64,000 nt of DNA from positions 1,240,001-1,304,000 of the forward strand of contig NZ_CP019082.1 in assembly GCF_001956985.1 (NCBI RefSeq), written 5' to 3'. Shown here one piece after another: positions 1 through 64,000 of this stretch (position 1 is its first letter; every line of letters starts with the position of its first letter). This DNA comes from Paludisphaera borealis (GTDB lineage Bacteria > Planctomycetota > Planctomycetia > Isosphaerales > Isosphaeraceae). The position numbers were made by a program, and so were the translations under genes. Below the pieces are notes generated by a model that saw nothing but the letters and a program-made list of their open reading frames with translations, was not told the DNA's origin and made no database searches.

Positions 1-440
1 GTCCGCACTGGAGCACCGACGGCGGCGTCGACGTACCGGGTGCCGAGACCCCCGATGAGGCGGTCTACCTGCCCGGCCGCAACCTGCTGCTGACGGTCAA
101 GTCGGCCCTGTGGTGCCGGCTCCGAAACGTCCACGAGCTGGCGCTCGGGTCGCTGGGATCGAACCCGTTCTCGGACAGCACTCCAGAGTTTTTTCAGGGG
201 CTCGAAACGGTTCTCGGTCAGGCGCTTTCGGGTTCGCCAAGGCTGATCCGGCCGTTCAGCCGCCTGCACAAGTCCGACGTAGTGGCTCGCGGCGACGGGC
301 TGCCGCTGCATCTGACCTTCTCATGCATTCGCCCCGACGCCGGTCTGCACTGCGGGGTTTGCAACAAATGCGCGGAGCGCCGCGACGGGTTTCGCGACGC
401 GAACCGGCCCGATCGCACGCGCTACGCCGACGAGCAATAG
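1..440 (+). CDS. queC: 7-cyano-7-deazaguanine synthase QueC, C-terminal part
   Basis: This is the C-terminal part of QueC, the cytoplasmic ATP-dependent enzyme that converts 7-carboxy-7-deazaguanine to preQ0 in queuosine and 7-deazaguanine biosynthesis. It is cut by the window edge: 145 codons are present, read from base 3, and the N-terminal PP-loop lies upstream. Visible hallmarks are the block VYLPGRNLLLTVKSALWC, the block LGSLGSNPFSDSTPEFF and, near the end, a zinc-binding cluster C-x8-CGVCNKC with four cysteines followed by ERR. The stop is 13 nt before queD, so the two very likely form an operon. The family and reaction are established knowledge; the assignment rests on these motifs and on the neighbour. 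Confidence 0.93.
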   Translation, partial: PHWSTDGGVDVPGAETPDEAVYLPGRNLLLTVKSALWCRLRNVHELALGSLGSNPFSDSTPEFFQGLETVLGQALSGSPRLIRPFSRLHKSDVVARGDGLPLHLTFSCIRPDAGLHCGVCNKCAERRDGFRDANRPDRTRYADEQ

Positions 441-453
441 GAAACCAGTCACG

Positions 454-867
454 ATGTATCGAGTCACCCGCGAGATCGAATTCTGCTACGGCCACCGGCT
501 CCTGAACTATGACGGCAAGTGCCGGCATCTTCACGGGCACAACGGGCGGGCCGTCGTCACGCTGGAGGGGTCGCGTCTGGACAGTCGAGGCATGCTCGTG
601 GATTTCGGCGAGATCAAGCAGACGATCCAGCGCTGGATCGACGAGCAACTCGACCACAACATGCTGCTCTGTCGCGAAGACCCCCTGCTCCCCTTGCTTC
701 GCGAGCGCGGCGAGCGCGTGTTCGTGATGGACGCGAATCCGACGGCCGAGAATATCGCCCGGCTGATCTACGACCACGGCCGGGGGGCCGGGCTGCCGAT
801 TTCCGAAGTCGTCCTGTGGGAGACGCCGAACTGCTTCGCCGCCTACTCCGGCGAGGACGACCGCTGA
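454..867 (+). CDS. queD: 6-carboxy-5,6,7,8-tetrahydropterin synthase QueD
   Basis: This 137-aa protein of the PTPS/QueD fold makes 6-carboxytetrahydropterin from dihydroneopterin triphosphate, the step two before QueC. The zinc ligands are visible as H14 (in CYGHRL) and H27/H29 (in HLHGHN), with the catalytic cysteine at C23. The end carries the family block VVLWETPNCFAAY. The length is normal for QueD (about 120-140 aa). The ATG at 454 lies 13 nt after the queC stop and is preceded by AGGAAA. A long hairpin follows the stop (898-933). Some PTPS homologues act on other pterins, but the Cys plus queC linkage favours QueD. Confidence 0.95.
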   Translation: MYRVTREIEFCYGHRLLNYDGKCRHLHGHNGRAVVTLEGSRLDSRGMLVDFGEIKQTIQRWIDEQLDHNMLLCREDPLLPLLRERGERVFVMDANPTAENIARLIYDHGRGAGLPISEVVLWETPNCFAAYSGEDDR

Positions 868-897
868 GCACTCCAGGCCGCCCTGAATGAAATGCGA

Positions 898-933
898 CGA
901 GGCCCGCGATCACCGTGAGGTGAGCGGGCCTCG
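898..933. terminator. Bidirectional terminator-like hairpin between convergent genes
   Basis: Ten bases CGAGGCCCGC (898-907) pair perfectly with GCGGGCCTCG (924-933). Inside, TCACC (910-914) pairs with GGTGA (919-923) around a GTGA loop, with a two-base bulge. It lies between the end of queD and the end of the minus-strand gene at 959. There is no clear U-tract, which is common in GC-rich genomes. Confidence 0.65.
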
Positions 934-958
934 CGTCGGCTGGAGCCGCTGATAGGCG

Positions 959-1819
959 TCAGTGGTTGTGGCCGTCGCCGGGGCCGTGGTCGCCGCCGCC
1001 GCCGGGGGCATGGCCGTGGCCGTCGTCGACCGGCTTGTCGGGGATGACGTAGGTCGACGGTTTGTACGGGTAGCGGAGGTCTTCCACCCACCACTCGTAG
1101 GCTTTCGACCCCTCGGGGATCATGCCCTTGAGCACGGCCAGCGCGAGTTCACGACCCTCGTGCTCCTTGACGGTGGGGCCGTCGATCTCGAAAACGGCGA
1201 GGACGACGGGGAGCATGTCGCCGTCTTCGGACTGCGTTTCGACCTTCAGGAACGAGATCTTCTGTTCGGGCGACGACTTCAGCCGATCCGCGAGGGCCTT
1301 GAGCGGCGCGTGCTTCATCTCGGTCATCGCCAGGTCTTGCTTGCTCGACTGTTGAAGCTGGGTCCAGTTTTCCTGAGCGGTCACTTTCGCGCGAGTCGTC
1401 GGCGGCAGCCCCAGCCAGTAGACCTCGGCGAGCGGGGACGCCTTCAGGGCTTCCGCGTAGGTAGCCGCGAACTTCACGGCCTCTCGTCGAATGAGATAGT
1501 TCTGGAGACTCGTGACCGTCGCGATCGAGAGCCCGAACACCAGCCCGAGCAAGACGCCCACGCGAGCCATCGTCTGGCCGGTCAGCATTTCGGGATGGCG
1601 CTGGATGGCGCGATCGGCAGTAACGCCGAGGATCACGGCCAGGACCGCGAACAGATAGAAAATCGGATGCGCGAAGCTGAATACCGCCAGGAGCCCGCAA
1701 ATCACCGCGAAGATGGCGCGGGTGCTGACGGCCCGATAGGTCGGGATTTCGTTTTCAATGACCGGCCAATTCGCATTGAGGTCGGTCGTCGTCGGTGTGG
1801 TCTCTTGATCGATCGCCAC
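959..1819 (-). CDS. Membrane protein with His/Gly-rich C-terminal tail
   Basis: This is a protein of about 286 aa of unknown function. Hydrophobic stretches near residues 35-70 and 85-110 give about three membrane segments; the region resembles DUF4190-type small membrane domains, but I would not assign it firmly. A soluble part of about 150 residues follows, and the end is a tail of alternating His and Gly (HGHAPGGGGDHGPGDGHNH) that could bind metal. I place the start at the GTG at 1819, because GAGGAG lies 7 nt upstream of it; an ATG at 1894 would add 25 poorly conserved-looking residues. It is convergent with queD and shares the 898-933 hairpin as a possible terminator. Confidence 0.75.
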   Translation of the reverse strand: MAIDQETTPTTTDLNANWPVIENEIPTYRAVSTRAIFAVICGLLAVFSFAHPIFYLFAVLAVILGVTADRAIQRHPEMLTGQTMARVGVLLGLVFGLSIATVTSLQNYLIRREAVKFAATYAEALKASPLAEVYWLGLPPTTRAKVTAQENWTQLQQSSKQDLAMTEMKHAPLKALADRLKSSPEQKISFLKVETQSEDGDMLPVVLAVFEIDGPTVKEHEGRELALAVLKGMIPEGSKAYEWWVEDLRYPYKPSTYVIPDKPVDDGHGHAPGGGGDHGPGDGHNH

Positions 1820-1946
1820 GAAGAAACTCCTCGACGCACCTGATCCGGCGGGAATGAGTCGATTTACGAGTGAGAAGCGCGCATTCCGGATCAAGGGTTC
1901 GCTTGGTCTATCTGAAGCTAATCACTGGGGCGCACAGCGTCAAGGA

Positions 1947-2477
1947 TCACCGCAGAACGAGACCCGTCGCGCCCCACGAACCTGAGGTCAACAGCCAGGA
2001 CGAAAAGGCCAATCCGACCCAGAACAGACCCAGGGCCCAGCCGGTGACGTTCGTCCACGACCAGTCCTTTCCGGCGAGTCCGGACCGCATTCCGGCGATG
2101 AGCACGGCCAGGATGATCAGGCCCATGGTTCGCTCGCCGAGCGGGGTCGCCCAGTTGGTCCATTTCATGTTGCCGCCGATCACCCCCACGACGTCGAAGA
2201 TCCAGATCAACAGCCCGCCGGTCATCCAGACGAGTTCGCCGAGACTGCCGCCGCTCCGCCCCGACCGTGCCAGGATCAGCGGCCCGACCAGCGCCAGGCA
2301 GCCGGCGATGGTCGCCAGGCCGGAGAGCAACTGCACCGGCGGCCAGGTCAGCCGGCCGTTCCGGACCAGCAGGCTGAACGCCCCGCCAAGCGCCGCCGCG
2401 ACGAGCAGGGCGTTCAAGACGGCGTGGTCCGAAGATGAGGAGGACGAAGCACCGCCCCCCGCGCGTTTTGCACCCAT
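1947..2477 (-). CDS. Hypothetical integral membrane protein
   Basis: This 176-aa protein has a short Ser-rich N terminus and four to five hydrophobic segments (about residues 20-37, 50-70, 80-103, 115-130 and 145-165) separated by short polar loops. There is no catalytic motif I recognise. It is on the same strand as the HlyD-like gene upstream, but 183 nt and a GC-rich hairpin separate them, so co-transcription is uncertain. The opposite frames over this stretch show only arginine- and proline-rich shadow translations, while this frame has a normal membrane-protein composition, which is the main argument for coding. Confidence 0.6.
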   Translation of the reverse strand: MGAKRAGGGASSSSSSDHAVLNALLVAAALGGAFSLLVRNGRLTWPPVQLLSGLATIAGCLALVGPLILARSGRSGGSLGELVWMTGGLLIWIFDVVGVIGGNMKWTNWATPLGERTMGLIILAVLIAGMRSGLAGKDWSWTNVTGWALGLFWVGLAFSSWLLTSGSWGATGLVLR

Positions 2478-2614
2478 GAGATCGTCGTCGTCGCAGCTCG
2501 AGGAGGAAATCAGAGACCCGGGCGCGCGGACGGATCGCGAGCCGGCAGGGACGACGGGCCTCGGTTCGATTCTTCCTTCGGCTCGGCGCGGCGGCCGTCG
2601 ACAGTTTACGATCG

Positions 2615-2653
2615 GGCCGCGCCGGCCGATTCGCCGGCCGCCTCGGCGCGGCC
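2615..2653. terminator. GC-rich hairpin downstream of the HlyD-like gene
   Basis: GGCCGCG (2615-2621) pairs with CGCGGCC (2647-2653), and CCGGC (2622-2626) pairs with GCCGG (2633-2637) around a six-base loop. It begins eight bases after the minus-strand stop at 2661. No U-tract is seen. Confidence 0.4.
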
Positions 2654-2660
2654 GTCGTAA

Positions 2661-4166
2661 TCAGTGCAACACGGCGACCGCGTTGACGGGCTCTCGGTTG
2701 CCCTCGGCGCCTCCCGCCGGGGGGGCGGCGGGCTTGGTGCTCAGGTCGGAATCGTCGGGGACGTCGGCGTCGACTTCCGCGAGGACCGGATTGAGCACCA
2801 CCTGCTCCCCTTCCTCCAGCCCGTCGGCGATTTCCAGCAAATCGTGCGTGGCCTGCCCGAGCTCGATTTTCCGTCGTTCCAGCCGGTCTTCCCGGGCGAC
2901 ATAGCAGAAATCCTGGCCTTCTTCCTGGGTCACCGCCTCGATCGGGACGGTCAGGACGTTCGGCTTCGGGGTCAGGTACAGATCAACCTGCGCGGTCATC
3001 CCCGGCTTGAGGTCGACGCGCGACATCGAATCAAGCTTGACGATCGCATCGAAGTAGCGGACGTCCGAGCGATAGTCGAACACGGGGATCGGCGAGATCG
3101 ACGTGACCCGACCCGACAGCCGGGCGGCCGGCGCCCCTTCCAGGCGGACAGTCGCCTTCATGCCTTTCCGCACCTGGTCGACGATCGACTCGTGCAACTG
3201 GGCGACGACTTCCATGTCCTTGAGGTCGGGAAGGTAGAAGAGGTCTTGCTTCTGCCGGACGGCCATGCCGGCCTCGATCGTGATCCCTCTGCGTGCATCG
3301 TTGGCGTAGATCACGAAGCCGTCGTGGGGGGCCCGGATCGTGCACAGCTCGACCTGCTTCTCCAGCTTTGCGAGCCGTTCGAGGTTGCGTTGCAGCCGGC
3401 TGTCCTGATAGTTGAGGACGGCCGTCCCGGCGAGCACCTGGCCGTCGAGCACGCGAAGGTTCTTGGGCGCGGTGTACCGCTCGAACAACCGGCGGCCGCT
3501 CGTCTCCTGAGCCACTGCGAAGAGCGCCTGCGCGTAGCTCTGCTTCTCGGAGGCGACCTGGTTCTGAGGCACGTAGCCTTTCGCCTTCATCCGGATGGCC
3601 CAGTCGAGCCGGTCCTTGCAGCGCATCTCGTCCGACTGGGCCAGCGCGATCGCCCGCTCGTAGTCTTTGAGCGTCTCTTTCATCACGCCTTCACGGTACT
3701 CGCTGATCGCGAGCTTGGCGACTTCGAGATCGAGCTGCGCCTGATAGCGGTCGGCCCGCGACCGCTCGACGGTGATCCGCTGCTGGCGAAGCAGCTCCTC
3801 GTAGTCCGAGGAATCGATCTGCGCCAGGACGGTTCCGCGCTCGACGACCGAACCGTCGGGCACGACGCTCAGGAGCGTTGACGCCCCCCCCGCAGCCAGA
3901 CGCTGGCCCTTGATGCCGATCGTGATATTCTCCAGCTCGCACTCGATCACCGTCCGCTTCGAGCTCTCGAGCCGTCCGCCGGCCGTCAGCGATCCTTCAA
4001 GGACGGTCCGACTCACCGGGGCGAACTTGTATTTCTCGACGAGGGGTCGCGAAGACTCCCACGGCCAACCGTTCGGAGAGCTTGACGCAATCTTGATCGA
4101 AGCGCCGACGGCGACCAGGATCGCGATCATCAGCAGCGACGACCGCAGTTTCTTGAGTGCGCGCAT
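2661..4166 (-). CDS. HlyD-family membrane fusion protein (efflux adaptor)
   Basis: This 501-aa periplasmic adaptor is of the type that couples an inner-membrane ABC or RND pump to outer export. Residues 8-29 form one N-terminal membrane anchor. A barrel-sandwich half-motif (SVVERGTVLAQIDSSDYEEL) follows near residue 105. Long helices rich in Arg, Glu and Gln (about 115-270) form the hairpin. The second half-motif is CTIRAPHDGFVIYAND, and the C-terminal beta-barrel contains the PGMTAQVDLYL block. The ATG at 4166 has GAGGAG 10 nt upstream. No pump gene or TolC homologue is next to it, so its partner is unknown; the flanking gene on the far side is divergent. Confidence 0.85.
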   Translation of the reverse strand: MRALKKLRSSLLMIAILVAVGASIKIASSSPNGWPWESSRPLVEKYKFAPVSRTVLEGSLTAGGRLESSKRTVIECELENITIGIKGQRLAAGGASTLLSVVPDGSVVERGTVLAQIDSSDYEELLRQQRITVERSRADRYQAQLDLEVAKLAISEYREGVMKETLKDYERAIALAQSDEMRCKDRLDWAIRMKAKGYVPQNQVASEKQSYAQALFAVAQETSGRRLFERYTAPKNLRVLDGQVLAGTAVLNYQDSRLQRNLERLAKLEKQVELCTIRAPHDGFVIYANDARRGITIEAGMAVRQKQDLFYLPDLKDMEVVAQLHESIVDQVRKGMKATVRLEGAPAARLSGRVTSISPIPVFDYRSDVRYFDAIVKLDSMSRVDLKPGMTAQVDLYLTPKPNVLTVPIEAVTQEEGQDFCYVAREDRLERRKIELGQATHDLLEIADGLEEGEQVVLNPVLAEVDADVPDDSDLSTKPAAPPAGGAEGNREPVNAVAVLH

Positions 4167-4695
4167 CTCGATCGAACTCCTCTACTTTTCCCGGGTTCCG
4201 GCACACCCCGGGAGGCTGCCGCGTGCTTTCATTCGTCCGGTCGTCCCGGACCATGATTCGCATAGCTCGAAGCCGCCAGGGCGACTTTTTCGTTTCGAGA
4301 ACGCCTGAGGCAGGCTGCGCTCTCCAACATCAGAGGCGGGGCTGTCGCTCGGCCAAGGAAGGTCGTGTCGCGTTGTGTAAGAGCGTCGTACGAGTCGACT
4401 CGCCGAATATGCGGGGGGCGAATCGACGTGGAACCGTTACAATCTATCGGATCAAAAGGCTCAGACCAAGAGCGTGGGCGTCGCTCGCCCGCTCTTCCAC
4501 GCGTCGATGAGGGGATTGTAAAACAATTATTGCACGAACTCAAGGCCACTTTTGCGCGCGGGGCCAGGGCCGGCGTCCACCGGGTCGTGCGGACCGTCCA
4601 TCGACCGGCGACACTTGGTTGAATCGGCCTTCGGCGTAATAATGGTTTAAGCTCGACGGTCTGGACCATGTGATCCGGTAGGGAATGGGGCGTTG
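4167..4695. other. Intergenic region between divergent genes, no gene seen
   Basis: This 529-nt region lies between the divergent starts of the HlyD-like and U32 genes. Open frames here have no recognisable protein character. It is locally more AT-rich near 4510-4535 and 4635-4650, where promoters for either gene could lie, but I cannot place a convincing -35/-10 pair. Confidence 0.5.
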
Positions 4696-7242
4696 ATGAA
4701 GGTTGAAACCAGTGTGCGGACGAGACTTGCGATCGACGACCCGAGCTGGGAGGCGGTCGCGGTGAAGCCCGAATTGCTCGCGCCGGCGGGCGACCGGGAG
4801 TGCGTTCGCGCGGCGGTGGCCAGCGGGGCCGACGCCGTCTACTTTGGATTAAAGCGCCATAACGCCCGGATTCGGGCGATGAATTTCGATGGTCTTGATC
4901 TGTCCGATACGATGACCTACCTCCACCGCTACGGGGTCAAGGGGTACGTTGCGCTCAATACGCTGATCTTTCCGCGCGAGCTTCCGGACGTCGAGGAAAC
5001 GGTCCGCGAGCTGACCTCGGCGGGGGTCGACGCCGTCATCGTCCAGGATCTGGGACTGGCTCGGCTGATCCGCGCGGTCACGCCCGACCTGGAAATCCAC
5101 GCGTCGACGCAGATGTCGATCACCAGCGAGGAAGGGGTCCGGCTGGCGGCCGAGCTGGGTTGCTCGCGCGTGATCCTCGCGCGGGAGCTTTCGCTGGCGG
5201 ACGTCGAGCGGGTCCGCGCCGAGTCGACGCTGCCGGTCGAGGTCTTCGTCCACGGGGCGCTCTGCGTGGCCTATTCCGGCCAGTGCCTGACCAGCGAGGC
5301 CCTCGGAGGCCGATCGGCCAACCGCGGCGAGTGCGCTCAGGCCTGCCGCATGCCCTACGAGATCGTTTGCGACGGCCAGGACGTCGACCTGGGGAAGACG
5401 CAGTTCCTCCTCAGCCCGCAAGACCTCGCCGCCTACGACCTGATCCCCGGACTGATCCGCGCGGGGGTCGCCAGCCTGAAGATCGAAGGCCGGCTCAAGG
5501 CGCCCGAGTACGTGGCCAACATCACCCGGCACTACCGCCAGGCGATCGACGAGGCGTGGGAGGGACGGCCCGTCGCGTTTTCGCCTCGCGAGGTCGAGGA
5601 GATGCAGCTCTCGTTCTCGCGCGGGTTCAGCCACGGCTTCCTCGACGGCGAGAACCACAAGGTGCTGGTTCGCGGCGATTACGCCAAGAAGCGCGGGGTC
5701 TTGCTCGGCGAGGTCGAGTCGGTCGGTCGCTCGGGCGTTCGGATGTCGGTCGCCTCGCACGTCAAACCCGGCGACGGGCTCGTCTTCGACGGCGACGAGG
5801 CGGCGGGAATCCCCGAGCAAGGCGGGCGGATTTACGAGGTGATCGCCGCGAGCGGAAACTCGGCTTCAACGCCGGGACGCGTCGAGCTGCGGTTCGGCCG
5901 CGACGCGATCGATCTCGCGCGGCTGAAACGCGGCCAGCAGGTCTGGAAGACCGACGACCCCGAGCTGACAGCCCGCATCCGCCGGACGTTCGAAGACCCT
6001 TCGGCCCGTCTGGTCGACCTCGACATGAGCGTTCGGGCGGCGGTCGGCGAGCCGCTCCGCGTCGAGGCGCGGACGGCGACGGGCTTCTCGGCGACGGCGA
6101 GCAGCGAATCGCCGTTGCAACCGGCGCAGTCGAAGGCGGCCGACGACGCCCTGCTCCGCGAGCAGCTCGGCCGGCTCGGCGGCACCGCGTACCGGCTCCG
6201 CTCGCTCGAAACCGAGATCGTCGGCGCGCCGATGGTCCCCAAGAGCATCCTCAACCAGCTTCGCCGCGACCTGTCGGCCCGGCTCGACTCGGTGTCGGCC
6301 CAACCGCCGCCTCGCGCGATCGCCGCCGAGCCCGTCCTGCCAACGCTTCTGGCCCCGATCCGCGCCGAGCGTGATCGCCAGCGAGCCGACGGCGGCGTTG
6401 CTTCGCCGCAACTGGCGGTGCTCTGCCGTCGGACCGACCAGGTCGAGGCCGCCGTGGCGATGGGCGTCACCACGATCTACGCCGACTATCAGAACATCAA
6501 GGAATACCCCGACGCCGTCGCCGCCGCCCACCGGGGAGGCGCGACCGTGTACGTGGCGACGCCCCGGATCGAGAAGCCGGCCGAGCGGAACCTGTTCAAG
6601 TATCTCGGCAAGGTCGGGGCCGACGGCGTCCTCGTCCGCAACGCCGGGGGCCTTTATTACTGCGCCGAGAACGGCGTCCCGTTCGTGGCCGATTTCTCGC
6701 TCAACGCCGCCAACCCGCTGACGGTCGAACTGTTCCACGCCCGAGGCGCGCGGCGGGTGACGGCGTCGTACGACCTCAACGTCGACCAGCTTTTCGACCT
6801 GATCGCCGGCGTCCCGACCGACTGGCTGGAAGTGGTGATCCATCAGCAGATTCCTATGTTCCACATGGAGCATTGCGTCTACTGTGCGTTTTTATCGCCG
6901 GGGACCGACCACACGAACTGCGGGCGGCCGTGCGACCATCACGACGTCAAGCTGCGCGACCGCGTGGGCAAGGAGCACCCGCTCAAGGCCGACGTCGGCT
7001 GTCGCAACACGCTGTTCAACGCTGTCCCCCAGACGGCCGCCGAGTTCCTCCCCCGGCTGGTCGCGCAGGGCGTCGGCAGCCTGCGGATCGAGTTCCTCGA
7101 CGATTCGCCCAAAGCCGTCGAGCGAACCGTCGCCCTCTACCGCGAGACGATCGCCGGCGAGCGCGACGGCAAAACCCTCTGGCGCGACCTCAAGGCTTCC
7201 AACCAGTACGGCGTGACCCGTGGTCCGCTCGCCTTGCTCTGA
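4696..7242 (+). CDS. U32-family peptidase/hydroxylase-like protein with DUF3656 region
   Basis: This 848-aa protein belongs to the U32 family, whose characterised members (RlhA, TrhP, UbiU/V) are iron-sulfur, prephenate- or O2-dependent RNA or quinone hydroxylases rather than true proteases. The N-terminal TIM-barrel part starts with KPELLAPAGDRECV. It carries the U32 signature near residues 190-220, where the cysteines sit in GALC, GQC, RGEC and QAC, and later the block SLKIEGRLKAPEYV. The middle region resembles DUF3656. A second half (from about residue 560) is again barrel-like and has its own Cys cluster, EHCVYC plus TNCGRPCDHH. I use ATG 4696; a TTG immediately upstream is also possible. 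The long architecture is seen in related bacteria, and the substrate here is unknown. Confidence 0.88.
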   Translation: MKVETSVRTRLAIDDPSWEAVAVKPELLAPAGDRECVRAAVASGADAVYFGLKRHNARIRAMNFDGLDLSDTMTYLHRYGVKGYVALNTLIFPRELPDVEETVRELTSAGVDAVIVQDLGLARLIRAVTPDLEIHASTQMSITSEEGVRLAAELGCSRVILARELSLADVERVRAESTLPVEVFVHGALCVAYSGQCLTSEALGGRSANRGECAQACRMPYEIVCDGQDVDLGKTQFLLSPQDLAAYDLIPGLIRAGVASLKIEGRLKAPEYVANITRHYRQAIDEAWEGRPVAFSPREVEEMQLSFSRGFSHGFLDGENHKVLVRGDYAKKRGVLLGEVESVGRSGVRMSVASHVKPGDGLVFDGDEAAGIPEQGGRIYEVIAASGNSASTPGRVELRFGRDAIDLARLKRGQQVWKTDDPELTARIRRTFEDPSARLVDLDMSVRAAVGEPLRVEARTATGFSATASSESPLQPAQSKAADDALLREQLGRLGGTAYRLRSLETEIVGAPMVPKSILNQLRRDLSARLDSVSAQPPPRAIAAEPVLPTLLAPIRAERDRQRADGGVASPQLAVLCRRTDQVEAAVAMGVTTIYADYQNIKEYPDAVAAAHRGGATVYVATPRIEKPAERNLFKYLGKVGADGVLVRNAGGLYYCAENGVPFVADFSLNAANPLTVELFHARGARRVTASYDLNVDQLFDLIAGVPTDWLEVVIHQQIPMFHMEHCVYCAFLSPGTDHTNCGRPCDHHDVKLRDRVGKEHPLKADVGCRNTLFNAVPQTAAEFLPRLVAQGVGSLRIEFLDDSPKAVERTVALYRETIAGERDGKTLWRDLKASNQYGVTRGPLALL

Positions 7243-7274
7243 CGTGCAAAATCAGAATAGGCTGTCGCGAGCCT

Positions 7275-7391
7275 CCCTTCTCCCCTCGCGGGAGAAGGTG
7301 GCCGGAACGGCCGGATGAGGGGGGCGCGACAGCTTCCGACCTCCCCCTCATCCGCCCCTTCGGGGCACCTTCTCCCGCGAGGGGAGAAGGG
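7275..7391. repeat. 117-nt palindromic intergenic repeat
   Basis: A 26-nt arm at 7275-7300 is perfectly repeated in inverse at 7366-7391, and a second pair (7313-7323 with 7343-7353, 11 bp) nests inside. The arm itself contains CTCGCGGGAG, so each arm can also fold alone. The sequence resembles dispersed REP/MITE-like palindromes found between genes in many GC-rich bacteria; that resemblance is from memory. It lies between the U32 gene and the CobA-HemD gene and may terminate or process transcripts. Confidence 0.8.
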
Positions 7392-7430
7392 AATCAAGTC
7401 CCCTTCCTTCGACGTGTTTGAAGAGACGCC

Positions 7431-8972
7431 ATGAGTCGCGAGCGCGGAATCGTCTATCTGATCGGTGCGGGGCCGGGTGATCCCGGGTTGATGACGTTGC
7501 GAGGCGCCGACCGGCTGGGTCGGGCCGAGGTGGTCGTTTTCGACCATCTGGCCAGCGCGCGGTTGCTCGACCTGGCTCCGGCGTCGGCCTTGCGGATCTG
7601 CGCGGGGAAGTCGGTCGGCCACTGCACGCTCGATCAGAACGAGATCAACCAGACGCTCGTCGAGCACGCCCAGGCCGGGAAGGTGGTCGTCCGGCTCAAG
7701 GGGGGCGATCCGCTGGTCTTCGGGCGAGGGTCGGAGGAAGCGGCCGTTCTGCGGCGACACGGAATCCCGTTCGAGATCGTTCCGGGGGTGACGGCGGGGG
7801 TCGGGGCGACGGCCTACGCCGGAATCCCGGTCACTTGCCGGGGGGCCGCCTCGGCGGTCGCGTTCGTGACCGGGCACAGCGACCCCGAGGCGTCGGCGGG
7901 TCGTTCCGGAGTCGACTGGCCGGCCCTGGCCCGGTTTCCCGGCACGCTGGTCGTTTACATGGGCGTCACCCATCTCGACGCGATTTGCCGCACCCTGATC
8001 CGCGAAGGTAAACCGTCGGGCACGCCCGCGGCGATCGTCGAATCGGGCTCGCTGCCGTCGCAGCGGGTCGTCGCGGGAACGCTGGAGAGCATTACCAGCC
8101 TGGCCCGCGAGCGCCACGTTCGACCCCCTGCTCTCCTCGTCGTCGGCGAGGTCGTCGCCCGTCGCGGGGAGCTGGAATGGTTCGAGTCGTTGCCGCTGTT
8201 CGGCCAGCGGATCGTCGTCACGCGGCCTCGCGACGAGGCGGCCCGGTCGGCGTCGGCGCTCGAAGCGCTGGGGGCGGAAGTCGTGGTCGCGCCGACGGTC
8301 GAGATCCGTCAGATCGCCGACTCGGGACCGCTCGACGCGGCGATCGACCGGCTCGGGGACTACGACTGGCTCGTCTTCACCTCCGTCAACGGCGTCCGCA
8401 GCTTTCTCGAACGCCTTTTCGAGCGTGGGAAGGACCTCCGCGCGCTCGGGGGCGTCAAGCTCGCGGCGATCGGGCCGAGCACGGCCGAGGCGCTCGACCG
8501 GTTTCACCTCCGCGCCGACCTGATCCCGCCGTCGTTCCGTTCGGAGTCGCTGGCCGAGTCGCTCGCGGGCGTCGCGGCGGGCTCGCGGATCTTGCTCGCG
8601 CGGGCCGATCGCGGCCGGACGATCCTCAAGGACGAGCTGAGCCGGCTGGCGGATGTCGACCAGGTGGCCGTCTACCAGAACGCCGACGCTGACCAGCTTC
8701 CCGATTCCCTGATCGACCGCATCATGGACGGATCGATCGACTGGATCACGCTCTCCAGTTCGGCGATCACCGCGCGGCTGCACGCGCTCTTGCCGGAGCC
8801 CGCGCGGCGGAAGATCGGCCGGGAGATCAAGCTCGCCTCGATCAGCCCGATCACCACCCAGGCCGCGGCGAACCTCGGCTGGACGGTCGCCGCCGAGGCT
8901 TCGACCTACACCTGGGACGGCCTGATCGAAGCGATGACCCGGCAAGTCGCCGCCGGGCGGGCCCCGCTCTAG
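7431..8972 (+). CDS. Fused uroporphyrinogen-III C-methyltransferase / uroporphyrinogen-III synthase
   Basis: This 513-aa bifunctional protein joins CobA/SUMT (about residues 1-245) to HemD (about 255-513). The CobA half has the SAM-binding signatures VYLIGAGPGDPGLMTLRG at the N terminus, RLKGGDPLVFGRGSEE near residue 85, and YAGIPVTCRG followed by VAFVTGH. The HemD half has the typical alternating fold, with IVVTRPRDEA, DWLVFTSVNGV and the C-terminal ITLSSSAITARL. Together the two halves would close hydroxymethylbilane to uroporphyrinogen III and methylate it to precorrin-2 for siroheme or cobalamin. No dehydrogenase/ferrochelatase domain is present. The ATG at 7431 is preceded by GAAGAGACGCC. 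Such fusions are known in other bacteria. Confidence 0.93.
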   Translation: MSRERGIVYLIGAGPGDPGLMTLRGADRLGRAEVVVFDHLASARLLDLAPASALRICAGKSVGHCTLDQNEINQTLVEHAQAGKVVVRLKGGDPLVFGRGSEEAAVLRRHGIPFEIVPGVTAGVGATAYAGIPVTCRGAASAVAFVTGHSDPEASAGRSGVDWPALARFPGTLVVYMGVTHLDAICRTLIREGKPSGTPAAIVESGSLPSQRVVAGTLESITSLARERHVRPPALLVVGEVVARRGELEWFESLPLFGQRIVVTRPRDEAARSASALEALGAEVVVAPTVEIRQIADSGPLDAAIDRLGDYDWLVFTSVNGVRSFLERLFERGKDLRALGGVKLAAIGPSTAEALDRFHLRADLIPPSFRSESLAESLAGVAAGSRILLARADRGRTILKDELSRLADVDQVAVYQNADADQLPDSLIDRIMDGSIDWITLSSSAITARLHALLPEPARRKIGREIKLASISPITTQAAANLGWTVAAEASTYTWDGLIEAMTRQVAAGRAPL

Positions 8973-8999
8973 CCGTCGCCGACCGGTGCGGGGCGGCTA

Positions 9000-9182
9000 C
9001 TATCGGAGTTCGAGGATCGTCTCGACGCCCTGCCATAGCAGGAACGCGCCGCCGAGGATGAAAAGCACGTCCATCGCGATGTATTGCCCGAAGATTCCGA
9101 CGACGAGATCGAGCAGGAAAATCAGGATGATGATCGCAGCGACTCCGATCGCTGAGTACGTGATGACCTTCTCGGTCTCCAT
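9000..9182 (-). CDS. Small two-segment membrane protein
   Basis: This 60-aa protein has two hydrophobic segments (about residues 9-28 and 38-54) separated by a short loop, and an acidic C-terminal end. GGAG lies 9 nt before the ATG. The composition is clearly that of a membrane protein rather than a shadow frame. It is convergent with the CobA-HemD gene, 27 nt from its stop. I know no function; it could be a small membrane-stress or assembly protein. Confidence 0.6.
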   Translation of the reverse strand: METEKVITYSAIGVAAIIILIFLLDLVVGIFGQYIAMDVLFILGGAFLLWQGVETILELR

Positions 9183-9308
9183 ATCGCAAGGCTCCGCACG
9201 AGTAGGAAACAGCTTTCAACGTCTACAACTTACCACAATTCTCATGCGGAGCGAGGGGGACCGACCCTTGGTTTTCCGGCCGGCCGTCGCGAGTTGCGTT
9301 CGAGCGGC

Positions 9309-9866
9309 TCAACCCGGCCGAACCGGGATCGTCCGGGGGGCCGAGACCTGTCGTCGGGGTAAGCGGATGGTCAGGACGCCGTTGACGGTTTCCGCCTGGG
9401 CGGCGTCGAAATCGACCTCACCGGAGATCGCGACTTGGCGCAGGAACGATCCGAACCGGCGCTCGCGGAGCCGAAGGTGGGCGTCGGGACGCGCTCCGGG
9501 GGTTCTCGTTCCCCGGATAATGAGCAGGCCGTTGGCGACCGACAGCTCGACCTGGGACGCATCGACGCCGGGGATCTCGACGACGACCACGATTTCCTCG
9601 GGAGTCTCATAGACGTCCACCGGCGGGCTCCACGGACGACCGCCGGTCGGCTCGCGGTGGGGCCCCGGCTCGCCACCTGGACCGGCGAAGGGACCCGGCT
9701 CACCGCCCGGTCCGGGGCTGGGACCCGGTTCGCCGCCCGGTCCGTGGCTCGGTCCGGGTTGAAGGTATTCCTCGACGAACCGCCTGAACTCGTTTTGCAG
9801 CAGTTCAAACGGAATCCGCCGCTCGCGCCGCCACTGATTCGACCAGCTCATGTCGGGCTTCGTCAT
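9309..9866 (-). CDS. Hsp20/alpha-crystallin chaperone with Gly-Pro-rich linker
   Basis: This 185-aa small heat-shock protein is an ATP-independent holdase that keeps unfolding proteins soluble. The alpha-crystallin domain begins near residue 85 (PPVDVYETPEEIVVVVEIPG) and ends with the G-x-L motif as NGVLTIRLPR. Between an N-terminal helix (RIPFELLQNEFRRFVEEYL) and the domain is a linker made of three and a bit copies of a 10-residue Gly-Pro-Glu unit, encoded by 30-bp DNA repeats. GAGG lies 5 nt before the ATG. It is the last of three Hsp20 genes on the minus strand and is 279 nt from the next, so it may have its own promoter. Confidence 0.9.
   Translation of the reverse strand: MTKPDMSWSNQWRRERRIPFELLQNEFRRFVEEYLQPGPSHGPGGEPGPSPGPGGEPGPFAGPGGEPGPHREPTGGRPWSPPVDVYETPEEIVVVVEIPGVDASQVELSVANGLLIIRGTRTPGARPDAHLRLRERRFGSFLRQVAISGEVDFDAAQAETVNGVLTIRLPRRQVSAPRTIPVRPG
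9661..9760. repeat. 30-bp tandem repeat inside the hsp20 gene
   Basis: Three full units (9661-9690, 9691-9720, 9721-9750) and ten bases of a fourth follow each other in phase with the reading frame. Units differ at a few bases and encode a 10-residue GPxxGPGGEP repeat. Unit number could vary between strains by slippage. Confidence 0.85.
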
Positions 9867-10145
9867 GGGAACCTCGCTGTTGGGCGCCTGGTTGGGTTTC
9901 GCCTCTCACGCAGGGTTTCGGGTGGCGTGCTCAATACGAAACAGGAGCGCGGACGGATTCCGGCCACTGTCCGGAATGGTAGCCGACCTCCGTGAGGTCA
10001 GTCCTATGGTGAGCGATCGATTCTCGGCTATCACCGCGCAATCCATCATCCGCATCGAAGCTTATTCGCCGCCCTCGACCTCGATATTACGCTCTCCGCC
10101 CAAGGATGGATCCAGGGGCCTCCCCGGCTCGGCCGTTCTTTTTCA

Positions 10146-10568
10146 TCACGATTTGATTTCGATGCGTCGGGCGCGGGCTCGGTCGGCCTTGGGGAGGAAG
10201 ATCCGGAGCACGCCGTTCTTCAACTCGGCGGTGATCCGCTCGCGGTCGACCTCGTCGCTCAGGATGAACGAGCGGTGGTAGTCGCCCACCGGGTATTCCT
10301 GGTGAATCAGCCGGGCGGATTCCGGGGCCGGCGAATCGATCTTCGCGTAGAGGCTCAGGACGTTGTCTTCGAGCTGGATGTGGAGATTACTCTCCGTCGC
10401 CCCCGGAAGGTCGGCTTCGAGCGTCAATCCGTCGGGACCGTCGTGGATGTCGATGGGGGGAGTGAACGCCGGACGGGCTTCCTGGTCGTCGCCGGCCCGC
10501 GGCGGGCCGCCGGGCGGAGACGACGCCGAGCCCACCGCGACGCGGATCGAAGAATTCGGAACGCTCAT
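10146..10568 (-). CDS. Hsp20/alpha-crystallin chaperone
   Basis: This 140-aa small heat-shock protein has an alpha-crystallin domain from about residue 37 (PPIDIHDGPDGLTLEADLPG) to the G-x-L block KNGVLRIFLPKAD. The conserved EYPVGDYHRSF block stands in place of the usual E-R-x-Y-G-x-F-x-R-x-F stretch. The Ser/Pro/Gly-rich N terminus is short, and the C terminus is basic without an obvious I-x-I tail apart from IEIKS. AGGAG lies 9 nt before the ATG. It starts 63 nt after the stop of the upstream hsp20, so the two are probably one transcript. Confidence 0.92.
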   Translation of the reverse strand: MSVPNSSIRVAVGSASSPPGGPPRAGDDQEARPAFTPPIDIHDGPDGLTLEADLPGATESNLHIQLEDNVLSLYAKIDSPAPESARLIHQEYPVGDYHRSFILSDEVDRERITAELKNGVLRIFLPKADRARARRIEIKS

Positions 10569-10631
10569 GGCCGGAACTCCTGGAATCGGGCGCTGCTGGC
10601 GCGCTGAGTCGTCAGGTCACTTCAGGTCAGG

Positions 10632-11072
10632 TCAACTCGGGGAGGAGACCACGATATGTCGCGGTTTCGCACTTTCGGCCCTAGGCAGGCGCACCGTCAG
10701 AACGCCGTCGGCGAAATGCGCGGAGACCCGACTCTCGTCGATCCGGTCGGGCAACGTGACGGTTCGCGCCCAGCGGCCCATCACGCGCTCCTGGCGACGG
10801 TACGAGTCGTCCTTGACCCCTTCGGGGCGTTTCCGCTCGCCTCGCAGCGACAGGGTCTCGGACGTGACCGTCAGCTCCACCTCGTCGGCGCTCAGGCCGG
10901 GCAGTTGGGCCGAGAGCAGGTAGCCCTCTTCCGCGAGGTAGACGTTGATCGCCGGAAACTGCCGGATGTGACGCGCCGATTGAAACGGATCGAGACTCTC
11001 GAACAGCCTGCCCATCTCGCGGTGGAATTCTTGGAAAGGATTCCAACCCTCTTGCCAGTTCGGACCATTCAT
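10632..11072 (-). CDS. Hsp20/alpha-crystallin chaperone
   Basis: This 146-aa small heat-shock protein is the first gene of the run of three. The N-terminal part (NPFQEFHREMGRLFESLDPF) is the usual amphipathic helix. The alpha-crystallin domain starts near FPAINVYLAEEGYLLSAQLP and closes with ADGVLTVRLPR. The sequence RQERVMGRWARTVTLP matches the conserved central strand, and IVVS at the end can serve as the tail motif. GGGAGG lies 6 nt before the ATG, a strong ribosome binding site. I see no CIRCE or ROSE-like element in the 279 nt upstream. Confidence 0.92.
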   Translation of the reverse strand: MNGPNWQEGWNPFQEFHREMGRLFESLDPFQSARHIRQFPAINVYLAEEGYLLSAQLPGLSADEVELTVTSETLSLRGERKRPEGVKDDSYRRQERVMGRWARTVTLPDRIDESRVSAHFADGVLTVRLPRAESAKPRHIVVSSPS

Positions 11073-11351
11073 GCCGCGCCTCCCGGAAGCTCGCGTCCCG
11101 TTGAGAAATCGAAAGACCCATTACGCAGAGCGTGTGCCAGAAGGAATACGGGCCTTGAGGCGGGCCTGCGACATCGCCTTTAACCGATTTAATCCGAACG
11201 AGTTGCGTTGCTCGATCGAGAGCCATGGGACGAGGGGCGGAGCGGTAGGAGGACCAACTCGCGAGTGCCTTTGTGGCAGTCGTGATTTTCGGCGGCTGTC
11301 GATCGGGCAGTCGTGTCGAAATGGCAGTCCGGAGGTGCGCAGTCGGCTCGA

Positions 11352-12884
11352 TCACCACGTGACGACGAGATCGCGAAGGATGGCCGTCGTATCACGAGGC
11401 GGCGCGAGCGTGAGCCATTGCGGGCTGTCCGGTTCCTCGTCGTACGGGTCGTCGACGGGCACGGGGACGCCGTCGACGAGCAGGGTCAAGCCGTTGAGGT
11501 TGCGGCACATGTAGATTCTATGCCACGACGGCGGCTCGTTGGGATCGAGCGCCGACGGGTCCAGGCCGGATTCGCCGAGTGCGGTCAGGGGATGATCGGA
11601 CAGGCGGATCTGCGCCAGCGCGGTGGAGGTTGCGAGGAGATCGGCCGTGAGCTGGAACGAGGGAGGCAGAGCCAGAGGCAGGACGGCGGGGGGCCGGCCC
11701 GGGACGAGCACGAATTGAGGGATGTTCAAGCTCGAGACCAGGGGGTCGCTGGGCCGGGCCGGGTGCAACAGGGCGGACGGGTCGAGCGGGGCGAGCAGCC
11801 GGAAACACGAGACGGCGATCGCGATGGCCATGAGGAGCGCGGGCATGACGATCGAGAACCACGGCGGGGGGTGGTCCTCGACCCGGAACGGGCAGTAGAG
11901 GAGCATGGCGACGCGCTGCAACAGCGGCGACTTGAACCCCCCCTTCCACCACGGAAACTGCGGGTCGCCGGCGGCGTCCTGGGTTTTCTTGGCCGACGCC
12001 TCGCCGGCCGAACGGACCGAGGCGAGGCCGACGAGCCATTGCGCATAGGCGGTCGAATCGCCGATCGGTCCGGCCGCTTTGCGGTCGGCCAGGAATTCCT
12101 GGTCGATCCGGAGTTGCGAGCGGAGCCACCAAAGATGCGGCAGGAAGAACCAGACCGCCTGCGATACGCTGGCCAGGGCGCTGAACCAGACGTCGCTGCG
12201 GTCGGCGTGCGCCAGCTCGTGAAGCAAGATCAGCCGCAACGAGTTGGGATCGACGTCGTCGTCGTCGAGCCGCTCGGGGATCAGGATGCAGGGCTGAACA
12301 AGGCCGCCGAGCACCGGGCCGCGCGGCCAGGCCGAGACGCGAAGCTTCGGGTACGGCGGCGGCCGGCCGAGGTCGGCGATCAACTCATCGAAGATTCGTC
12401 GCGTCGCGTCGCTGGGCTCGTTCGATCGTCGCAGCAGGCGGCGGAAGCCCCAGAGGCCCAGGCCGAACCAACCGATTCCGATCGTCGCGCCCCCAAGATG
12501 GACCAGCGTCAGGGCCCGGATCAGCGGCTCGCCAGCCGGCCACTCCGCGTCGGAATGCGTGCCGTGGCCGACGTCGTCGAGTCGCGCCCGGAATCGACGA
12601 CCCAGCAGGTCGTCGGTGGCGAACTGAGACGATCGAGGCAGCATCTGGGGGGGCATCACGCCGTTCCGCACCATCCAGTCGAGGGGATAAAGCCGAGGCA
12701 GCGGCGTGAAGACCACGAGCGGCAGCATCAGGAGGGCCGAATAGAAGCCCGTCTGCGCCAGCATGATCCGTCGCGAGGGCTGGCGGGTGAAAACCATGAG
12801 AACGACGACCAGGCTCAGCAGGATCGCGTTGGCGATCCCGGCGTCGATCAAGGTGCGGCTGAGGAGGTCGAGCACGGGCCACAT
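11352..12884 (-). CDS. M56-family (BlaR1-like) membrane metallopeptidase
   Basis: This 510-aa membrane zinc peptidase is of the M56 family, whose known members (BlaR1, MecR1) sense a signal and inactivate a BlaI-type repressor. Membrane segments are visible near residues 17-33, 42-62, 132-155 and about 315-335. The zinc site is HELAH at 222-226, followed by the third ligand region QEFLADRKA. The C-terminal 170 residues after the last segment are probably extracytoplasmic and do not resemble a penicillin-binding domain, so a beta-lactam signal is not implied. Its likely partner, the BlaI-type repressor, is directly upstream on the same strand. The ATG at 12884 has GGAAGA 6 nt before it. Confidence 0.88.
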   Translation of the reverse strand: MWPVLDLLSRTLIDAGIANAILLSLVVVLMVFTRQPSRRIMLAQTGFYSALLMLPLVVFTPLPRLYPLDWMVRNGVMPPQMLPRSSQFATDDLLGRRFRARLDDVGHGTHSDAEWPAGEPLIRALTLVHLGGATIGIGWFGLGLWGFRRLLRRSNEPSDATRRIFDELIADLGRPPPYPKLRVSAWPRGPVLGGLVQPCILIPERLDDDDVDPNSLRLILLHELAHADRSDVWFSALASVSQAVWFFLPHLWWLRSQLRIDQEFLADRKAAGPIGDSTAYAQWLVGLASVRSAGEASAKKTQDAAGDPQFPWWKGGFKSPLLQRVAMLLYCPFRVEDHPPPWFSIVMPALLMAIAIAVSCFRLLAPLDPSALLHPARPSDPLVSSLNIPQFVLVPGRPPAVLPLALPPSFQLTADLLATSTALAQIRLSDHPLTALGESGLDPSALDPNEPPSWHRIYMCRNLNGLTLLVDGVPVPVDDPYDEEPDSPQWLTLAPPRDTTAILRDLVVTW

Positions 12885-12981
12885 GGAGCGTCTTCCGGAA
12901 TCAGTCCGCCGCGCGAGTCTAAGTCGGCGAGCGGTCCGCCGAGTCTCCGTTGCTCGGAATGGTATGCGCGAGAAGTGGAAA

Positions 12982-13025
12982 GGGCCAGGAAAAGGTCCGT
13001 CGCGGCTGACGGTTTTTCCTGGCCC
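12982..13025. terminator. Strong hairpin between the blaI-type and M56 genes
   Basis: GGGCCAGGAAAA (12982-12993) pairs perfectly with TTTTCCTGGCCC (13014-13025). Inside, CCGTC (12997-13001) pairs with GACGG (13008-13012). On the minus strand CCCTTTCC follows, and on the plus strand TTATT follows. It could terminate part of the blaI transcript, so that the repressor is made in excess over the protease, or act as an RNA-processing site. Confidence 0.7.
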
Positions 13026-13072
13026 TTATTGGTTTCGGCGGGGCTGACGACGACGATTCGTGACTCGTCATG

Positions 13073-13507
13073 TCAAGCGTCTGCTTCGCTCGTCTCCGCG
13101 GCGGATTCGGCGGGCGGCAGCGTCGACTGCTTCTGCGCCTCGTCGATCATGGCGCGCAGCCGCTCGAGATCTTCCGCCGTGGGAGGCTTGGAGTCGAGCA
13201 ACGCGACCATCACCCGGTCGAGGGCTCCGTCGAACACGCGGTCGACGAATTTGCGGGTCAGCTCACGGATCGTTCGCTCCGAAGACTTCTTCGGATGGTA
13301 GATGAACGTCCGGCCTTCAACGACGTGGCGCACCAGGCCCTTCTTCTCCTCCATGATGTTGAGGAGCGTCTGAACGGTGCTGTAGGCCACGGGCCCCGTC
13401 TCGCGGTTCAGGTCTTCCTGAACGTCCCGGACGCTGGCCTGGCCCCGAGCCCACAAGATCTTCATGATCTCAAGCTCGCGATCGGTGACCATCTGTGTCT
13501 TGCGCAC
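13073..13507 (-). CDS. BlaI/MecI/CopY-family transcriptional repressor
   Basis: This 144-aa winged-helix repressor binds DNA as a dimer and is normally removed by cleavage by an M56 protease. The DNA-binding domain spans about residues 8-75 (ELEIMKILWARGQASVRDV, VAYSTVQTLLNIMEEKKG). The C-terminal dimerisation part ends in an Ala/Glu-rich tail. I choose the GTG at 13507, because GGAGG lies 5 nt upstream and the first residues RKTQMVTDRELEIMK match family starts; a longer frame upstream would add 21 odd residues. The M56 gene is 188 nt downstream on the same strand, separated by a strong hairpin. Confidence 0.92.
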   Translation of the reverse strand: MRKTQMVTDRELEIMKILWARGQASVRDVQEDLNRETGPVAYSTVQTLLNIMEEKKGLVRHVVEGRTFIYHPKKSSERTIRELTRKFVDRVFDGALDRVMVALLDSKPPTAEDLERLRAMIDEAQKQSTLPPAESAAETSEADA

Positions 13508-13709
13508 GTGAACCTCCGACGTATAACGGGAAAAACGAAAATGATCATTCACGTAACCTACCCCCCGCAAGGGGTCTACGCAAGCCTAAGCAAATCGGAA
13601 TAAACACGTCTCCAGGCGGTCTGCAACGGGTGTGGAAGGGAGTCCTTGCAAAATAGGGAGATACGTCGATCCGGCGGATGGCTTCCGACTTCAAAAATCT
13701 GCCGCCGAT

Positions 13710-14429
13710 CTATGCCGGATCGGCCGATTCGGCGACCTGACGCTTCACTTCTTCGAGCCGCCGTGCAAGCATGCCCGGGAATTTCGAGTACCACCGGCGG
13801 TTGAGCGGCGAGGGATGGGGCAACGGCCGCACGACGATCGTTTTGAACGGCGGATCGCCCTTCCCGGTCGCCGAGACCGGCAGTCGGCATGCGAACGTCG
13901 CGTCGAATCGGGCGTCGGTCCCCGCCGATTCGTCGAACCGTCCCCCTTCCGCATAAGGCTCGAACCAGCGGAAGGCCTCGGTCCCCAGGGTGATCACCTG
14001 CCCCCCTCGCCAGAAGCCGGCCAGCAGCGAGACGACGAACGGCCGGAACCGCGCGCGGACCGACTCGGCGTAGGCTTTGTTTCCTGGAGGCTTGAACGGC
14101 ACCGTATTGGTCAGAAGCGCATGATCCAACGCGTCTTCCAGCCGAGGCGGCTCTCCGGCGTTCGCCTTAGAAGGCCAGGCGGCGACGATCCCGGCGCGGA
14201 CCAGACGGCCCCCCGCGCCGATCAACGGCTGGCCGGCGGCGACCTCGTCGCGTCCCAGATCGCGCGCAAGAATGCAAACCGGCGCGTCGAGCGAGCCGGC
14301 GAACAGGATCGGCCTCCGGGGATCGCGTTCCACCCGTTCATACACCGGTTCGTCAACCGGGAACTCCTCGCGCCGCGCCTCGGCGGCGGCGGATTCGATC
14401 AGATCCTCGATCTTCTGGACTCGCGGCAC
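13710..14429 (-). CDS. Uracil-DNA glycosylase superfamily protein
   Basis: This protein of about 239 aa has the fold signatures of the UDG superfamily, which removes uracil from DNA at the start of base excision repair. Seen are LFAGSLDAPVCILARDLGRD (strand plus first motif), then PLIGAGGRLVRAGI, which matches the glycine-rich motif of family 4/5 enzymes, LLTNTVPFKPPGNKAY, and near the end the HPS motif (PLPHPSPLNRRW). I place the start at the GTG at 14429 with GGGAGG 5 nt before it; the frame stays open far upstream but with a shadow composition. No Fe-S cysteine pattern is obvious, so the subfamily is open. Confidence 0.8.
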   Translation of the reverse strand: MPRVQKIEDLIESAAAEARREEFPVDEPVYERVERDPRRPILFAGSLDAPVCILARDLGRDEVAAGQPLIGAGGRLVRAGIVAAWPSKANAGEPPRLEDALDHALLTNTVPFKPPGNKAYAESVRARFRPFVVSLLAGFWRGGQVITLGTEAFRWFEPYAEGGRFDESAGTDARFDATFACRLPVSATGKGDPPFKTIVVRPLPHPSPLNRRWYSKFPGMLARRLEEVKRQVAESADPA

Positions 14430-14551
14430 GACGGCCTCCCTCGGTTCGCGGAGTGGTCGTCTGCCAGTATAAGAGGCGAATCCCCCGAAGGCTCCGTGTT
14501 TCTTCCCCGAGGAGCCGGTCTTGCACGCCGTCGTGCGGCACGCGCTCGCTT

Positions 14552-14911
14552 TCAGAACAGGATCGAGATGATCAGGACGATCGCCAGGGCTTCCTGGAAG
14601 TCGATCGGTCGAACCGGCGCGATCTGCGCGACCAGGCGCCGCCAGAACGCCTGGACGAAGCCGGCCGAGATCAGCATGAGGACGGTGAATCGCACGAAAT
14701 CCAGTGCGGAACTCAGAATCAGGCCCGCGACGGGGAAGTTCTGAGCCTTCTCCGAAAGGAACAGAAACTGGAACAGGCCCCAGAGAGTGGAATAGGCGAA
14801 CAGCGCCAGGTTGAACCCCGGAGTGATCCCCTTGGGAACATCCCACGCGACCGTGGTGGACGACTTCGCTCCGGCGGCCTCGCTCGGTTCGAGTTCGGAG
14901 ATGTACGGCAT
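14552..14911 (-). CDS. Hypothetical small membrane protein
   Basis: This protein of about 119 aa has a polar N terminus of some 35 residues (MPYISELEPSEAAGAKSS) and then three hydrophobic segments, near residues 38-56, 65-85 and 103-118. The ATG at 14911 is chosen because GAGGTG lies 9 nt upstream; the frame remains open above it but encodes an Arg-rich shadow. No family is recognised. It lies upstream of the UDG-like gene on the same strand, 122 nt away, and may be in the same transcript. Confidence 0.65.
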   Translation of the reverse strand: MPYISELEPSEAAGAKSSTTVAWDVPKGITPGFNLALFAYSTLWGLFQFLFLSEKAQNFPVAGLILSSALDFVRFTVLMLISAGFVQAFWRRLVAQIAPVRPIDFQEALAIVLIISILF

Positions 14912-15183
14912 GTCTCGAATCACCTCGCCGGGCGAAAAGATGCTTCGGAATTCGATCTGGCCCTTCCTCCATTCGGATCTGGACCGCCAATCTTGTCTCA
15001 TCCTCGAAATTCCCACCGAAGTCTCCGAAAACCCTTCCTCGGTTTCGCCGGTCGCGTCCAATCCGACGCATACTCTCCTATAGCGAGACCGTCCGAGCCC
15101 CCGGCGGCGATCGCGGCGCGCCTGCACACAAGCCGCCCGATAGCGAGCCGAGGTCGTCATGGGCCGCGCCGCGCGAATTCTCG

Positions 15184-15670
15184 CCAAACGAAGCCAATTT
15201 CGTCGGATCGGAAAAACGATGCGGAATCCGGAGTTGGAGTGGAATTCAGGTGGCGTCCGGAGTCAAACGAACCCAATCCCTCACGGGCTGGACCGGAGAC
15301 CGACGGCGGAGGACCAGGCTGCGAATCGGGGCGAACGAACCCAATGTCGACACGGCGGAAAACCGTGGCTTGCGCAGGCCGCCGCCATCAAGTCGGGCCG
15401 CGAATGTCGCCAAACAGAGCCAGTTTGCGATAGGACGCAAAGTCTTTAAAGATCAAGAGTTTCAGTGAGAAACCAGGCTGCGCGGGATCGCAAATGAACC
15501 CAATTTCGGAGCGGGTCGCCCGGCGGTCGGACGTGCGAGGCGTCAGGGTTGGTGGGGACCGCGCCGAGGGGCATTGGGTCCGGGTGTCGAGAACCCTTGG
15601 AATTTCTGGTAGAATCCCGTGCCGGGGCAGTGAACGCCAAACCGACGACGAAACGAGCCGAACGAAGCCA

Positions 15671-15682
<12 letters not shown>
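15184..15682 (+). repeat. Degenerate repeat array with a core resembling CGAACGAACCCAATTTCG
   Basis: Six copies of a short core (AACGAAGCCAATTTCG or AACGAACCCAAT, with substitutions) start near 15187, 15265, 15332, 15411, 15491 and 15659. They are spaced about 78, 67, 79, 80 and 168 (two units) bases apart. Copies at 15187 and 15411 share extra upstream sequence (GCCGCG, GAAT, CGCCAAAC). Copies at 15332 and 15491 share ACCAGGCTGCG about 20 bases before the core. A possible inverted core (ATTGGGTCCG) is at 15572. The last copy overlaps the cimA start codon. The 272 nt before the array (14912-15183) hold no gene I can support. Confidence 0.7.
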
Positions 15683-17296
<1,614 letters not shown>

Positions 17297-17311
17297 TCGG
17301 GAGCATCTGAC

Positions 17312-17923
17312 ATGGCGACCAAGACTCCCACGACGACCGACGCTTGCAGGCGGCCGTACCGATTCACCATCAAGCAGCTTGAGCGAATGATCGAGACCGG
17401 CGTCATCCCCGACTCGACCGACGTCGAGCTGGTCCGTGGGAAGCTCTACCGCATGACCAAATACGAGCCTCACAACTTCACCGTGGCGATGATGGCCAGG
17501 CGGCTCGGCCGAATGTTCCCCGAGGAGGAATTCACCGTCCGCGAGGAGAAGTCGATGTCGCACGATCAGCGATCGATGCCCGAGCCGGATATCGCCGTCG
17601 TCCGGGGGCGCCTCGAAGACTTCCGTCCCCGGCCCCCGTCGACCTCGGAGGCCGTGTTGCTCGTCGAAGTCTGCCAGAGCACGAAGCGGGCCGACTACCA
17701 CGACAAGCTGTCGCTTTACGCGGAAGGCGGCGCGCCGACCTACTGGATCGTCGACCTCGACGCCCGCACGGTCACCGTCCACGCCGACCCCATGAGCCAA
17801 GGGGCCCGCAGCATCTATTCGCGCGTCGAGGCGTTCGCCGACGATGCCTCGGTCCCCGTCGTCTTCGACGGCCGCGAACTCGGCCGGATCGTCGTGAAGG
17901 ACGTCCTGCCGCCGCCGTCCTAG
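17312..17923 (+). CDS. Uma2-family (DUF820) putative endonuclease
   Basis: This 203-aa protein is of the Uma2 family, with a restriction-endonuclease-like fold and very common in cyanobacteria and planctomycetes; the biological role is not established. The N-terminal segment YRFTIKQLERMIETGVIP is the usual lead-in. The core has PEPDIAVVRGR and, about 30 residues later, VLLVEVCQSTKRADYHDKL, giving a D...E-x-x pattern expected for the metal site, followed by TYWIVDL. It starts 15 nt after the cimA stop, so it is probably transcribed with it, though families of this kind are often mobile. Confidence 0.9.
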   Translation: MATKTPTTTDACRRPYRFTIKQLERMIETGVIPDSTDVELVRGKLYRMTKYEPHNFTVAMMARRLGRMFPEEEFTVREEKSMSHDQRSMPEPDIAVVRGRLEDFRPRPPSTSEAVLLVEVCQSTKRADYHDKLSLYAEGGAPTYWIVDLDARTVTVHADPMSQGARSIYSRVEAFADDASVPVVFDGRELGRIVVKDVLPPPS

Positions 17924-18094
17924 TGACTTGAGTTGGAGTTTATTCTGGAAGAGTCGGACGATGGGGGTCACGGGGTCGGTTTCCGAACCCGTGCCACCCT
18001 GATTCAAGACCACGGCTTTTCGACTCACCGCACTCGTTTCCGCGTTCACGTTTTCCGTTCCCAAAACGAATCCCACCGAAACCAACGCGCCGGT

Positions 18095-20905
18095 ATGAAT
18101 ATCAACGAAATCCCCAAGCAGTACGACCCGAAGGACGCCCAGGACCGTTGGTACGAGTTCTGGCTCAAGAGCGGCTACTTCCACGCCGATCCGGCGAGCG
18201 AGAAGCCCCCGTACTGCATCGTGATCCCCCCGCCCAACGTTACCGGGGCGTTGCACCTGGGTCATGCGCTCAACAACACCCTGCAAGACATCCTGATCCG
18301 CTGGCGGCGGATGCAGGGCTGGGACTGCCTCTGGATGCCCGGCACCGACCACGCCGGGATCGCCACCCAGGCGGTCGTCGAGCGCCGGCTGCTCGAAGAG
18401 GAGAAGCTCACCCGCCACGACATCGGTCGCGAAGCCCTCGTCGACAGGATCTGGGCGTGGAAGGACGAGTACGAGAAGCGCATCCTCGGCCAGCTCCGGC
18501 TGATGGGCTGCTCGTGCGACTGGGAGCGGACGCGGTTCACGCTCGACGAGGTCTGCTCGCAGGCCGTCCGCCGCACGTTCTTCAACCTGTTCAAGGCGGG
18601 CAAGATCTTCCGTGGCAAGCGGCTGGTGAACTGGGACACCCAGCTCCGCACCGCGGTCGCCGACGATGAGATCTATTACGAGGAGACGAACGGCCACCTC
18701 TGGACCATCAAGTACTCGGTGGCCGACTCGAACGAGGTGCTCCACGTCGCCACGACGCGGCCCGAGACGATGCTCGGCGACACGGCCGTCGCCGTCCACC
18801 CCGACGACCCGCGTTACCAGCATCTGATTGGCAAAATGCTCGAACTACCGCTGACCGGGCGGCGGATTCCGATCATCGCCGACCCGATCCTCGTCGACCC
18901 CGCGTTCGGCACCGGCTGCGTGAAGGTTACACCCGCGCACGATCCCAACGACTACCAGACGGGCCTGCGCAACGGCCTGCCGATGATCAACCTGCTCAAC
19001 CCCGACGGCACGTACAACGAAAACGCCGGCGCCAAGTACGCGGGGCTCGATCGGATGGTCGTCCGCAAGCGGGTGGTCGCGGACCTGAAGGAGGCCGGCC
19101 TCCTCGAACGGGTCGACTCGTACCTCGTCCGCCTCAACCACTCCGACCGCAGCAAGACGCCCATCGAGCCGTACCTCTCCGATCAGTGGTTCGTGCGGAT
19201 GGGCGACGAGGCCGACGACACGCCCGGGTTCGCCCAGCAGGCCATGGACGCCGTGGCGACGGGCCAGGTGCGGATCACCCCGGAACGCTACGCCAAGAGC
19301 TACATCGACTGGCTGACCGAGAAGCGCGACTGGTGCATCAGCCGGCAGCTCTGGTGGGGCCACCGCATCCCCATCTGGTTCTGCTCGACCTGCACTGAGG
19401 ACGACTTGCAACTGGCCTTCGGCGGTCGTACCGACGTCTCCTGGCGCGAGGCCGAGGCGGGCGGCTGGCTGATCTGCGGCGAGCACGACCTGGCGGCCGA
19501 GGCCCTCGGCGACGGCCACACGCTGCGGCAGGAGACCGACGTCCTGGACACCTGGTTCAGCTCGGCCCTCTGGCCGCACTCGACCCTCGGTTGGCCCGAC
19601 GAGACCCCCGAGCTGCGCAAGTATTACCCGACGAGCGTCCTCTCCACGGCTCGTGACATCATCACGCTCTGGGTCGCCCGGATGGTGATCTTCGGCCAGT
19701 TCAACATGCGCGAGGTCCCGTTCCGCGACGTCTACATCCACCCCGTGATCCAAGACGGCAACGGCAAGCGGATGTCGAAGTCGGCCGGCAACGGCGTCGA
19801 CCCCGTGGATATCGTCGAAGTTTACGGTGCCGACGCCCTCCGCTACACGTTGGCCCTGGGCGCCACCGAGACCCAAGACCTGCGGATGCCCGTCGAGAAG
19901 CTGAAGCTCGCCGACGGCCGGACGATCAACAGCTCCGAGCGGTTCGAGCAAGGGCGGAATTTCGCCAACAAGATCTGGAACGTCGCCCGGCTGACGATGA
20001 TGAACCTGGAGGGCTACGAGGCCGCGCCGGTGGACGTCGCCAAGCTGCCGGTCGAGGACCGCTGGATCTTGGCCGAGCTGGACGAGACGGTCGCCGCGAC
20101 GACCGCGGATCTCGACGCCTTCCGGTTCTCGGAAGCGACGCGCCGGCTTCGCGAGTTCGCCTGGGGCGAGTTCTGCGACTGGTACGTCGAGTTCATCAAG
20201 ACGAGGCTCCGCGACCCCGAGACGCGGCCGGACGCCCAGCGCGTGGCGGCGGCGGTCCTCGACGTCCTCTGCCGGCTCTTGCATCCGATCATGCCGTTCC
20301 TCACCGAGCAGATCTGGCAGCCGCTGGGCCAGCTCGCCCCGCGTCGAGGCGCGCCCGAGCCGGTCGCCGCCGCGGCCAGCGTCTGCGTCGCCCCCTGGCC
20401 CGTCCTCGCGGGCCTGGAAGACGCCGAGGCCCGCGCCACGGTGGCCCAGTGGAAGGAGAAGATCCAGGCGATCCGCAACCTCCGGGCCGAGCGCAACGTC
20501 CCCAAGGACGCCAAGATCTCCCCCGTGATCGTGGCCGAGGGGGTGGTCGCCGACCGGTTGCGGCTGGGCGAGAGCTTCATCCGCAGCCTGACCGGCGCGG
20601 CGAGCGTCGAGATCACGGCCGACGGCTCGCGGCGACCGGCCGATTCGGCCGTGTCCGTCCTGGCCGACGCCGAGATCGTCCTGCCGCTGGAAGGGCTGAT
20701 CGACAAGGAGGCCGAACTGGCCAAGCTCCGCAAGAGCCTGGCCGACCTGGAACGCCAGATCGCCCCCTTGCGAGCGAAACTGTCCAACGAATCGTTCACA
20801 TCGCGGGCGCCCGCCGAGGTCGTCTCGGCCTCGCGCGACAAGCTCGCCGAGCTGGAAGCCCAGCACGCCGCGGTCGCGAGCCTGGTGGAGACCGCGCGGA
20901 CATGA
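18095..20905 (+). CDS. valS: Valyl-tRNA synthetase
   Basis: This 936-aa class I enzyme charges tRNA-Val. The HIGH motif reads HLGH at residues 54-57 within PPPNVTGALHLGHA, and the KMSKS motif reads RMSKS at 559-563. Between them lies the CP1 editing domain (TTRPETMLGDTAVAVHP, the signature for hydrolysing mischarged Thr). The anticodon-binding domain contains the block RFSEATRRLREFAWGEFCDWY, and a C-terminal coiled-coil arm (about 870-936, KEAELAKLRKSLADLERQI) is typical of ValRS. I choose ATG 18095, since the frame upstream has no family resemblance. Length and motif order are normal. Confidence 0.97.
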   Translation: MNINEIPKQYDPKDAQDRWYEFWLKSGYFHADPASEKPPYCIVIPPPNVTGALHLGHALNNTLQDILIRWRRMQGWDCLWMPGTDHAGIATQAVVERRLLEEEKLTRHDIGREALVDRIWAWKDEYEKRILGQLRLMGCSCDWERTRFTLDEVCSQAVRRTFFNLFKAGKIFRGKRLVNWDTQLRTAVADDEIYYEETNGHLWTIKYSVADSNEVLHVATTRPETMLGDTAVAVHPDDPRYQHLIGKMLELPLTGRRIPIIADPILVDPAFGTGCVKVTPAHDPNDYQTGLRNGLPMINLLNPDGTYNENAGAKYAGLDRMVVRKRVVADLKEAGLLERVDSYLVRLNHSDRSKTPIEPYLSDQWFVRMGDEADDTPGFAQQAMDAVATGQVRITPERYAKSYIDWLTEKRDWCISRQLWWGHRIPIWFCSTCTEDDLQLAFGGRTDVSWREAEAGGWLICGEHDLAAEALGDGHTLRQETDVLDTWFSSALWPHSTLGWPDETPELRKYYPTSVLSTARDIITLWVARMVIFGQFNMREVPFRDVYIHPVIQDGNGKRMSKSAGNGVDPVDIVEVYGADALRYTLALGATETQDLRMPVEKLKLADGRTINSSERFEQGRNFANKIWNVARLTMMNLEGYEAAPVDVAKLPVEDRWILAELDETVAATTADLDAFRFSEATRRLREFAWGEFCDWYVEFIKTRLRDPETRPDAQRVAAAVLDVLCRLLHPIMPFLTEQIWQPLGQLAPRRGAPEPVAAAASVCVAPWPVLAGLEDAEARATVAQWKEKIQAIRNLRAERNVPKDAKISPVIVAEGVVADRLRLGESFIRSLTGAASVEITADGSRRPADSAVSVLADAEIVLPLEGLIDKEAELAKLRKSLADLERQIAPLRAKLSNESFTSRAPAEVVSASRDKLAELEAQHAAVASLVETART

Positions 20906-21018
20906 CGCCCCTCACGTTGACGGGGCCGATCGCGGCTCTTATGATCAAGCGGAAGCGTTCCGGGCGACGACGACCCGGACCGGGTTATCAAGCCGGTCAA
21001 GTGGAAAGGTAAGCTGCC

Positions 21019-21414
21019 GTGCCGGTCCAGATGGATCTCATGCGGATCATCATCAATGAGAACAGCGATCAACACATCATCTTCCTCAAGGAAGTTGAAG
21101 GCGACCGCATGTTCCCGATCGTGATCGGCATCTTCGAGGCCTCGAGCATCGACCGGCGCGTCAAGAACCAGCAGAGCCAGCGCCCGCTCACCCACGACCT
21201 CCTGGCCAACGCCATCGAGTTGCTGGGGGGCGAACTCCAGGATATCTATATCAGCGAGCTACGTGATCATACGTATTTCGCCAAGCTGCGGATTCGCCAC
21301 GAGGGCGAGATCCTCGAGATCGACTCGCGGCCCAGCGACGCGATCGCGCTGGCCGTGACCGTGGACGTCCCCATCTACGTGGCCGAGGACATCATCGAGG
21401 AAGTCAGCCAGTGA
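21019..21414 (+). CDS. Bifunctional nuclease (BFN/DUF151) family protein
   Basis: This 131-aa protein is of the BFN domain family, described as having DNase/RNase activity in plants and of uncertain role in bacteria. Family blocks seen are FPIVIGIFEASSIDR, RPLTHDLLANAIELLGG, YFAKLRIRHEGEILEIDSRP and SDAIALAVTVDVPIYVAEDI, covering almost the whole length. The start is GTG at 21019; ATG 21031 (MDLMRI) is an alternative. It is 113 nt downstream of valS on the same strand and is followed by two tRNA genes. Confidence 0.9.
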   Translation: MPVQMDLMRIIINENSDQHIIFLKEVEGDRMFPIVIGIFEASSIDRRVKNQQSQRPLTHDLLANAIELLGGELQDIYISELRDHTYFAKLRIRHEGEILEIDSRPSDAIALAVTVDVPIYVAEDIIEEVSQ

Positions 21415-21477
21415 ACGGGAGGCGAGGCGGACGAGCGAAGCGGCCGAACCTCGCCGCGCATCGAGCCGTCGAAATTC

Positions 21478-21564
21478 GGAGGGGTGCCAGAGTGGTCGAT
21501 TGGGACGGTCTTGAAAACCGTTGAAGGGTCACACCTTCCGTGGGTTCGAATCCCACCCCCTCCG
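21478..21564 (+). tRNA. tRNA-Ser (anticodon UGA)
   Basis: This 87-nt gene has acceptor arms GGAGGGG (21478-21484) and CCCCTCC (21557-21563) and discriminator G at 21564. The anticodon loop CTTGAAA lies between ACGGT and ACCGT. A long variable arm and the T-arm GTGGG-TTCGAAT-CCCAC complete the structure. The CCA end is not encoded. It reads UCA and, by wobble, other UCN codons. Confidence 0.97.
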
Positions 21565-21612
21565 CTTGGATCGGTCGAGAGCCGGTCGGAATCGCAACGA
21601 CCCGCCCAAGAT

Positions 21613-21697
21613 GCCGGCGTGGCGGAATGGCAGACGCTGAGGACTTAAAATCCTCTTCGGGGGAACCCGAGTGTGGGTTCGAATCCCACCGCCGGTA
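21613..21697 (+). tRNA. tRNA-Leu (anticodon UAA)
   Basis: This 85-nt gene has acceptor arms GCCGGCG (21613-21619) and CGCCGGT (21690-21696, with a terminal G-U pair) and discriminator A at 21697. The anticodon loop CTTAAAA lies between GAGGA and TCCTC. A long variable arm and the T-arm GTGGG-TTCGAAT-CCCAC follow. CCA is not encoded. It lies 48 nt after tRNA-Ser and is probably co-transcribed with it. Confidence 0.97.
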
Positions 21698-21728
21698 TTG
21701 GATCGCAGGGCTGCGGGAGCGGGGGCGA

Positions 21729-22643
21729 TCATCGCCAGGCGAACTCGGGGGGGACGGGGAAGCCGGCGACCTCGGGGCGGACGAGGGACCAGAACTCACG
21801 GACCTTGGCGCGGACGGGCTCGGTCTCCATCCCCAGAACCTTGAAGATCAGGCCGGCGTCGTTGGGGAGCCGGCTCGCGCCGGCGGCGCATCGGGCCTTG
21901 CGGTCGAAGACGGCGGGAGCCTGGGCGAGGATGCGGTCGGCGTGGAGCTTGGGAGTGAGCAGGATCACGTTGCCGAAGACGTCGAAGTCGCCCATGGCGC
22001 CCGCGGCGCGGGGGGGCTCGCGGTTGGGCTCGATCAGGAACTTCTCGGTGAACAGATCCGACCCGTCGGGCCGCTCGGCGTGGACCGTCGAGGAGAAGAG
22101 GTCGAACACGAAGCACTCACCGTCGCGGTAGTACTTTCGTCCGCACGTGAGGATCTCGGAGTATAATAATGTGGCGGTCGGATGGATTTCGAGGCGTGTT
22201 CGGGTCAAGAACCGCGAGCGTCGGAACGGGATGACCTGGTCGGGGAGAAGCTCCAGATAGGCGCCCTCTTCGAGCACGACGTCCTGGACTTGCATCGCGT
22301 AGTTGGCGTCCATCTCGTGGATCTTGGTCGCGGCCTGGGTGGTGACGTGGGCGAAGGCGTCGCGGGCGACCCGGACGTCGATCGTGTAGCGGTCGCCCTG
22401 AAGGATTCCCCCGGCGTTGCTGATGATGAACACGAACGGCAGGTCGGGCATGCCCTCGTCGCAGTAGAGCGCTTTCTGGACGATGAGCGGCGCCCGGCGC
22501 TCCAAAAACGCCAGGATCGACCGCTCGCCGCGACGCTCGAACCGCATTCGCAAAAGCGCGACCTTGCCGACCGATCCGCTCGGGAGCTGTTTCGGCTCGT
22601 CTTGATAGGGCGCGAGTTCGCGCGGGAGGGGAAACGGTGTCAA
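21729..22643 (-). CDS. ureD: Urease accessory protein UreD
   Basis: UreD (UreH) of about 304 aa is the scaffold that binds apo-urease with UreF and UreG during nickel insertion. Family features are [19 protein letters not shown] near residue 75, the block [14 protein letters not shown]-like ([12 protein letters not shown]), [10 protein letters not shown] and the Cys-Gly motif ILTCGRKYY. The TTG at 22643 overlaps the ureG stop as TTGA, which suggests translational coupling; the frame is open 29 codons further up inside ureG. It is the last gene of the operon and is convergent with tRNA-Leu. An internal methionine start would be too late for the family. Confidence 0.9.
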
Positions 22644-23281
22644 ACGCCGGCCTTTTTCAGATGGAGGTCGAACAGGACGTTCTCGCGAATAAATGTCACA
22701 AGTGCGTCGATCCCTTCGCCCGTCTTGCAATTGGTGAACAAGAACGGCTTCTCTCCCCGCATGAGACGTGAGTCGGTCTCCATGACTTCGAGACTGGCGC
22801 CGACGTAGGGGGCGAGGTCGGTCTTGTTGATGACGAGCACGTCCGACTGCGTGATTCCGGGGCCGTTCTTGCGGGGGATCTTGTCGCCGGCGGCGACGTC
22901 GATCACATAGATGAAGTAATCGACGAGCGCGGGGCTGAAGGTCAGGGTCAGGTTATCGCCGCCGCTTTCGATGAGCACCAGGTCGGTGTCCGGGAACCGC
23001 GATTCCATGTCCTCTACCGCCGCGAGGTTCATGCTCGGGTCTTCGCGGACGGCCGTGTGGGGACAGGCTCCGGTCTCGACGCCGATGATCCGTTCTTCGA
23101 TCAACACCCCCTTGAGCGTTCGCTGGACGTGCTTGGCGTCCTCGGTCGTCACGACGTCGTTGGTGATGATCATGACCCGGACGCCGAGGTCGACCAGCTT
23201 GGGCGTGATCGCCTCGATGAGCGCCGTCTTGCCCGAGCCGACCGGCCCGCCGACCCCGATTCGCGTGATGCTTTTCGCCAT
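22640..23281 (-). CDS. ureG: Urease accessory GTPase UreG
   Basis: This 213-aa SIMIBI-class GTPase powers nickel delivery to urease. The P-loop [12 protein letters not shown] has its lysine at residue 18, the switch region has TTEDA, and the nickel-binding CPH motif lies in [15 protein letters not shown]. The G-domain blocks [11 protein letters not shown] and [14 protein letters not shown] are intact. The ATG at 23281 follows AGGGG by about 9 nt. It overlaps the downstream ureD start and follows ureF by 35 nt. The order E-F-G-D is the usual accessory order. Confidence 0.97.
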
Positions 23282-23316
23282 GGTCTCAACGCCCCTTTCC
23301 TGCCGATCCGTTCCAT

Positions 23317-24006
23317 TCAATTCATGAACATGCGAACCGTCGCCCGGACGTGCAGCGCCGCCAGGACGTCGAACGTCGGCGCGAAGGCCGTCATGTCGTC
23401 GAGTCCGGCGTCGGCCACGCGGTCGAAGGTCGCCTCGGCTTCGCCGTTGACCTCGAACAGGATCGCCTGGGCGTCGAGGTAACTGAGCTTCATCAGCCGG
23501 AGCGCCGACGAAACCATCATGGTGGCCACTCCATATTGGTGGACGGCGAACGTCTCCCGTTCGGACAGGCCGAGCGTCGAGAAGACGACGGCCTGGCCGA
23601 CGGGGTAGGTGCCGGGCGTCGTCCCCGCCTTGATCGAGGCCAGCCATCCGCCGACCACCGCCGAGGGGGCGACCGCCTCGGCCAACTCGGCCATCTTGCG
23701 ACCCATTCGAACGTTCATGGTCCGCATCTCCTCGTTGAGCTTGCGGTTGAAGATCGCGCGATCGGCTCGTTCGACCCGCGCCGGGTCGCCGGCGGCCGAG
23801 GCCCGGAAAGCTTCCAGCATGCCGACGCCGTCGGACGTCGCGGCCTGGACCACGGCGGTCCTGACGAAGCGCCGGAGGCTCTCGACGTCGGAGACGATCC
23901 CGTTCTGGACCGCCGATTCGAGGCCGTTCGAAAACGAGAAGGCCCCGACTGGCAGTACGGAATCGCCGAACTGGAGGATGCGCATGCATTCAAGAATCGT
24001 CGCCAC
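23317..24006 (-). CDS. ureF: Urease accessory protein UreF
   Basis: This all-helical protein of 229 aa bridges UreD and UreG and acts as a GTPase-activating/fidelity factor in urease maturation. Typical is the N-terminal block [20 protein letters not shown]. Later [23 protein letters not shown] and the C-terminal [12 protein letters not shown] match the family pattern. The start is a GTG at 24006 with GGAAGGG just upstream, 12 nt after the ureE stop. Length is normal. Confidence 0.93.
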
Positions 24007-24018
24007 GAACGCCCTTCC

Positions 24019-24681
24019 TTAGTGGTGGTGATCGCCGTGGTCGTGCGTACGTGTATGAGTATGGGAGTGAGAATGGGAATGGAGGCCGCTGGGGCCGCCG
24101 CCGCCCGGCGCTTCGTCGTGCACGTGGATCGGCGTATGGACGTGCGGTGTTGAATCGGCGCCTCCGAAGAGCCTTCGCGATTCGTGAGGGGCGAGGTACG
24201 GGATGATCTCGGAGCCCGGCGCGAACTCGTAATGGATTCCCTCGAAGGCGTGCGTCTTCATGACCGAGGCCATGACCTTGCGGTCGACGGTCAGGGGGAC
24301 GTACACGGTCGTCCCCTTGACCACGGCCGGCCAGTGTTGGTTTCCCAGGGCGTGACCGAGCTCGAAGCAGGTCCGCGCCAGCGTCTCGGCCGCCTGGCCG
24401 ACCAGCCCGTCGAGGTGGATCACCAGGACGTCCTGGAGCACGATCCGGGCGACGATCGCGGACCGAGACGCCTCGTCCCAGGACAGGACGTCGCCGTCGT
24501 GGAGGTGGCTGTTGCGATCGAGGGCGACGGCCACCTCGGACCCCTCGCTGGTCTTGAGCCGGAACCGGTTCTTCTGAGCCTGCCACTGGTCGAGGCTGAG
24601 GACGTCGAGCCGCGCGCCTTTCAGCCGGCCGACCCAGGGTTCCTCATTGACGTTGCCGATGATCGACTCGACGAGAATCAT
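24019..24681 (-). CDS. ureE: Urease nickel metallochaperone UreE with His-rich tail
   Basis: This 220-aa protein delivers nickel to UreG and urease. The N-terminal peptide-binding domain (to about residue 75) includes the block FRLKTSEGSEVAVALDR. The C-terminal metal domain has ARTCFELGHALGNQHWPA, with the conserved dimer-interface histidine in GNQHWP. The last 35 or so residues are extremely His-rich (HSHSHSHTHTRTHDHGDHHH), as in enterobacterial UreE, and should bind several nickel ions. GAGGAG lies 6 nt before the ATG. The gene is 34 nt downstream of ureC. Confidence 0.95.
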   Translation of the reverse strand: MILVESIIGNVNEEPWVGRLKGARLDVLSLDQWQAQKNRFRLKTSEGSEVAVALDRNSHLHDGDVLSWDEASRSAIVARIVLQDVLVIHLDGLVGQAAETLARTCFELGHALGNQHWPAVVKGTTVYVPLTVDRKVMASVMKTHAFEGIHYEFAPGSEIIPYLAPHESRRLFGGADSTPHVHTPIHVHDEAPGGGGPSGLHSHSHSHTHTRTHDHGDHHH

Positions 24682-24715
24682 GCGTCGCTCCTCAAGCCTG
24701 TGGGACGCCCCTTGC

Positions 24716-26434
24716 TCAACTGAAGAAATAGAGCTGGTTGAGCGCGATCGTCTTGGGCGGCGTGACGGTCGCGTGGACGCCGTCGACCTTGACGGCGAAG
24801 GTCTGGGGGTCGACGTCGATGTCGGGGAGGAAGTCGTTGCGGACCATGTGGCTCTTGCCCAGGGTCCGGGTGCCGTAGACCGGCCGGACGATCCTCTCGA
24901 GCCCGTATTTCTGGGCGACGCCGCGGTCGTAGGCGACTTTCGAGACGAACGAGACGCAGTTCCTGGCGAGCGTCGTGCCGAAGGCCCCGAACATCGGGCG
25001 ATAGTACATGGGCTGCGTCGTCGGCAGCGAGGCGTTGGGGGCGCCCATGTTGGACCAGACGATCATCCCCCCCTTGAGGACCAGCTTCGGCTTGGCTCCG
25101 AAGAACGCCGGCTCCCAGAGCACGAGGTCGGCCATCTTGCCCGGCGCGATCGAGCCGAGCACGTCGGCGATGCCGGCCGTGATGGCGGGGTTGATCGTGA
25201 CCTTGGCCACGAACCGCAGGACGCGGAAGTTGTCGTTCCCCTTGGAGTCCTCGGGGAGCGGGCCGCGGGCCTTCTTCATGATGTCGGCGGTCTGGATGCA
25301 TCGCAGCCAGTTCTCGCCGACCCGGCCCATCGCCTGCGCGTCGCTGCCGATCATCGAGATCGCCCCCATGTCGTGGAGGACGCTCTCGGCGACGATCGTC
25401 TCGGCGCGGACTCGGCTCTCGGCGAACGACACGTCGGAGGGGATCTTGGGGTTGAGGTTGTGGCAGACCATGATCATGTCGAACAGCTCGGCCACCGAGT
25501 TGACGCCGCAGGGAAGGGTCGGGTTCGTCGAACTGGGCAGGACGTTGCGCTGGCCGACGACCTTGAGGAGGTCGGGCGCGTGGCCGCCGCCGGCGCCTTC
25601 GCTGTGGTATGTGTGGATCGTTCGCCCGTCGAACGCGGCGATCGAGTCTTCGACGTATCCCGATTCGTTGAGGGTGTCGGTGTGGACCGCAACGGAGACG
25701 TCGTACTCGTCGGCCACTTTGAGGCAGGTTCGAATCGCGGCGGGCGTGGTCCCGTAATCCTCGTGGATCTTGAAGCCCGCCGCGCCGGCCTCGAGCTGCT
25801 CGATCAGGGGCTCTGGGCTTGATGCGTTCCCCTTGCCCTGGAAGCCGAAATTGATGGGCAGGCCTTCGGCGGCGCGGAGCATCATCTCCAGGTTCCAGGG
25901 GCCGTTGGTCGAGGTGACGCCGTTGGTCCCGTCGGACGGTCCGATGCCGCCTCCCCAGAAGGTGGTCACGCCGTTGCTCAGCGCCGCCCAGACCTGCTGG
26001 GGGCAGATGTAATGGACGTGGGTGTCCATGCCCGCGGCGGTGAGGATCAGATGCTCGCCCGAGATGGCGTCGGTCGCCGTGCCGGTGGCCAGACCCGGCG
26101 TCACGCCGTCCATGGTGCTCGGGTTGCCGGCCTTGCCGACGCCCACGATCTTGCCATCGCGGATGCCGACGTCGGCCTTGATGACGCCGAGATAGGGGTC
26201 GAGCACCGTCACGTTGGTGATGACCATATCCAGGCAGCCGGCCGCCTGGGTGAGCTGGTTGTCCGACCCCATGCCGTCGCGCAGGGTCTTGCCGCCGCCG
26301 TAGATGATCTCGTCGCCGATGACCCGGAGGTCGCGCTCGATCTCGATGAAGAGGTCGGTGTCTCCGAGGCGGATCTTGTCGCCGGTGGTCGGGCCGAACA
26401 GGTCGGCGTACTGCTTGCGGGTGATCTTCGACAT
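24716..26434 (-). CDS. ureC: Urease subunit alpha UreC
   Basis: This 572-aa catalytic subunit hydrolyses urea to ammonia and carbamate at a di-nickel site. The carbamylated lysine is K222 (in GFKIHEDYG), metal histidines are in HVHYICPQQ and [15 protein letters not shown], the catalytic histidine is H325 (MVCHNLN) with the flap cysteine C324 kept, and the metal-binding aspartate is D365 (MIGSDAQAM). All catalytic residues are present. Some normally near-invariant surroundings differ: the usual CTPGPW reads STNGPW, and the second His of CHHL is Asn. It follows ureB by 24 nt, and GGGAG precedes the ATG. Confidence 0.96.
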
Positions 26435-26458
26435 GGTGCTCCCAACCCTCCGCGACGC

Positions 26459-26956
26459 CTAGGATTTGGTGGATTTGAAATCTTCATGCTTGGCGCGCCG
26501 GACGGCCCGCTCGAAGTTCGGGCGATAGTCCGGCGTCGGGCCTTCGCCCGTCCAGCCGTTGACCAGATCGTTGAAGCCGTAGCAGCGCTGCTTGCCCCCC
26601 ATCGGCACCAGCGTCACCTTTTTCTGGTCGCCGGGCTCGAAGCGGATCGCCGTGCCGGCGGGGATGTCGAGCCGCAAGCCGAAGGTGGCGGGCCGGTCGA
26701 AATCGAGGGCCCGATTCGTCTCGAAGAAATGGAAGTGCGAGCCGACCTGGATCGGCCGGTCGCCGGTGTTCTTCACATCGATCGACTTGGTCGGTCGGCC
26801 GACGTTCATCTCGAGGTCGCCGGAGCCCAGGACCAGGCCCCCGACTTCGGCTGTTTCCTGCTTGGTGGCATGAGGCGCGGCGTCGGGCGCGCGCAGCCAG
26901 GGGCCCACTCCCCCAGCCGACTCCTGGTGCTTGGTCGATTTGGGTTTGTCGCTCAT
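26459..26956 (-). CDS. ureB: Urease subunit beta UreB
   Basis: This 165-aa structural subunit packs against UreC. The conserved core starts at about residue 40 ([16 protein letters not shown]) and contains [37 protein letters not shown] and the closing [15 protein letters not shown]. Compared with the usual 100-105 aa, it has about 38 extra N-terminal residues, polar and Ala/Pro-rich, and about 25 extra at the C terminus. AAGGGGGG lies before the ATG. The extension resembles the linker that joins gamma and beta subunits in fused ureases, but here ureA remains separate. Confidence 0.95.
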
Positions 26957-27004
26957 GTCGTCCCCCCTTTTCTTGGGTTTCGCGAGCCGTGCTCAGTCCG
27001 TCGT

Positions 27005-27307
27005 CTATTTGATCGGATCGTGTACGGTGACCAGGCGGCTGCCGTCGGTGAATACGGCTTCAAGCTGGATGAACGGAATCATCCCGGGCACGCCTTCCAT
27101 GACGTCGTCCTTGGTGAGCACGAGGCCCGCGTCCTTCATGACCTCCTCGACCGTCTTCCCCTCGCGGGCGCCCTCCAGGGCCGCCGCGGAGATGACGGCG
27201 ATCGACTCGGGGTGGTTGAGTTTCAGTCCCTTGGCCTTGCGCTTGTTCGCGACGTCGGCCATCGTGTAGATGATCAGCTTTTCGAGCTCACGAGGCGTCA
27301 GATGCAT
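27005..27307 (-). CDS. ureA: Urease subunit gamma UreA
   Basis: This 100-aa first gene of the urease operon encodes a complete gamma subunit: [40 protein letters not shown], the V-M-x-G-V-P block [16 protein letters not shown] and the terminal [17 protein letters not shown] lies 6 nt before the ATG, a strong initiation site. The promoter should lie in the 27308-27420 region; I see no NtrC, UreR or NikR site I could defend. Confidence 0.97.
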
Positions 27308-28135
27308 AAGAAACCTCCCGGTTCGGGAACCTGCTCGAGTCGACCGGGGCGTCGGCTGGATTCGCGGAATGCGCGAGGAATCGAGTCTTCAATTCTTGTG
27401 CCGTTCCGCGCGATTCATGCCGGAACGCCGGCTTTCTTTTTGAGGGAGCCGACGTCCGACCGCACGTCGAGAATCACGATCCAAGCCGCGAGCGCGCCAG
27501 GAGCGGTCGGAGCGAGGATGACCAGCGATCCCGGGGAGAAAACGTCGTCGAGAGCTCGGAGGCTCTCGTGTTTGCGCCAAGATGTTTTGACGTCGAACGG
27601 CTCGGTCGGAACGCCTCGCCTTGGGCTTCGAGATCACGAGCGAGGCGAAGGAGGCGAGTTCCCTTCCAAGCGACCAGCGACAAGTTCGAACTTATCCGTG
27701 CCCGAACCGCGAATCCAGACTCCGTTCCAAGAATTATGAAAAAAAATTCAGCAACGCGGTCGCGAGGCGCGTTGCGCTTCATCGTCCCTGCGCGGCTCGC
27801 CCGGATGCGGGCTTTCGACGCCGTCGCCATCGCGCAAGGCAGTGAGCATCACTGGTCAACTAGAAGTGCGAACTGCCCGATGCCTTCGTCTCGCCGAAGT
27901 GGAACCCGGGGAACACTCGTCGGAGTCCGTCGTCCGCCGACGAGCAAGGGGACAGGGCTCGGAGCCGGGAGGGCGTCGACGCCCGCGACCCGAACGGGGA
28001 AGTCGCGCTCCAGGACGAGCACGTGATCCCCTTGATGTCGCATGCGGAGGCATTTCGCCCGTGATATCGGGGCCGACCAACGCTCAGGACGCCCAAAAAC
28101 GTTGACGAAAAGCAACAATCTCGGCTCTGTGTTCG

Positions 28136-28168
28136 CCCCGGGCGACGCGCCTCGCGTGTCGCCCGGGG
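28136..28168. other. 14-bp stem-loop in gene-poor region
   Basis: Bases 28136-28149 (CCCCGGGCGACGCG) pair with 28155-28168 (CGTGTCGCCCGGGG) around a five-base loop with a single G-U pair. No U-tract follows on either side, and no gene ends directly before it. It could be the end of an unannotated RNA or a processing structure. Confidence 0.5.
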
Positions 28169-28343
28169 CTTGCCTCGGGCGTAAGATCCTGTTGTGCCGA
28201 TTTGCGCGAATGCCGTGGGGCTGCGTACGCGATTCGTCGGGGTTGTGCGGATCGCGTCGACTGAGGGCGCCGGGGAGGGCTGCGTTTCGTATTGACCGTT
28301 GCGCCGGTCGGGCTGTTATTCTGGATGAGGCGAATCGTGGTGA

Positions 28344-28372
28344 TTCGGCACGCATTCTGGTATACTTATAAT
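28344..28372 (+). promoter_or_regulatory. Possible promoter with TATAAT -10
   Basis: A perfect -10 hexamer TATAAT lies at 28367-28372. The hexamer 17 nt upstream (TTCGGC, 28344-28349) is a poor -35. It would give a leader of about 440 nt with hairpins ahead of the hydrolase gene at 28818. Confidence 0.3.
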
Positions 28373-28817
28373 GACTTTGCAGTGGTGCCGGAAGGAGCTT
28401 CCGGAGCGGTTGCGCGGCGGCCGTGATGTGCGGCCGAGCGAATCATGACCTATACTTGCCCAAGGTCCTCGAACCACCGCGAGCGCGACCTGACCAGGGC
28501 GAATTGCATTCGGGTCCAAGGCGATAAACAGAGTTCGGGTCCGATAGCCGAATATTATCACCAGAGGGGTGCTGTTCGCTCCGCGTTCCAATCCGGGTCG
28601 CGTCGGCCCGGCGGTGAATTTGCTTTCTCCACCCTCCACAAGCCGATTCGATCCGCGTGTTGAGCTGAGCTGAGATGGCGAGGGAGTTGCCTCGTAGCGG
28701 CGGATGTTTCCAGAAACCTGAACGCTCGGGGTGCTTGCACCCCGGTGATTGGTTCGTGGCGGCTTCCTAGGTCGTGCTAGGCGACCAACATACTCTGGGT
28801 TCCTTAGAGAGGCCATT

Positions 28818-29666
28818 ATGCTAGGCTTGCTTTTTCTCATCATCCCCTGGTTCACGGATGCACCGGAAGAGCGTGAAATGACGGAACGCATGGTTCCGCA
28901 TGGGTTTCACGGCAACTACTGGGGCCCCCAGGCGACCAAAGCACGCCAGGAAGGCCGCTTGCCCGAAATCTCCATCACCCCACCAATGAAGCGCTGGGAC
29001 GAGTGGGGCCGGAAAGTCCTCCGCAACGGCGACATCCTGTTCCGGATGGGCGACGCTCGGCTCATGCACGGCTATTTCCCGATGAGTCGCTTTCTGGCCA
29101 ACGCCAGCGGTAGCAAGTTCTCGCACACGGCGATCGTGTCGATCGAGAAGGAGGGGCCGGTCGTCTATGACACGACCCGAACCAGCGTCTCCCGCCAGCC
29201 GTTCTGCGTCTGGATGCTCGACAACGTGGGCAACTTCGGGGTCAAGCGGTTGCGTTCCGAACATCGCGAGGCCGTTCCGCGCGTCATCGAATTCTGCCAG
29301 ACCGTTTTCGCCAAGCAGTTGCCCTTCGACTATGACCTGAACCTTGACGACAAGGCGCTATACTGCGTGGAGATGACCGAAAAGGCCTACCGTTACGCGG
29401 GGCTCAAGCTCTCCGATCCGATCAAGTTGGGCGATATGGAGCGAGCCAGCGAGTTCCCTCTCGCCATCATGGGCATCGCCACGGCGTCGCAGTATTTTCT
29501 CGACGATCCATTGACCCTTGAGAAGGAAGTCTTTTTCCCTGGCAACGAACGCCATGGAATCTGGTCGTCGCCGAAGCTCGAAGTCGTCGTCCCACCGACG
29601 TTCACGCCGGGCTATCCCTATATGGCCGATCACGGTTTGCCGGCCGTCGCCGCGTCCGCGAACTGA
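28818..29666 (+). CDS. YiiX/C92-like (permuted NlpC/P60) cysteine hydrolase
   Basis: This protein of about 282 aa has a short hydrophobic N terminus (MLGLLFLIIPWF), so it is probably exported or membrane-anchored. The hydrolase core starts at about residue 70 with NGDILFRMGDAR. The likely catalytic His is in KFSHTAIVSI and the Cys in ALYCVEMTEKAY, in the order His then Cys that marks permuted papain-like enzymes of the YiiX/YebB group (peptidase family C92). Substrates of relatives include peptidoglycan amides or lipids; here it is unknown. The ATG at 28818 has AGAGAGG 5 nt upstream; a TTG 69 nt earlier is unlikely. Confidence 0.8.
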   Translation: MLGLLFLIIPWFTDAPEEREMTERMVPHGFHGNYWGPQATKARQEGRLPEISITPPMKRWDEWGRKVLRNGDILFRMGDARLMHGYFPMSRFLANASGSKFSHTAIVSIEKEGPVVYDTTRTSVSRQPFCVWMLDNVGNFGVKRLRSEHREAVPRVIEFCQTVFAKQLPFDYDLNLDDKALYCVEMTEKAYRYAGLKLSDPIKLGDMERASEFPLAIMGIATASQYFLDDPLTLEKEVFFPGNERHGIWSSPKLEVVVPPTFTPGYPYMADHGLPAVAASAN

Positions 29667-29702
29667 GGCCGGGCCCGCACGGGACTGCCCTGGATCGCGG
29701 GC

Positions 29703-30416
29703 TCATGCGCTTCGATTTCGGTCTCGCGACGAAGCGGGCGCGGCAGGCCCCACGCCGGGAATCCCGTACCGGCGTGGGCCCATCGAGTCGTCGCGCCCTG
29801 GGGCGTCCGGGCGTGGTGCCGTCCGTCGGCCATGGTCGGTTCGCATCGCCAGGGCGGCTCCCAGGGCGACCAGGCCGATCCCGCCGAGTTCCAGGATCGC
29901 GTTCCATTTGACGCCGGCCAGTCTGGTCTGGATGAACGCATCGACATGGTGGAATGACGCCGCCCGGATCACGACGAACGCCAGCAGCAACACGACGCCC
30001 GCTAGGGCCGTGATGTTTCGCTTCCATTCCTTCCGGGCGATCCATGCGAACGCCGCCAGGGCGACCAGCGCGGCGACGCCGACGGCGGCGATGAAGAGAA
30101 GCTGCACCTCTCTGCGTTGCGCGTACCAGTTCTGGCTCTTCGCGAGGGTGCGAGCGACGTCGGTCAACAAGCTTTGCAGATCAAGCTGCTTGTTGACTCC
30201 GAGGAACCCGATCAGTCCGGTGAGGATCAGCCAGAACGTCGGGCTGGTGTTTGCTCCGGCTTGATCCGCGCGGCGATCCAGCCGCCATGCCCGACCGCAG
30301 GCGATCGCCGCCGCGAAGTACGCCGCCACGGTGAACCAGCCGATGGGCGTTGGGTCTCCGATCCCCGGCCGCCAATGGCCGTCGCTCATCGCCGCGACAA
30401 GGATGACGTCGTGCAA
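29703..30416 (-). CDS. Hypothetical integral membrane protein
   Basis: This protein of about 237 aa has four hydrophobic segments: near residues 20-38 (WFTVAAYFAAAIACG), 60-75 (FWLILTGLIGFLG), 105-125 (LLFIAAVGVAALVALAAFAW) and 130-150 (ITALAGVVLLLAFVVIRAA), with a fifth weaker one near 170-190. A polar C-terminal tail follows. The start is uncertain: TTG 30416 has AGGAG 9 nt upstream, while ATG 30389 has no such site but gives a more natural N terminus. No family is recognised. It is convergent with the C92-like hydrolase, 36 nt from its stop. Confidence 0.65.
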   Translation of the reverse strand: MHDVILVAAMSDGHWRPGIGDPTPIGWFTVAAYFAAAIACGRAWRLDRRADQAGANTSPTFWLILTGLIGFLGVNKQLDLQSLLTDVARTLAKSQNWYAQRREVQLLFIAAVGVAALVALAAFAWIARKEWKRNITALAGVVLLLAFVVIRAASFHHVDAFIQTRLAGVKWNAILELGGIGLVALGAALAMRTDHGRRTAPRPDAPGRDDSMGPRRYGIPGVGPAAPASSRDRNRSA

Positions 30417-30693
30417 AATCAACAACTCCTGGTGCTTACCGGAATCCAGACGGACTTCACGATCCCGAGTCTACGCCGCGGCGACGCGATTGAGAACGGA
30501 AATACCTGTTCCTTCAACCCAGGCCCGCGCGTGCCCGCGACGTTGACCGTCGGCTACGATCCGAACTGGTCCGACGGCGGTCCGGACGGCCGGCACGTGG
30601 CCGTGCTCGGACGTCTGATGCCGCGCCTTTGGAGAATCTCAGGCGCGGTCCCGAGTTTGCTGGACCAGTGGCATGGGGATCGGCGAGGCGGGT

Positions 30694-30897
30694 TCACATG
30701 TGAGGCTTCCTGGCGTTCGATCTGCCGGTCGATTTCGCATTATGGGGCATCGCCGACTTGCTCAATTCATCAAGCTGCGCCTGCGTGGGGGCGTAGGGGG
30801 ATTTCGCGATCGGGCTGTCCACGTCATTTCCACCGCAACCGGCCAGGGGGATGGTGAGAAAGGCCGCGACGATCGCCAGGCGATACTTTCGGAACAT
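30694..30897 (-). CDS. Small lipoprotein
   Basis: This 67-aa protein has a type II signal peptide: basic start (MFRKYRLA), hydrophobic core and lipobox LAGC with the lipidated cysteine at residue 21. The mature part is 47 residues and polar, with no domain. GGAGG lies 7 nt before the ATG. It follows the DUF1559 gene on the same strand by 106 nt; small lipoproteins after DUF1559 genes are common in planctomycetes as far as I recall. Confidence 0.8.
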   Translation of the reverse strand: MFRKYRLAIVAAFLTIPLAGCGGNDVDSPIAKSPYAPTQAQLDELSKSAMPHNAKSTGRSNARKPHM

Positions 30898-31003
30898 GAT
30901 GGGGCCTCCGCGGGATGAGTCGTCGAATTCCTGGGACTTCGGGAAGGTCTGGACGAACGTAACGGAGTCCGTCCAGACGTGAGCCCGGCGACGGCTTGAG
31001 GGG

Positions 31004-32134
31004 TCAATACGAGTCGCTGCTGAGGACCTCGCCGCCGTTTCGAGTGCCGAGACCCCACCAGGCCTGGTAGCTCACGGTGTTTTTGATGAATTTGACCGAG
31101 CCGTCGCTGAAGCCGATGTTCACGCCGCCGGGATGGTTGCTGCTAGGCGGGATGCCGTCCGTATAAGATCCCCATCCGGCGGTGTTGCCATCGGCCGAGT
31201 TGTCGCAACCCGGCGCGTTGGGAGGCAGCCAGTGGTTGTACGCATCCCACATCAAGCCCGAATTGGCGTTGCCTGAGATCCAGAAATTGCCGTTGGCTGG
31301 CGCAAGCGGGCCGAAACCAGGGGTCGTCCCCGGGAGACTCTGGCACGCCGTGGCGAATTGCATGGAGGCCAGTGGGTTCGCCCCACCCTGGTCTGCCGCG
31401 ACGGTCAGCCCGCTCGTGAACAGATACGTCGGCTTTCGACGAGCTGAGGAGATGGTTACCGAACTCGCGACAGGTCCCGAGCCCACCAGGGTCTCGCTGA
31501 AGAGGGCGGTATTCGAAGATCCGTCGGTCATCGACTCGATCCCGAAGGAACCGCAGTTGCCGTTCGTGTACCCCGTGCTGGTGCCCGCACCGTCGCTCCT
31601 CATCGGCACGAGGGCTCCGCTCCACGTCATCGCGGCGGCCGGACCGCCGATGTTCGCGACGTAGTTCTTCCAACCCCATGCATTCGTCGGCGTTCGCGAG
31701 TCCTCCGAAGGGCACATCATCGTCGACACCTTGGCGGCCAGCACGGTTGAATTGACCAAGCCGTTCGGAGCAGCCGGATTGCCTTGATTCACCCCCACCA
31801 TGAAATTGATCGCATTGTAGAGGGGCATCTGCTCCATGTTGGGCAAGATGGACGCCGTCCAATCGAGCACCCAGGGATCACTGCCGGACTTGAGGGTTTC
31901 CGCATTGGAGATGTTCGCCACCAGCGGCGGGAAGACGTTCTGCTGCGACATGTAATTGTGGATGGCCAACCCCAACTGCTTGAGGTTGTTGACGCATTGC
32001 GCCCGGCGGGCCGCTTCACGGGCCGACTGAACGGCGGGCAGAAGTAGAGCGATCAGGACGGCGATGATGGCGATGACCACCAGCAATTCGATCAACGTGA
32101 AGGCGCGGCGATGTGACGATCCAAATGGTTTCAT
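31004..32134 (-). CDS. DUF1559 prepilin-like protein
   Basis: This 376-aa protein belongs to the type II secretion/pseudopilin-like family that is massively expanded in planctomycetes. It has an N-methylation signature (RRAFTLIELLVVIAIIAVLI) near residues 9-28, followed by LLPAVQSAREAARRAQCVNN, which is diagnostic of DUF1559. The C-terminal signature reads GGVNIGFSDGSVKFI (the usual H-x-G-G-x-N...DGSV block, here NHPGGVNIGF). Cleavage would fall before the first Phe-Thr-Leu residue. AAGGA lies 7 nt before the ATG. The function of individual members is unknown; surface display or pilus-like roles are inferred. Confidence 0.95.
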   Translation of the reverse strand: MKPFGSSHRRAFTLIELLVVIAIIAVLIALLLPAVQSAREAARRAQCVNNLKQLGLAIHNYMSQQNVFPPLVANISNAETLKSGSDPWVLDWTASILPNMEQMPLYNAINFMVGVNQGNPAAPNGLVNSTVLAAKVSTMMCPSEDSRTPTNAWGWKNYVANIGGPAAAMTWSGALVPMRSDGAGTSTGYTNGNCGSFGIESMTDGSSNTALFSETLVGSGPVASSVTISSARRKPTYLFTSGLTVAADQGGANPLASMQFATACQSLPGTTPGFGPLAPANGNFWISGNANSGLMWDAYNHWLPPNAPGCDNSADGNTAGWGSYTDGIPPSSNHPGGVNIGFSDGSVKFIKNTVSYQAWWGLGTRNGGEVLSSDSY

Positions 32135-32591
32135 CCGATGTCCTTTTTGTGTTGGTCAGACGACGAGGATCGGAGGCTTCGCACGAAAGAAGTGCCGATG
32201 AATGACACTTCATGAAAAAATCATAATGAATGCGGAAGGGACCGTCGAGTACTAAATTCTTGGGGCTCGCGGAATTTGGCGGGGTCGAGGGGACTGCCGA
32301 GCGGAGATGGCAAAATAAGACGACATGATTCGCGACGCCCCGAGGAGGGAATGAATCATGATTGAGGTGATCGCGGCGCTGGCATCGCGACGATGTCGAC
32401 TTGATTGCTTACTCGCCTCGATGTGCGCCTGTGCATGAGCTGTGAGCCAGATTCCGGCCAGCCATTCGAGACGGCACCGAGATAGTGGAGTTCCAGACCC
32501 TGCCGTTGGGCGATCGACTTGGAATTCTTCCAAAGACGCGCGGCGAGGGTGGCTAAGCTCGATCGAGCTTAAGGTGGGAGAGAGAGAAAAG
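32135..32591. other. Intergenic region before tRNA-Arg, no gene seen
   Basis: This 457-nt region lies upstream of the DUF1559 gene (minus) and downstream of the tRNA-Arg gene (minus). A run of A near 32215 and the motif TATGAT on the minus strand in the same place could be the DUF1559 promoter. No open frame looks coding. Confidence 0.45.
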
Positions 32592-32665
32592 TGCGCCCGG
32601 TAGGAGTCGAACCTACAACCTTCGGATTCGAAGTCCGCGACTCTATCCAATTGAGCTACGAGCGC
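32592..32665 (-). tRNA. tRNA-Arg (anticodon UCG)
   Basis: This 74-nt minus-strand gene has acceptor arms GCGCTCG and CGGGCGC with one G-U pair and discriminator A. The anticodon loop CTTCGAA contains TCG, and the T-arm is GTAGG-TTCGACT-CCTAC. CCA is not encoded. It reads CGA and related CGN codons. Confidence 0.95.
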
Positions 32666-32815
32666 AGTAGTTAGTTACGAATATAGCACGCTAAAGTCGG
32701 TTGGCAAGATGGTTGAGATGAATCCGCTGGAGTCCGCGGACCAGTGGCGAGGCGCGGGATCGAGAGGAGTTCAAGAAGTTGGGCGAATCTCGGCCACGAA
32801 CCGGGCTCGATTGGA

Positions 32816-32821
32816 TATAAT
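32816..32821 (+). promoter_or_regulatory. Possible -10 element (TATAAT) upstream of rimO
   Basis: A perfect TATAAT lies 107 nt before the rimO start, in an otherwise GC-rich region. No good -35 hexamer is found 16-18 nt upstream. Confidence 0.3.
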
Positions 32822-32927
32822 AGGTGATTCCGCCTGCCGAGCTTGCTGGTTCACGTGATTTCCATTCGTGCGGATCGAGCTGATCGAACCGCCGCCGTCC
32901 GTCTTGTCGAGAACCATTGACGTTCCC

Positions 32928-34376
32928 ATGACTTCAGAAAGTTCGCCCGAAAGCCCCGAAGTTCGAGGGACGATCTCGTTCGTCAGCCTCGGCTGTTCCA
33001 AGAACCTCGTCGACTCCGAGCGGATGCTCGGGCTGTTGGCCCAGGACGGCTACGCGCTGGTCCCCGAGGGACAGTCGTCCGACCTGGTGATCGTCAACAC
33101 CTGCGGGTTCATCGACGCCGCGCGGAAGGAATCGTGCGGGGTGATCGAGGAGATGCTCGAACGCAAGCGCGACGGTCGCGTCAAGGGCGTGATCGTCGCC
33201 GGCTGCCTGGCCGAGCGCCAGAAAGACCAGTTGCTCGACGAGTTTCCGGACGTCGACCAGGTGGTCGGCGTCTTTGGCCGCGAGCAGATCGTCCAGGTGT
33301 CCAACCGCATCCTCGGCGGTCTCCACGAGCAGCGGACGCTGTTCCGCCCTGCCCCGGTCGACGCCCAGGACGACCGCGCCCGGCTCCGGATCACGCCCCG
33401 CCACCTGGCGTATCTAAAGGTCTCGGAAGGCTGCGACCGGCTCTGCACCTTCTGCGCGATCCCCTACATGCGGGGCAAGCACGTCACGAAGCCGATCGAG
33501 CGAGTCGTCGAGGAGGCCCGCGAGCTGGCCCGCGACGGCGTTCGCGAGTTGATCCTGGTTGCGCAGGACATGACGTATTACGGCGTCGACCTTTACGGTC
33601 GGCCGCGCCTGGCCGAGCTGCTCCGCGAGCTGGATCAGATCGAAGAGTTGGACTGGATTCGCATCCTCTACAACTACCCGAACTATTTCACCGAAGAGCT
33701 TTACGAGGTCCTTGGGAGTTCCAAGCGGATCGTCCCGTACCTCGACATGCCCTTGCAGCACATCAACGACCGGATGCTCAAGGTTATGAACCGCCGTCAC
33801 ACCCGCGCCGAGACCGAGGCGATCATCAACCGCCTGCGGGCGACGATGCCGGGGCTCGTGCTGCGGACGACGTTCATCGTCGGCTTTCCGGGCGAGACCG
33901 ACGCCGAGTTCGAAGAGATGGCCGACTTCGTGGCCGCGACCCGGTTCGAGCGGCTGGGGGTCTTCACCTACTCGCTCGAACCCGACACGCCGGCCGCCAA
34001 GCTGCCGAACCAGCTTCCCGACGACCTCAAGGAAGCGCGTCGCGAGCGGATCATGACGATCCAGCAGCCGATCGCCGAGGAGTTCAACCGCAGCCTGGTG
34101 GGTCGCACGCTCGACGTCTTGATTGACGGCCGGGCGCCCGGTCAGGACGACGTCTGGATCGGCCGGACCTTCGCCGACGCTCCCGACGTCGACGGCGTCA
34201 CTTTGATCCGCGACCCCGGGCTCCAGGCCGGCGACATCGTCCCTTGTGAAATCCTCGAGACCCAGGGCTACGACCTCGTCGCCCGCTCGCTGGCCCTGCC
34301 CGCCCGGCGGAAGCGAGCCCGTCCCCGGGCTCGAAAGCGGCCGACCTCGTCGCTGACGATCCTCGATGGGATGTGA
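32928..34376 (+). CDS. rimO: Ribosomal protein S12 methylthiotransferase RimO
   Basis: This 482-aa radical-SAM enzyme adds a methylthio group to the conserved aspartate of ribosomal protein S12. The N-terminal UPF0004 domain has SLGCSKNLVDSERMLG and the further cluster cysteines in VNTCGF and VAGCLAE. The radical-SAM motif is C169-x3-C173-x2-C176 in GCDRLCTFCAIPYMRG. The C-terminal TRAM domain follows at about 375-440, and the last 30 residues are a basic Arg/Pro-rich extension beyond the usual end. SLGCSKNLVDSE and the cluster context separate it from MiaB. I use ATG 32928, which leaves the family-typical short N terminus. Confidence 0.96.
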   Translation: MTSESSPESPEVRGTISFVSLGCSKNLVDSERMLGLLAQDGYALVPEGQSSDLVIVNTCGFIDAARKESCGVIEEMLERKRDGRVKGVIVAGCLAERQKDQLLDEFPDVDQVVGVFGREQIVQVSNRILGGLHEQRTLFRPAPVDAQDDRARLRITPRHLAYLKVSEGCDRLCTFCAIPYMRGKHVTKPIERVVEEARELARDGVRELILVAQDMTYYGVDLYGRPRLAELLRELDQIEELDWIRILYNYPNYFTEELYEVLGSSKRIVPYLDMPLQHINDRMLKVMNRRHTRAETEAIINRLRATMPGLVLRTTFIVGFPGETDAEFEEMADFVAATRFERLGVFTYSLEPDTPAAKLPNQLPDDLKEARRERIMTIQQPIAEEFNRSLVGRTLDVLIDGRAPGQDDVWIGRTFADAPDVDGVTLIRDPGLQAGDIVPCEILETQGYDLVARSLALPARRKRARPRARKRPTSSLTILDGM

Positions 34377-34448
34377 CGGGTCTCCCTGCTCAAGCTTTGG
34401 GCCGGCCTTGGTATCGACGTTCCTTCTTGATCCAGACTCCGGTGCGCC

Positions 34449-35063
34449 ATGAATCGCCTCGAGAATTCCACGGTCATGGACGCCGGTCCCCGGACGGCCG
34501 GGCGGTTCTGGAACGTGCCCAACACGCTGACGGTAGGCCGGTTGGGGCTGGCCGTCTTCGATTTCCTGATGATCTCGCGCGGGTGGTACGCGTGGGCGCT
34601 CGGGCTGTTCGTGATCGCGGCCCTTTCCGACGCCCTCGACGGCTATTTCGCGCGATTGCTCAACCAAGATACGCCGCTGGGCCGTCAGCTCGACCCCTTG
34701 ATCGACAAGGTGATCGTCTCGGGCGCGTACATTTACCTGGCCGCGATCCCCGGCACCGGGGTCTTCCCCTGGATGGTCACGGCGATCGTCGTCCGCGAGC
34801 TGCTGATTCAGGGGCTGCGCAGTTTGCTCGAAGGCCAGGGGCAGGCGTTCGGCGCCAAGATGGCGGGCAAGCTGAAGACGTTGTTTCAGTGCCTGTCGAT
34901 CTCGGCCGTGCTCCTGTGCCTGTCGCTCGAAGCGCCGCCGTACGGGCTCACGACGGCCCGCGACGTGCTGACCTGGACGGCCGTCGGCCTGACCATCTAC
35001 AGCGGCGCCAGCTACCTCACCGGCGCGATGCCGGCGCTGCGGGGCGAAGCGTCGCGACGCTAA
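34449..35063 (+). CDS. pgsA: CDP-diacylglycerol-glycerol-3-phosphate phosphatidyltransferase-like protein
   Basis: This 204-aa membrane enzyme is of the CDP-alcohol phosphatidyltransferase family and probably makes phosphatidylglycerophosphate from CDP-diacylglycerol. The catalytic pattern D-x2-DG-x2-AR-x8-G-x3-D-x3-D is complete: SDALDGYFARLL followed by TPLGRQLDPLIDK, about residues 59-84. N-terminal NVPNTLTVGRLGLAVFDFL is the usual first membrane helix, and three to four more follow. It sits between rimO and uppP on the same strand. Substrate choice (glycerol-3-phosphate or another alcohol) cannot be proved from the sequence. Confidence 0.88.
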   Translation: MNRLENSTVMDAGPRTAGRFWNVPNTLTVGRLGLAVFDFLMISRGWYAWALGLFVIAALSDALDGYFARLLNQDTPLGRQLDPLIDKVIVSGAYIYLAAIPGTGVFPWMVTAIVVRELLIQGLRSLLEGQGQAFGAKMAGKLKTLFQCLSISAVLLCLSLEAPPYGLTTARDVLTWTAVGLTIYSGASYLTGAMPALRGEASRR

Positions 35064-35155
35064 GTGGTTTTACGTCCTAAGCTTGGGCGGAGTCGAAGGC
35101 GATTTCGCTCCCCGCCGTCTCTCCGCCCATCCTCGAATCATATTGGCGAATACTC

Positions 35156-36190
35156 ATGGAATGGCTTGAATCCTTGATCCTTGGGATCGTCCAGGGGGTC
35201 ACCGAATTTCTGCCGGTCTCCAGCGACGGACATCTTCTGGTCACGCAGCAGCTCTTCGCCTGGCTGACAGGCAACCAGCGGAGCGGTCATCAGAACATCT
35301 TCTTCGATGTGATGCTCCACCTGGGCACCGTGGCGGCGATCCTGGTCCATTACCGCCGGCCGATCCGGGAAGGCGTGCGAGGCTTCGTTTTCAATAAGCC
35401 GGACGTCGCGCCGGGGTTCGATCGAGCGTCGATCTTTCGGATCGTTCTGCTGGCGGCGGTCGCGACCGTGCCGCTGGTCCCGTTCGCCCTGTTCTTCAAG
35501 AAGCGGATCGACGCCACGTTTGAGAGCGACATCGCGGCCCCGATCGGGTTCTTGATCTCCGCGGCGATCCTCGCGCTGGTCTCGATGAAGATGCGAGGGC
35601 CGGAAGGGGGCAAGGAACCCGCCGAGACGACGTGGGTCGACGCCCTCCTGATCGGCCTGGCGCAGACGCTCGCCCCGCTGCCGGGGGTGAGTCGGAGCGG
35701 GATGACGATCGCCGCGGCCCTGGCCCTGGGCCTTTCCCGCGCCTGGGCGGTCCGGTTCAGCCTCGGGATCGCCGTGCCGGCCGTCTGCGGCGCAGCGCTT
35801 TACGAGCTGAAGGACGCGATCAAGAACCCCGAAGCCCTGGGCCTGACGCCCGACCGGATCGCACAGACGCTCGCCGCCGCGGTGATCGCCGGAATCGTCG
35901 GCTATGCAGCGATCGTCTGGCTGATCCGAGTTGTCCGAGCGGGTCGATTGTGGTATTTTTCTGTATACCTGGTTGTGATGGCGATCGTGGTACTGAGTCT
36001 GGTCTCGGCGTCCGGAAGGAGCGGCGATGGTTCCTCAACGAAGGCTCTGGACCGGACCGCCGGGGGCCGCGCTGCGGAATCATCTGCTGTCGCTCGATCC
36101 GGCTTACCGCTCGGCGCTCTGGATCGTCCCGACCCCGCTGGCCCGCGATCAAATGATCCGCGAGCTGGCCTTGCGTTCGACCCCCGGTGA
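35156..36190 (+). CDS. uppP: Undecaprenyl-diphosphatase UppP (BacA) with C-terminal extension
   Basis: This 344-aa membrane phosphatase recycles undecaprenyl pyrophosphate for peptidoglycan synthesis. The first catalytic block is GIVQGVTEFLPVSSDGHLL near residues 10-28 (the usual SSSAHL reads SSDGHL), and the second is PLPGVSRSGMTIAAALALGL near 175. Eight or so hydrophobic segments end at about residue 285. The remaining 58 residues (from SASGRSGDGSS) are polar, Ala/Arg/Pro-rich and unlike the family. They are encoded in DNA that also encodes the N terminus of the next gene in another frame, so the stop at 36188-36190 lies 164 nt inside that gene. Confidence 0.9.
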   Translation: MEWLESLILGIVQGVTEFLPVSSDGHLLVTQQLFAWLTGNQRSGHQNIFFDVMLHLGTVAAILVHYRRPIREGVRGFVFNKPDVAPGFDRASIFRIVLLAAVATVPLVPFALFFKKRIDATFESDIAAPIGFLISAAILALVSMKMRGPEGGKEPAETTWVDALLIGLAQTLAPLPGVSRSGMTIAAALALGLSRAWAVRFSLGIAVPAVCGAALYELKDAIKNPEALGLTPDRIAQTLAAAVIAGIVGYAAIVWLIRVVRAGRLWYFSVYLVVMAIVVLSLVSASGRSGDGSSTKALDRTAGGRAAESSAVARSGLPLGALDRPDPAGPRSNDPRAGLAFDPR

Positions 36191-39100
36191 CGGCGAGCCT
36201 CGGGTCCGGTGCTGGTCCGACCTCTGGCGATGGGTCGCGTCGACCGTCCGCAATCGGCCAGTTCTGCTTTCGGAAGCGTCGGCCGCCGCCGTCTTCGATC
36301 AAGCGGTGCGCGACGTCGAGGCCGACGGCCGGCTGGGCGCCGTCGCCGACCTCGTCGCCTGGCCTGGCTACCGCCGACGGCTCCGCAAGCGGCTCCACGA
36401 CTGGACGGTCGCCGAGCAGCGTCGCGACGACGAGCCGACTGCCGATGAGGCCGCCTCAACCGCCGAATGGGCCGTCTTCGAGCGCTATCGCCAGTTGCTG
36501 ACCGACCTCGACGCCGAGGACGAGGCCGGCTTGTCGGTCTGGGCGTCGCACCGGCTCCGCGAGCGGAACGCCCGCGCGTCGACCGCCGACGGCGATCGCC
36601 TGGTCTTCCTCGATTTCGAGAGCCGCGACCGCTCGCACTGGCGCGTTCTGTCCGACGTTCTGGAGCGTCCCCGCTCCGTCGACGTGACGCTCGCCTATTA
36701 CGACGACCCGGCGCTCGCCGAGGTCTATCTGGCGACGGGCTCAACTCGCGAGCGGCTGCTGGAGCTTGGCCTCGTCGAGACCCCCCTGCCCTCGAACCCG
36801 AGCCGTCCCCCCGGTCTGCGGGCCGTTGACGAGGCGCTGTTCCGCGACGCGACGCCGCGCGACGCGCGCATCGAGTCCAGCGAGGGCCTGGCTGTCTGGG
36901 GAGGCCCCGACGGCGAAGACTTCGGCCGGCTCGTCGCTCGCGAAGTTCGCGCGCTGTGCGGTCAGGGAGTCGAACCCGACGAAATCCTGATCGTGTTCCC
37001 GAGGTGGAGCGATCAGGCCGAGATCGTGTGTGAGGTGGTTCGAAAGGCCGGCGCGCCGATCCATGACGCCAGTCCGCGCGCCCTGGACGTCGAGCCCTCA
37101 ATCGCGGCCTTGCTTCAGGCCGTCCGAATCCCCCTCGAAGACTGGGAAACAGAGCTGGTCGTCCGGTTCCTTCGCAACGGTCAAGTCCGGCCCGATTGGG
37201 AACGGGTCGATCGACTGGCGCTGGCCGAGGTCGCGTCGATCCTGCGAGAGACCCCCGTGTTTCGAGGGAGCCGGCAGATCCTCTCGGCACTCGAACGGGC
37301 GATGGGGAGAACCGACGAGAAGGATGATCAGGCCCGCGAGGAACGGCGGATGGACCGGTTGTCGAAGGCTCATGAGGTGCTCAAGAGCCTGATCGGCGTC
37401 CTCGACCCGCTGAATCAATCGCGTCCGTGGTCGGAGCATGCTTCGGCCCTGCGTCTGGCGGCGGGGACGCTGGGCCTGGGGACGCGCGACGGTCGGGCGC
37501 TCGAAACGCTCTGGGACGCCCTCGAAGACCGTGCCGAAGTCCTGGAAAAGCTGGGACGCGGTGCCGAGACGGTCTCGTGGAGCGAGTTCGTCGACAAGCT
37601 GGCGTCGGTGACGGCCGAGACGCTCTCGCCCCGTTCGGCCTCGACGCCCGGCTCGATCCGCACGGCGGTCGTCGAGGAGGTCGCGGGCTGTCGGGCGTCG
37701 CACGTCTTGCTGGTCGGCCTGGTGGAAGGAAGCTTCCCGAGGCGGTCGGCGGTGCAGCGGTTTTTGGAGCTGCGGCCCGGCGACGAGCCGAGCCCTTCGG
37801 CTCGTTCGGCCTACGCGCGGGAGACGCTCCGGTTTCTTCAGACGCTCGGATCGGCCGATCGGGGCGTGCTGCTCTTTTATCCGACGACCGACGCCAAGGG
37901 ACAGCCGCTGTTGCGGGCCGGCTTTCTCGACGACCTGCTGGGCGCGTTGTCGTCGTCGGCCGAGTCGGCCTGTCATCGGTCGTACGCTCGGTTCCACCCC
38001 GCGCTGCTCGATCGCGAGGACCTGGCGGTCACGCCGGCCGACGTCCGTGTGCTGGCCTCGGCCCTGGCCGGCGAGGAAGGCCGGTTGGCGAAGCTTCGCT
38101 CGCTGGCCGGCGACCCCGCGCACCGGATCGTGCTCGAAGGCGCGGCGGCCGCGCTCTCGGCCCTCGAACGCCGACGCCGCGGCACGCCGTACAGCGAATT
38201 CGAGGGGCTGATCAGCGACCCGGCCGCGGTTGCCTCCATCGCCCGCTCATTCAGTCCCGAGACGCACACCTTCAGCCCAAGCCAGCTCGAAACCTACCTG
38301 AGCTGCCCGTTCCAGTTCTTCAGCAGGCACGTCCTGCATCTCAAGCCCATCGAGGAACGCGACGAGCTGGCGGAAGACTACACCGAGCGCGGCAGCCGGC
38401 TTCACGACATCCTGGAGGAGTTCGAGAAGCGCAAGGCCGAGGCGGTCGACGAGCGCTCCGATGAACAGCTTCTCGTCGCGGCCATCGACAAGGTCCTGTC
38501 GCGCGAGCTGGTGGAGCTGAGCGAGCTGGATCTCGGCCTCCGCGAGTTGGAGTACGGCCAGATTCAACGGATCATCAACCAGTACGCGCGCCAGCGGTCG
38601 GCATACGAGAGCGATGCACCGTCGTCGCCGGTGCCGCAGTGGTTCGAGTTCGGCTTCGGAGACCCAGACACCGACCACCCCGACTTCAAGCTTTCACTTG
38701 GCGCTGAGATCGTCAAGCTGCGAGGCCGGATCGACCGGATCGACCGGATTGAAACTGAGGCCGGACCGAAGTTCCGGGTCATCGACTACAAGAGCGGCAC
38801 GCCTCCCAGCTCGAAGGAGGTCGCCGACGGCCGGATGCTTCAGCTTCCGCTTTACGCGATGGCCGTCGAGAAGTTGTTGTTCGAGAGCGGCGACGTCGGC
38901 TTACTCGACGTCGGTTACTGGGGGCTCAAGGACAAGGGGTACAAGCCGATCGTCTTCCAGGAATGGGAAGAGGTTCGGCACACGCTCGTGGAGCGAGTGT
39001 TCCATGTGATCGGCCAGTTGCGGAGCGGTGAATTCGTGGTTGATCCGCGTAAGGACGGCTGCGAAACGTATTGCGAATATCGAGGGGTCTGCCGGATTCG

Positions 39101-39221
39101 CCAGGTTCGAGCCGCCGCCAAGAGCCGCGACGTCGGGCCGACGGTCTCGGCAGAAACGACGGTCGCCGGGCGCAAGCCGCGAACCCCGCGCAAGACCAAA
39201 AAGACGACGGACGAGACATGA
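36027..39221 (+). CDS. AddB-like PD-(D/E)XK nuclease subunit
   Basis: This 1064-aa protein is AddB-like in layout: a helicase-like region without a working Walker A (the start WTGPPGAALRNHLL lacks the GKT/S) and a C-terminal nuclease. The nuclease site has D903 (GRID), D920-Y-K922 (RVIDYKSG) and Q939-x3-Y943 (QLPLYA). Four cysteines for the Fe-S staple are C760 (TYLSCPFQFF), C1012, C1016 and C1022; the last three are spaced C-x3-C-x5-C rather than the usual C-x2-C-x5-C. The ATG at 36027 is preceded by AAGGAG at 5 nt, a very strong site, even though it lies inside uppP. It overlaps the next gene by ATGA. Expected role: processing of double-strand breaks with the next gene product. Confidence 0.88.
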   Translation: MVPQRRLWTGPPGAALRNHLLSLDPAYRSALWIVPTPLARDQMIRELALRSTPGDGEPRVRCWSDLWRWVASTVRNRPVLLSEASAAAVFDQAVRDVEADGRLGAVADLVAWPGYRRRLRKRLHDWTVAEQRRDDEPTADEAASTAEWAVFERYRQLLTDLDAEDEAGLSVWASHRLRERNARASTADGDRLVFLDFESRDRSHWRVLSDVLERPRSVDVTLAYYDDPALAEVYLATGSTRERLLELGLVETPLPSNPSRPPGLRAVDEALFRDATPRDARIESSEGLAVWGGPDGEDFGRLVAREVRALCGQGVEPDEILIVFPRWSDQAEIVCEVVRKAGAPIHDASPRALDVEPSIAALLQAVRIPLEDWETELVVRFLRNGQVRPDWERVDRLALAEVASILRETPVFRGSRQILSALERAMGRTDEKDDQAREERRMDRLSKAHEVLKSLIGVLDPLNQSRPWSEHASALRLAAGTLGLGTRDGRALETLWDALEDRAEVLEKLGRGAETVSWSEFVDKLASVTAETLSPRSASTPGSIRTAVVEEVAGCRASHVLLVGLVEGSFPRRSAVQRFLELRPGDEPSPSARSAYARETLRFLQTLGSADRGVLLFYPTTDAKGQPLLRAGFLDDLLGALSSSAESACHRSYARFHPALLDREDLAVTPADVRVLASALAGEEGRLAKLRSLAGDPAHRIVLEGAAAALSALERRRRGTPYSEFEGLISDPAAVASIARSFSPETHTFSPSQLETYLSCPFQFFSRHVLHLKPIEERDELAEDYTERGSRLHDILEEFEKRKAEAVDERSDEQLLVAAIDKVLSRELVELSELDLGLRELEYGQIQRIINQYARQRSAYESDAPSSPVPQWFEFGFGDPDTDHPDFKLSLGAEIVKLRGRIDRIDRIETEAGPKFRVIDYKSGTPPSSKEVADGRMLQLPLYAMAVEKLLFESGDVGLLDVGYWGLKDKGYKPIVFQEWEEVRHTLVERVFHVIGQLRSGEFVVDPRKDGCETYCEYRGVCRIRQVRAAAKSRDVGPTVSAETTVAGRKPRTPRKTKKTTDET

Positions 39222-42200
39222 GCGAACCAGCCGGCGATCAGGTTCGATTGACGACGGAGCAGCGGCGGCCGCTCGTGACCCGCGAGGTGAGCGTCGCGCT
39301 GGCGGCGGGGGCCGGATGCGGCAAGACGACCGTGCTGACCGAGCGGTTCCTCGGCGAGATCGACGGCGAATCGGGCCGCCCGCTCCGCGCGCTCGCCGCG
39401 ATGACGTTCACCGACAAGGCCGCGCGCGAGCTTCGCCAGCGGATTCGCGCGCGCTGCCGGTCGAAGCTGGCGGCCGGCGAGAACCCGTCGTGGTGGACCT
39501 CGGTCCTCCGCGCTCTCGAAGCCGCTCCCATCGGCACGTTCCACGAATTTTGCGGGCGGCTGCTGCGCGGCTACGCCCGGGGGCTGGCCGTCGACCCCGA
39601 ATTCGCGATCCTCGACGCCACGATCGCCGGCTCATTGCGTGAGCAAGCGGTGGGGACGTCGATTCGCCGGCTCCTCTCGCGCCGTGATCCCGACCTGCTC
39701 GCGCTTGGCGTCGTCCATGGCCTGAAGCCGATTCGCGAGATGCTCGAATCCGCCCTCGCCAACCGCACGCCCGACGAGATCGATCCGCTTTGCAGCCTCG
39801 CGCCCGAGGAACTCGTGAAACGCTGGCGCGCGGCGTGGGCTAGCCGAGGCCGGCCCGCGGTCCTGTCGAAGCTCGGGCCCGCCGCCCGCCGCTGTCGGAG
39901 CTTTCTGGAAAACCTTGAGGAAACCACGCCCAAGCTGCTCGCGCTTCGTCAGGAAGTTCTCGACGCCTTGTCCGCCGTCGATGCGCCGAGCTGCAGCGAT
40001 GACGACATCGCGCGGCTGCGCGAGTCGGCCAGGATTGCCGGACTGCGCGGCAAGGATTGGCCGAACGACGCGATCAAGGAAGACCTGAAAATGGTTTTCA
40101 CGGATCTCCGCGACGGTATCGGCAAGGTGCTGGAAAAGTCGATCTGGGACGAGGGGGTGACTCGCGAGTCGGCCGAGGAGGTGATTCAGTTCGCCCGGCT
40201 GGTCCGCGAGGTTCGCACCGACTATGACGAGCTGAAAGTCCGGCACCGAGGGCTCGATTTCTCCGACCTGATCGTGCGGACGCGCGACGTGCTCCGCGAC
40301 CTTCGCGGCACGGTCGACACGGCCGCGACCGACCTCGACCCCACCGCGCTCGAGTTCGTCCTGATCGACGAATTCCAGGACACCGACCAGGTTCAAAGCG
40401 ACATCCTTCGCCTGTTGGGCGAGGGGGCGTTCCTTCACGGTCGGATGTTCGTGGTCGGCGACGCGAAGCAGTCGATCTATCGGTTCCGAGGCGCCGAACC
40501 GGCGATTTTCGGGCGCTGGCGGGACGAGTTCTTGGAAGCCGGTCGGCTGCGGCTCTCTGAGAACTTTCGGACGCTCCCGCGCGTGCTCCACTTCGTCAAC
40601 GCCCTGTTCGCCGACTTGTTCGGAGAGCAGAGTCGGCTGGGGCCAGTGCGGCCGGACCACGGCCCGGGGCCGAACGTCCACTTCTTCTGGGTTCCGCCCC
40701 CCGCGACGGATGACGACGAACAGCCCGCGAAGCCGTCGGTGCTGGACGGTCGGATTCGCGAGGCCGAGGCGCTCGCACGCTGGCTTCGTCTGCGCATCGA
40801 CGCCGGCTGGACGGTCGTCGATCGCAAGACCCGGGAGATTCGCCCCGCGCACCCCGGCGACGTCGCCTTGCTGCTCCGCGCCATGACCGACGTCTGGCCC
40901 TACGAGACCGCTCTCGCCGATCAGGGCTTCGAGTACCACACGATCGGCGGTTCAGCGTTCTATTCCCAGCAAGAGATTCTCGACGTCGTCAACCTGCTAT
41001 CGGTCGTCGAAGATCCGCTCGACGAGGTCGCGCTGGCCGGCTGCCTGCGGAGCCCGTTCTTCGCGATGACCGACGAGGGGCTTTACTGGCTCTCGAAAGC
41101 CGTGCCGGGCGCTGGGCTGAGCCTGGGGCTGAACGCGGCCTCGGAGGCGCCGGGCCTCTCGCCCCACGACCGCAATCAGGCCGAGCGCGCCCGGGCGCTC
41201 CTGGCTCGCTGGCGGGGGCTGAAGGACCACGTCCCGATGGCCGACTTGCTCTCGCGGATTCTCGACGAGTCGGGTTTCGAGGCGGCGCTCGTCTGCGAAT
41301 TCCTGGGCTCGCGGAAGCTCGCCAACGTCCGCAAGCTGGTGCGGACGGCTCGCGATTTCGACCGTCGCGGCGGTTTCGGCCTGGCCGATTTCGTCGGCCG
41401 CCTTCGAGCCTTCGCCGACGACCCCCCGCGCGAAGAGCAGGCGACGACCACTGAGGAAGACAGCCCGAGCGTCCGGATCATGACGGTCCACCAGGCCAAG
41501 GGGCTCGAATTTCCGATCGTGATCCTCCCCGACCTGAACAAGAACGTCGGCGCCCGGACGACCTCGCTGGGCTTCGATCGCGAGTTGGGGCTGGTGCTCA
41601 AGCCTCGCCCCGAAGCCGGCGTCAAGGAAGCAAGCGAGAGCGGCAGTGACGAGAGCCTGGGCTGGCGGACCTTCCGGGCGATCGAAGACCACGAGGAGCG
41701 AGAGGAGGCGCTTCGGCTGTTTTACGTCGCGGCCACGCGCGCCCGCGATCACCTCGTGCTTTCGGCTGGCTTCGGGACGCCGCTGGAGGCCGTGTCGGTC
41801 GCCAAGCTCTCGCCGGCTCTCAACCTTGTCTGGGAGCGGTTCGACGGGCCATCGGGCCGCTGCCTCGTCTCACTCCCGGATGGCTGGCCGACGCCGGAAA
41901 TCGAGGTCATCGACGTCGCCAGCCTCGAACCGACCGAAACACGCGCGTCGCGCCGTCCGCGCGTCGACCTTCTGGAAATCGTCGACGCCGTGGTCGGGAC
42001 TCCGTGCGATCGAGACGGTTCGTCGCCGTCGCGTGGGGCTCTCCCTCGCTTCATCGACCTCGACGGGCCGAGGCTCGACGGCTCGCGCGCTTCACGAATT
42101 GGCGGGCTGATCCGCGAGGCGGCCGTCGATCCGGACTTGCTGGCGGGCGAATCTCCAGGGGAGGTTGCGGCGCGCGTCGGCGGGCGGATGACGCCGTCGG

Positions 42201-42622
42201 CGGGCGGCGGGCCGATCGCCGAGGCCGAGCGCTGGCTTGGGGCGTGGGTCGAGAGCCCGTTCTTCGGCCGGTTGAAGACCGCGCCGGCGGATCGGCTGCG
42301 TCGCGCCCGGGGCTGGACCTTGCAAGGAACGTCGCGGGTTGTTCGCGGCTCGTGCGACGCGATCGTTCAAGGAGAGGACGGCGGCTGGCGGCCGTTGGTC
42401 TTCCTGGCTCGGGGCGAGTCGGAATCGTGGGGGCGGCTGCGGGCGTCGCTCTCGATCCCCGCTCTCGCGCGTAGCGGGTTCCAGACGGTCGGCCCCGCCT
42501 GGCTGCTTCGGGTTGGGACGGACGGATCGCTCCGCGTCGAGCGCCGCGCCGCGCTCGTCGGGGCCGATTTCGACAGCCTGCTTCGGCTCTGGCTGGACGC
42601 CGGCGCTCTCGAACCGGACTGA
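39218..42622 (+). CDS. AddA-like UvrD/Rep-family helicase subunit with degenerate nuclease domain
   Basis: This 1134-aa SF1A helicase has all motor motifs: Walker A AGAGCGKTT (K36), motif Ia AMTFTDKAARELRQR, motif II DEFQDTDQVQ (D384, E385), motif III VGDAKQSIYRFRGAEP, motif IV LSENFRT, motif V VRIMTVHQAKGLEFPIVIL and motif VI LFYVAATRARDHLVL. In AddA a C-terminal RecB-type nuclease follows. Here the matching segment (about 1040-1075) keeps an aspartate (D1047, in SCDAIVQ) but has VFLAR at 1061-1065 where the D-Y-K catalytic strand is expected. The helicase is therefore probably active and the nuclease inactive. The start overlaps the upstream stop by four bases, giving translational coupling. 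Confidence 0.9.
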   Translation: MSEPAGDQVRLTTEQRRPLVTREVSVALAAGAGCGKTTVLTERFLGEIDGESGRPLRALAAMTFTDKAARELRQRIRARCRSKLAAGENPSWWTSVLRALEAAPIGTFHEFCGRLLRGYARGLAVDPEFAILDATIAGSLREQAVGTSIRRLLSRRDPDLLALGVVHGLKPIREMLESALANRTPDEIDPLCSLAPEELVKRWRAAWASRGRPAVLSKLGPAARRCRSFLENLEETTPKLLALRQEVLDALSAVDAPSCSDDDIARLRESARIAGLRGKDWPNDAIKEDLKMVFTDLRDGIGKVLEKSIWDEGVTRESAEEVIQFARLVREVRTDYDELKVRHRGLDFSDLIVRTRDVLRDLRGTVDTAATDLDPTALEFVLIDEFQDTDQVQSDILRLLGEGAFLHGRMFVVGDAKQSIYRFRGAEPAIFGRWRDEFLEAGRLRLSENFRTLPRVLHFVNALFADLFGEQSRLGPVRPDHGPGPNVHFFWVPPPATDDDEQPAKPSVLDGRIREAEALARWLRLRIDAGWTVVDRKTREIRPAHPGDVALLLRAMTDVWPYETALADQGFEYHTIGGSAFYSQQEILDVVNLLSVVEDPLDEVALAGCLRSPFFAMTDEGLYWLSKAVPGAGLSLGLNAASEAPGLSPHDRNQAERARALLARWRGLKDHVPMADLLSRILDESGFEAALVCEFLGSRKLANVRKLVRTARDFDRRGGFGLADFVGRLRAFADDPPREEQATTTEEDSPSVRIMTVHQAKGLEFPIVILPDLNKNVGARTTSLGFDRELGLVLKPRPEAGVKEASESGSDESLGWRTFRAIEDHEEREEALRLFYVAATRARDHLVLSAGFGTPLEAVSVAKLSPALNLVWERFDGPSGRCLVSLPDGWPTPEIEVIDVASLEPTETRASRRPRVDLLEIVDAVVGTPCDRDGSSPSRGALPRFIDLDGPRLDGSRASRIGGLIREAAVDPDLLAGESPGEVAARVGGRMTPSAGGGPIAEAERWLGAWVESPFFGRLKTAPADRLRRARGWTLQGTSRVVRGSCDAIVQGEDGGWRPLVFLARGESESWGRLRASLSIPALARSGFQTVGPAWLLRVGTDGSLRVERRAALVGADFDSLLRLWLDAGALEPD

Positions 42623-42659
42623 GGCGAGACGCAAGAGCCTTCAAGGCCTCAGCCGCGAA

Positions 42660-44714
42660 TCACTTGAGCCGGGGGGAAGGCGAATCGGCCGGGGCGGAGG
42701 CGTCGGCCGTCGCGACTTGCGAGGCCTGCTGGCGGGCGTATTCGCTCCACCGGGTTTCGAGGTCGTCGAAGCCCTCGAACCTGTAAACCTCGCGAAGCGC
42801 GGTTTCGGGGCCCTTGCGTTGCGAGCTTTTGACGAACGCGACGAACTGGGCCGCGGTCCCCTGGCGGACCAGGAACTGGGTCAGCGACACGCTCTGGGCG
42901 TAGAAGAGGTTCCAGTGCTTGGCCTCGGGGTAGTCAATCGCCATGAGCTGGCTGAGCTTGAAGAGGCGATGCTCGGCCAGAGGGGCGTTCAGATCGGAGG
43001 CGCGTCCGGCCTGCTCGGAGGCGGGTTCGGCGAGCACGGCCATGCCTTCGTCTGCCCAGCGGGGAATCTGCTGATCGGTGAAGACGTCGGCGAGCACGAC
43101 GTGCGTGACCTCGTGCGGCAGGATGGCCGAGAGCACTTGAGGATGATCGGCGCGGAGGTTCACGCGGCGGGCGACGATCTGATCGCCGCTCACGCCCATC
43201 GTCGAGAACCCCGGCGAGGTCTCGGGCTGGCCGGTCATCCGGGCGAAGTCGCGCGCGGTCGGATAAAGATAGATGTCGCAGCGCGGTGTCCAGGGGCTGT
43301 GTACGCCCTTGCTTGCCCATCGCGTCCCTTGGCGGGCGCGAACGGCTTCGGCGGTCTCGGCCGCCTGTTCGGCGAGGGCCGGATCGGTGTGGTAGATCCG
43401 GAAGCTGGCGGTTTCTTGAATTTGCCAGTTCGGGGCCGACGCGGAGGGCGTCGGAGCCGCGGCCTGCCCCGGCGCGGGGGCGTTCGCGGAGTCGCCGTCG
43501 CCGGTCGAGGACGGCAGATCGAGGCGCTCTTCGCCTCCCGCGCGTCGAGCCCGGTCGTCGACAGGGGCCGGCGGTTGCGGCTTTTGCTCGGCCTCGGGCT
43601 CTTCGGGCGCAGCTCCGCGAACCACCAGGCTGCCCGCTCGGCCCGACGGACGTTCGCCGCGACGCGCGGCGGTGACGCGGTCCCTCAGGTATTCGCCGTA
43701 CCAGTTGCCGGGGGTCAAGACCTGGACGCTCTGGATCTCCTTCTCGATGTCGTCCCATTCCTTGGTGGTTCGCGGATGGGCGTTGATCCGGGCGACGACG
43801 GCGGCCCACCGGCAGTAGGCCCAGACCTTCTTGCGCGCCGAGGGGAGGCGGTCCTTCGCGGCGAGGGCGGCGTAGAGCTTGCCGGCCTGGTCGTACCGCT
43901 TCTGATTGAAGAGGGCGTCGGCCGCGGCGAGATCCTTCGACGGCGCGGCGGCGGCCGGAGGACTCGGAGCCTCGGCCTGCGACGCGTTGGAGGCGGTCCT
44001 TAACGAGTCGTCTCGCGTGGAAGGACGCGCGGACCTCATCGGCAAGATTTCGTCGGCGACGGTGAGGGGCTGAGGCGCTTTCGCTGGGGGGGGAGGAGGC
44101 GCGGACTTCCCGGGCGCCGCAACCACGTTGGCGCCCGCGCCGGGGGAGTCGAGCGGCGGTAAGGTGTTGGCTGCGGAGAAGGCGTCGGGTTCGGCGAAGG
44201 CGCGTGGGTCGAGGGGCTGGTCGTTTCGAGGCACGGAAGCCGGCTCGGCGGCCTTGGGGGCCGGTTTCGGCGTCGGCATCGTCTCGATTTCGGGGACGGC
44301 GGGCGTTTTGGCGGGTTCGGGAACGGGAGTCGGCTCGAAGCTCGGCGGTGCCGTGATTTCGGCGGGGACGACCGCGGGGGCGGCGTTTGGGCTTGGGCCC
44401 GGCTGAGCTTCGAGGATCGCTAGATCGTCTGTGTAGAGGTCGGCTTCCTGAGTTTTGCCGGCCGCCTGGGCCTCGCGGATCAGGCTCTGGTAAGTCTGCT
44501 TCAGCAGGTCGAGGATCGCTTTCCGGTCGTCTCCCCGCGAATCGCCGAGGGCGTCTTCGAGGGCGACGGCCGCCGCTTTCAGATTCTTGCTCGCGATCTG
44601 CTTGCGAGCCTGGGCGATTGCGTCTTTCGCGCCCGGCGCGGCCTTCAGCGAGCCCTGTGGGACTGCGACGACGACCGCCGTGGCGAGCGTGAGGATCCAG
44701 AAAACCTGGCGCAT
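42660..44714 (-). CDS. Exported peptidase-MA-like protein
   Basis: This protein of about 684 aa has a cleavable signal peptide (MRQVFWILTLATAVVVAVPQG). A short helical repeat region (about 25-110) is followed by a long Pro/Ala-rich low-complexity stretch (about 115-300), a second helical region and a gluzincin-type domain. The zinc motif is HEVTH at 534-538 with the downstream acidic ligand in PRWADEGMAVLAEP, as in the peptidase_MA-like families (DUF1570 type). ATG 44714 is chosen because the signal peptide starts there; the frame is open 42 codons above with no such character. It is convergent with the AddA-like gene and divergent from the TPR gene. Substrate is unknown. Confidence 0.8.
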   Translation of the reverse strand: MRQVFWILTLATAVVVAVPQGSLKAAPGAKDAIAQARKQIASKNLKAAAVALEDALGDSRGDDRKAILDLLKQTYQSLIREAQAAGKTQEADLYTDDLAILEAQPGPSPNAAPAVVPAEITAPPSFEPTPVPEPAKTPAVPEIETMPTPKPAPKAAEPASVPRNDQPLDPRAFAEPDAFSAANTLPPLDSPGAGANVVAAPGKSAPPPPPAKAPQPLTVADEILPMRSARPSTRDDSLRTASNASQAEAPSPPAAAAPSKDLAAADALFNQKRYDQAGKLYAALAAKDRLPSARKKVWAYCRWAAVVARINAHPRTTKEWDDIEKEIQSVQVLTPGNWYGEYLRDRVTAARRGERPSGRAGSLVVRGAAPEEPEAEQKPQPPAPVDDRARRAGGEERLDLPSSTGDGDSANAPAPGQAAAPTPSASAPNWQIQETASFRIYHTDPALAEQAAETAEAVRARQGTRWASKGVHSPWTPRCDIYLYPTARDFARMTGQPETSPGFSTMGVSGDQIVARRVNLRADHPQVLSAILPHEVTHVVLADVFTDQQIPRWADEGMAVLAEPASEQAGRASDLNAPLAEHRLFKLSQLMAIDYPEAKHWNLFYAQSVSLTQFLVRQGTAAQFVAFVKSSQRKGPETALREVYRFEGFDDLETRWSEYARQQASQVATADASAPADSPSPRLK

Positions 44715-44911
44715 GACGTCCGTGTCCTGCTTGAGAGTCCGATCGAGCGCGCGCCTCGCCGAGGACCCGGCAGGCCGGCAGAGTATGCTTGGAACCGGTA
44801 ATCCCGTCAACGGGAATCCGTTCGGACCTCGAAATGTCAACGACGAATGCGTGAGCGATTCTCACGGTTCGATTTCACGTCTGCTGGCGATCGGGTCGCG
44901 GCGGCTGTCGC

Positions 44912-44942
44912 TGGACAGCACCGGGCTCGACCATGTTATAGT
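44912..44942 (+). promoter_or_regulatory. Possible promoter for the TPR gene
   Basis: TGGACA (44912-44917) and TATAGT (44937-44942) each differ from the sigma70 consensus by one base, but the 19-nt spacing is long. The region is the 332-nt gap between divergent genes. It would give a leader of about 100 nt ahead of the gene at 45047. Confidence 0.4.
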
Positions 44943-45046
44943 CGAGAAACACATTCCATTCGAGGTCGCCGGCCGGCTGCCCGGTCGGTGCGGGAAGCTC
45001 AAGGGCCGGGGGCGAGCGCGTCGGCGGTGGGCGTGGAGACCAGGGT

Positions 45047-46396
45047 ATGAGCAAGTCGTCGGAATCGCCTCCCGTGACCGCTGTTCGGCCGCCCACGGCG
45101 AAAGCCCCGCGCTCGTACGTGACGTCGTGGCTGGTCGGGCCGCTGATCGGCTTCACCGTCGTCGCGATGGTCGTCGTTCTGGTCTCGCTGTCCAGATCGA
45201 ACGACCCCGATCAGCTCTGGGGATCGGCCGAGGCGGCGCTTCGCGAGGGACGCCTCAACGACGCGGCGGCGGCCGTCGAGCTTTTGTCGAGGGCTCGCGA
45301 CCCCGTGCCACGCGACTGGATGCTGCGCGCTCAGGTCGCCGTGGCCCGGAAGAACGTCGACGAGGCCATGGAAGATCTGGGACAAATCCCCGACGACGAC
45401 CGCATCGCCTCCCAAGCCTGGCTCTTGAAGGGGCAGGTCGAACTTCGCCGCAATCGCGCCAAGAATGCCGAACTGGCTCTGCGCAAGGCCCTGACGCTCG
45501 ACCCCACGCTCACTCAGGCCCACCGCGAGCTGATCTTCATTTATGGAATGCAACTGCGGCGCAACGAGTTGAACGAGGAGTTCAAGGCGCTGTCGGAGCT
45601 GACCGAACTGACCTATGACAACGTGTTTCACTGGTGTCTGGTCCGCAACTGCATCTGGGAGCCGGGCGAGGTTGCCCAGACGCTCGCCGAGTTCCTCGCC
45701 GCCGACCCCACCGATCGGCAGACGCGGCTGTCGCTCGCCGACAACTACCGGCGCCTCGGCCTGTTCGACGAGGCCGATCTGGCCCTGGCCGAGCTGCCCC
45801 AAGACGACCCCGAGGCGCTCGCTGGCCGGGTCATGCTGGCGATGGACCGGCGCCAGGAAGAACTCGCCGAGGAGCTGCTGGCCAAAGGGCCGGCCGACGA
45901 CCCGAACCTCGCGCGGATTCGAGGCCGGATCGCCCTGGCCCGCCGCAATGGTCCCGACGCCGTCCACAACTTCCAGATCGCCTACGATCACGAACCCGGC
46001 GACCGCGATACGCTGTTCGGCCTGATCAACGCTCACGAGCTGTGCGGCGACGACGCGGCCGCCCTTCCCTTGCGGCAAGCCGCCAAGAACCTGGAAATCT
46101 TCAACACCTTGATGCAGCGCGTCTCCGCGCCAGGGGGCCGTAAGGACGCCAGCCTCATGAAGGAGATGGGCGCGGCCTGCTCGTCGCTCGGGTTCATTCC
46201 AGAGGCCCGCTCGTGGTACAAGCTCGCCATCGCCCGCGATCCGCTCGACGCCGTCTCGCAGCAAGCTCTCTTCCGCCTGAACGCCAAAGCCCGAGCAAAC
46301 GATCCGCCAGCCGACCACCCTATCCCCCCGACGCCCCGCACAACCCCTGAAAGTCGTGCGAGCCGCCCCGATATCAGCCTCCGTCCACGGCCGTGA
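45047..46396 (+). CDS. Membrane-anchored tetratricopeptide-repeat protein
   Basis: This 449-aa protein has a cytoplasmic N terminus of about 25 residues, one membrane helix (about 29-48, LVGPLIGFTVVAMVVVLVSL) and then helical repeats through most of the rest. TPR-like units are seen as AEAALREGRLNDAAAAVELL, AWLLKGQVELRRNRAKNAEL-type and ALRKALTLDPTLTQAHRELI segments, and the last as ARSWYKLAIARDPLDAVSQQ. A Pro/Arg-rich tail ends the protein. GGAG lies 9 nt before the ATG. TPR proteins serve as protein-interaction scaffolds; no partner is evident among the neighbours. Confidence 0.82.
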   Translation: MSKSSESPPVTAVRPPTAKAPRSYVTSWLVGPLIGFTVVAMVVVLVSLSRSNDPDQLWGSAEAALREGRLNDAAAAVELLSRARDPVPRDWMLRAQVAVARKNVDEAMEDLGQIPDDDRIASQAWLLKGQVELRRNRAKNAELALRKALTLDPTLTQAHRELIFIYGMQLRRNELNEEFKALSELTELTYDNVFHWCLVRNCIWEPGEVAQTLAEFLAADPTDRQTRLSLADNYRRLGLFDEADLALAELPQDDPEALAGRVMLAMDRRQEELAEELLAKGPADDPNLARIRGRIALARRNGPDAVHNFQIAYDHEPGDRDTLFGLINAHELCGDDAAALPLRQAAKNLEIFNTLMQRVSAPGGRKDASLMKEMGAACSSLGFIPEARSWYKLAIARDPLDAVSQQALFRLNAKARANDPPADHPIPPTPRTTPESRASRPDISLRPRP

Positions 46397-46402
46397 GCTA
46401 GG

Positions 46403-46423
46403 CTTGGCATGAAGCTTGCCAAG
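46403..46423 (+). promoter_or_regulatory. Palindrome matching the sigma54 -24/-12 consensus
   Basis: TTGGCATGAAGCTTGCC contains TGGCAT-N5-TTGCC with GG (46406-46407) and GC (46418-46419) separated by exactly 10 bases, the spacing required by sigma54. The same bases form a 7-bp inverted repeat (CTTGGCA/TGCCAAG) just after the TPR stop at 46396, so a terminator is the alternative. A second small hairpin (GATCGG/CCGATC, 46433-46448) follows. Confidence 0.4.
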
Positions 46424-46597
46424 TAAAGGAGAGATCGGAAGCCCGATCACTACCCCTGCAGGCGGCCGGTCGCTCACGATCGGGCCTGCCTACCGATGCG
46501 TCAACGGAGGATGACGAATACGTGCGGCTGAACCGAAAATCCGTCGGGTTTGGCGCGGTAGTTGCTGTTCGTGTAGCTTCGTTTGGAGGGAGCGAAG

Positions 46598-47134
46598 ATG
46601 AATATGAAAGCCGAGCGGTGCCGCCAGGTTCATCGCAGTGTTCTGATTATTGACGACAACGAAGACCTGGCGCTCTCGCTTTCGTGTCTGCTCGAGTGCT
46701 ATGGATGCCGGGTCGACGTTGCGTTCGACGGCCCGGAAGGGGTGCGCCTGGCCCTCCAGAATCAGTTTGACATCGTCTTCGTCGACATCGGGCTGCCGAC
46801 GATGTCGGGGTACGAAGTCGCCCTGGCGATCCGCGAGAAGAACGGCGAGCCGCCGATCCTCCTGGCTCAAACGGCGTACAGCCAGCCCGAAGACGTCCGA
46901 CGGTCGTTCGAGGCGGGGTTCGACGGGCATCTCATCAAGCCCGTTCAACCTGCCGAGATCGTGCGTCACGTCGTGGAAGGTCGCGCCGCGTTGTCGAGGC
47001 GAGGTAAGGGTTCGGGAGGCGGTTCGAAGCCGACCGACGTGTCAAAGTCGCAAGCCGGCTTCCCGTTCGGAACGTTCAGCCCCAAGAAGCACGAAGCCCA
47101 ATCCGCCTGGCGGGGCGATGCGCCGAGGGATTGA
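46598..47134 (+). CDS. Single-domain response regulator
   Basis: This 178-aa receiver-domain protein has the acidic pair D19-D20 (LIIDDNED), phosphoacceptor D63 (VFVDIGLPTMSGYE), the conserved Thr in LLAQTAYSQ and the switch lysine in HLIKPVQP. No DNA-binding or enzymatic domain follows; the C-terminal 55 residues are Gly/Ser/Lys-rich and probably disordered. GGAGGG lies 7 nt before ATG 46598, which therefore beats the TTG five codons earlier. No kinase is adjacent. Such stand-alone receivers work in phosphorelays or bind target proteins. It is 201 nt after the TPR gene and may be under a sigma54-type promoter. Confidence 0.9.
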   Translation: MNMKAERCRQVHRSVLIIDDNEDLALSLSCLLECYGCRVDVAFDGPEGVRLALQNQFDIVFVDIGLPTMSGYEVALAIREKNGEPPILLAQTAYSQPEDVRRSFEAGFDGHLIKPVQPAEIVRHVVEGRAALSRRGKGSGGGSKPTDVSKSQAGFPFGTFSPKKHEAQSAWRGDAPRD

Positions 47135-47169
47135 CGAGCACGCGGTCCCACCTCCACCTTCTCGCCCCA

Positions 47170-47191
47170 AGTGAGGACGGTTCCTCGCACT
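47170..47191. terminator. Hairpin between convergent response-regulator and glycosylase genes
   Basis: AGTG (47170-47173) and AGGA (47174-47177) pair with TCCT (47182-47185) and CACT (47188-47191), with a two-base bulge and a CGGT loop. It sits directly at the end of the minus-strand glycosylase gene. Confidence 0.4.
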
Positions 47192-47193
47192 CT

Positions 47194-47748
47194 CTAGCGT
47201 CGCGACAGGAACGGATTGCCCTCGATCGTGAATCGAAGCGGTCGATGGACCCAGTCGCCCGCGTAATCGACGCCGACTCGCGGCCCGGCGACGACCTTGA
47301 ACCGAGTCTGGCGCCCCTCCGGACGCGCAATGTAGAGCACACCTCCGAGCAAGTCGTGGCCGTTCAGGCTGCGATCGATGCTCAACGCCCGGCACAACCG
47401 CCCCGGACCGTTCGTCGCGCCTTCGATCCCGGAGACCGGCTCGAGCGCCCGGATCAAGACGGCCGACGCGTGTTCGCCGGGGCCGGTCACGGCGTTGAGG
47501 CAGTTGTACATTCCGTAAATCAAGTAGACGTAGGCGTGCCCGGGCTCACCGAACATGACCTCGGTGCGCGCCGTGCGCCCCTTGGAGGAATGCGCCGCCA
47601 GGTCGTGCGGACCGACGTACGCCTCGACTTCGACGATTCGGCCGATGCGATCGATCCCGTCGACGCGGTGAACGAGCCACTTTCCCAGCATCTTCGGCGC
47701 GACCTGCTCCGCGTTGTGATCGTAGAAATCTCGGGGCAGGATGTTCAT
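47194..47748 (-). CDS. DNA-3-methyladenine glycosylase (AAG/MPG type)
   Basis: This protein of about 184 aa removes alkylated and deaminated purines from DNA. The family catalytic block is complete: GRIVEVEAYVGPHDLAAHS (general-base Glu in VEAY), then GRTARTEVMFGEPGHAYVYL and IYGMYNCLNAV, where the conserved Tyr and Asn of the pocket lie. NGPGRLCRAL near residue 130 is also conserved. I start at ATG 47748 (MNILPRDFYDHNAEQVAPKM), which matches the family; the frame is open 30 codons further, but the extra residues are unlike it. A typical length is 180-210 aa. Confidence 0.93.
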   Translation of the reverse strand: MNILPRDFYDHNAEQVAPKMLGKWLVHRVDGIDRIGRIVEVEAYVGPHDLAAHSSKGRTARTEVMFGEPGHAYVYLIYGMYNCLNAVTGPGEHASAVLIRALEPVSGIEGATNGPGRLCRALSIDRSLNGHDLLGGVLYIARPEGRQTRFKVVAGPRVGVDYAGDWVHRPLRFTIEGNPFLSRR

Positions 47749-47948
47749 GAAATCCAGAATAAACGAGTCCGGACGATCGATCAACACGACGGCGGCGGCG
47801 GCTTGGCGTCGGGAATCTTCGCGGCGGGCGGCGATCATGAATTGATCCGCCCCGCGACGCGTCGTAGCCTGTGACTACACGACGACGACTCCAGTTATGA
47901 GTGGCTGTGGACACGATGACGTTTTCCACCGCGATCAGGACGACGAAC

Positions 47949-49523
47949 ATGCCGGACACGTTGCGCAGACCGTCGGCGGCGTATGTACTCCTCACAGCGC
48001 TTTCCCTCTCCGTCGGGTGGGGAATCCGGGGGAATTTCGGGCACGAATACGGCGCAATGATGCCTGGAGCTCTGGCGGCGATGGCGGCGGTCTTGCTCTC
48101 GGGACGAACCGACTGGTACGGCCGGACGCCGTACTTCGCGATGTTCGGCGCCTTGGGGTGGTCGTTCGGCGGCAGCATCTCTTATATGCAGGTGATCGCC
48201 TACACTCACTCGGGCCATTCCGAGTCGGTGCTCTACGGCTTCGCCTGCCTTTTCGTGATCGGTTTCCTCTGGGCCGCGCCCGGCGGGGTGGGTACGGCCT
48301 TGCCCGCGGTAGCCAGTCGCGACCGGCTTACCGAACTGTTGGGACCGGTGTCGGCCGTGCTCGCGGCCTGGCAGGTCGAGGGCTGGTTGGTCGAGCCATG
48401 GCTGCATCGTGTGGGGTATTCGCTCAACTGGTTCGACACCGACTGGCTCGGCGCGCTGGTCGCCCTCGGAGTGGGGCTCGTTCTGGCCATGGCGCGGGGA
48501 AGGGTCGATCGCGCGACGTCGTTGATCCTGTACATGGCCGGCGGTTGGTGGGTGGGCTTCGTGATCCTGGTGCTCGTTCTCGGCCTGCGGATGACGCCGC
48601 CGCGCGGCGACAACTGGGCCGGCTGCCTCGGCATGACCGTGGGACTGTTCGTGTACTGCCTGCGCACCGGATTGCCCGAGGTCGCGCGGGCGGGCGTCGT
48701 CACGGGGGTCGTCGGCGGGATCAGCTTCGCCGGGGCTTCCATGATCAAACTGGTCGCGGTGACCAGCGGATTCGTCACCAACTGGCACAGCGTTCTGGAA
48801 CAGACGACCGGGTTCATCAATGGCCTGGGCGTCGCGCTCGCCATGTGGCACCTGGCTCGCTGGTCGGCGCCGGTCGATGATCGCGTCACGTCTTCGGACG
48901 CAAGGCCCTGGGCCAAGCCATTGGCCGTCGCGTTCACGCTGCTGGCGATCCCGATGGTCAACCTCAAGAAAAATGCCGGCGATTGGGTGAGCGCGAAGGC
49001 GGTGCCGGCCGAGATGTACGGCTTCTCGGCCGAGGCCTGGCTCGGTCTAGCCTTCGCAATTGTGGCGGTCGGGTTGTTCGCCGTCTTGTATCGACACGCC
49101 CGAAGGCCGATCGCCGTCGTTCCCGAGAGTCGGCTGGGGCAAGGGCAAGGGCTCTACCTGCTCTTGCTGGCGATCGTGGTGATCGGCAATTTCGAGCGAA
49201 TCCTGGTGCGATTCGCCGATCAGCGGCTGATCACCGAAGGGGTGATCCACGTCAACGCCGTGATCTGCGCGGTGCTCTTGCTGCTGGCGTCGCCGTCGCG
49301 AGACCAGGAGGCCGCATCGCCTTCGCCTCGGCTCGAAGCTCGCGAGCGGCCGATTCGGTGGGGGAGGCTGGTTGCGGTGTGTGTGGCGGCGTCGCTGCTC
49401 GCGATCTTCGCCGATTGGGCGATCGTGCGGGGAATTTACGGCGATCGCTTCGCCGGTCACGCCAGCCTCCATATCCGCTTCGGACCGCGGGCGACGGTGA
49501 ACAGTCCCACCTCGCCGCGCTAA
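47949..49523 (+). CDS. Polytopic membrane protein of unknown function
   Basis: This protein of about 524 aa has at least ten hydrophobic segments (e.g. AYVLLTALSLSVGWG, GALAAMAAVLLSG, YGFACLFVIGFLWAA, LGALVALGVGLVLAMA, GWWVGFVILVLVLGL, LYLLLLAIVVIGNF and the last near 490-505). Conserved-looking polar residues sit inside the first segments (GIRGNFGHEYGAMMPG, WSFGGSISYMQVIAY), which suggests a transport or enzyme site in the membrane. I cannot name a family. The start is uncertain: ATG 47949 has AGGA 8 nt upstream; ATG 47916 and GTG 47901 are also open. It is convergent with the hydrolase gene, 7 nt apart. Confidence 0.75.
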   Translation: MPDTLRRPSAAYVLLTALSLSVGWGIRGNFGHEYGAMMPGALAAMAAVLLSGRTDWYGRTPYFAMFGALGWSFGGSISYMQVIAYTHSGHSESVLYGFACLFVIGFLWAAPGGVGTALPAVASRDRLTELLGPVSAVLAAWQVEGWLVEPWLHRVGYSLNWFDTDWLGALVALGVGLVLAMARGRVDRATSLILYMAGGWWVGFVILVLVLGLRMTPPRGDNWAGCLGMTVGLFVYCLRTGLPEVARAGVVTGVVGGISFAGASMIKLVAVTSGFVTNWHSVLEQTTGFINGLGVALAMWHLARWSAPVDDRVTSSDARPWAKPLAVAFTLLAIPMVNLKKNAGDWVSAKAVPAEMYGFSAEAWLGLAFAIVAVGLFAVLYRHARRPIAVVPESRLGQGQGLYLLLLAIVVIGNFERILVRFADQRLITEGVIHVNAVICAVLLLLASPSRDQEAASPSPRLEARERPIRWGRLVAVCVAASLLAIFADWAIVRGIYGDRFAGHASLHIRFGPRATVNSPTSPR

Positions 49524-49530
49524 AGCCTCG

Positions 49531-50286
49531 TCAGGCCGGCGGCTCGTCGAGGAACGCAAGCACTGCGTCGATCATCGACTCGCGGTCCTTGTCGAGTGCG
49601 ACGAGGTGGTCGCTGCGCGGAAGTTCGATCAAGCGGCTCGGCGCGGCCGTCAGACGCCCGTGCAGCCACGCCGCGCCCCAGGGCTCGACCACCGAATCGA
49701 GGCGTCCCTGAACGATCAAGACGGGGACGTCGATGGCAGCGATCAGCGGCTTGACTTCCTCGATGAATTCGAGGGCGCTGACCGCCGCATGAAGGTTGAA
49801 CGTCCGGAAGCGATCGAGGCTCGACGCCCATCGTCGCATCTTGGGATCGCGGACGGCCGGCCCCCGGCGCTGAATCTCGGGCGTCCAACGAGCGAGAACG
49901 CGAAGCAGGCTCACCGGCTGAAAAGGCAAACGGCTGGTGTGTCGGATCGCGAGGAACGGGGCCAGCAGGATCAGCCGATCGACCTTGCGCCGGCTGGCCA
50001 GATGGAGGGCGATCATGGCGCCGGTCGAGAACCCGACGACCGCCGCCGGCGCCGTTTCCGAGGCCGTGTCGTCGTACCACGCTTCCGCGCACCTCGTCCA
50101 GTCGGGCCACGACGAGGAAGGCATCGCGGGCCCCGGCCCGTCGTGGCCGGGCAAGACCGGCGCACGGACTTCGCGGCCGCTCGCCGCGACGGCTTCGGTC
50201 AGGGGTTGCAACTCGTACGGGCCTCCGCCCAGGCCATGGAGAATCAGGCATGGGCGGCGGTCCGGCATGGCTTCTCGCTCGGTCAT
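49531..50286 (-). CDS. Alpha/beta hydrolase (carboxylesterase-like)
   Basis: This 251-aa cytoplasmic protein has the alpha/beta-hydrolase fold. HGLGGGPYEL (H17 onward) forms the oxyanion region, the nucleophile is S87 in GFSTGAM, the acid is in VQGRLDSVV and the catalytic His is in LPRSDHLVALD. The arrangement resembles thermophilic carboxylesterase Est30 and monoacylglycerol lipases, but substrate cannot be inferred. ATG 50286 is used; ATG 50268 (MPDRRPCLIL) is equally plausible, and neither has a strong ribosome binding site. Confidence 0.9.
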   Translation of the reverse strand: MTEREAMPDRRPCLILHGLGGGPYELQPLTEAVAASGREVRAPVLPGHDGPGPAMPSSSWPDWTRCAEAWYDDTASETAPAAVVGFSTGAMIALHLASRRKVDRLILLAPFLAIRHTSRLPFQPVSLLRVLARWTPEIQRRGPAVRDPKMRRWASSLDRFRTFNLHAAVSALEFIEEVKPLIAAIDVPVLIVQGRLDSVVEPWGAAWLHGRLTAAPSRLIELPRSDHLVALDKDRESMIDAVLAFLDEPPA

Positions 50287-50353
50287 GGAGGATCGTCTCG
50301 GCGAAACGCGTTGGTCTGGTCGCAGTCGACAGCTTAACGCGCCCCGGGGGCGA

Positions 50354-51565
<1,212 letters not shown>

Positions 51566-51904
51566 GGCCGTTGCTCCGCCGCCGCGTGATGCGCCGCCGG
51601 CTTGGCGACGTTTCTTGCTCGCCCCACGGTGGGCTTGCACTCAACGCTAGGCCCGAGAGGCCGGGCGCGTCGCCCAAGCGACCGCGTGTCGCGGAGAGTC
51701 AACACCCGGCCCGCGTCGGTCGCGGCGAACAACACGAGGAGACGACTCGCTCTTGATGCGCCTAAAGCTGATAAAGACCGCATTTGAGGCCTTCGGAGAA
51801 ACCAGAACACCGCTCGGGAGTCGGTGGAATCGAGACCGTCGGCCGCGTAGGATAGCTCACTTGTGCGAGGCGATGAGAAATCACAACAGCAGAGGCCGGT
51901 CCGG

Positions 51905-53386
51905 ATGAGTGAGCAGCAGGCGCACGAGGTTCATGATCTGTATTCCATGCCGGCCGACGCCGTCCAAGAGCCGCCGCATCAGTTCTCTAAAGCGATCCGC
52001 CAGGTCGGGCCTGGGCTGATCCTGGCCGCGTCGATCGTCGGCACCGGCGAGTTGATCAACACGACGGGGCTGGGGGCCAAGGCCGGGTTCACGCTGCTCT
52101 GGCTGATCTTGTTGAGCTGCGTGATCAAGGTCTTCGTACAAGTCGAGCTGGGACGTTATGCGATCGTCCACGGCAAGACGACGCTCGCTGCATTCGACAC
52201 CCTGCCCGGGCCGCGTCTGGGCACGTCGTGGATTTGCTGGTTGTGGCTGATCATGATGTTGGCCACGCAGGCCCAGATCGCGGCGATGGAAGGGACCGTG
52301 GGCCAGGCCGCGCACATGGCTTTCCCCGCCGCGTCCGACGCCTTGGCGAGCGCCGTGGGAACGATCGTCCCCGCGTGGGGTGATTTCCTCCAGACGCGCC
52401 AGGAGTACCTTTGGGCCGCGCTCACGACGGTCGCGGCCGTCGTGCTGTTGCTTTCCGGCGGGTATCGACGGCTCGAGAAGATCACCACGATCCTCGTCGC
52501 GGCGGTGACCCTGTTCACGGTCGGCAGCGTGATCGTCCTTCAGTGGACCCGTTTCCACATCGGGATCAGCGACATCAAGGCGGGGTTCACGCTGGCCTTG
52601 CCGGCGACGGCCGTGGGCCTGGCGTTCTCGGCGTTCGGCATCACCGGAGTCGGGGCGTCGGAGCTGGTGGCCTATCCTTACTGGTGCATCGAAAAAGGCT
52701 ACGCCCGCCACGCCGGCCCGCGCTCGGCCGACGACAACTGGGCCCGCCGGGCGCGCGGCTGGACCCGGGTGATGCAGCTCGACGCCTGGTTCAGCATGCT
52801 CGTCTTCACCATCGCCACGGTCGCGTTTTATCTGCTCGGCGCCGCGGTGCTGCATCCGCAGGGGCTCGACCCCAAGGGGCCGGACATGATCCCGACCCTC
52901 TCGCGGATGTACCTCGAACCGCTCGAAGGGACGCCGCTGGCGGGTCTGCGCGGGCTGACCCGCGTCGGTTTCTTGCTGGGCGCGTGGGCGGTCTTGTTCA
53001 AGACGCTGTACGTCGCCACGGCCGCCAACAGCCGTCTGACGGTCGACTTCCTCAACCTCGTCGGCGTCTGGCGGCCCGCGGGCCCGGAAGCGCGCGAGCG
53101 GATGGTGAAGGTCTTTTGCGTCGTCTACCCGATCCTGGCTCTCGGCCTTTACTACGCATTTCGCGAACCGCAGGGGCTCATCAAGGCCGGCGGCATCGCC
53201 CAGGCGCTCATGCTCCCGCTGATCGCCGGCGCGACGATCTTCCTCCGCCGCCGTGACAACGACCCCCGCGTCGGCCCGTCGCTGCTCAGCGACGTATTCA
53301 CCTGGCTCGCCTTTGTGGGGATCACGGCGGTCGCCTCTTACAGCGTTTACGACCTGGCGAGCAGCTTCATGGCGACTTCGCCTTGA
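51905..53386 (+). CDS. Nramp-related transporter with non-canonical metal motif
   Basis: This protein of about 493 aa has eleven or so membrane segments and is related to Nramp divalent-metal transporters. The first helix reads GPGLILAASIVGTGELINTT (residues 35-54), where classical Nramp has the metal-binding DPGN. The sixth has GITGVGASELVAYPYW, where MPH is expected. Neither canonical metal motif is present, so manganese or iron transport should not be assumed; related non-canonical groups carry magnesium or have unknown cargo. ATG 51905 is preferred to the GTG 14 codons upstream because AGAGG lies before it. No operon partner. Confidence 0.85.
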   Translation: MSEQQAHEVHDLYSMPADAVQEPPHQFSKAIRQVGPGLILAASIVGTGELINTTGLGAKAGFTLLWLILLSCVIKVFVQVELGRYAIVHGKTTLAAFDTLPGPRLGTSWICWLWLIMMLATQAQIAAMEGTVGQAAHMAFPAASDALASAVGTIVPAWGDFLQTRQEYLWAALTTVAAVVLLLSGGYRRLEKITTILVAAVTLFTVGSVIVLQWTRFHIGISDIKAGFTLALPATAVGLAFSAFGITGVGASELVAYPYWCIEKGYARHAGPRSADDNWARRARGWTRVMQLDAWFSMLVFTIATVAFYLLGAAVLHPQGLDPKGPDMIPTLSRMYLEPLEGTPLAGLRGLTRVGFLLGAWAVLFKTLYVATAANSRLTVDFLNLVGVWRPAGPEARERMVKVFCVVYPILALGLYYAFREPQGLIKAGGIAQALMLPLIAGATIFLRRRDNDPRVGPSLLSDVFTWLAFVGITAVASYSVYDLASSFMATSP

Positions 53387-53569
53387 CCACCGCGGCGACG
53401 GCCCGGACGGCGCGGCTTCATGATGGCTTGATCGGCGGATGGAGGGGGGCGGCGGTTTTGCGGTGCCCAAATCGGCGCCGCGCGGCTACTGTGTATCGAT
53501 GGGACCCGCGGCCCTGACAGGGAGAGAGCCGACGCGTCCGGCCCGTTTCACCGAGAGGGATCTTGGATA

Positions 53570-55969
53570 GTGACCGATTTCCTGCTGCGATCCCGTTACG
53601 TTTTCGGCTCGCTCGTCGCGGTGCTGCTCCTCGGGCTGGCGCTCTTCGGCGAGCGAGTGAGCTACGAGCAGTCGATCGGGTCGTTCTTCGCCGACGACGA
53701 TCCGGTCATGGGGGTCTACCAGAAGGCCGCCGCGACCTTCGGCGACGACAACTTCGTGTTTCTGGTCTACGACGATCCCGAAGTGATCAGCCCCGCCGGC
53801 CTCGACCGCGCGGCGGAACTGGCGGCGGCAGTCGCGCCTGAGAAGATCCCCGGTGTGCTCCGGATCGAGTCGCTCGACGCCATGCCACTGGTCTGGGCGC
53901 TCGACGACGTGCTCTTGGCGATGGACAAGCTGCCGGCGTTCGCGCATAAGCTGGCGCTTGACGCGGCCAAACGGACGGTCAAGAACTTCGACCTGCGAAC
54001 CAACACGATGACTGTCAGCGGGGCCGTCCGCGCGGCCGACGCCCAAGGGCTTGAGGCGATCAAGCGGCGGCTGACGAGCAACGCCCTCTTCAAGGGGACG
54101 CTCCTCGACGAGACGGCCACGACGACGGCCGTCCTCGCTCGGCTGAAGAAGTCGCATGAGCACAACGTCATCGACACGATCCGGCTCCTCCGCGAGCAGG
54201 CCGACGCGTTCGCGGCGCGCCACAAGCTGGCGAGGCCGGCAGTCGTGGGGCCTCCGGTGCTGCTGGCCGACGGCTTCGCCGCGATCGAGATCGACGGCCG
54301 CCGGTTGGCGGCGGTCGGCATGGCGCTGATCGCGCTGGTGACCCTCTCGGCGGTGCACAGCGTCTGGTGGGCGATCGTCCCCATCATGGCCGGCTGGACG
54401 GTCTGGCTGGCGACCGAGACCCTGCTGCACTTCTTCAATATCCGGCTGTCGCTCTCGGGAGGGCCGCTCGTCGCGCAGATCATCGTCCTGACTATGCCCG
54501 CCGCCAGCCACCTGGCGATCCACTTCCGCGACAACCGCCGCCGCGACAGCGACCCCTGGGCCGCCGGCCGGCTGACGCTCAGAACGGTCTGGACGCCGAT
54601 CGTCTGGACGGCTGTCACCGGCGCCATCGGCTACGGCGCGCTCGTCACCAGCGACGTGTTGCCGATCCAGCAGTTCGGCGCGATCCTCGGCGTCTGCACG
54701 CTCACCGCGGCGGTGCTCGTCATGGTGCTTTCGCCGATCGCCATGCTGCCGCCGTTCCCCCTCGAAATCCCGGTCCGCGAGGGCTCGCAGTCGCGGGTCT
54801 CGGGCGTGATGAACCGGCTGACCTTCTGGGTCCATCGCCATCCCATTCGGGTCGTGGCGGTCGTGGCTGCGCTGACGATTCCGCTCTCGCTCGGCGTCTT
54901 CCGGCTCACGTATGAAACCAATTATATCAACCTGTTCCGACCCCAGACCCGCGTGGTGCGCGACTACCGAGCCGTCGAGTCGAAGCTCGGCGGGATCGGG
55001 CTCGTCGAGCTCGTCGTGCCCATCGGCTCGGCGGTCGGACCCGAGGTCGTCGCCAAGCTCAATCGGGTTGGCTCGACGATCGCCTCGCTGGCGCCCAACG
55101 ACCCTCGCGCGATCGCTCAGGTGATCTCGCTGGCGACCGTGCTCGATCCCGATGGCCGGATCGCGGCGCTCGCTCCCGACGCGCAGGCGCGCATCCTCAC
55201 CGGCAAGCTCGACTTGATCGGGGTTTCGCCGCAGGCGTCCCTGCTCCGCAGCTTCTGGAACGACGAGACCAAGGAAGCTCGCATCTTGATCCGTCTGCTC
55301 GAACAGCAGCCGGCGGCGACCAAGGCCTGGATCTTCCACAAAGCCGAGGAGACCGCCCGGGCCGCGTTCGGTCCGTCGTCCTACCTCACCGGCCTCTCCT
55401 ACCTGATGACCCGGACGACCGAGGGGGTGATCGCGACCCAGTGGAGCACCTTCGGCTGGTCGGCGGCGGGGATCTTGGTGATGCTCGCCCTGGCGTTTCG
55501 CAGCCTGCCCCTGGCGCTTCTGGCGATCCTCCCCACGCTGCTCTCAGTGGTGATCGTGCTGGGCATCATGGGGTGGACGTCGATCAAACTTGACATCGCC
55601 ACGGCGCTCGTCGCCAGCGTGGCCCTGGGCCTCTCGGTCGACGACACGTTCCACTGTCTGATCCAGTTCCACAAACAGCGGAAGACGCGCGGGTTCCGCA
55701 AGAGCCTGTTCGACAGCTATTCGGTGTCGGGCCCCGGCGTGCTGCTCTCCAGCCTGGCCGTCGCCGTTGGCTTCATGGCGCTGCGGACCAGCGAGTTCGA
55801 GCCGTTCGTCAACTTCGGCACGATGGTGGCGATCGCCACCGCCGGCAGTACGCTGGGGAACCTCGTGCTCTTGCCCGCCTGCCTGACTCTGGGCGAACGC
55901 TGGCGATCGCGTCGGCGACAGTCGCCCAAACCGCCCGTGGCGAGTTCCTCCGGAGTGGTCACGCCCTAG
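53570..55969 (+). CDS. MMPL/RND-superfamily transporter
   Basis: This 799-aa inner-membrane protein has RND topology in two halves: a first helix (residues 8-28), a large periplasmic loop (about 30-240), a cluster of five helices (about 245-405), then the same again from about 430, with the second loop to 625 and the last helices to about 785. Polar residues in the fourth helix of each half are less clear than in AcrB-type pumps. It most resembles MMPL/hopanoid exporter-like proteins with sterol-sensing-like helices, which export lipids or small molecules. The start is GTG 53570 with AGAGGG about 11 nt upstream. The stop codon overlaps the convergent NtrC-type gene by four bases. Confidence 0.88.
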   Translation: MTDFLLRSRYVFGSLVAVLLLGLALFGERVSYEQSIGSFFADDDPVMGVYQKAAATFGDDNFVFLVYDDPEVISPAGLDRAAELAAAVAPEKIPGVLRIESLDAMPLVWALDDVLLAMDKLPAFAHKLALDAAKRTVKNFDLRTNTMTVSGAVRAADAQGLEAIKRRLTSNALFKGTLLDETATTTAVLARLKKSHEHNVIDTIRLLREQADAFAARHKLARPAVVGPPVLLADGFAAIEIDGRRLAAVGMALIALVTLSAVHSVWWAIVPIMAGWTVWLATETLLHFFNIRLSLSGGPLVAQIIVLTMPAASHLAIHFRDNRRRDSDPWAAGRLTLRTVWTPIVWTAVTGAIGYGALVTSDVLPIQQFGAILGVCTLTAAVLVMVLSPIAMLPPFPLEIPVREGSQSRVSGVMNRLTFWVHRHPIRVVAVVAALTIPLSLGVFRLTYETNYINLFRPQTRVVRDYRAVESKLGGIGLVELVVPIGSAVGPEVVAKLNRVGSTIASLAPNDPRAIAQVISLATVLDPDGRIAALAPDAQARILTGKLDLIGVSPQASLLRSFWNDETKEARILIRLLEQQPAATKAWIFHKAEETARAAFGPSSYLTGLSYLMTRTTEGVIATQWSTFGWSAAGILVMLALAFRSLPLALLAILPTLLSVVIVLGIMGWTSIKLDIATALVASVALGLSVDDTFHCLIQFHKQRKTRGFRKSLFDSYSVSGPGVLLSSLAVAVGFMALRTSEFEPFVNFGTMVAIATAGSTLGNLVLLPACLTLGERWRSRRRQSPKPPVASSSGVVTP

Positions 55970-57339
55970 ACGCTGATGCCGTACTTTTTGATCTTCCGGT
56001 AGACCGTCGCCTGACCCAGCCCGAGCTGCTGGGCGGCATCCTTGACGTTGCCCCGGGAGGTCGCCAGCGCGTCGGCGATCGCCTGGTATTCGACCTGGTC
56101 GATCGGCCGCAGTACGCCCGGCTCGGGTTCGGCCGGACGGGCTGGGGCGGTAAAGCTCTTGCCCAGCTCGGCGCGGACGGCGGACTCGTCGATCACCGGA
56201 CCCGGGTAGAGCACGGCGAGGCGCTCGACGAAATTCTCAAGCTCGCGGACGTTGCCGGGCCATGCCTGTTCGGAGAGCGCCGCGAGGGCCGAATCGGAGA
56301 GCGACGCGCCGGGACGGCCGCTCCGGGCGGCGAACCGGTCGATGAAGCAGCGAGCCAGGATCGGCACATCCTCGCGACGGTCGCGCAGCGGCGGCGCGAC
56401 GATCGGCACGACGTTGAGCCGGTAGTACAGGTCCTCGCGCAGCAACCCCCGGCGCACCTGCTCGATCGGGTCGCGGTTCGTCGCCGCCACGATCCGCACG
56501 TCGACCCGGACCAGCTCGCTCTGACCGACCCGTTGGAACGTCCGCTCCTGGAGGAACCGGAGCAGCTTCGCCTGGAGCCCGATCTCCATCTCGCCGATCT
56601 CGTCGAGGAACAGGGTCCCCCCGTCGGCGGCCTCGCAGCAGCCGCACTGCATCCGATCGGCACCGGTGAACGCCCCCTTGGCGTGGCCGAACAGTGTGCT
56701 TTCAACCAGCTCGCGCGGCAGCGCCGCGACGTTGAGCGGAATGAACGGGCCGTCGCGTCGCGGGCCCAGATCGTGCAAGGCGCGGGCGACCAGCTCCTTG
56801 CCCGTGCCGCTCTCCCCCAGGACGAGGACCGTGCAGTCGCTGGCCGCCGCGCGCTCGGTCAGGGCGCGCAGCTCGCGGATCGCCCGACTCTCGCCGAGGA
56901 TCGGCCGCGCGACCCCGTTCACGCCGGGGCTCGCCCGACCCGGCGCGGGTGCGGCGGTCGCCGGTTCGTCGTAAACGTGCTCTACCACGCTTCGCAGCCG
57001 CGCCAGGTCGACGGGCTTCGTCAGGTAGTCGACGGCCCCCAGTCGAACCGCCGCGACGGCGTTCTCGATCGAGCCGAACGCCGTGAGCAAGACGACTTTC
57101 AGGCCAGCGTGCCGTTTCTGGATCTGCTGGAGGACCTCCAGCCCGTCGTGCTCGCCGAACCGCACGTCCATCAACAAGAGCCCTGGGAGGCCCGCGCCGA
57201 GCCGTCGCAAAAGGGCGGTCTTGTCGAGGACGCTCTCGACCCGCCAGCCCCAGCCTCGGATGTGGTGCTCGATGATCCGGAGGAACTGGGGGTCGTCGTC
57301 GGCGACCAGGATCGAGGCCGGATTCGTGTTGTGGCTCAT
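55966..57339 (-). CDS. NtrC-type sigma54-dependent response regulator
   Basis: This 457-aa activator has three domains. The receiver (1-120) has D14-D16 and phosphoacceptor D58 (LLLMDVRFGE). The AAA+ sigma54-interacting domain (about 145-375) has Walker A GESGTGKE, the sigma54 contact motif GAFTGA and Walker B TLFLDEIGEM. The C-terminal Fis-type HTH has NVKDAAQQLGLGQATVYRKI. Just after GAFTGA the usual G-x-F-E-x-A reads QCGCCEAADGG, adding three cysteines. It is divergent from the hybrid kinase, 146 nt away, which is its most likely partner. AGGA lies 8 nt before the ATG. Confidence 0.95.
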   Translation of the reverse strand: MSHNTNPASILVADDDPQFLRIIEHHIRGWGWRVESVLDKTALLRRLGAGLPGLLLMDVRFGEHDGLEVLQQIQKRHAGLKVVLLTAFGSIENAVAAVRLGAVDYLTKPVDLARLRSVVEHVYDEPATAAPAPGRASPGVNGVARPILGESRAIRELRALTERAAASDCTVLVLGESGTGKELVARALHDLGPRRDGPFIPLNVAALPRELVESTLFGHAKGAFTGADRMQCGCCEAADGGTLFLDEIGEMEIGLQAKLLRFLQERTFQRVGQSELVRVDVRIVAATNRDPIEQVRRGLLREDLYYRLNVVPIVAPPLRDRREDVPILARCFIDRFAARSGRPGASLSDSALAALSEQAWPGNVRELENFVERLAVLYPGPVIDESAVRAELGKSFTAPARPAEPEPGVLRPIDQVEYQAIADALATSRGNVKDAAQQLGLGQATVYRKIKKYGISV

Positions 57340-57485
57340 CGTGAACGTCCTGTGGCCAAAGCCGCTCGCATTCGTCCTCCTCGATTCGATATCCGTCGCG
57401 CCGACCGGAGCTAAGTTAACTATAGGCGTCGAAATCGGGGCTGTTGAATTTCTCGGCGAGGTCGACCTTTCGGGGCGAGCGAGCG
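57340..57485. promoter_or_regulatory. Divergent promoter region between the NtrC-type gene and the hybrid kinase
   Basis: These 146 nt must hold the promoters of both divergent genes. An AT-rich palindromic patch (TAAGTTAACTATA, 57411-57423, containing GTTAAC) is the only AT-rich part and could supply overlapping -10 elements. No sigma54 -24/-12 match is seen. Confidence 0.35.
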
Positions 57486-60400
57486 ATGATCGAACTGTGC
57501 CGCGATGCGATCCGAGACCCGGAGCGTCTGGCCGTCCTGCGGTCGACGCGACTGCTCGACACCGAGGCGGAACCCGCCTTCGACCGCCTGACCCGCCTGG
57601 CGGCTCGGGTCCTCCACGCGCCCGCGGCCCTCCTCGCGGTCGTCGACGCCGACCGGCAGTTCCTCAAGAGCGCGTTCGGGCTGTCGGCCTTCGATCGCGG
57701 ATCGCCTCGACCCGATTTCTCCCGCTCGTTCACGGAATACATCGTGCGTAGCGGGCGGCCTCTCGTGGTTCGCGACGCGACCAACCACGGCGCGCTCGGT
57801 TACGCTCCCGCGTGGTCCGAAGTCCAGCCGATCGCTTGCCTGGGCGTCCCGCTGACGGCCGCCCGGTGTCAAGTCGTGGGGGCGTTTTGCGTGATCGACC
57901 TCCAGGCCCGAGCCTGGACCGACACCGACCTCCAGACGCTTCAAGAACTGGCCGACGCGGCGACCTGGGAGATGAGGAGCCGGGCCGAGAAGGCCGAACT
58001 GATCCGCACGCAGCGACGATCGGCCTTGCAGCACGCCACCGCCTCGATCCTCGCCGAGGCTTCGACGCTCGACGCAGCCATCGCCCCGATCCTCCGAACC
58101 GTCGGGGAATTCCTCGACTGCGAGGCGGCCGAATGCTGGATCATCGACGGATCGGGCTTCAGGCGGTCGAGCCGCGACTGGTTCTCGCGGGAGTCGGGCC
58201 GGCTGTACCTGAAGAGTTCGAGGGAGGCGAACCAGGCCCCGCGTTGGATCGTGACCGACTCGGCTGGAACGGTCGACCTCAGTGGTTCGGAGGCGTCGGC
58301 CTTCGGCTTGTCGACGGCCTTCGTGGCGCCGGTCGAGAGCGACGGTTGGCGTTTCGGCACTCTGGCTTTCCTGGGAAGCGAGAGCGCCGTGTTCGACGAG
58401 TCGCTCCGGCCGGTCCTGTCGGACCTCGGCCGTGAGATCGGCCGGTTCGCCGCGCGGCGAGAGCGCGACGACGAGGTTCACGAGTTCGCCGCACTGCTCG
58501 ATCAGAGCAGTGAGATGATCGTTTTCGCGACGTCTGGCGGGCGCATCCGCCATCTGAATTCCGCCGGCCGGGAGCTGGCGGGCTATCGCGGCTCGATCGT
58601 TCCCGAAGACTTGCGGATCGGCGATCTCTTGCCCCAGTACGACGTGCTCGCGGCGGCCAGTGAGCCGTTCTCGGATCGGCGCTGGTCGGGCCAGACCGTG
58701 TTGAAGCGTCCCCGGACCGGCCGGGAGATCGACGTCGACGCCAGCCTTTTCCTGGTCAGAGACCCGGTCTCGGCCCGGCCGCTCGGCATGGCGGCGATCG
58801 TCCGCGACGCTCGGGCGCGGACGCGCGACGAAGCGTTGCTGTTGGGAGGCAAGGCGCGGCTGCGCGGCGTGCTGGAGGCGTCGCTCGACGCCCTCGTCAC
58901 GCTCGATCATCAGGGCGACGTCATCGAGTTCAACCCCGCCGCCGAGCGGATTTTCGGCGTTGACGCCGACGCCACGCTCGGCCGGCGGTTCGCCGATCTG
59001 ATCGCGGCCGACGATCAGCGCGCGGCCTTCGAGGCGAGCCTTCACGCGTATATCGAAACCCGCTCGTCGCCGAGCCTCGGCGAGCGCCGCGAGATCGAAG
59101 CCCGGCGCGGCGACGGCACGCGGTTCCCCGCCGAGCTGACCGTCGCCGCCGTCCATCTCGACGGCCCGCCCGTCTTCACCGCCTCGCTCCGCGACATCAG
59201 CCGCCAGAAGCAGACCGAGGGGGAGCTGCGCCGGGCGCGCGATGAGGCGTTGGCGTCGAGCCAGGCGAAGGCCGCGTTTCTGGCCAACATGAGCCATGAA
59301 GTCCGGACGCCGATGAGCGCGGTCCTGGGTTACGCCGACATGCTTCTCGATCCGGCGCTGCCCGCCGCCGACCGCCAGGCGGCGATCCAGGCGATCCGCC
59401 GCAACGGCTCGCACCTGTTGCAGATCATCAACGACATCCTCGACCTCTCGAAGATCGAGGCCGGCCGGATGCGGCTCGACCCGGTCGCGTGTTCCCCCTG
59501 GCAGGTCGCTCTCGAAGTCGTATCCGGCCTGCGCGTTCGAGGCGACGAGCGGGGGATCGTTCTCGACGTCGAAGCGTCCGGCCCCTTGCCCGAGTCGGCG
59601 ACGATGGACCCGACTCGGGTACGCCAGATCCTCGTGAACCTCGTCGGCAACGCCATCAAGTTCTCGGAGCCCGGGGGCCGGGTGAGTCTTCGCCTGACGG
59701 CCCGGCATGGGGCGTCGAGTCGAGAGGGGGTATTGCGGTTGGAGGTCGAGGACCGCGGCGTCGGCATACCGGCCGACCAGCTCGAAGGGATCTTCACGCC
59801 GTTCCAGCAGGCCGATTCGTCGTCGACCCGGAAGTTCGGCGGCACGGGTTTGGGCCTCAGCATCAGCCGTCGGTTGGCCGAGGCGATGGGGGGAGGAATC
59901 GACGTCAAGAGCACTCTCGGCGAGGGAAGCCGGTTCGCGGTCGAACTGCCGCTCCGGGGCGTCGATCCGTCGCGCCGCTGGCTCGCCCCAAGTGAGCTGT
60001 CGCGCCGCGTGGCCAGCGAGAACGAGGCCGTCGCCGAACCGATCGGCGGGCCTCTCGCCGGGCGAGTCCTGCTGGTCGAGGACAGTCCTGACAACCAACG
60101 TGTGCTTCTCTATCACTTGAACCGGATGGGCGTCGAGGTGGAAACGGCCGGCGACGGCCGGACGGGAGTCGATCGGGCGCTCGGCGGCGGATTCGACCTC
60201 GTGCTGATGGACATGCAGTTGCCCGTCCTCGACGGCTACGGCGCGGCCGGCGAGCTGCGCCGGGCGGGCTTCGAGAAGCCCATCATCGCCTTGACCGCTC
60301 ACGCCATGTCCGAGGACCGCGGCCGTTGCCTGCGGTCGGGTTGCACCGAGTATTTGACCAAGCCCGTCGACGTCCGCCGCCTCTACGAGACCCTGGCCCA

Positions 60401-60800
60401 GCAGCTTCCGATCCGGGCGTCCGATTCGCCCCCTGTCGTTTCCCGGTACGCGGACGACTCGGGCCTGGCGGCCCTGGTCCGGAAGTTCGTCGCCAGCTTG
60501 CCGGGCAAGGTCGCGAGGTTTCGTGAGACGGTCGCAGCGAACGACCTGGCCGAGATCGAATCGCAGGCGCACCAGCTCCGGGGCGTCGGGACCATGTACG
60601 GCTTCCCGGCCGTCACCGAGACCTGCGCGCTCGTGGAAGCGGCGGTGCGGGAAGGCCGCGACCTCGACCTGATCGCCGAACTGGTCGAGGAGTTCGCCGA
60701 CCTTTGCGAGCGGATCGGGCGAGGCGTCGACGAGCCGAGTCCGGAGGGGTCGCTGGAAATCCCCCTTTTGTCCGGCCCGGTCCCTTCGGTACGCTCCTGA
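57486..60800 (+). CDS. Hybrid histidine kinase (GAF-GAF-PAS-PAS-HisKA-HATPase-REC-HPt)
   Basis: This soluble sensor kinase of about 1104 aa has no membrane helix. A GAF domain (about 10-165) and a second one (about 185-330) are followed by two PAS domains (about 340-450 and 455-580), HisKA with H604 (NMSHEVRTPMSAVLGYADM), and HATPase with N-box (LVNLVGNAIKFS), G1 (VEDRGVGIP) and G2 (KFGGTGLGLSISRR). A receiver with phosphoacceptor D909 (LVLMDMQLPVLDGYG) and an HPt domain with H1029 (ESQAHQLRGVGTMYG) end the protein. The chain H604-D909-H1029 is complete, so a separate receiver is expected; the divergent NtrC-type regulator fits. ATG 57486 is chosen; the TTG 42 nt upstream is less likely. Confidence 0.93.
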   Translation: MIELCRDAIRDPERLAVLRSTRLLDTEAEPAFDRLTRLAARVLHAPAALLAVVDADRQFLKSAFGLSAFDRGSPRPDFSRSFTEYIVRSGRPLVVRDATNHGALGYAPAWSEVQPIACLGVPLTAARCQVVGAFCVIDLQARAWTDTDLQTLQELADAATWEMRSRAEKAELIRTQRRSALQHATASILAEASTLDAAIAPILRTVGEFLDCEAAECWIIDGSGFRRSSRDWFSRESGRLYLKSSREANQAPRWIVTDSAGTVDLSGSEASAFGLSTAFVAPVESDGWRFGTLAFLGSESAVFDESLRPVLSDLGREIGRFAARRERDDEVHEFAALLDQSSEMIVFATSGGRIRHLNSAGRELAGYRGSIVPEDLRIGDLLPQYDVLAAASEPFSDRRWSGQTVLKRPRTGREIDVDASLFLVRDPVSARPLGMAAIVRDARARTRDEALLLGGKARLRGVLEASLDALVTLDHQGDVIEFNPAAERIFGVDADATLGRRFADLIAADDQRAAFEASLHAYIETRSSPSLGERREIEARRGDGTRFPAELTVAAVHLDGPPVFTASLRDISRQKQTEGELRRARDEALASSQAKAAFLANMSHEVRTPMSAVLGYADMLLDPALPAADRQAAIQAIRRNGSHLLQIINDILDLSKIEAGRMRLDPVACSPWQVALEVVSGLRVRGDERGIVLDVEASGPLPESATMDPTRVRQILVNLVGNAIKFSEPGGRVSLRLTARHGASSREGVLRLEVEDRGVGIPADQLEGIFTPFQQADSSSTRKFGGTGLGLSISRRLAEAMGGGIDVKSTLGEGSRFAVELPLRGVDPSRRWLAPSELSRRVASENEAVAEPIGGPLAGRVLLVEDSPDNQRVLLYHLNRMGVEVETAGDGRTGVDRALGGGFDLVLMDMQLPVLDGYGAAGELRRAGFEKPIIALTAHAMSEDRGRCLRSGCTEYLTKPVDVRRLYETLAQQLPIRASDSPPVVSRYADDSGLAALVRKFVASLPGKVARFRETVAANDLAEIESQAHQLRGVGTMYGFPAVTETCALVEAAVREGRDLDLIAELVEEFADLCERIGRGVDEPSPEGSLEIPLLSGPVPSVRS

Positions 60801-60843
60801 AGCGGACTGTCGGATTCCGTCTTGAGGGAAAGGGAGAGTGGGC

Positions 60844-62559
60844 ATGAGGCCGTTGCGCTGGAATCGCCGTCGTACGTTGACCGCCGCGTTTCTGACGCTC
60901 TCGGTATCGGGTGTTGGGCCTGGGACGCTTCGTGGCCAGGAGCAAGCGACGCCGGCCGATCTGATCGTGATCGCGGGCCGGATCTGGACCGGAGACTCCG
61001 CGAAACCCTGGGCCGAGGCGCTCGCGGCCCGGGCCGGAGCGATCGTGGCCGTGGGGACGCGCGACGAAGTCCTCCGCTGGAAAGGGGCGGCGACCCGGCT
61101 CGTCGAAGCGCCGGGAGGACTGGCGACGCCGGGGCTGGTCGACGCCCACGGCCATATCGAATCGCTCGGCGGCGGTCTTGAAAACCTCGACCTTCGGGGC
61201 GCGGCGTCGCTTGAAGAGGTCGCTCGGAAGGTCAAGGAGCGGGGCGATTCGCTGCCGGCCGACGCCTGGATCACGGGAAGCAACTGGGATCAGAGCCTCT
61301 GGCCCGGCGGATCGTTCCCAACGTCGGCCGTCCTCGACGCGGTCGCGCCCAACCGGCCGGTCTGGCTGACGCGGGTCGACGGCCACGCGGGCTGGGCGAA
61401 TGCCGCGGCGTTGCGGCGGGCGGGGGTCGTGAAGGCGACCCAGCCCCCTTCCGACGGCCAGATTCACCGCGACCCAAGCGGCGAGCCGACGGGCGTTTTC
61501 ATCGACGGCGCCATGAGCTTGATCGGGCGCGTCGTGCCGCCGCCGACGCCGGCCGACGTCGAGCGGCGGATTCTCGCCGCCCAGAAAAAGATCGTCGCGC
61601 AGGGCCTGACCGGGGTTCACGACGCGGGCGTCTCGGCACGCGAGGCCGACGTCTTTCGCCGGCTCGACCGCTCGGGCCGGCTGGCGTTGCGGGTCTACGC
61701 GATGGCCATGCCGCCGGCCGGTGAGGAGGTCCAGACGGTCAGCCGGCCGCCGGTCAAGGAGCCGGAGGGCAGCCGGTTCGAGATGCGGGCGATCAAGCTG
61801 TTCATCGACGGCGCGATGGGCTCGCGCGGGGCCCTCCTGTTCGAGCCCTACCACGACGACCCCGGGAACAAGGGCCTGCTGCTCATCGATCCCCAGGTGC
61901 TCGAGGAGACGACCGTCGCGGCCTTGCGGAACGGTTGGCAGGTGGCGACCCACGCGATCGGCGACCGGGCCAACTCTCTGGTGCTCGACGCCTACGAAGC
62001 CGCCCTCAAGGCCGTGCCCCAGGCCGTGAGCCCTCGGCTGCGGATCGAGCACGCGCAGGTGGTCCGCAAGCAGGACGTCGGGCGGTTCTCGAGCCTCGGC
62101 GTGATCGCCTCGATGCAGCCCTCGCATGCAAGTGACGACATGCGATGGGCCGACGCCCGGCTCGGCCCGGGACGGGTGGACGGCGCCTACGCCTGGCGGT
62201 GGTTCCTGGACGCCAAGGTCCCGCTCGCCTTCGGCAGCGACTTCCCGGTCGAAGTCGTCAGCCCGTTCTGGGGCCTCTACGCGGCAATGACCCGGCAAGA
62301 CTCCGACGGTCAACCGAAGGACGGCTGGCATCCCGACCAGCGGCTGTCGCTGGACGAGGCGCTCCGGGCCTTCACCGCCGGCGCGGCCTACGGGGCGTTC
62401 GCCGAGGGCCTCCGAGGCGTCCTGAAACCGGGCATGCACGCTGATATCACGATCTTCGATCGCGACCTGTTCCGCGAGCCCCCCTCGCGCGTGCTCGCGG
62501 GCCAGGTCCTCTACACGATCATCAACGGGTCGGTCGTCTTCGATGCGAAGCGGCCGTGA
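60844..62559 (+). CDS. Exported YtcJ-like amidohydrolase
   Basis: This protein of about 571 aa has a signal peptide with twin arginines (RRRTLTAAFLTLSVSG) that may be a Tat or Sec signal. The amidohydrolase-3 (YtcJ) barrel has metal ligands in DAHGHIESLGGG, GWQVATHAIGDRA, RIEHAQVV and the final aspartate in AFGSDFPVEVVSPFWG. The C-terminal block GMHADITIFDRDLF is family-typical. It should hydrolyse an amide or similar bond with zinc, but relatives are mostly uncharacterised. GGGAGA lies shortly before ATG 60844; a GTG six nt upstream is possible. It is convergent with the ThuA gene. Confidence 0.9.
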   Translation: MRPLRWNRRRTLTAAFLTLSVSGVGPGTLRGQEQATPADLIVIAGRIWTGDSAKPWAEALAARAGAIVAVGTRDEVLRWKGAATRLVEAPGGLATPGLVDAHGHIESLGGGLENLDLRGAASLEEVARKVKERGDSLPADAWITGSNWDQSLWPGGSFPTSAVLDAVAPNRPVWLTRVDGHAGWANAAALRRAGVVKATQPPSDGQIHRDPSGEPTGVFIDGAMSLIGRVVPPPTPADVERRILAAQKKIVAQGLTGVHDAGVSAREADVFRRLDRSGRLALRVYAMAMPPAGEEVQTVSRPPVKEPEGSRFEMRAIKLFIDGAMGSRGALLFEPYHDDPGNKGLLLIDPQVLEETTVAALRNGWQVATHAIGDRANSLVLDAYEAALKAVPQAVSPRLRIEHAQVVRKQDVGRFSSLGVIASMQPSHASDDMRWADARLGPGRVDGAYAWRWFLDAKVPLAFGSDFPVEVVSPFWGLYAAMTRQDSDGQPKDGWHPDQRLSLDEALRAFTAGAAYGAFAEGLRGVLKPGMHADITIFDRDLFREPPSRVLAGQVLYTIINGSVVFDAKRP

Positions 62560-62579
62560 CGGCGGCCTCGCATCGAAGA
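62537..62579. terminator. Terminator-like hairpin spanning the amidohydrolase stop codon
   Basis: An 11-bp perfect stem (62537-62547 with 62569-62579, TCTTCGATGCG and CGCATCGAAGA) encloses the stop codon of the amidohydrolase gene; GCCG-TGA-CGGC adds an inner stem. It lies between two convergent genes and can serve both strands. Confidence 0.6.
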
Positions 62580-62599
62580 TCCCTGCGGCGTTCGACGTG

Positions 62600-63511
62600 T
62601 CACTTCTTGACGCCGGAGGGCAGCGTCTTGTAGCCGGGGGTGACCTTCTTGATGTTGGGCGAGACGTCGGCGTCGACCAGGCCGGTGGTCCAGGCCAGCG
62701 CGCCGAGCAGCAGCCCCTGGTACTTGGGGTTGGTCCAGACGTCTTCGCGGTGGCCCATCGACGTGTAGAAGACGCGGCCCTTGCCGTAGGGGCGGGCCCA
62801 GGTGGCCGGGTAGTCGGGGCGCTCGTACTCGTGGCCCTGCATGCCCTTGGTCTTCTGGACGAGGATCACGTGAAGATCGTCGGGGTGGTTCTTGAGGGCG
62901 TACCATTCATCGTTGAGCTTGAAGCTGTTCGACGCGCCGAAGCCGTCGGCCAGGCCCGGGAACGCGGCGTCGGCGACCTCGATGGTCACCTCCTGCTGGG
63001 GGCCGTGCGAGTAGAACTCGCCGCCGATCATCTGGATGTACGGGTCGTCCCCGCTCTTGTCGCGGGGCTTGAAGTGGCCGAACGTGTCGGCCGCGCAGTG
63101 CATGCCGATGAACCCCTTGCCCCCCTTGAGGGCGTCGTAAAACGCCTTCTCGCCCTCGACCGAGATCGGGGGCGTCTTGTCGGTGCCGGGCACGGTGAGG
63201 TCGCCCGTGGTGTAGAAGACGAACCCGTCCCACTGGCCGATCTGGTCGGGCTCGAACAGCCGGCCGTCCTTGGAGGCGACGACCTCGAAGCCGTGCTCCT
63301 TGCCGATCTCGGTCAGGATCTTCTCGGCGTGCGAGAGGTTGCCCCCCTGGCGGGCGACCACCGAGTGGGGGAATCCCGAACTCTTGGTGAAGAAGAGGAC
63401 CCTCTTGGGTGCCTTGAGGGCCGCGGCCGTCGCCTTGGCGAACGCCCCCGCGCCCAGCCAGGCGGCTCCACTGGCCAGGAGCAACTCTCGACGGTTCAGG
63501 TCTCGCGACAT
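62600..63511 (-). CDS. ThuA-domain protein with Tat signal
   Basis: This 303-aa protein has a twin-arginine signal (NRRELLLASGAAWLGAGAFA) and a ThuA domain, a glutamine-amidotransferase-like fold common in planctomycetes and linked to sugar (trehalose) utilisation in rhizobia. Typical blocks are KRVLFFTKSSGFPHSVV, DGFVFYTTGDL, GKGFIGMHCAADTFGHFKP, DPYIQMIGGEFYSHG and the C-terminal GRVFYTSMGHREDVWTNPKY. GGAG 9 nt before ATG 63511 decides the start. The biochemical reaction is not known for this branch. Neighbour: convergent exported amidohydrolase. Confidence 0.92.
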   Translation of the reverse strand: MSRDLNRRELLLASGAAWLGAGAFAKATAAALKAPKRVLFFTKSSGFPHSVVARQGGNLSHAEKILTEIGKEHGFEVVASKDGRLFEPDQIGQWDGFVFYTTGDLTVPGTDKTPPISVEGEKAFYDALKGGKGFIGMHCAADTFGHFKPRDKSGDDPYIQMIGGEFYSHGPQQEVTIEVADAAFPGLADGFGASNSFKLNDEWYALKNHPDDLHVILVQKTKGMQGHEYERPDYPATWARPYGKGRVFYTSMGHREDVWTNPKYQGLLLGALAWTTGLVDADVSPNIKKVTPGYKTLPSGVKK

Positions 63512-63916
63512 CGTGCGGATCTCCATGGGGATGAGGGAAGAAGAGGCAGGCTGAACTCGTCGCGGCCCCATTCGAGGAAGGGGGCCGGCGCTCGGCAGCC
63601 GCCTTGGCGACATCCCTTCCTTGTACCGCGGCCGGAATCCGAAAGAAACCCGGCAGAGGTCGTCCGCCCGTGTAGGCGGCGGGTTGGCTTGCTTTGCCGT
63701 CGTCTGAACATAAAGTCAGTGCGAAGCGACCTTTCCGCTTGCATCGATTGCGCGTGGGGGGTAATCTCCAGGGGGAACCTTGGTTCCCAAGAATGGCGAA
63801 TCCTCGTTTCTTGAGGATTTCCGCCCCGAAGCCGACGTCAGGAGACGATCACCATTCCGCACGGACGCTGAAGCTTCGCTCAGGTGTCCGGCCCTTGGTC
63901 CGGAGACGCGATCAGG
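63512..63916. other. Intergenic region, no gene seen
   Basis: These 405 nt lie upstream of the minus-strand ThuA gene and before a possible plus-strand gene at 63917. Open frames here are short and Arg/Pro-rich. I see no convincing promoter or structure. Confidence 0.4.
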
Positions 63917-64000
63917 ATGACCCAGCTCACAGCCCCCCCCGAAGCCGTGGACGGCGCCCAGCTTTCCAAGCTTTCGGTCTCGATTCGCGGTAAGCTCCAG
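63917..64000 (+). CDS. Possible start of a gene cut by the window end
   Basis: An ATG at 63917 opens a frame that continues without stop for 28 codons to the end of the window. The translation (MTQLTAPPEAVDGAQLSKLS and on) has a normal composition for an N terminus. GGAG lies about 11 nt upstream, which is a little far. Nothing can be said about the product. It could also be a chance frame. Confidence 0.4.
   Translation, partial: MTQLTAPPEAVDGAQLSKLSVSIRGKLQ

Follow-up and report, generated by a model that had tools for sequence, protein, structure and literature searches.

A predicted division of motor and nuclease between the subunits of an AddAB-like enzyme in Paludisphaera borealis and related planctomycetes

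Introduction

What does an AddAB-type enzyme do at a DNA break when the nuclease of its motor subunit is dead? The question arises from a gene pair in the window, the 64,000-nucleotide stretch of Paludisphaera borealis DNA analysed here (contig NZ_CP019082.1, positions 1,240,001 to 1,304,000). RecBCD and AddAB, as known from well-studied examples, begin by degrading both strands, and it takes Chi to stop them. In Bacillus subtilis AddAB, as described in PMC4027173 and PMC4824097, the AddA nuclease acts on the 3' strand and the AddB nuclease on the 5' strand, and Chi protects the 3' strand from AddA. The two strands leave through separate channels, each with a nuclease of its own at its end (PMC4027173), and the nuclease domains are placed differently in AddAB and RecBCD (PMC4824097). 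Should entire families manage with an AddAB that is unable to cut the 3' strand, two-strand destruction and Chi control would be dispensable for bacterial break repair, and an old question would become testable, namely whether Chi regulation serves defence against foreign DNA or the control of recombination.

Results

Identity of the locus

The translations place addB and addA side by side in one operon, as expected of AddAB, with the addB frame running into the start ATG of addA; the coordinates and residues given for the pair in the original prediction proved correct (Table 1). In sequence searches of the PDB, AddA matched AddA (E 2.9e-54), and the single significant match of AddB was B. subtilis AddB (E 4.8e-10). 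In a Pfam scan, AddA matched UvrD helicase domains but nothing of the PD-(D/E)XK kind, and AddB matched PDDEXK_1 at residues 748-1023 (E 5.6e-41) and had no UvrD match at E 1. Both proteins fall outside the NCBIfam equivalogs, with AddA scoring 295 bits against TIGR02785 (addA; curated cut-off 707.65) and AddB 79.7 bits against TIGR02786 (cut-off 486.5). A RecBCD identity was rejected because the AddA nuclease appears dead, profile searches of the P. borealis genome gave no match to the RecC family PF04257, and the two matches to recD (TIGR01447) reached 22.6 bits, with none above the cut-off of 310.15. An AdnAB identity was rejected because AddB has lost Walker A and has no UvrD match in Pfam. 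The original prediction had allowed for a separate nuclease subunit; the first long frame downstream of addA lies on the opposite strand, and thus no third operon gene is evident beside addA.

Table 1 Features of the addB-addA locus (positions in the window)
Feature	Residues	Position	Strand	Remarks
addB	1064 aa	36027..39221	+	SF1-like (inactive helicase) subunit with the pair's only intact RecB-type nuclease, by sequence
AddB degenerate Walker A, GPPGAALR	10-17	36054..36077	+	Aligns with B. subtilis AddB G8-T15
AddB first Fe-S cysteine	C760	38304..38306	+	C in 33/33 Isosphaeraceae and 14/14 f3 AddBs aligned
AddB metal ligand (GRIDRID motif)	D903	38733..38735	+	Invariant in AddB alignments
AddB nuclease D-x-K	D920-Y921-K922	38784..38792	+	D920 and K922 invariant in AddB alignments
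AddB Fe-S cysteine triad	C1012/C1016/C1022	39060..39092	+	33/33 Isosphaeraceae aligned
addA	1134 aa	39218..42622	+	SF1A (UvrD/RecB-like) motor; C-terminal nuclease domain predicted dead
AddA Walker A, AGAGCGKT	30-37	39305..39328	+	G33, G35, K36 and T37 invariant in 62/62 rows
AddA pseudo-nuclease domain	957-1127	42086..42598	+	RecB-type fold without catalytic residues (AlphaFold2; match to 4ceh_A)
AddA sole remaining metal ligand	D1047	42356..42358	+	D in 29/33 Isosphaeraceae domains
AddA VFLAR replacing D-Y-K	1061-1065	42398..42412	+	D and K columns: both present in 60/60 relatives outside the family

AddA has an intact motor and a degenerate nuclease domain

The window AddA was aligned with 61 relatives (62 rows). 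The original prediction had credited it with every SF1A helicase motif, and the checked motif columns are indeed intact and (nearly) invariant across the 62 rows, including A30, G33, G35, K36, T37, T107, D384, E385, D388, D415, Q418, R424, R451, H758, K761, E764, A838 and R841. The motor is under constraint, with a ratio of changes at codon positions 1-2 to those at position 3 of 0.13-0.44. The same alignment confirms the predicted loss of the nuclease strand and the survival of its one aspartate. Six nuclease signature residues are changed (H966R, E1030A, D1061V, K1063L, Q1075R, Y1079S), and the only relative that also lacks D and K at 1061/1063 is L066, itself a member of the Isosphaeraceae. 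The AlphaFold2 model of AddA (pLDDT 86.2) superposes over residues 7-1110 on 4ceh_A with Z 36.3 and rmsd 26.9 over 985 residues, and the pseudo-nuclease domain, which was also predicted alone, matches 4ceh_A 1015-1232 with Z 10.6 over 152 residues; identity to B. subtilis in the structural alignments is 21-23%. Within this domain, 10-residue means of pLDDT are mostly 70-90 and are in the 50s beyond about residue 1110. Neither the alignment nor the model revealed an alternative D-E-K motif in the AddA C-terminus, which the original prediction had considered. A frameshifted or truncated addA in the window was rejected, as the modelled domain stays in frame up to and including its final strand and helix. 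We therefore predict that the AddA nuclease domain is folded but dead.

AddB retains the nuclease site

AddB shows the converse pattern anticipated by the original prediction, in which Walker A is lost and the catalytic residues and four cysteines are kept. H793, E874, D903, D920, K922, Q939 and Y943 are all present and conserved, and the complete set is found in 33/33 Isosphaeraceae and 14/14 AddBs of a second family, f3 (probably Gemmataceae), although the aligned frames were chosen by the GxIDR motif or a nuclease profile, so that an AddB without its whole nuclease could have been missed. Of 43 Isosphaeraceae genomes, 42 show the AddB D-x-K, as do 16/16 f3 genomes. One genome, G175 (77% complete), has AddA and no AddB that we could find, and L354 (G004) offered no long AddB frame for the residue counts, the nuclease motif of G004 being seen in L009. 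Judged by its residues, AddB keeps an intact RecB-type nuclease site, and the predicted split between the subunits stands: AddA would be the only motor, and AddB would hold the only intact nuclease of the pair. At the Walker A position, many relatives carry forms such as GPARSGKT. Cromie reportedly described a subset of AddB proteins without Walker A in 2009; this loss by itself is not novel.

Loss of the AddA nuclease across the class

The genome searches drew on 80 named loci and on a sample of genomes from one class. All 33 readable Isosphaeraceae AddA domains lack D-x-K, a further 8 genomes have a closed, shortened addA frame from which the nuclease domain is gone, and 2 are unreadable. 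Because no readable Isosphaeraceae AddA has a D-x-K, neither chance nor frameshift explains the pattern. In f3, the AddA nuclease is dead in 10 genomes and deleted in 6. Among the 104 readable AddAs from the rest of the class, D-x-K is retained in 102; the other two belong to one genus (G107, G124), which lost the AddA nuclease separately and retains the AddB D-x-K. A quick tree of 122 rows required three changes for the loss. A branch of a 35-row tree has Isosphaeraceae and f3 on the same side, but its support is only about 18; a single loss common to the two families is thus not shown.

Several technical points bear on these counts. Inspection of loci in which regular expressions had overlooked motif variants found D-x-K in L062, L064, L065, L083, L100, L110, L117, L130, L133, L134, L276 and L279, and DLK in L070. 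The addA genes of G033 and G165 (Isosphaeraceae) and of G223 and G352 (other families) stop at a contig edge and, like G220, were dropped before counting. In G016, G139 and G278 the D-x-K columns are alignment gaps; a pattern search found no D-x-K in these three AddA tails, that of G278 being frameshifted. The possibility that the shortened AddAs are frameshifts leaving the domain in another frame was rejected, as two domain profiles found no match in the 1.4-4.6 kb downstream of 14 shortened addA genes from both families. A control was available for one of the two profiles, which gave 56-104 bits for ten full-length AddAs whose domains are dead; as it includes helicase motif VI too, its sensitivity is overstated by this control. 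Among 186 class genomes with a match, 20 (15 outside f3, 5 in f3) had a low-scoring relative only (E ~1e-61 to 1e-117) and were set aside as carrying other AddA/RecB-like or UvrD-like proteins; D-x-K was present in 13 of the 17 whose locus was inspected. G041, with a similarly low score, was counted with the other families and keeps D-x-K. Two loci from outside the planctomycetes, L087 (which contains masked letters) and L135, have AddA frames that are short and lack the nuclease domain.

Decay of the Chi-scanning part of AddB

The Chi-scanner residues and ionic latch of B. subtilis AddB (F68, F210 and the pair E129-R629) are not preserved in the window AddB, which has D at E129, G at R629, W at F68, and F at F210 within a lost DGFxxF where the local alignment is unsure. 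The change of E129 to D is mild, and conservation of R629 is poor even in the comparison group (24/62). The E129 column holds E in 18/18 Bacillota AddBs and, among planctomycete loci outside both families, E in 49/62 and D in 7/62; in Isosphaeraceae it holds E in 1/33 and D in 5/33, the window included. The latch glutamate, DGFxxF and Walker A are mostly lost from Isosphaeraceae AddB, which keeps 39% of the conserved columns in the helicase-like part, 52% in the middle domains and 84% in the nuclease; a stricter choice of columns narrows the contrast to 58%, 60% and 89%. Thus, the decay is spread across the helicase-like and middle domains and is not confined to Chi residues. Of 14 f3 AddBs, 12 keep E129, 11 keep F210 and 4 keep the Walker A lysine. 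Since f3 retains the latch despite its dead or deleted AddA nuclease, nuclease loss need not bring immediate scanner loss, and the idea that specific Chi-contact residues disappear in every lineage without the AddA nuclease was rejected. The G107/G124 genus lacks E129 and R629 in AddB and keeps DGFxxF and Walker A. Taken by residue conservation, the AddB scanner appears mostly decayed in Isosphaeraceae and only partly so in f3. This decay and the clade-wide loss of the AddA nuclease, often followed by deletion of the whole domain and arising again in another genus, go beyond the original prediction.

Discussion

The reading that we prefer, with a probability of roughly two in three, is that the pair is an AddAB-derived helicase-nuclease with its motor from AddA and its single nuclease from AddB, which acts as a constitutive 5'-strand resectase and does not need Chi. 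The complex would load at a DNA end, and AddA would pull the 3'-ended strand and so unwind the duplex. The 3' strand would exit uncut because the nuclease along its path is dead, and AddB would cut the 5'-ended strand only. This would leave a long 3' single-stranded tail that starts at the break and forms without waiting for Chi. Because Chi works by shielding the 3' strand from the AddA nuclease, its control would be pointless here, which would leave the Chi-scanning domain of AddB free to decay. The strand specificity and Chi-blindness are inferred, and several points count against this reading. The strand assignment is carried over from B. subtilis at the low identity noted above, and the codon-position divergence of the pseudo-nuclease domain indicates that it still evolves under some constraint. 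The latch glutamate is mostly kept in f3, DGFxxF and Walker A are kept in the G107/G124 genus, and the decay in Isosphaeraceae reaches beyond Chi residues.

The original prediction had left open whether break processing would be one-stranded or alternately cutting. A single nuclease can serve both strands in RecBCD, and an AddB nuclease reaching both strands in turn, with Chi or another signal still switching it, might explain why the pseudo-domain is retained in 33 of 41 readable Isosphaeraceae, perhaps to steer the 3' strand. However, each AddAB strand has its own channel and its own nuclease at the exit (PMC4027173), the nuclease domains are placed otherwise than in RecBCD (PMC4824097), and the latch glutamate is gone in most Isosphaeraceae. 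The separate exits described in those two papers favour one-strand cutting, and we consider alternate cutting unlikely.

Somewhat less probable still is a partner nuclease acting in trans on the 3' strand, which would keep the overall reaction two-stranded. Bacteria commonly have single-strand 3' exonucleases, and this genome encodes free-standing PD-(D/E)XK proteins; nevertheless, its other PDDEXK_1 matches sit in frames of about 200-220 aa, the one next to Cas1- and Cas2-like frames resembles a Cas4, and the opposite-strand neighbour of addA and the RecC and recD searches offer no candidate partner. It is slightly more doubtful again that AddAB is becoming vestigial in these families, neutral decay having begun with the AddA nuclease while other pathways repair breaks. 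At the thresholds used, both AddA and AddB are missing from five f3 genomes (G038, G047, G051, G056, G059), and addA is split in strain SH-PL62 (G002), but the SF1A columns of AddA and the catalytic residues of AddB are conserved over long branches and the motor is constrained. Single genomes do carry errors, as that split gene and the visibly frameshifted L173/G278 illustrate; yet an annotation, frameshift or assembly artefact is highly improbable given the identical state in all readable Isosphaeraceae, and for the window it is refuted by the in-frame domain.

The constitutive 5'-strand resectase that we favour resembles several known systems in part. B. subtilis AddAB (3U44, 3U4Q, 4CEH, 4CEI, 4CEJ) likewise has an SF1A motor in AddA and an AddB that is helicase-like and carries Fe-S cysteines and a RecB-type nuclease, but it has two active nucleases, one per strand, and recognises Chi in AddB, whereas in the window the AddA nuclease appears dead and AddB has lost Walker A and DGFxxF and changed the latch pair. 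RecBCD also combines one active nuclease with one dead nuclease-like domain, in mirror image: there the motor subunit still has its nuclease and the Chi-scanning subunit has lost one, the reverse of the window pair. The dead domain of RecC became a hoop for a DNA strand, according to PMC1185551, and the AddA domain would be its natural counterpart. AdnAB of mycobacteria also consists of two related subunits with helicase and nuclease folds in each. AdnA and AdnB each have motor and nuclease sites, whereas the window pair divides them. In isopod Wolbachia (supergroup B), a premature stop in addA of six strains leaves an AddA without the nuclease domain, and PMC4224334, citing work on H. pylori AddAB, states that repair can still operate. 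That case is a stop codon in an endosymbiont; the planctomycete state is old and family-wide, with the domain dead in many genomes and deleted in others.

These observations suggest that planctomycetes of the Isosphaeraceae branch, having lost the cutting site that normally degrades the strand on which repair depends, trim breaks in a simpler, one-strand fashion, with a simple bacterial enzyme for producing 3' tails. For the wider proposition, the chances seem to us evenly balanced: two planctomycete families and, separately, one genus of another family may have abandoned Chi-regulated destroy-then-repair for a constitutive 5'-strand resectase with its 3' nuclease dead or deleted and, in Isosphaeraceae, its scanner decayed, mirroring the way in which RecBCD was simplified from an ancestor with two nucleases and converging on Dna2-type resection. 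In eukaryotes, the pairing of Dna2 with a RecQ-family helicase joins unwinding with 5'-strand cutting by an Fe-S RecB-type nuclease. The likeness would be one of reaction only, as the two share no common complex; Dna2 is among the listed structural matches of the dead AddA domain in the fold search, with Z 10.6.

Catalytic site of AddA

The pair examined here consists of two genes that overlap at the AddA start codon.

Coordinates of the addB and addA genes in the window
Gene	Position	Strand	Product
addB	36027-39221	+	1064 aa
addA	39218-42622	+	1134 aa, counted from the ATG overlapping addB

In Pfam, AddA has UvrD-helicase N and C domains and is without a nuclease domain, and AddB has PDDEXK_1 at residues 748-1023 (E 5.6e-41). 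The AddA and AddB models are the top NCBIfam matches, with scores far under the curated cut-offs. Among solved structures, AddA is closest in sequence to its B. subtilis counterpart (E 2.9e-54), as is AddB to its own (E 4.8e-10). The genome comprises 7,651,896 bases in three contigs (7,497,544, 111,833 and 42,519), and the published account of Paludisphaera borealis PX4T (Isosphaeraceae) gives a chromosome of 7.498 Mb and plasmids of 111,833 and 42,519 bases (PMC5352709). An uppP-like frame at 35156-36190 overlaps addB by 164 bases (36027-36190) in a different frame, and the uppP match extends to residues 327-344 of the uppP-like protein in several relatives (for example loci L184, L182 and L355); the long overlap may be conserved. 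Elsewhere in this genome (locus L003, minus strand, reverse-complement positions 1342-3385), translations read by eye place a Cas4-like nuclease next to Cas1- and Cas2-like frames.

The original prediction that AddA keeps a complete SF1A motor and has lost D-Y-K, with D1047 left, was borne out when the window's AddA was aligned to 61 relatives, all taken from named genome records. All SF1A motif columns checked are intact, and the G-x-x-D aspartate D1047 is retained, while the window's AddA differs from the consensus by H966R, E1030A, D1061V, K1063L, Q1075R and Y1079S. The same six nuclease residues are gone from the sole other Isosphaeraceae row (L066), and D and K of the RecB-type motif D-x-K stand in 60/60 remaining rows. 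The AlphaFold2 model of AddA (mean pLDDT 86.2) follows the order of the RecB-type nuclease core at residues 957-1127. Its top PDB match is AddA 4ceh_A (Z 36.3, 985 residues), with an rmsd of 26.9 presumably because the domains are placed differently; the nuclease domain modelled alone (pLDDT 76.0) matches 4ceh_A 1015-1232 (Z 10.6, rmsd 3.4, 152 residues), ACE1 (Z 11.2) and Dna2 (Z 10.6). In the prediction, then, the nuclease fold of AddA is present and its catalytic site absent.

Distribution of the nuclease loss

A profile search of 397 genomes sampled from the class, with catalytic columns read on an alignment with intact domains, gave AddA-like matches in 186: 43 Isosphaeraceae, 21 of a second family (f3, probably Gemmataceae) and 122 others. 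Among the 43 Isosphaeraceae, 33 have the nuclease domain, 8 have a closed frame stopping short of it and 2 lie at a contig edge. D or K occurs at D-x-K in 0/33 of these domains (one, from G016, has gaps there) and the G-x-x-D aspartate is retained in 29/33, so that the loss is common to the family. The 16 f3 orthologues are dead in 10 cases (G139 and G278 being gapped at D-x-K, and G278 frameshifted) and shortened in 6; 5 further f3 genomes hold only distant relatives. With 15 low-scoring genomes excluded, 107 other class members remain, and D-x-K is present in all 98 complete tails and in 4 more after refetching; of the rest, G107 and G124 have lost it, 2 break off where the contig ends and 1 gave no clear reading.

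No nuclease-domain remnant was found downstream of the 14 shortened addA genes of the two families, in a search whose positive control overstates its sensitivity. On a quick motor-domain tree (122 rows, 39/119 inner branches open), nuclease loss requires 3 changes and shortening 10, which suggests that the domain, once dead, was discarded many times over. Work cited in PMC12159837 places Isosphaerales and Gemmatales on a branch separate from Pirellulales and Planctomycetales.

G107 and G124 belong to one genus outside both families and show a separate loss of the AddA nuclease (L343, L345, L347-L349). Short AddA frames without the nuclease domain in L135 (a Limisphaerales MAG, 974 aa) and L087 (a Lachnospiraceae MAG, 966 aa) are possibly further losses, or assembly faults (L087 has masked letters). 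The addA of the Isosphaeraceae strain SH-PL62 (G002:C1:3275009-3278457, in L055) is split into frames of 475 and 865 aa with a homology overlap at residues 370-375, attributable to a frameshift, to an error in sequencing or to recoding. In five f3 genomes (G038, G047, G051, G056 and G059) neither AddA (threshold E 1e-60) nor AddB (E 1e-15) was matched, and these may have given up AddAB entirely.

Nuclease and Chi scanner of AddB

AddB with D-x-K was found in 42/43 Isosphaeraceae and 16/16 f3 genomes, and in both G107 and G124; no AddB was found in the Isosphaeraceae genome G175, which is 77% complete. When frames were chosen by the GxIDR motif or the nuclease profile and aligned at full length, H793, E874, D903, D920, K922, Q939 and Y943 were present in 33/33 Isosphaeraceae, 14/14 f3 and 62/62 other AddBs. 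The four Fe-S cysteines are likewise in 33/33 Isosphaeraceae, and C1012 is absent from 2/14 f3. The nuclease residues and cysteines originally assigned to AddB are kept throughout the aligned family, and the proposed loss of its Walker A also held, the lysine being present in 0/33 Isosphaeraceae vs 51/62 others. AddB proteins reportedly vary in Walker A and cysteines (Cromie, 2009).

The AddBs of G107 and G124 keep D-x-K and, by eye, have no Fe-S cysteines; the addB of G124 is split into two frames. In L187-L199 (genus g27, family f2), the AddB nuclease motif is intact and the usual C-terminal cysteine triad pattern absent, which sets these AddBs apart as a class whose Fe-S ligands are incomplete. 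The AddBs of L060 (Thermoflavimicrobium) and L116 (a Tepidisphaeraceae MAG) read YHYK and LDYR, respectively, where D-Y-K is expected, with the AddA D-x-K kept, a possible opposite lesion in AddB instead of AddA. A 2075-aa frame in a Neomarinimicrobiota MAG (L129:5938-12162), with an AddA-like start and a second DYKT motif far downstream, is perhaps a natural fusion of AddA and AddB.

Scanner residues (B. subtilis numbering) were placed via a profile alignment to B. subtilis AddB and a 130-row alignment; the comparison set is 62 AddBs whose loci belong to neither family. The latch E129 is E or D in 56/62 of these and E in 18/18 Bacillota; the 33 Isosphaeraceae have E once and D five times. F68 is replaced by W in 30/33 Isosphaeraceae, G209 occurs in 5/33 vs 58/62, F210 in 10/33 vs 55/62 and F213 in 0/33 vs 53/62. 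Conserved AddB columns are kept in Isosphaeraceae at 39% in the helicase-like, 52% in the middle and 84% in the nuclease part (58%, 60% and 89% with a stricter column choice). Of the 14 f3 AddBs, 12 keep E129, 11 keep F210 and 4 keep the Walker A lysine; 12 have R at R629, against only 24/62 others. G107 and G124 have lost E129 and R629 and retain DGFxxF and Walker A.

Possible mechanism and precedents

The window's pair is homologous to AddAB but fails its two-nuclease feature. According to two studies (PMC4027173; PMC4824097), each strand has an exit channel and a nuclease to itself in B. subtilis AddAB. Recognition of Chi takes place in AddB, at a point ahead of the AddA nuclease; the current view is that Chi then protects the 3' strand from AddA, with the AddB nuclease still cutting the 5' strand. 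With the AddA nuclease gone, this geometry predicts cutting of the 5' strand alone, so that a 3' tail would form at once, as if the enzyme were permanently past Chi, and the Chi scanner of AddB would be left without use. However, the retention of scanner residues in f3 and the broad decay of AddB in Isosphaeraceae, as read from alignments, speak against a simple story of scanner loss.

Among the matches listed in an open-literature search for AddAB and planctomycetes, there was no study of planctomycete AddAB; a 2005 survey of recombination genes covers Pirellula (PMC1193525). The closest precedent comes from six isopod Wolbachia, in which a premature stop takes away the nuclease domain of addA (PMC4224334). 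Rigden likens AddAB to the stage preceding the death of RecC's nuclease (PMC1185551); the AddAB described here is the mirror of RecBCD, the other nuclease, AddA's, having died.

Among close relatives, the dead AddA domain shows ratios of changes at codon positions 1 and 2 to those at position 3 of 0.18-0.64 in four comparisons, the highest in the window's own genus; the motor in the same comparisons gives 0.13-0.44, and the intact domain of another genus 0.35. Since the dead domain changes less at the first two codon positions than at the third, its constraint is relaxed but real. Perhaps it guides DNA or offers AddB a surface, by analogy with RecC, whose dead nuclease domain is a hoop for DNA (PMC1185551).
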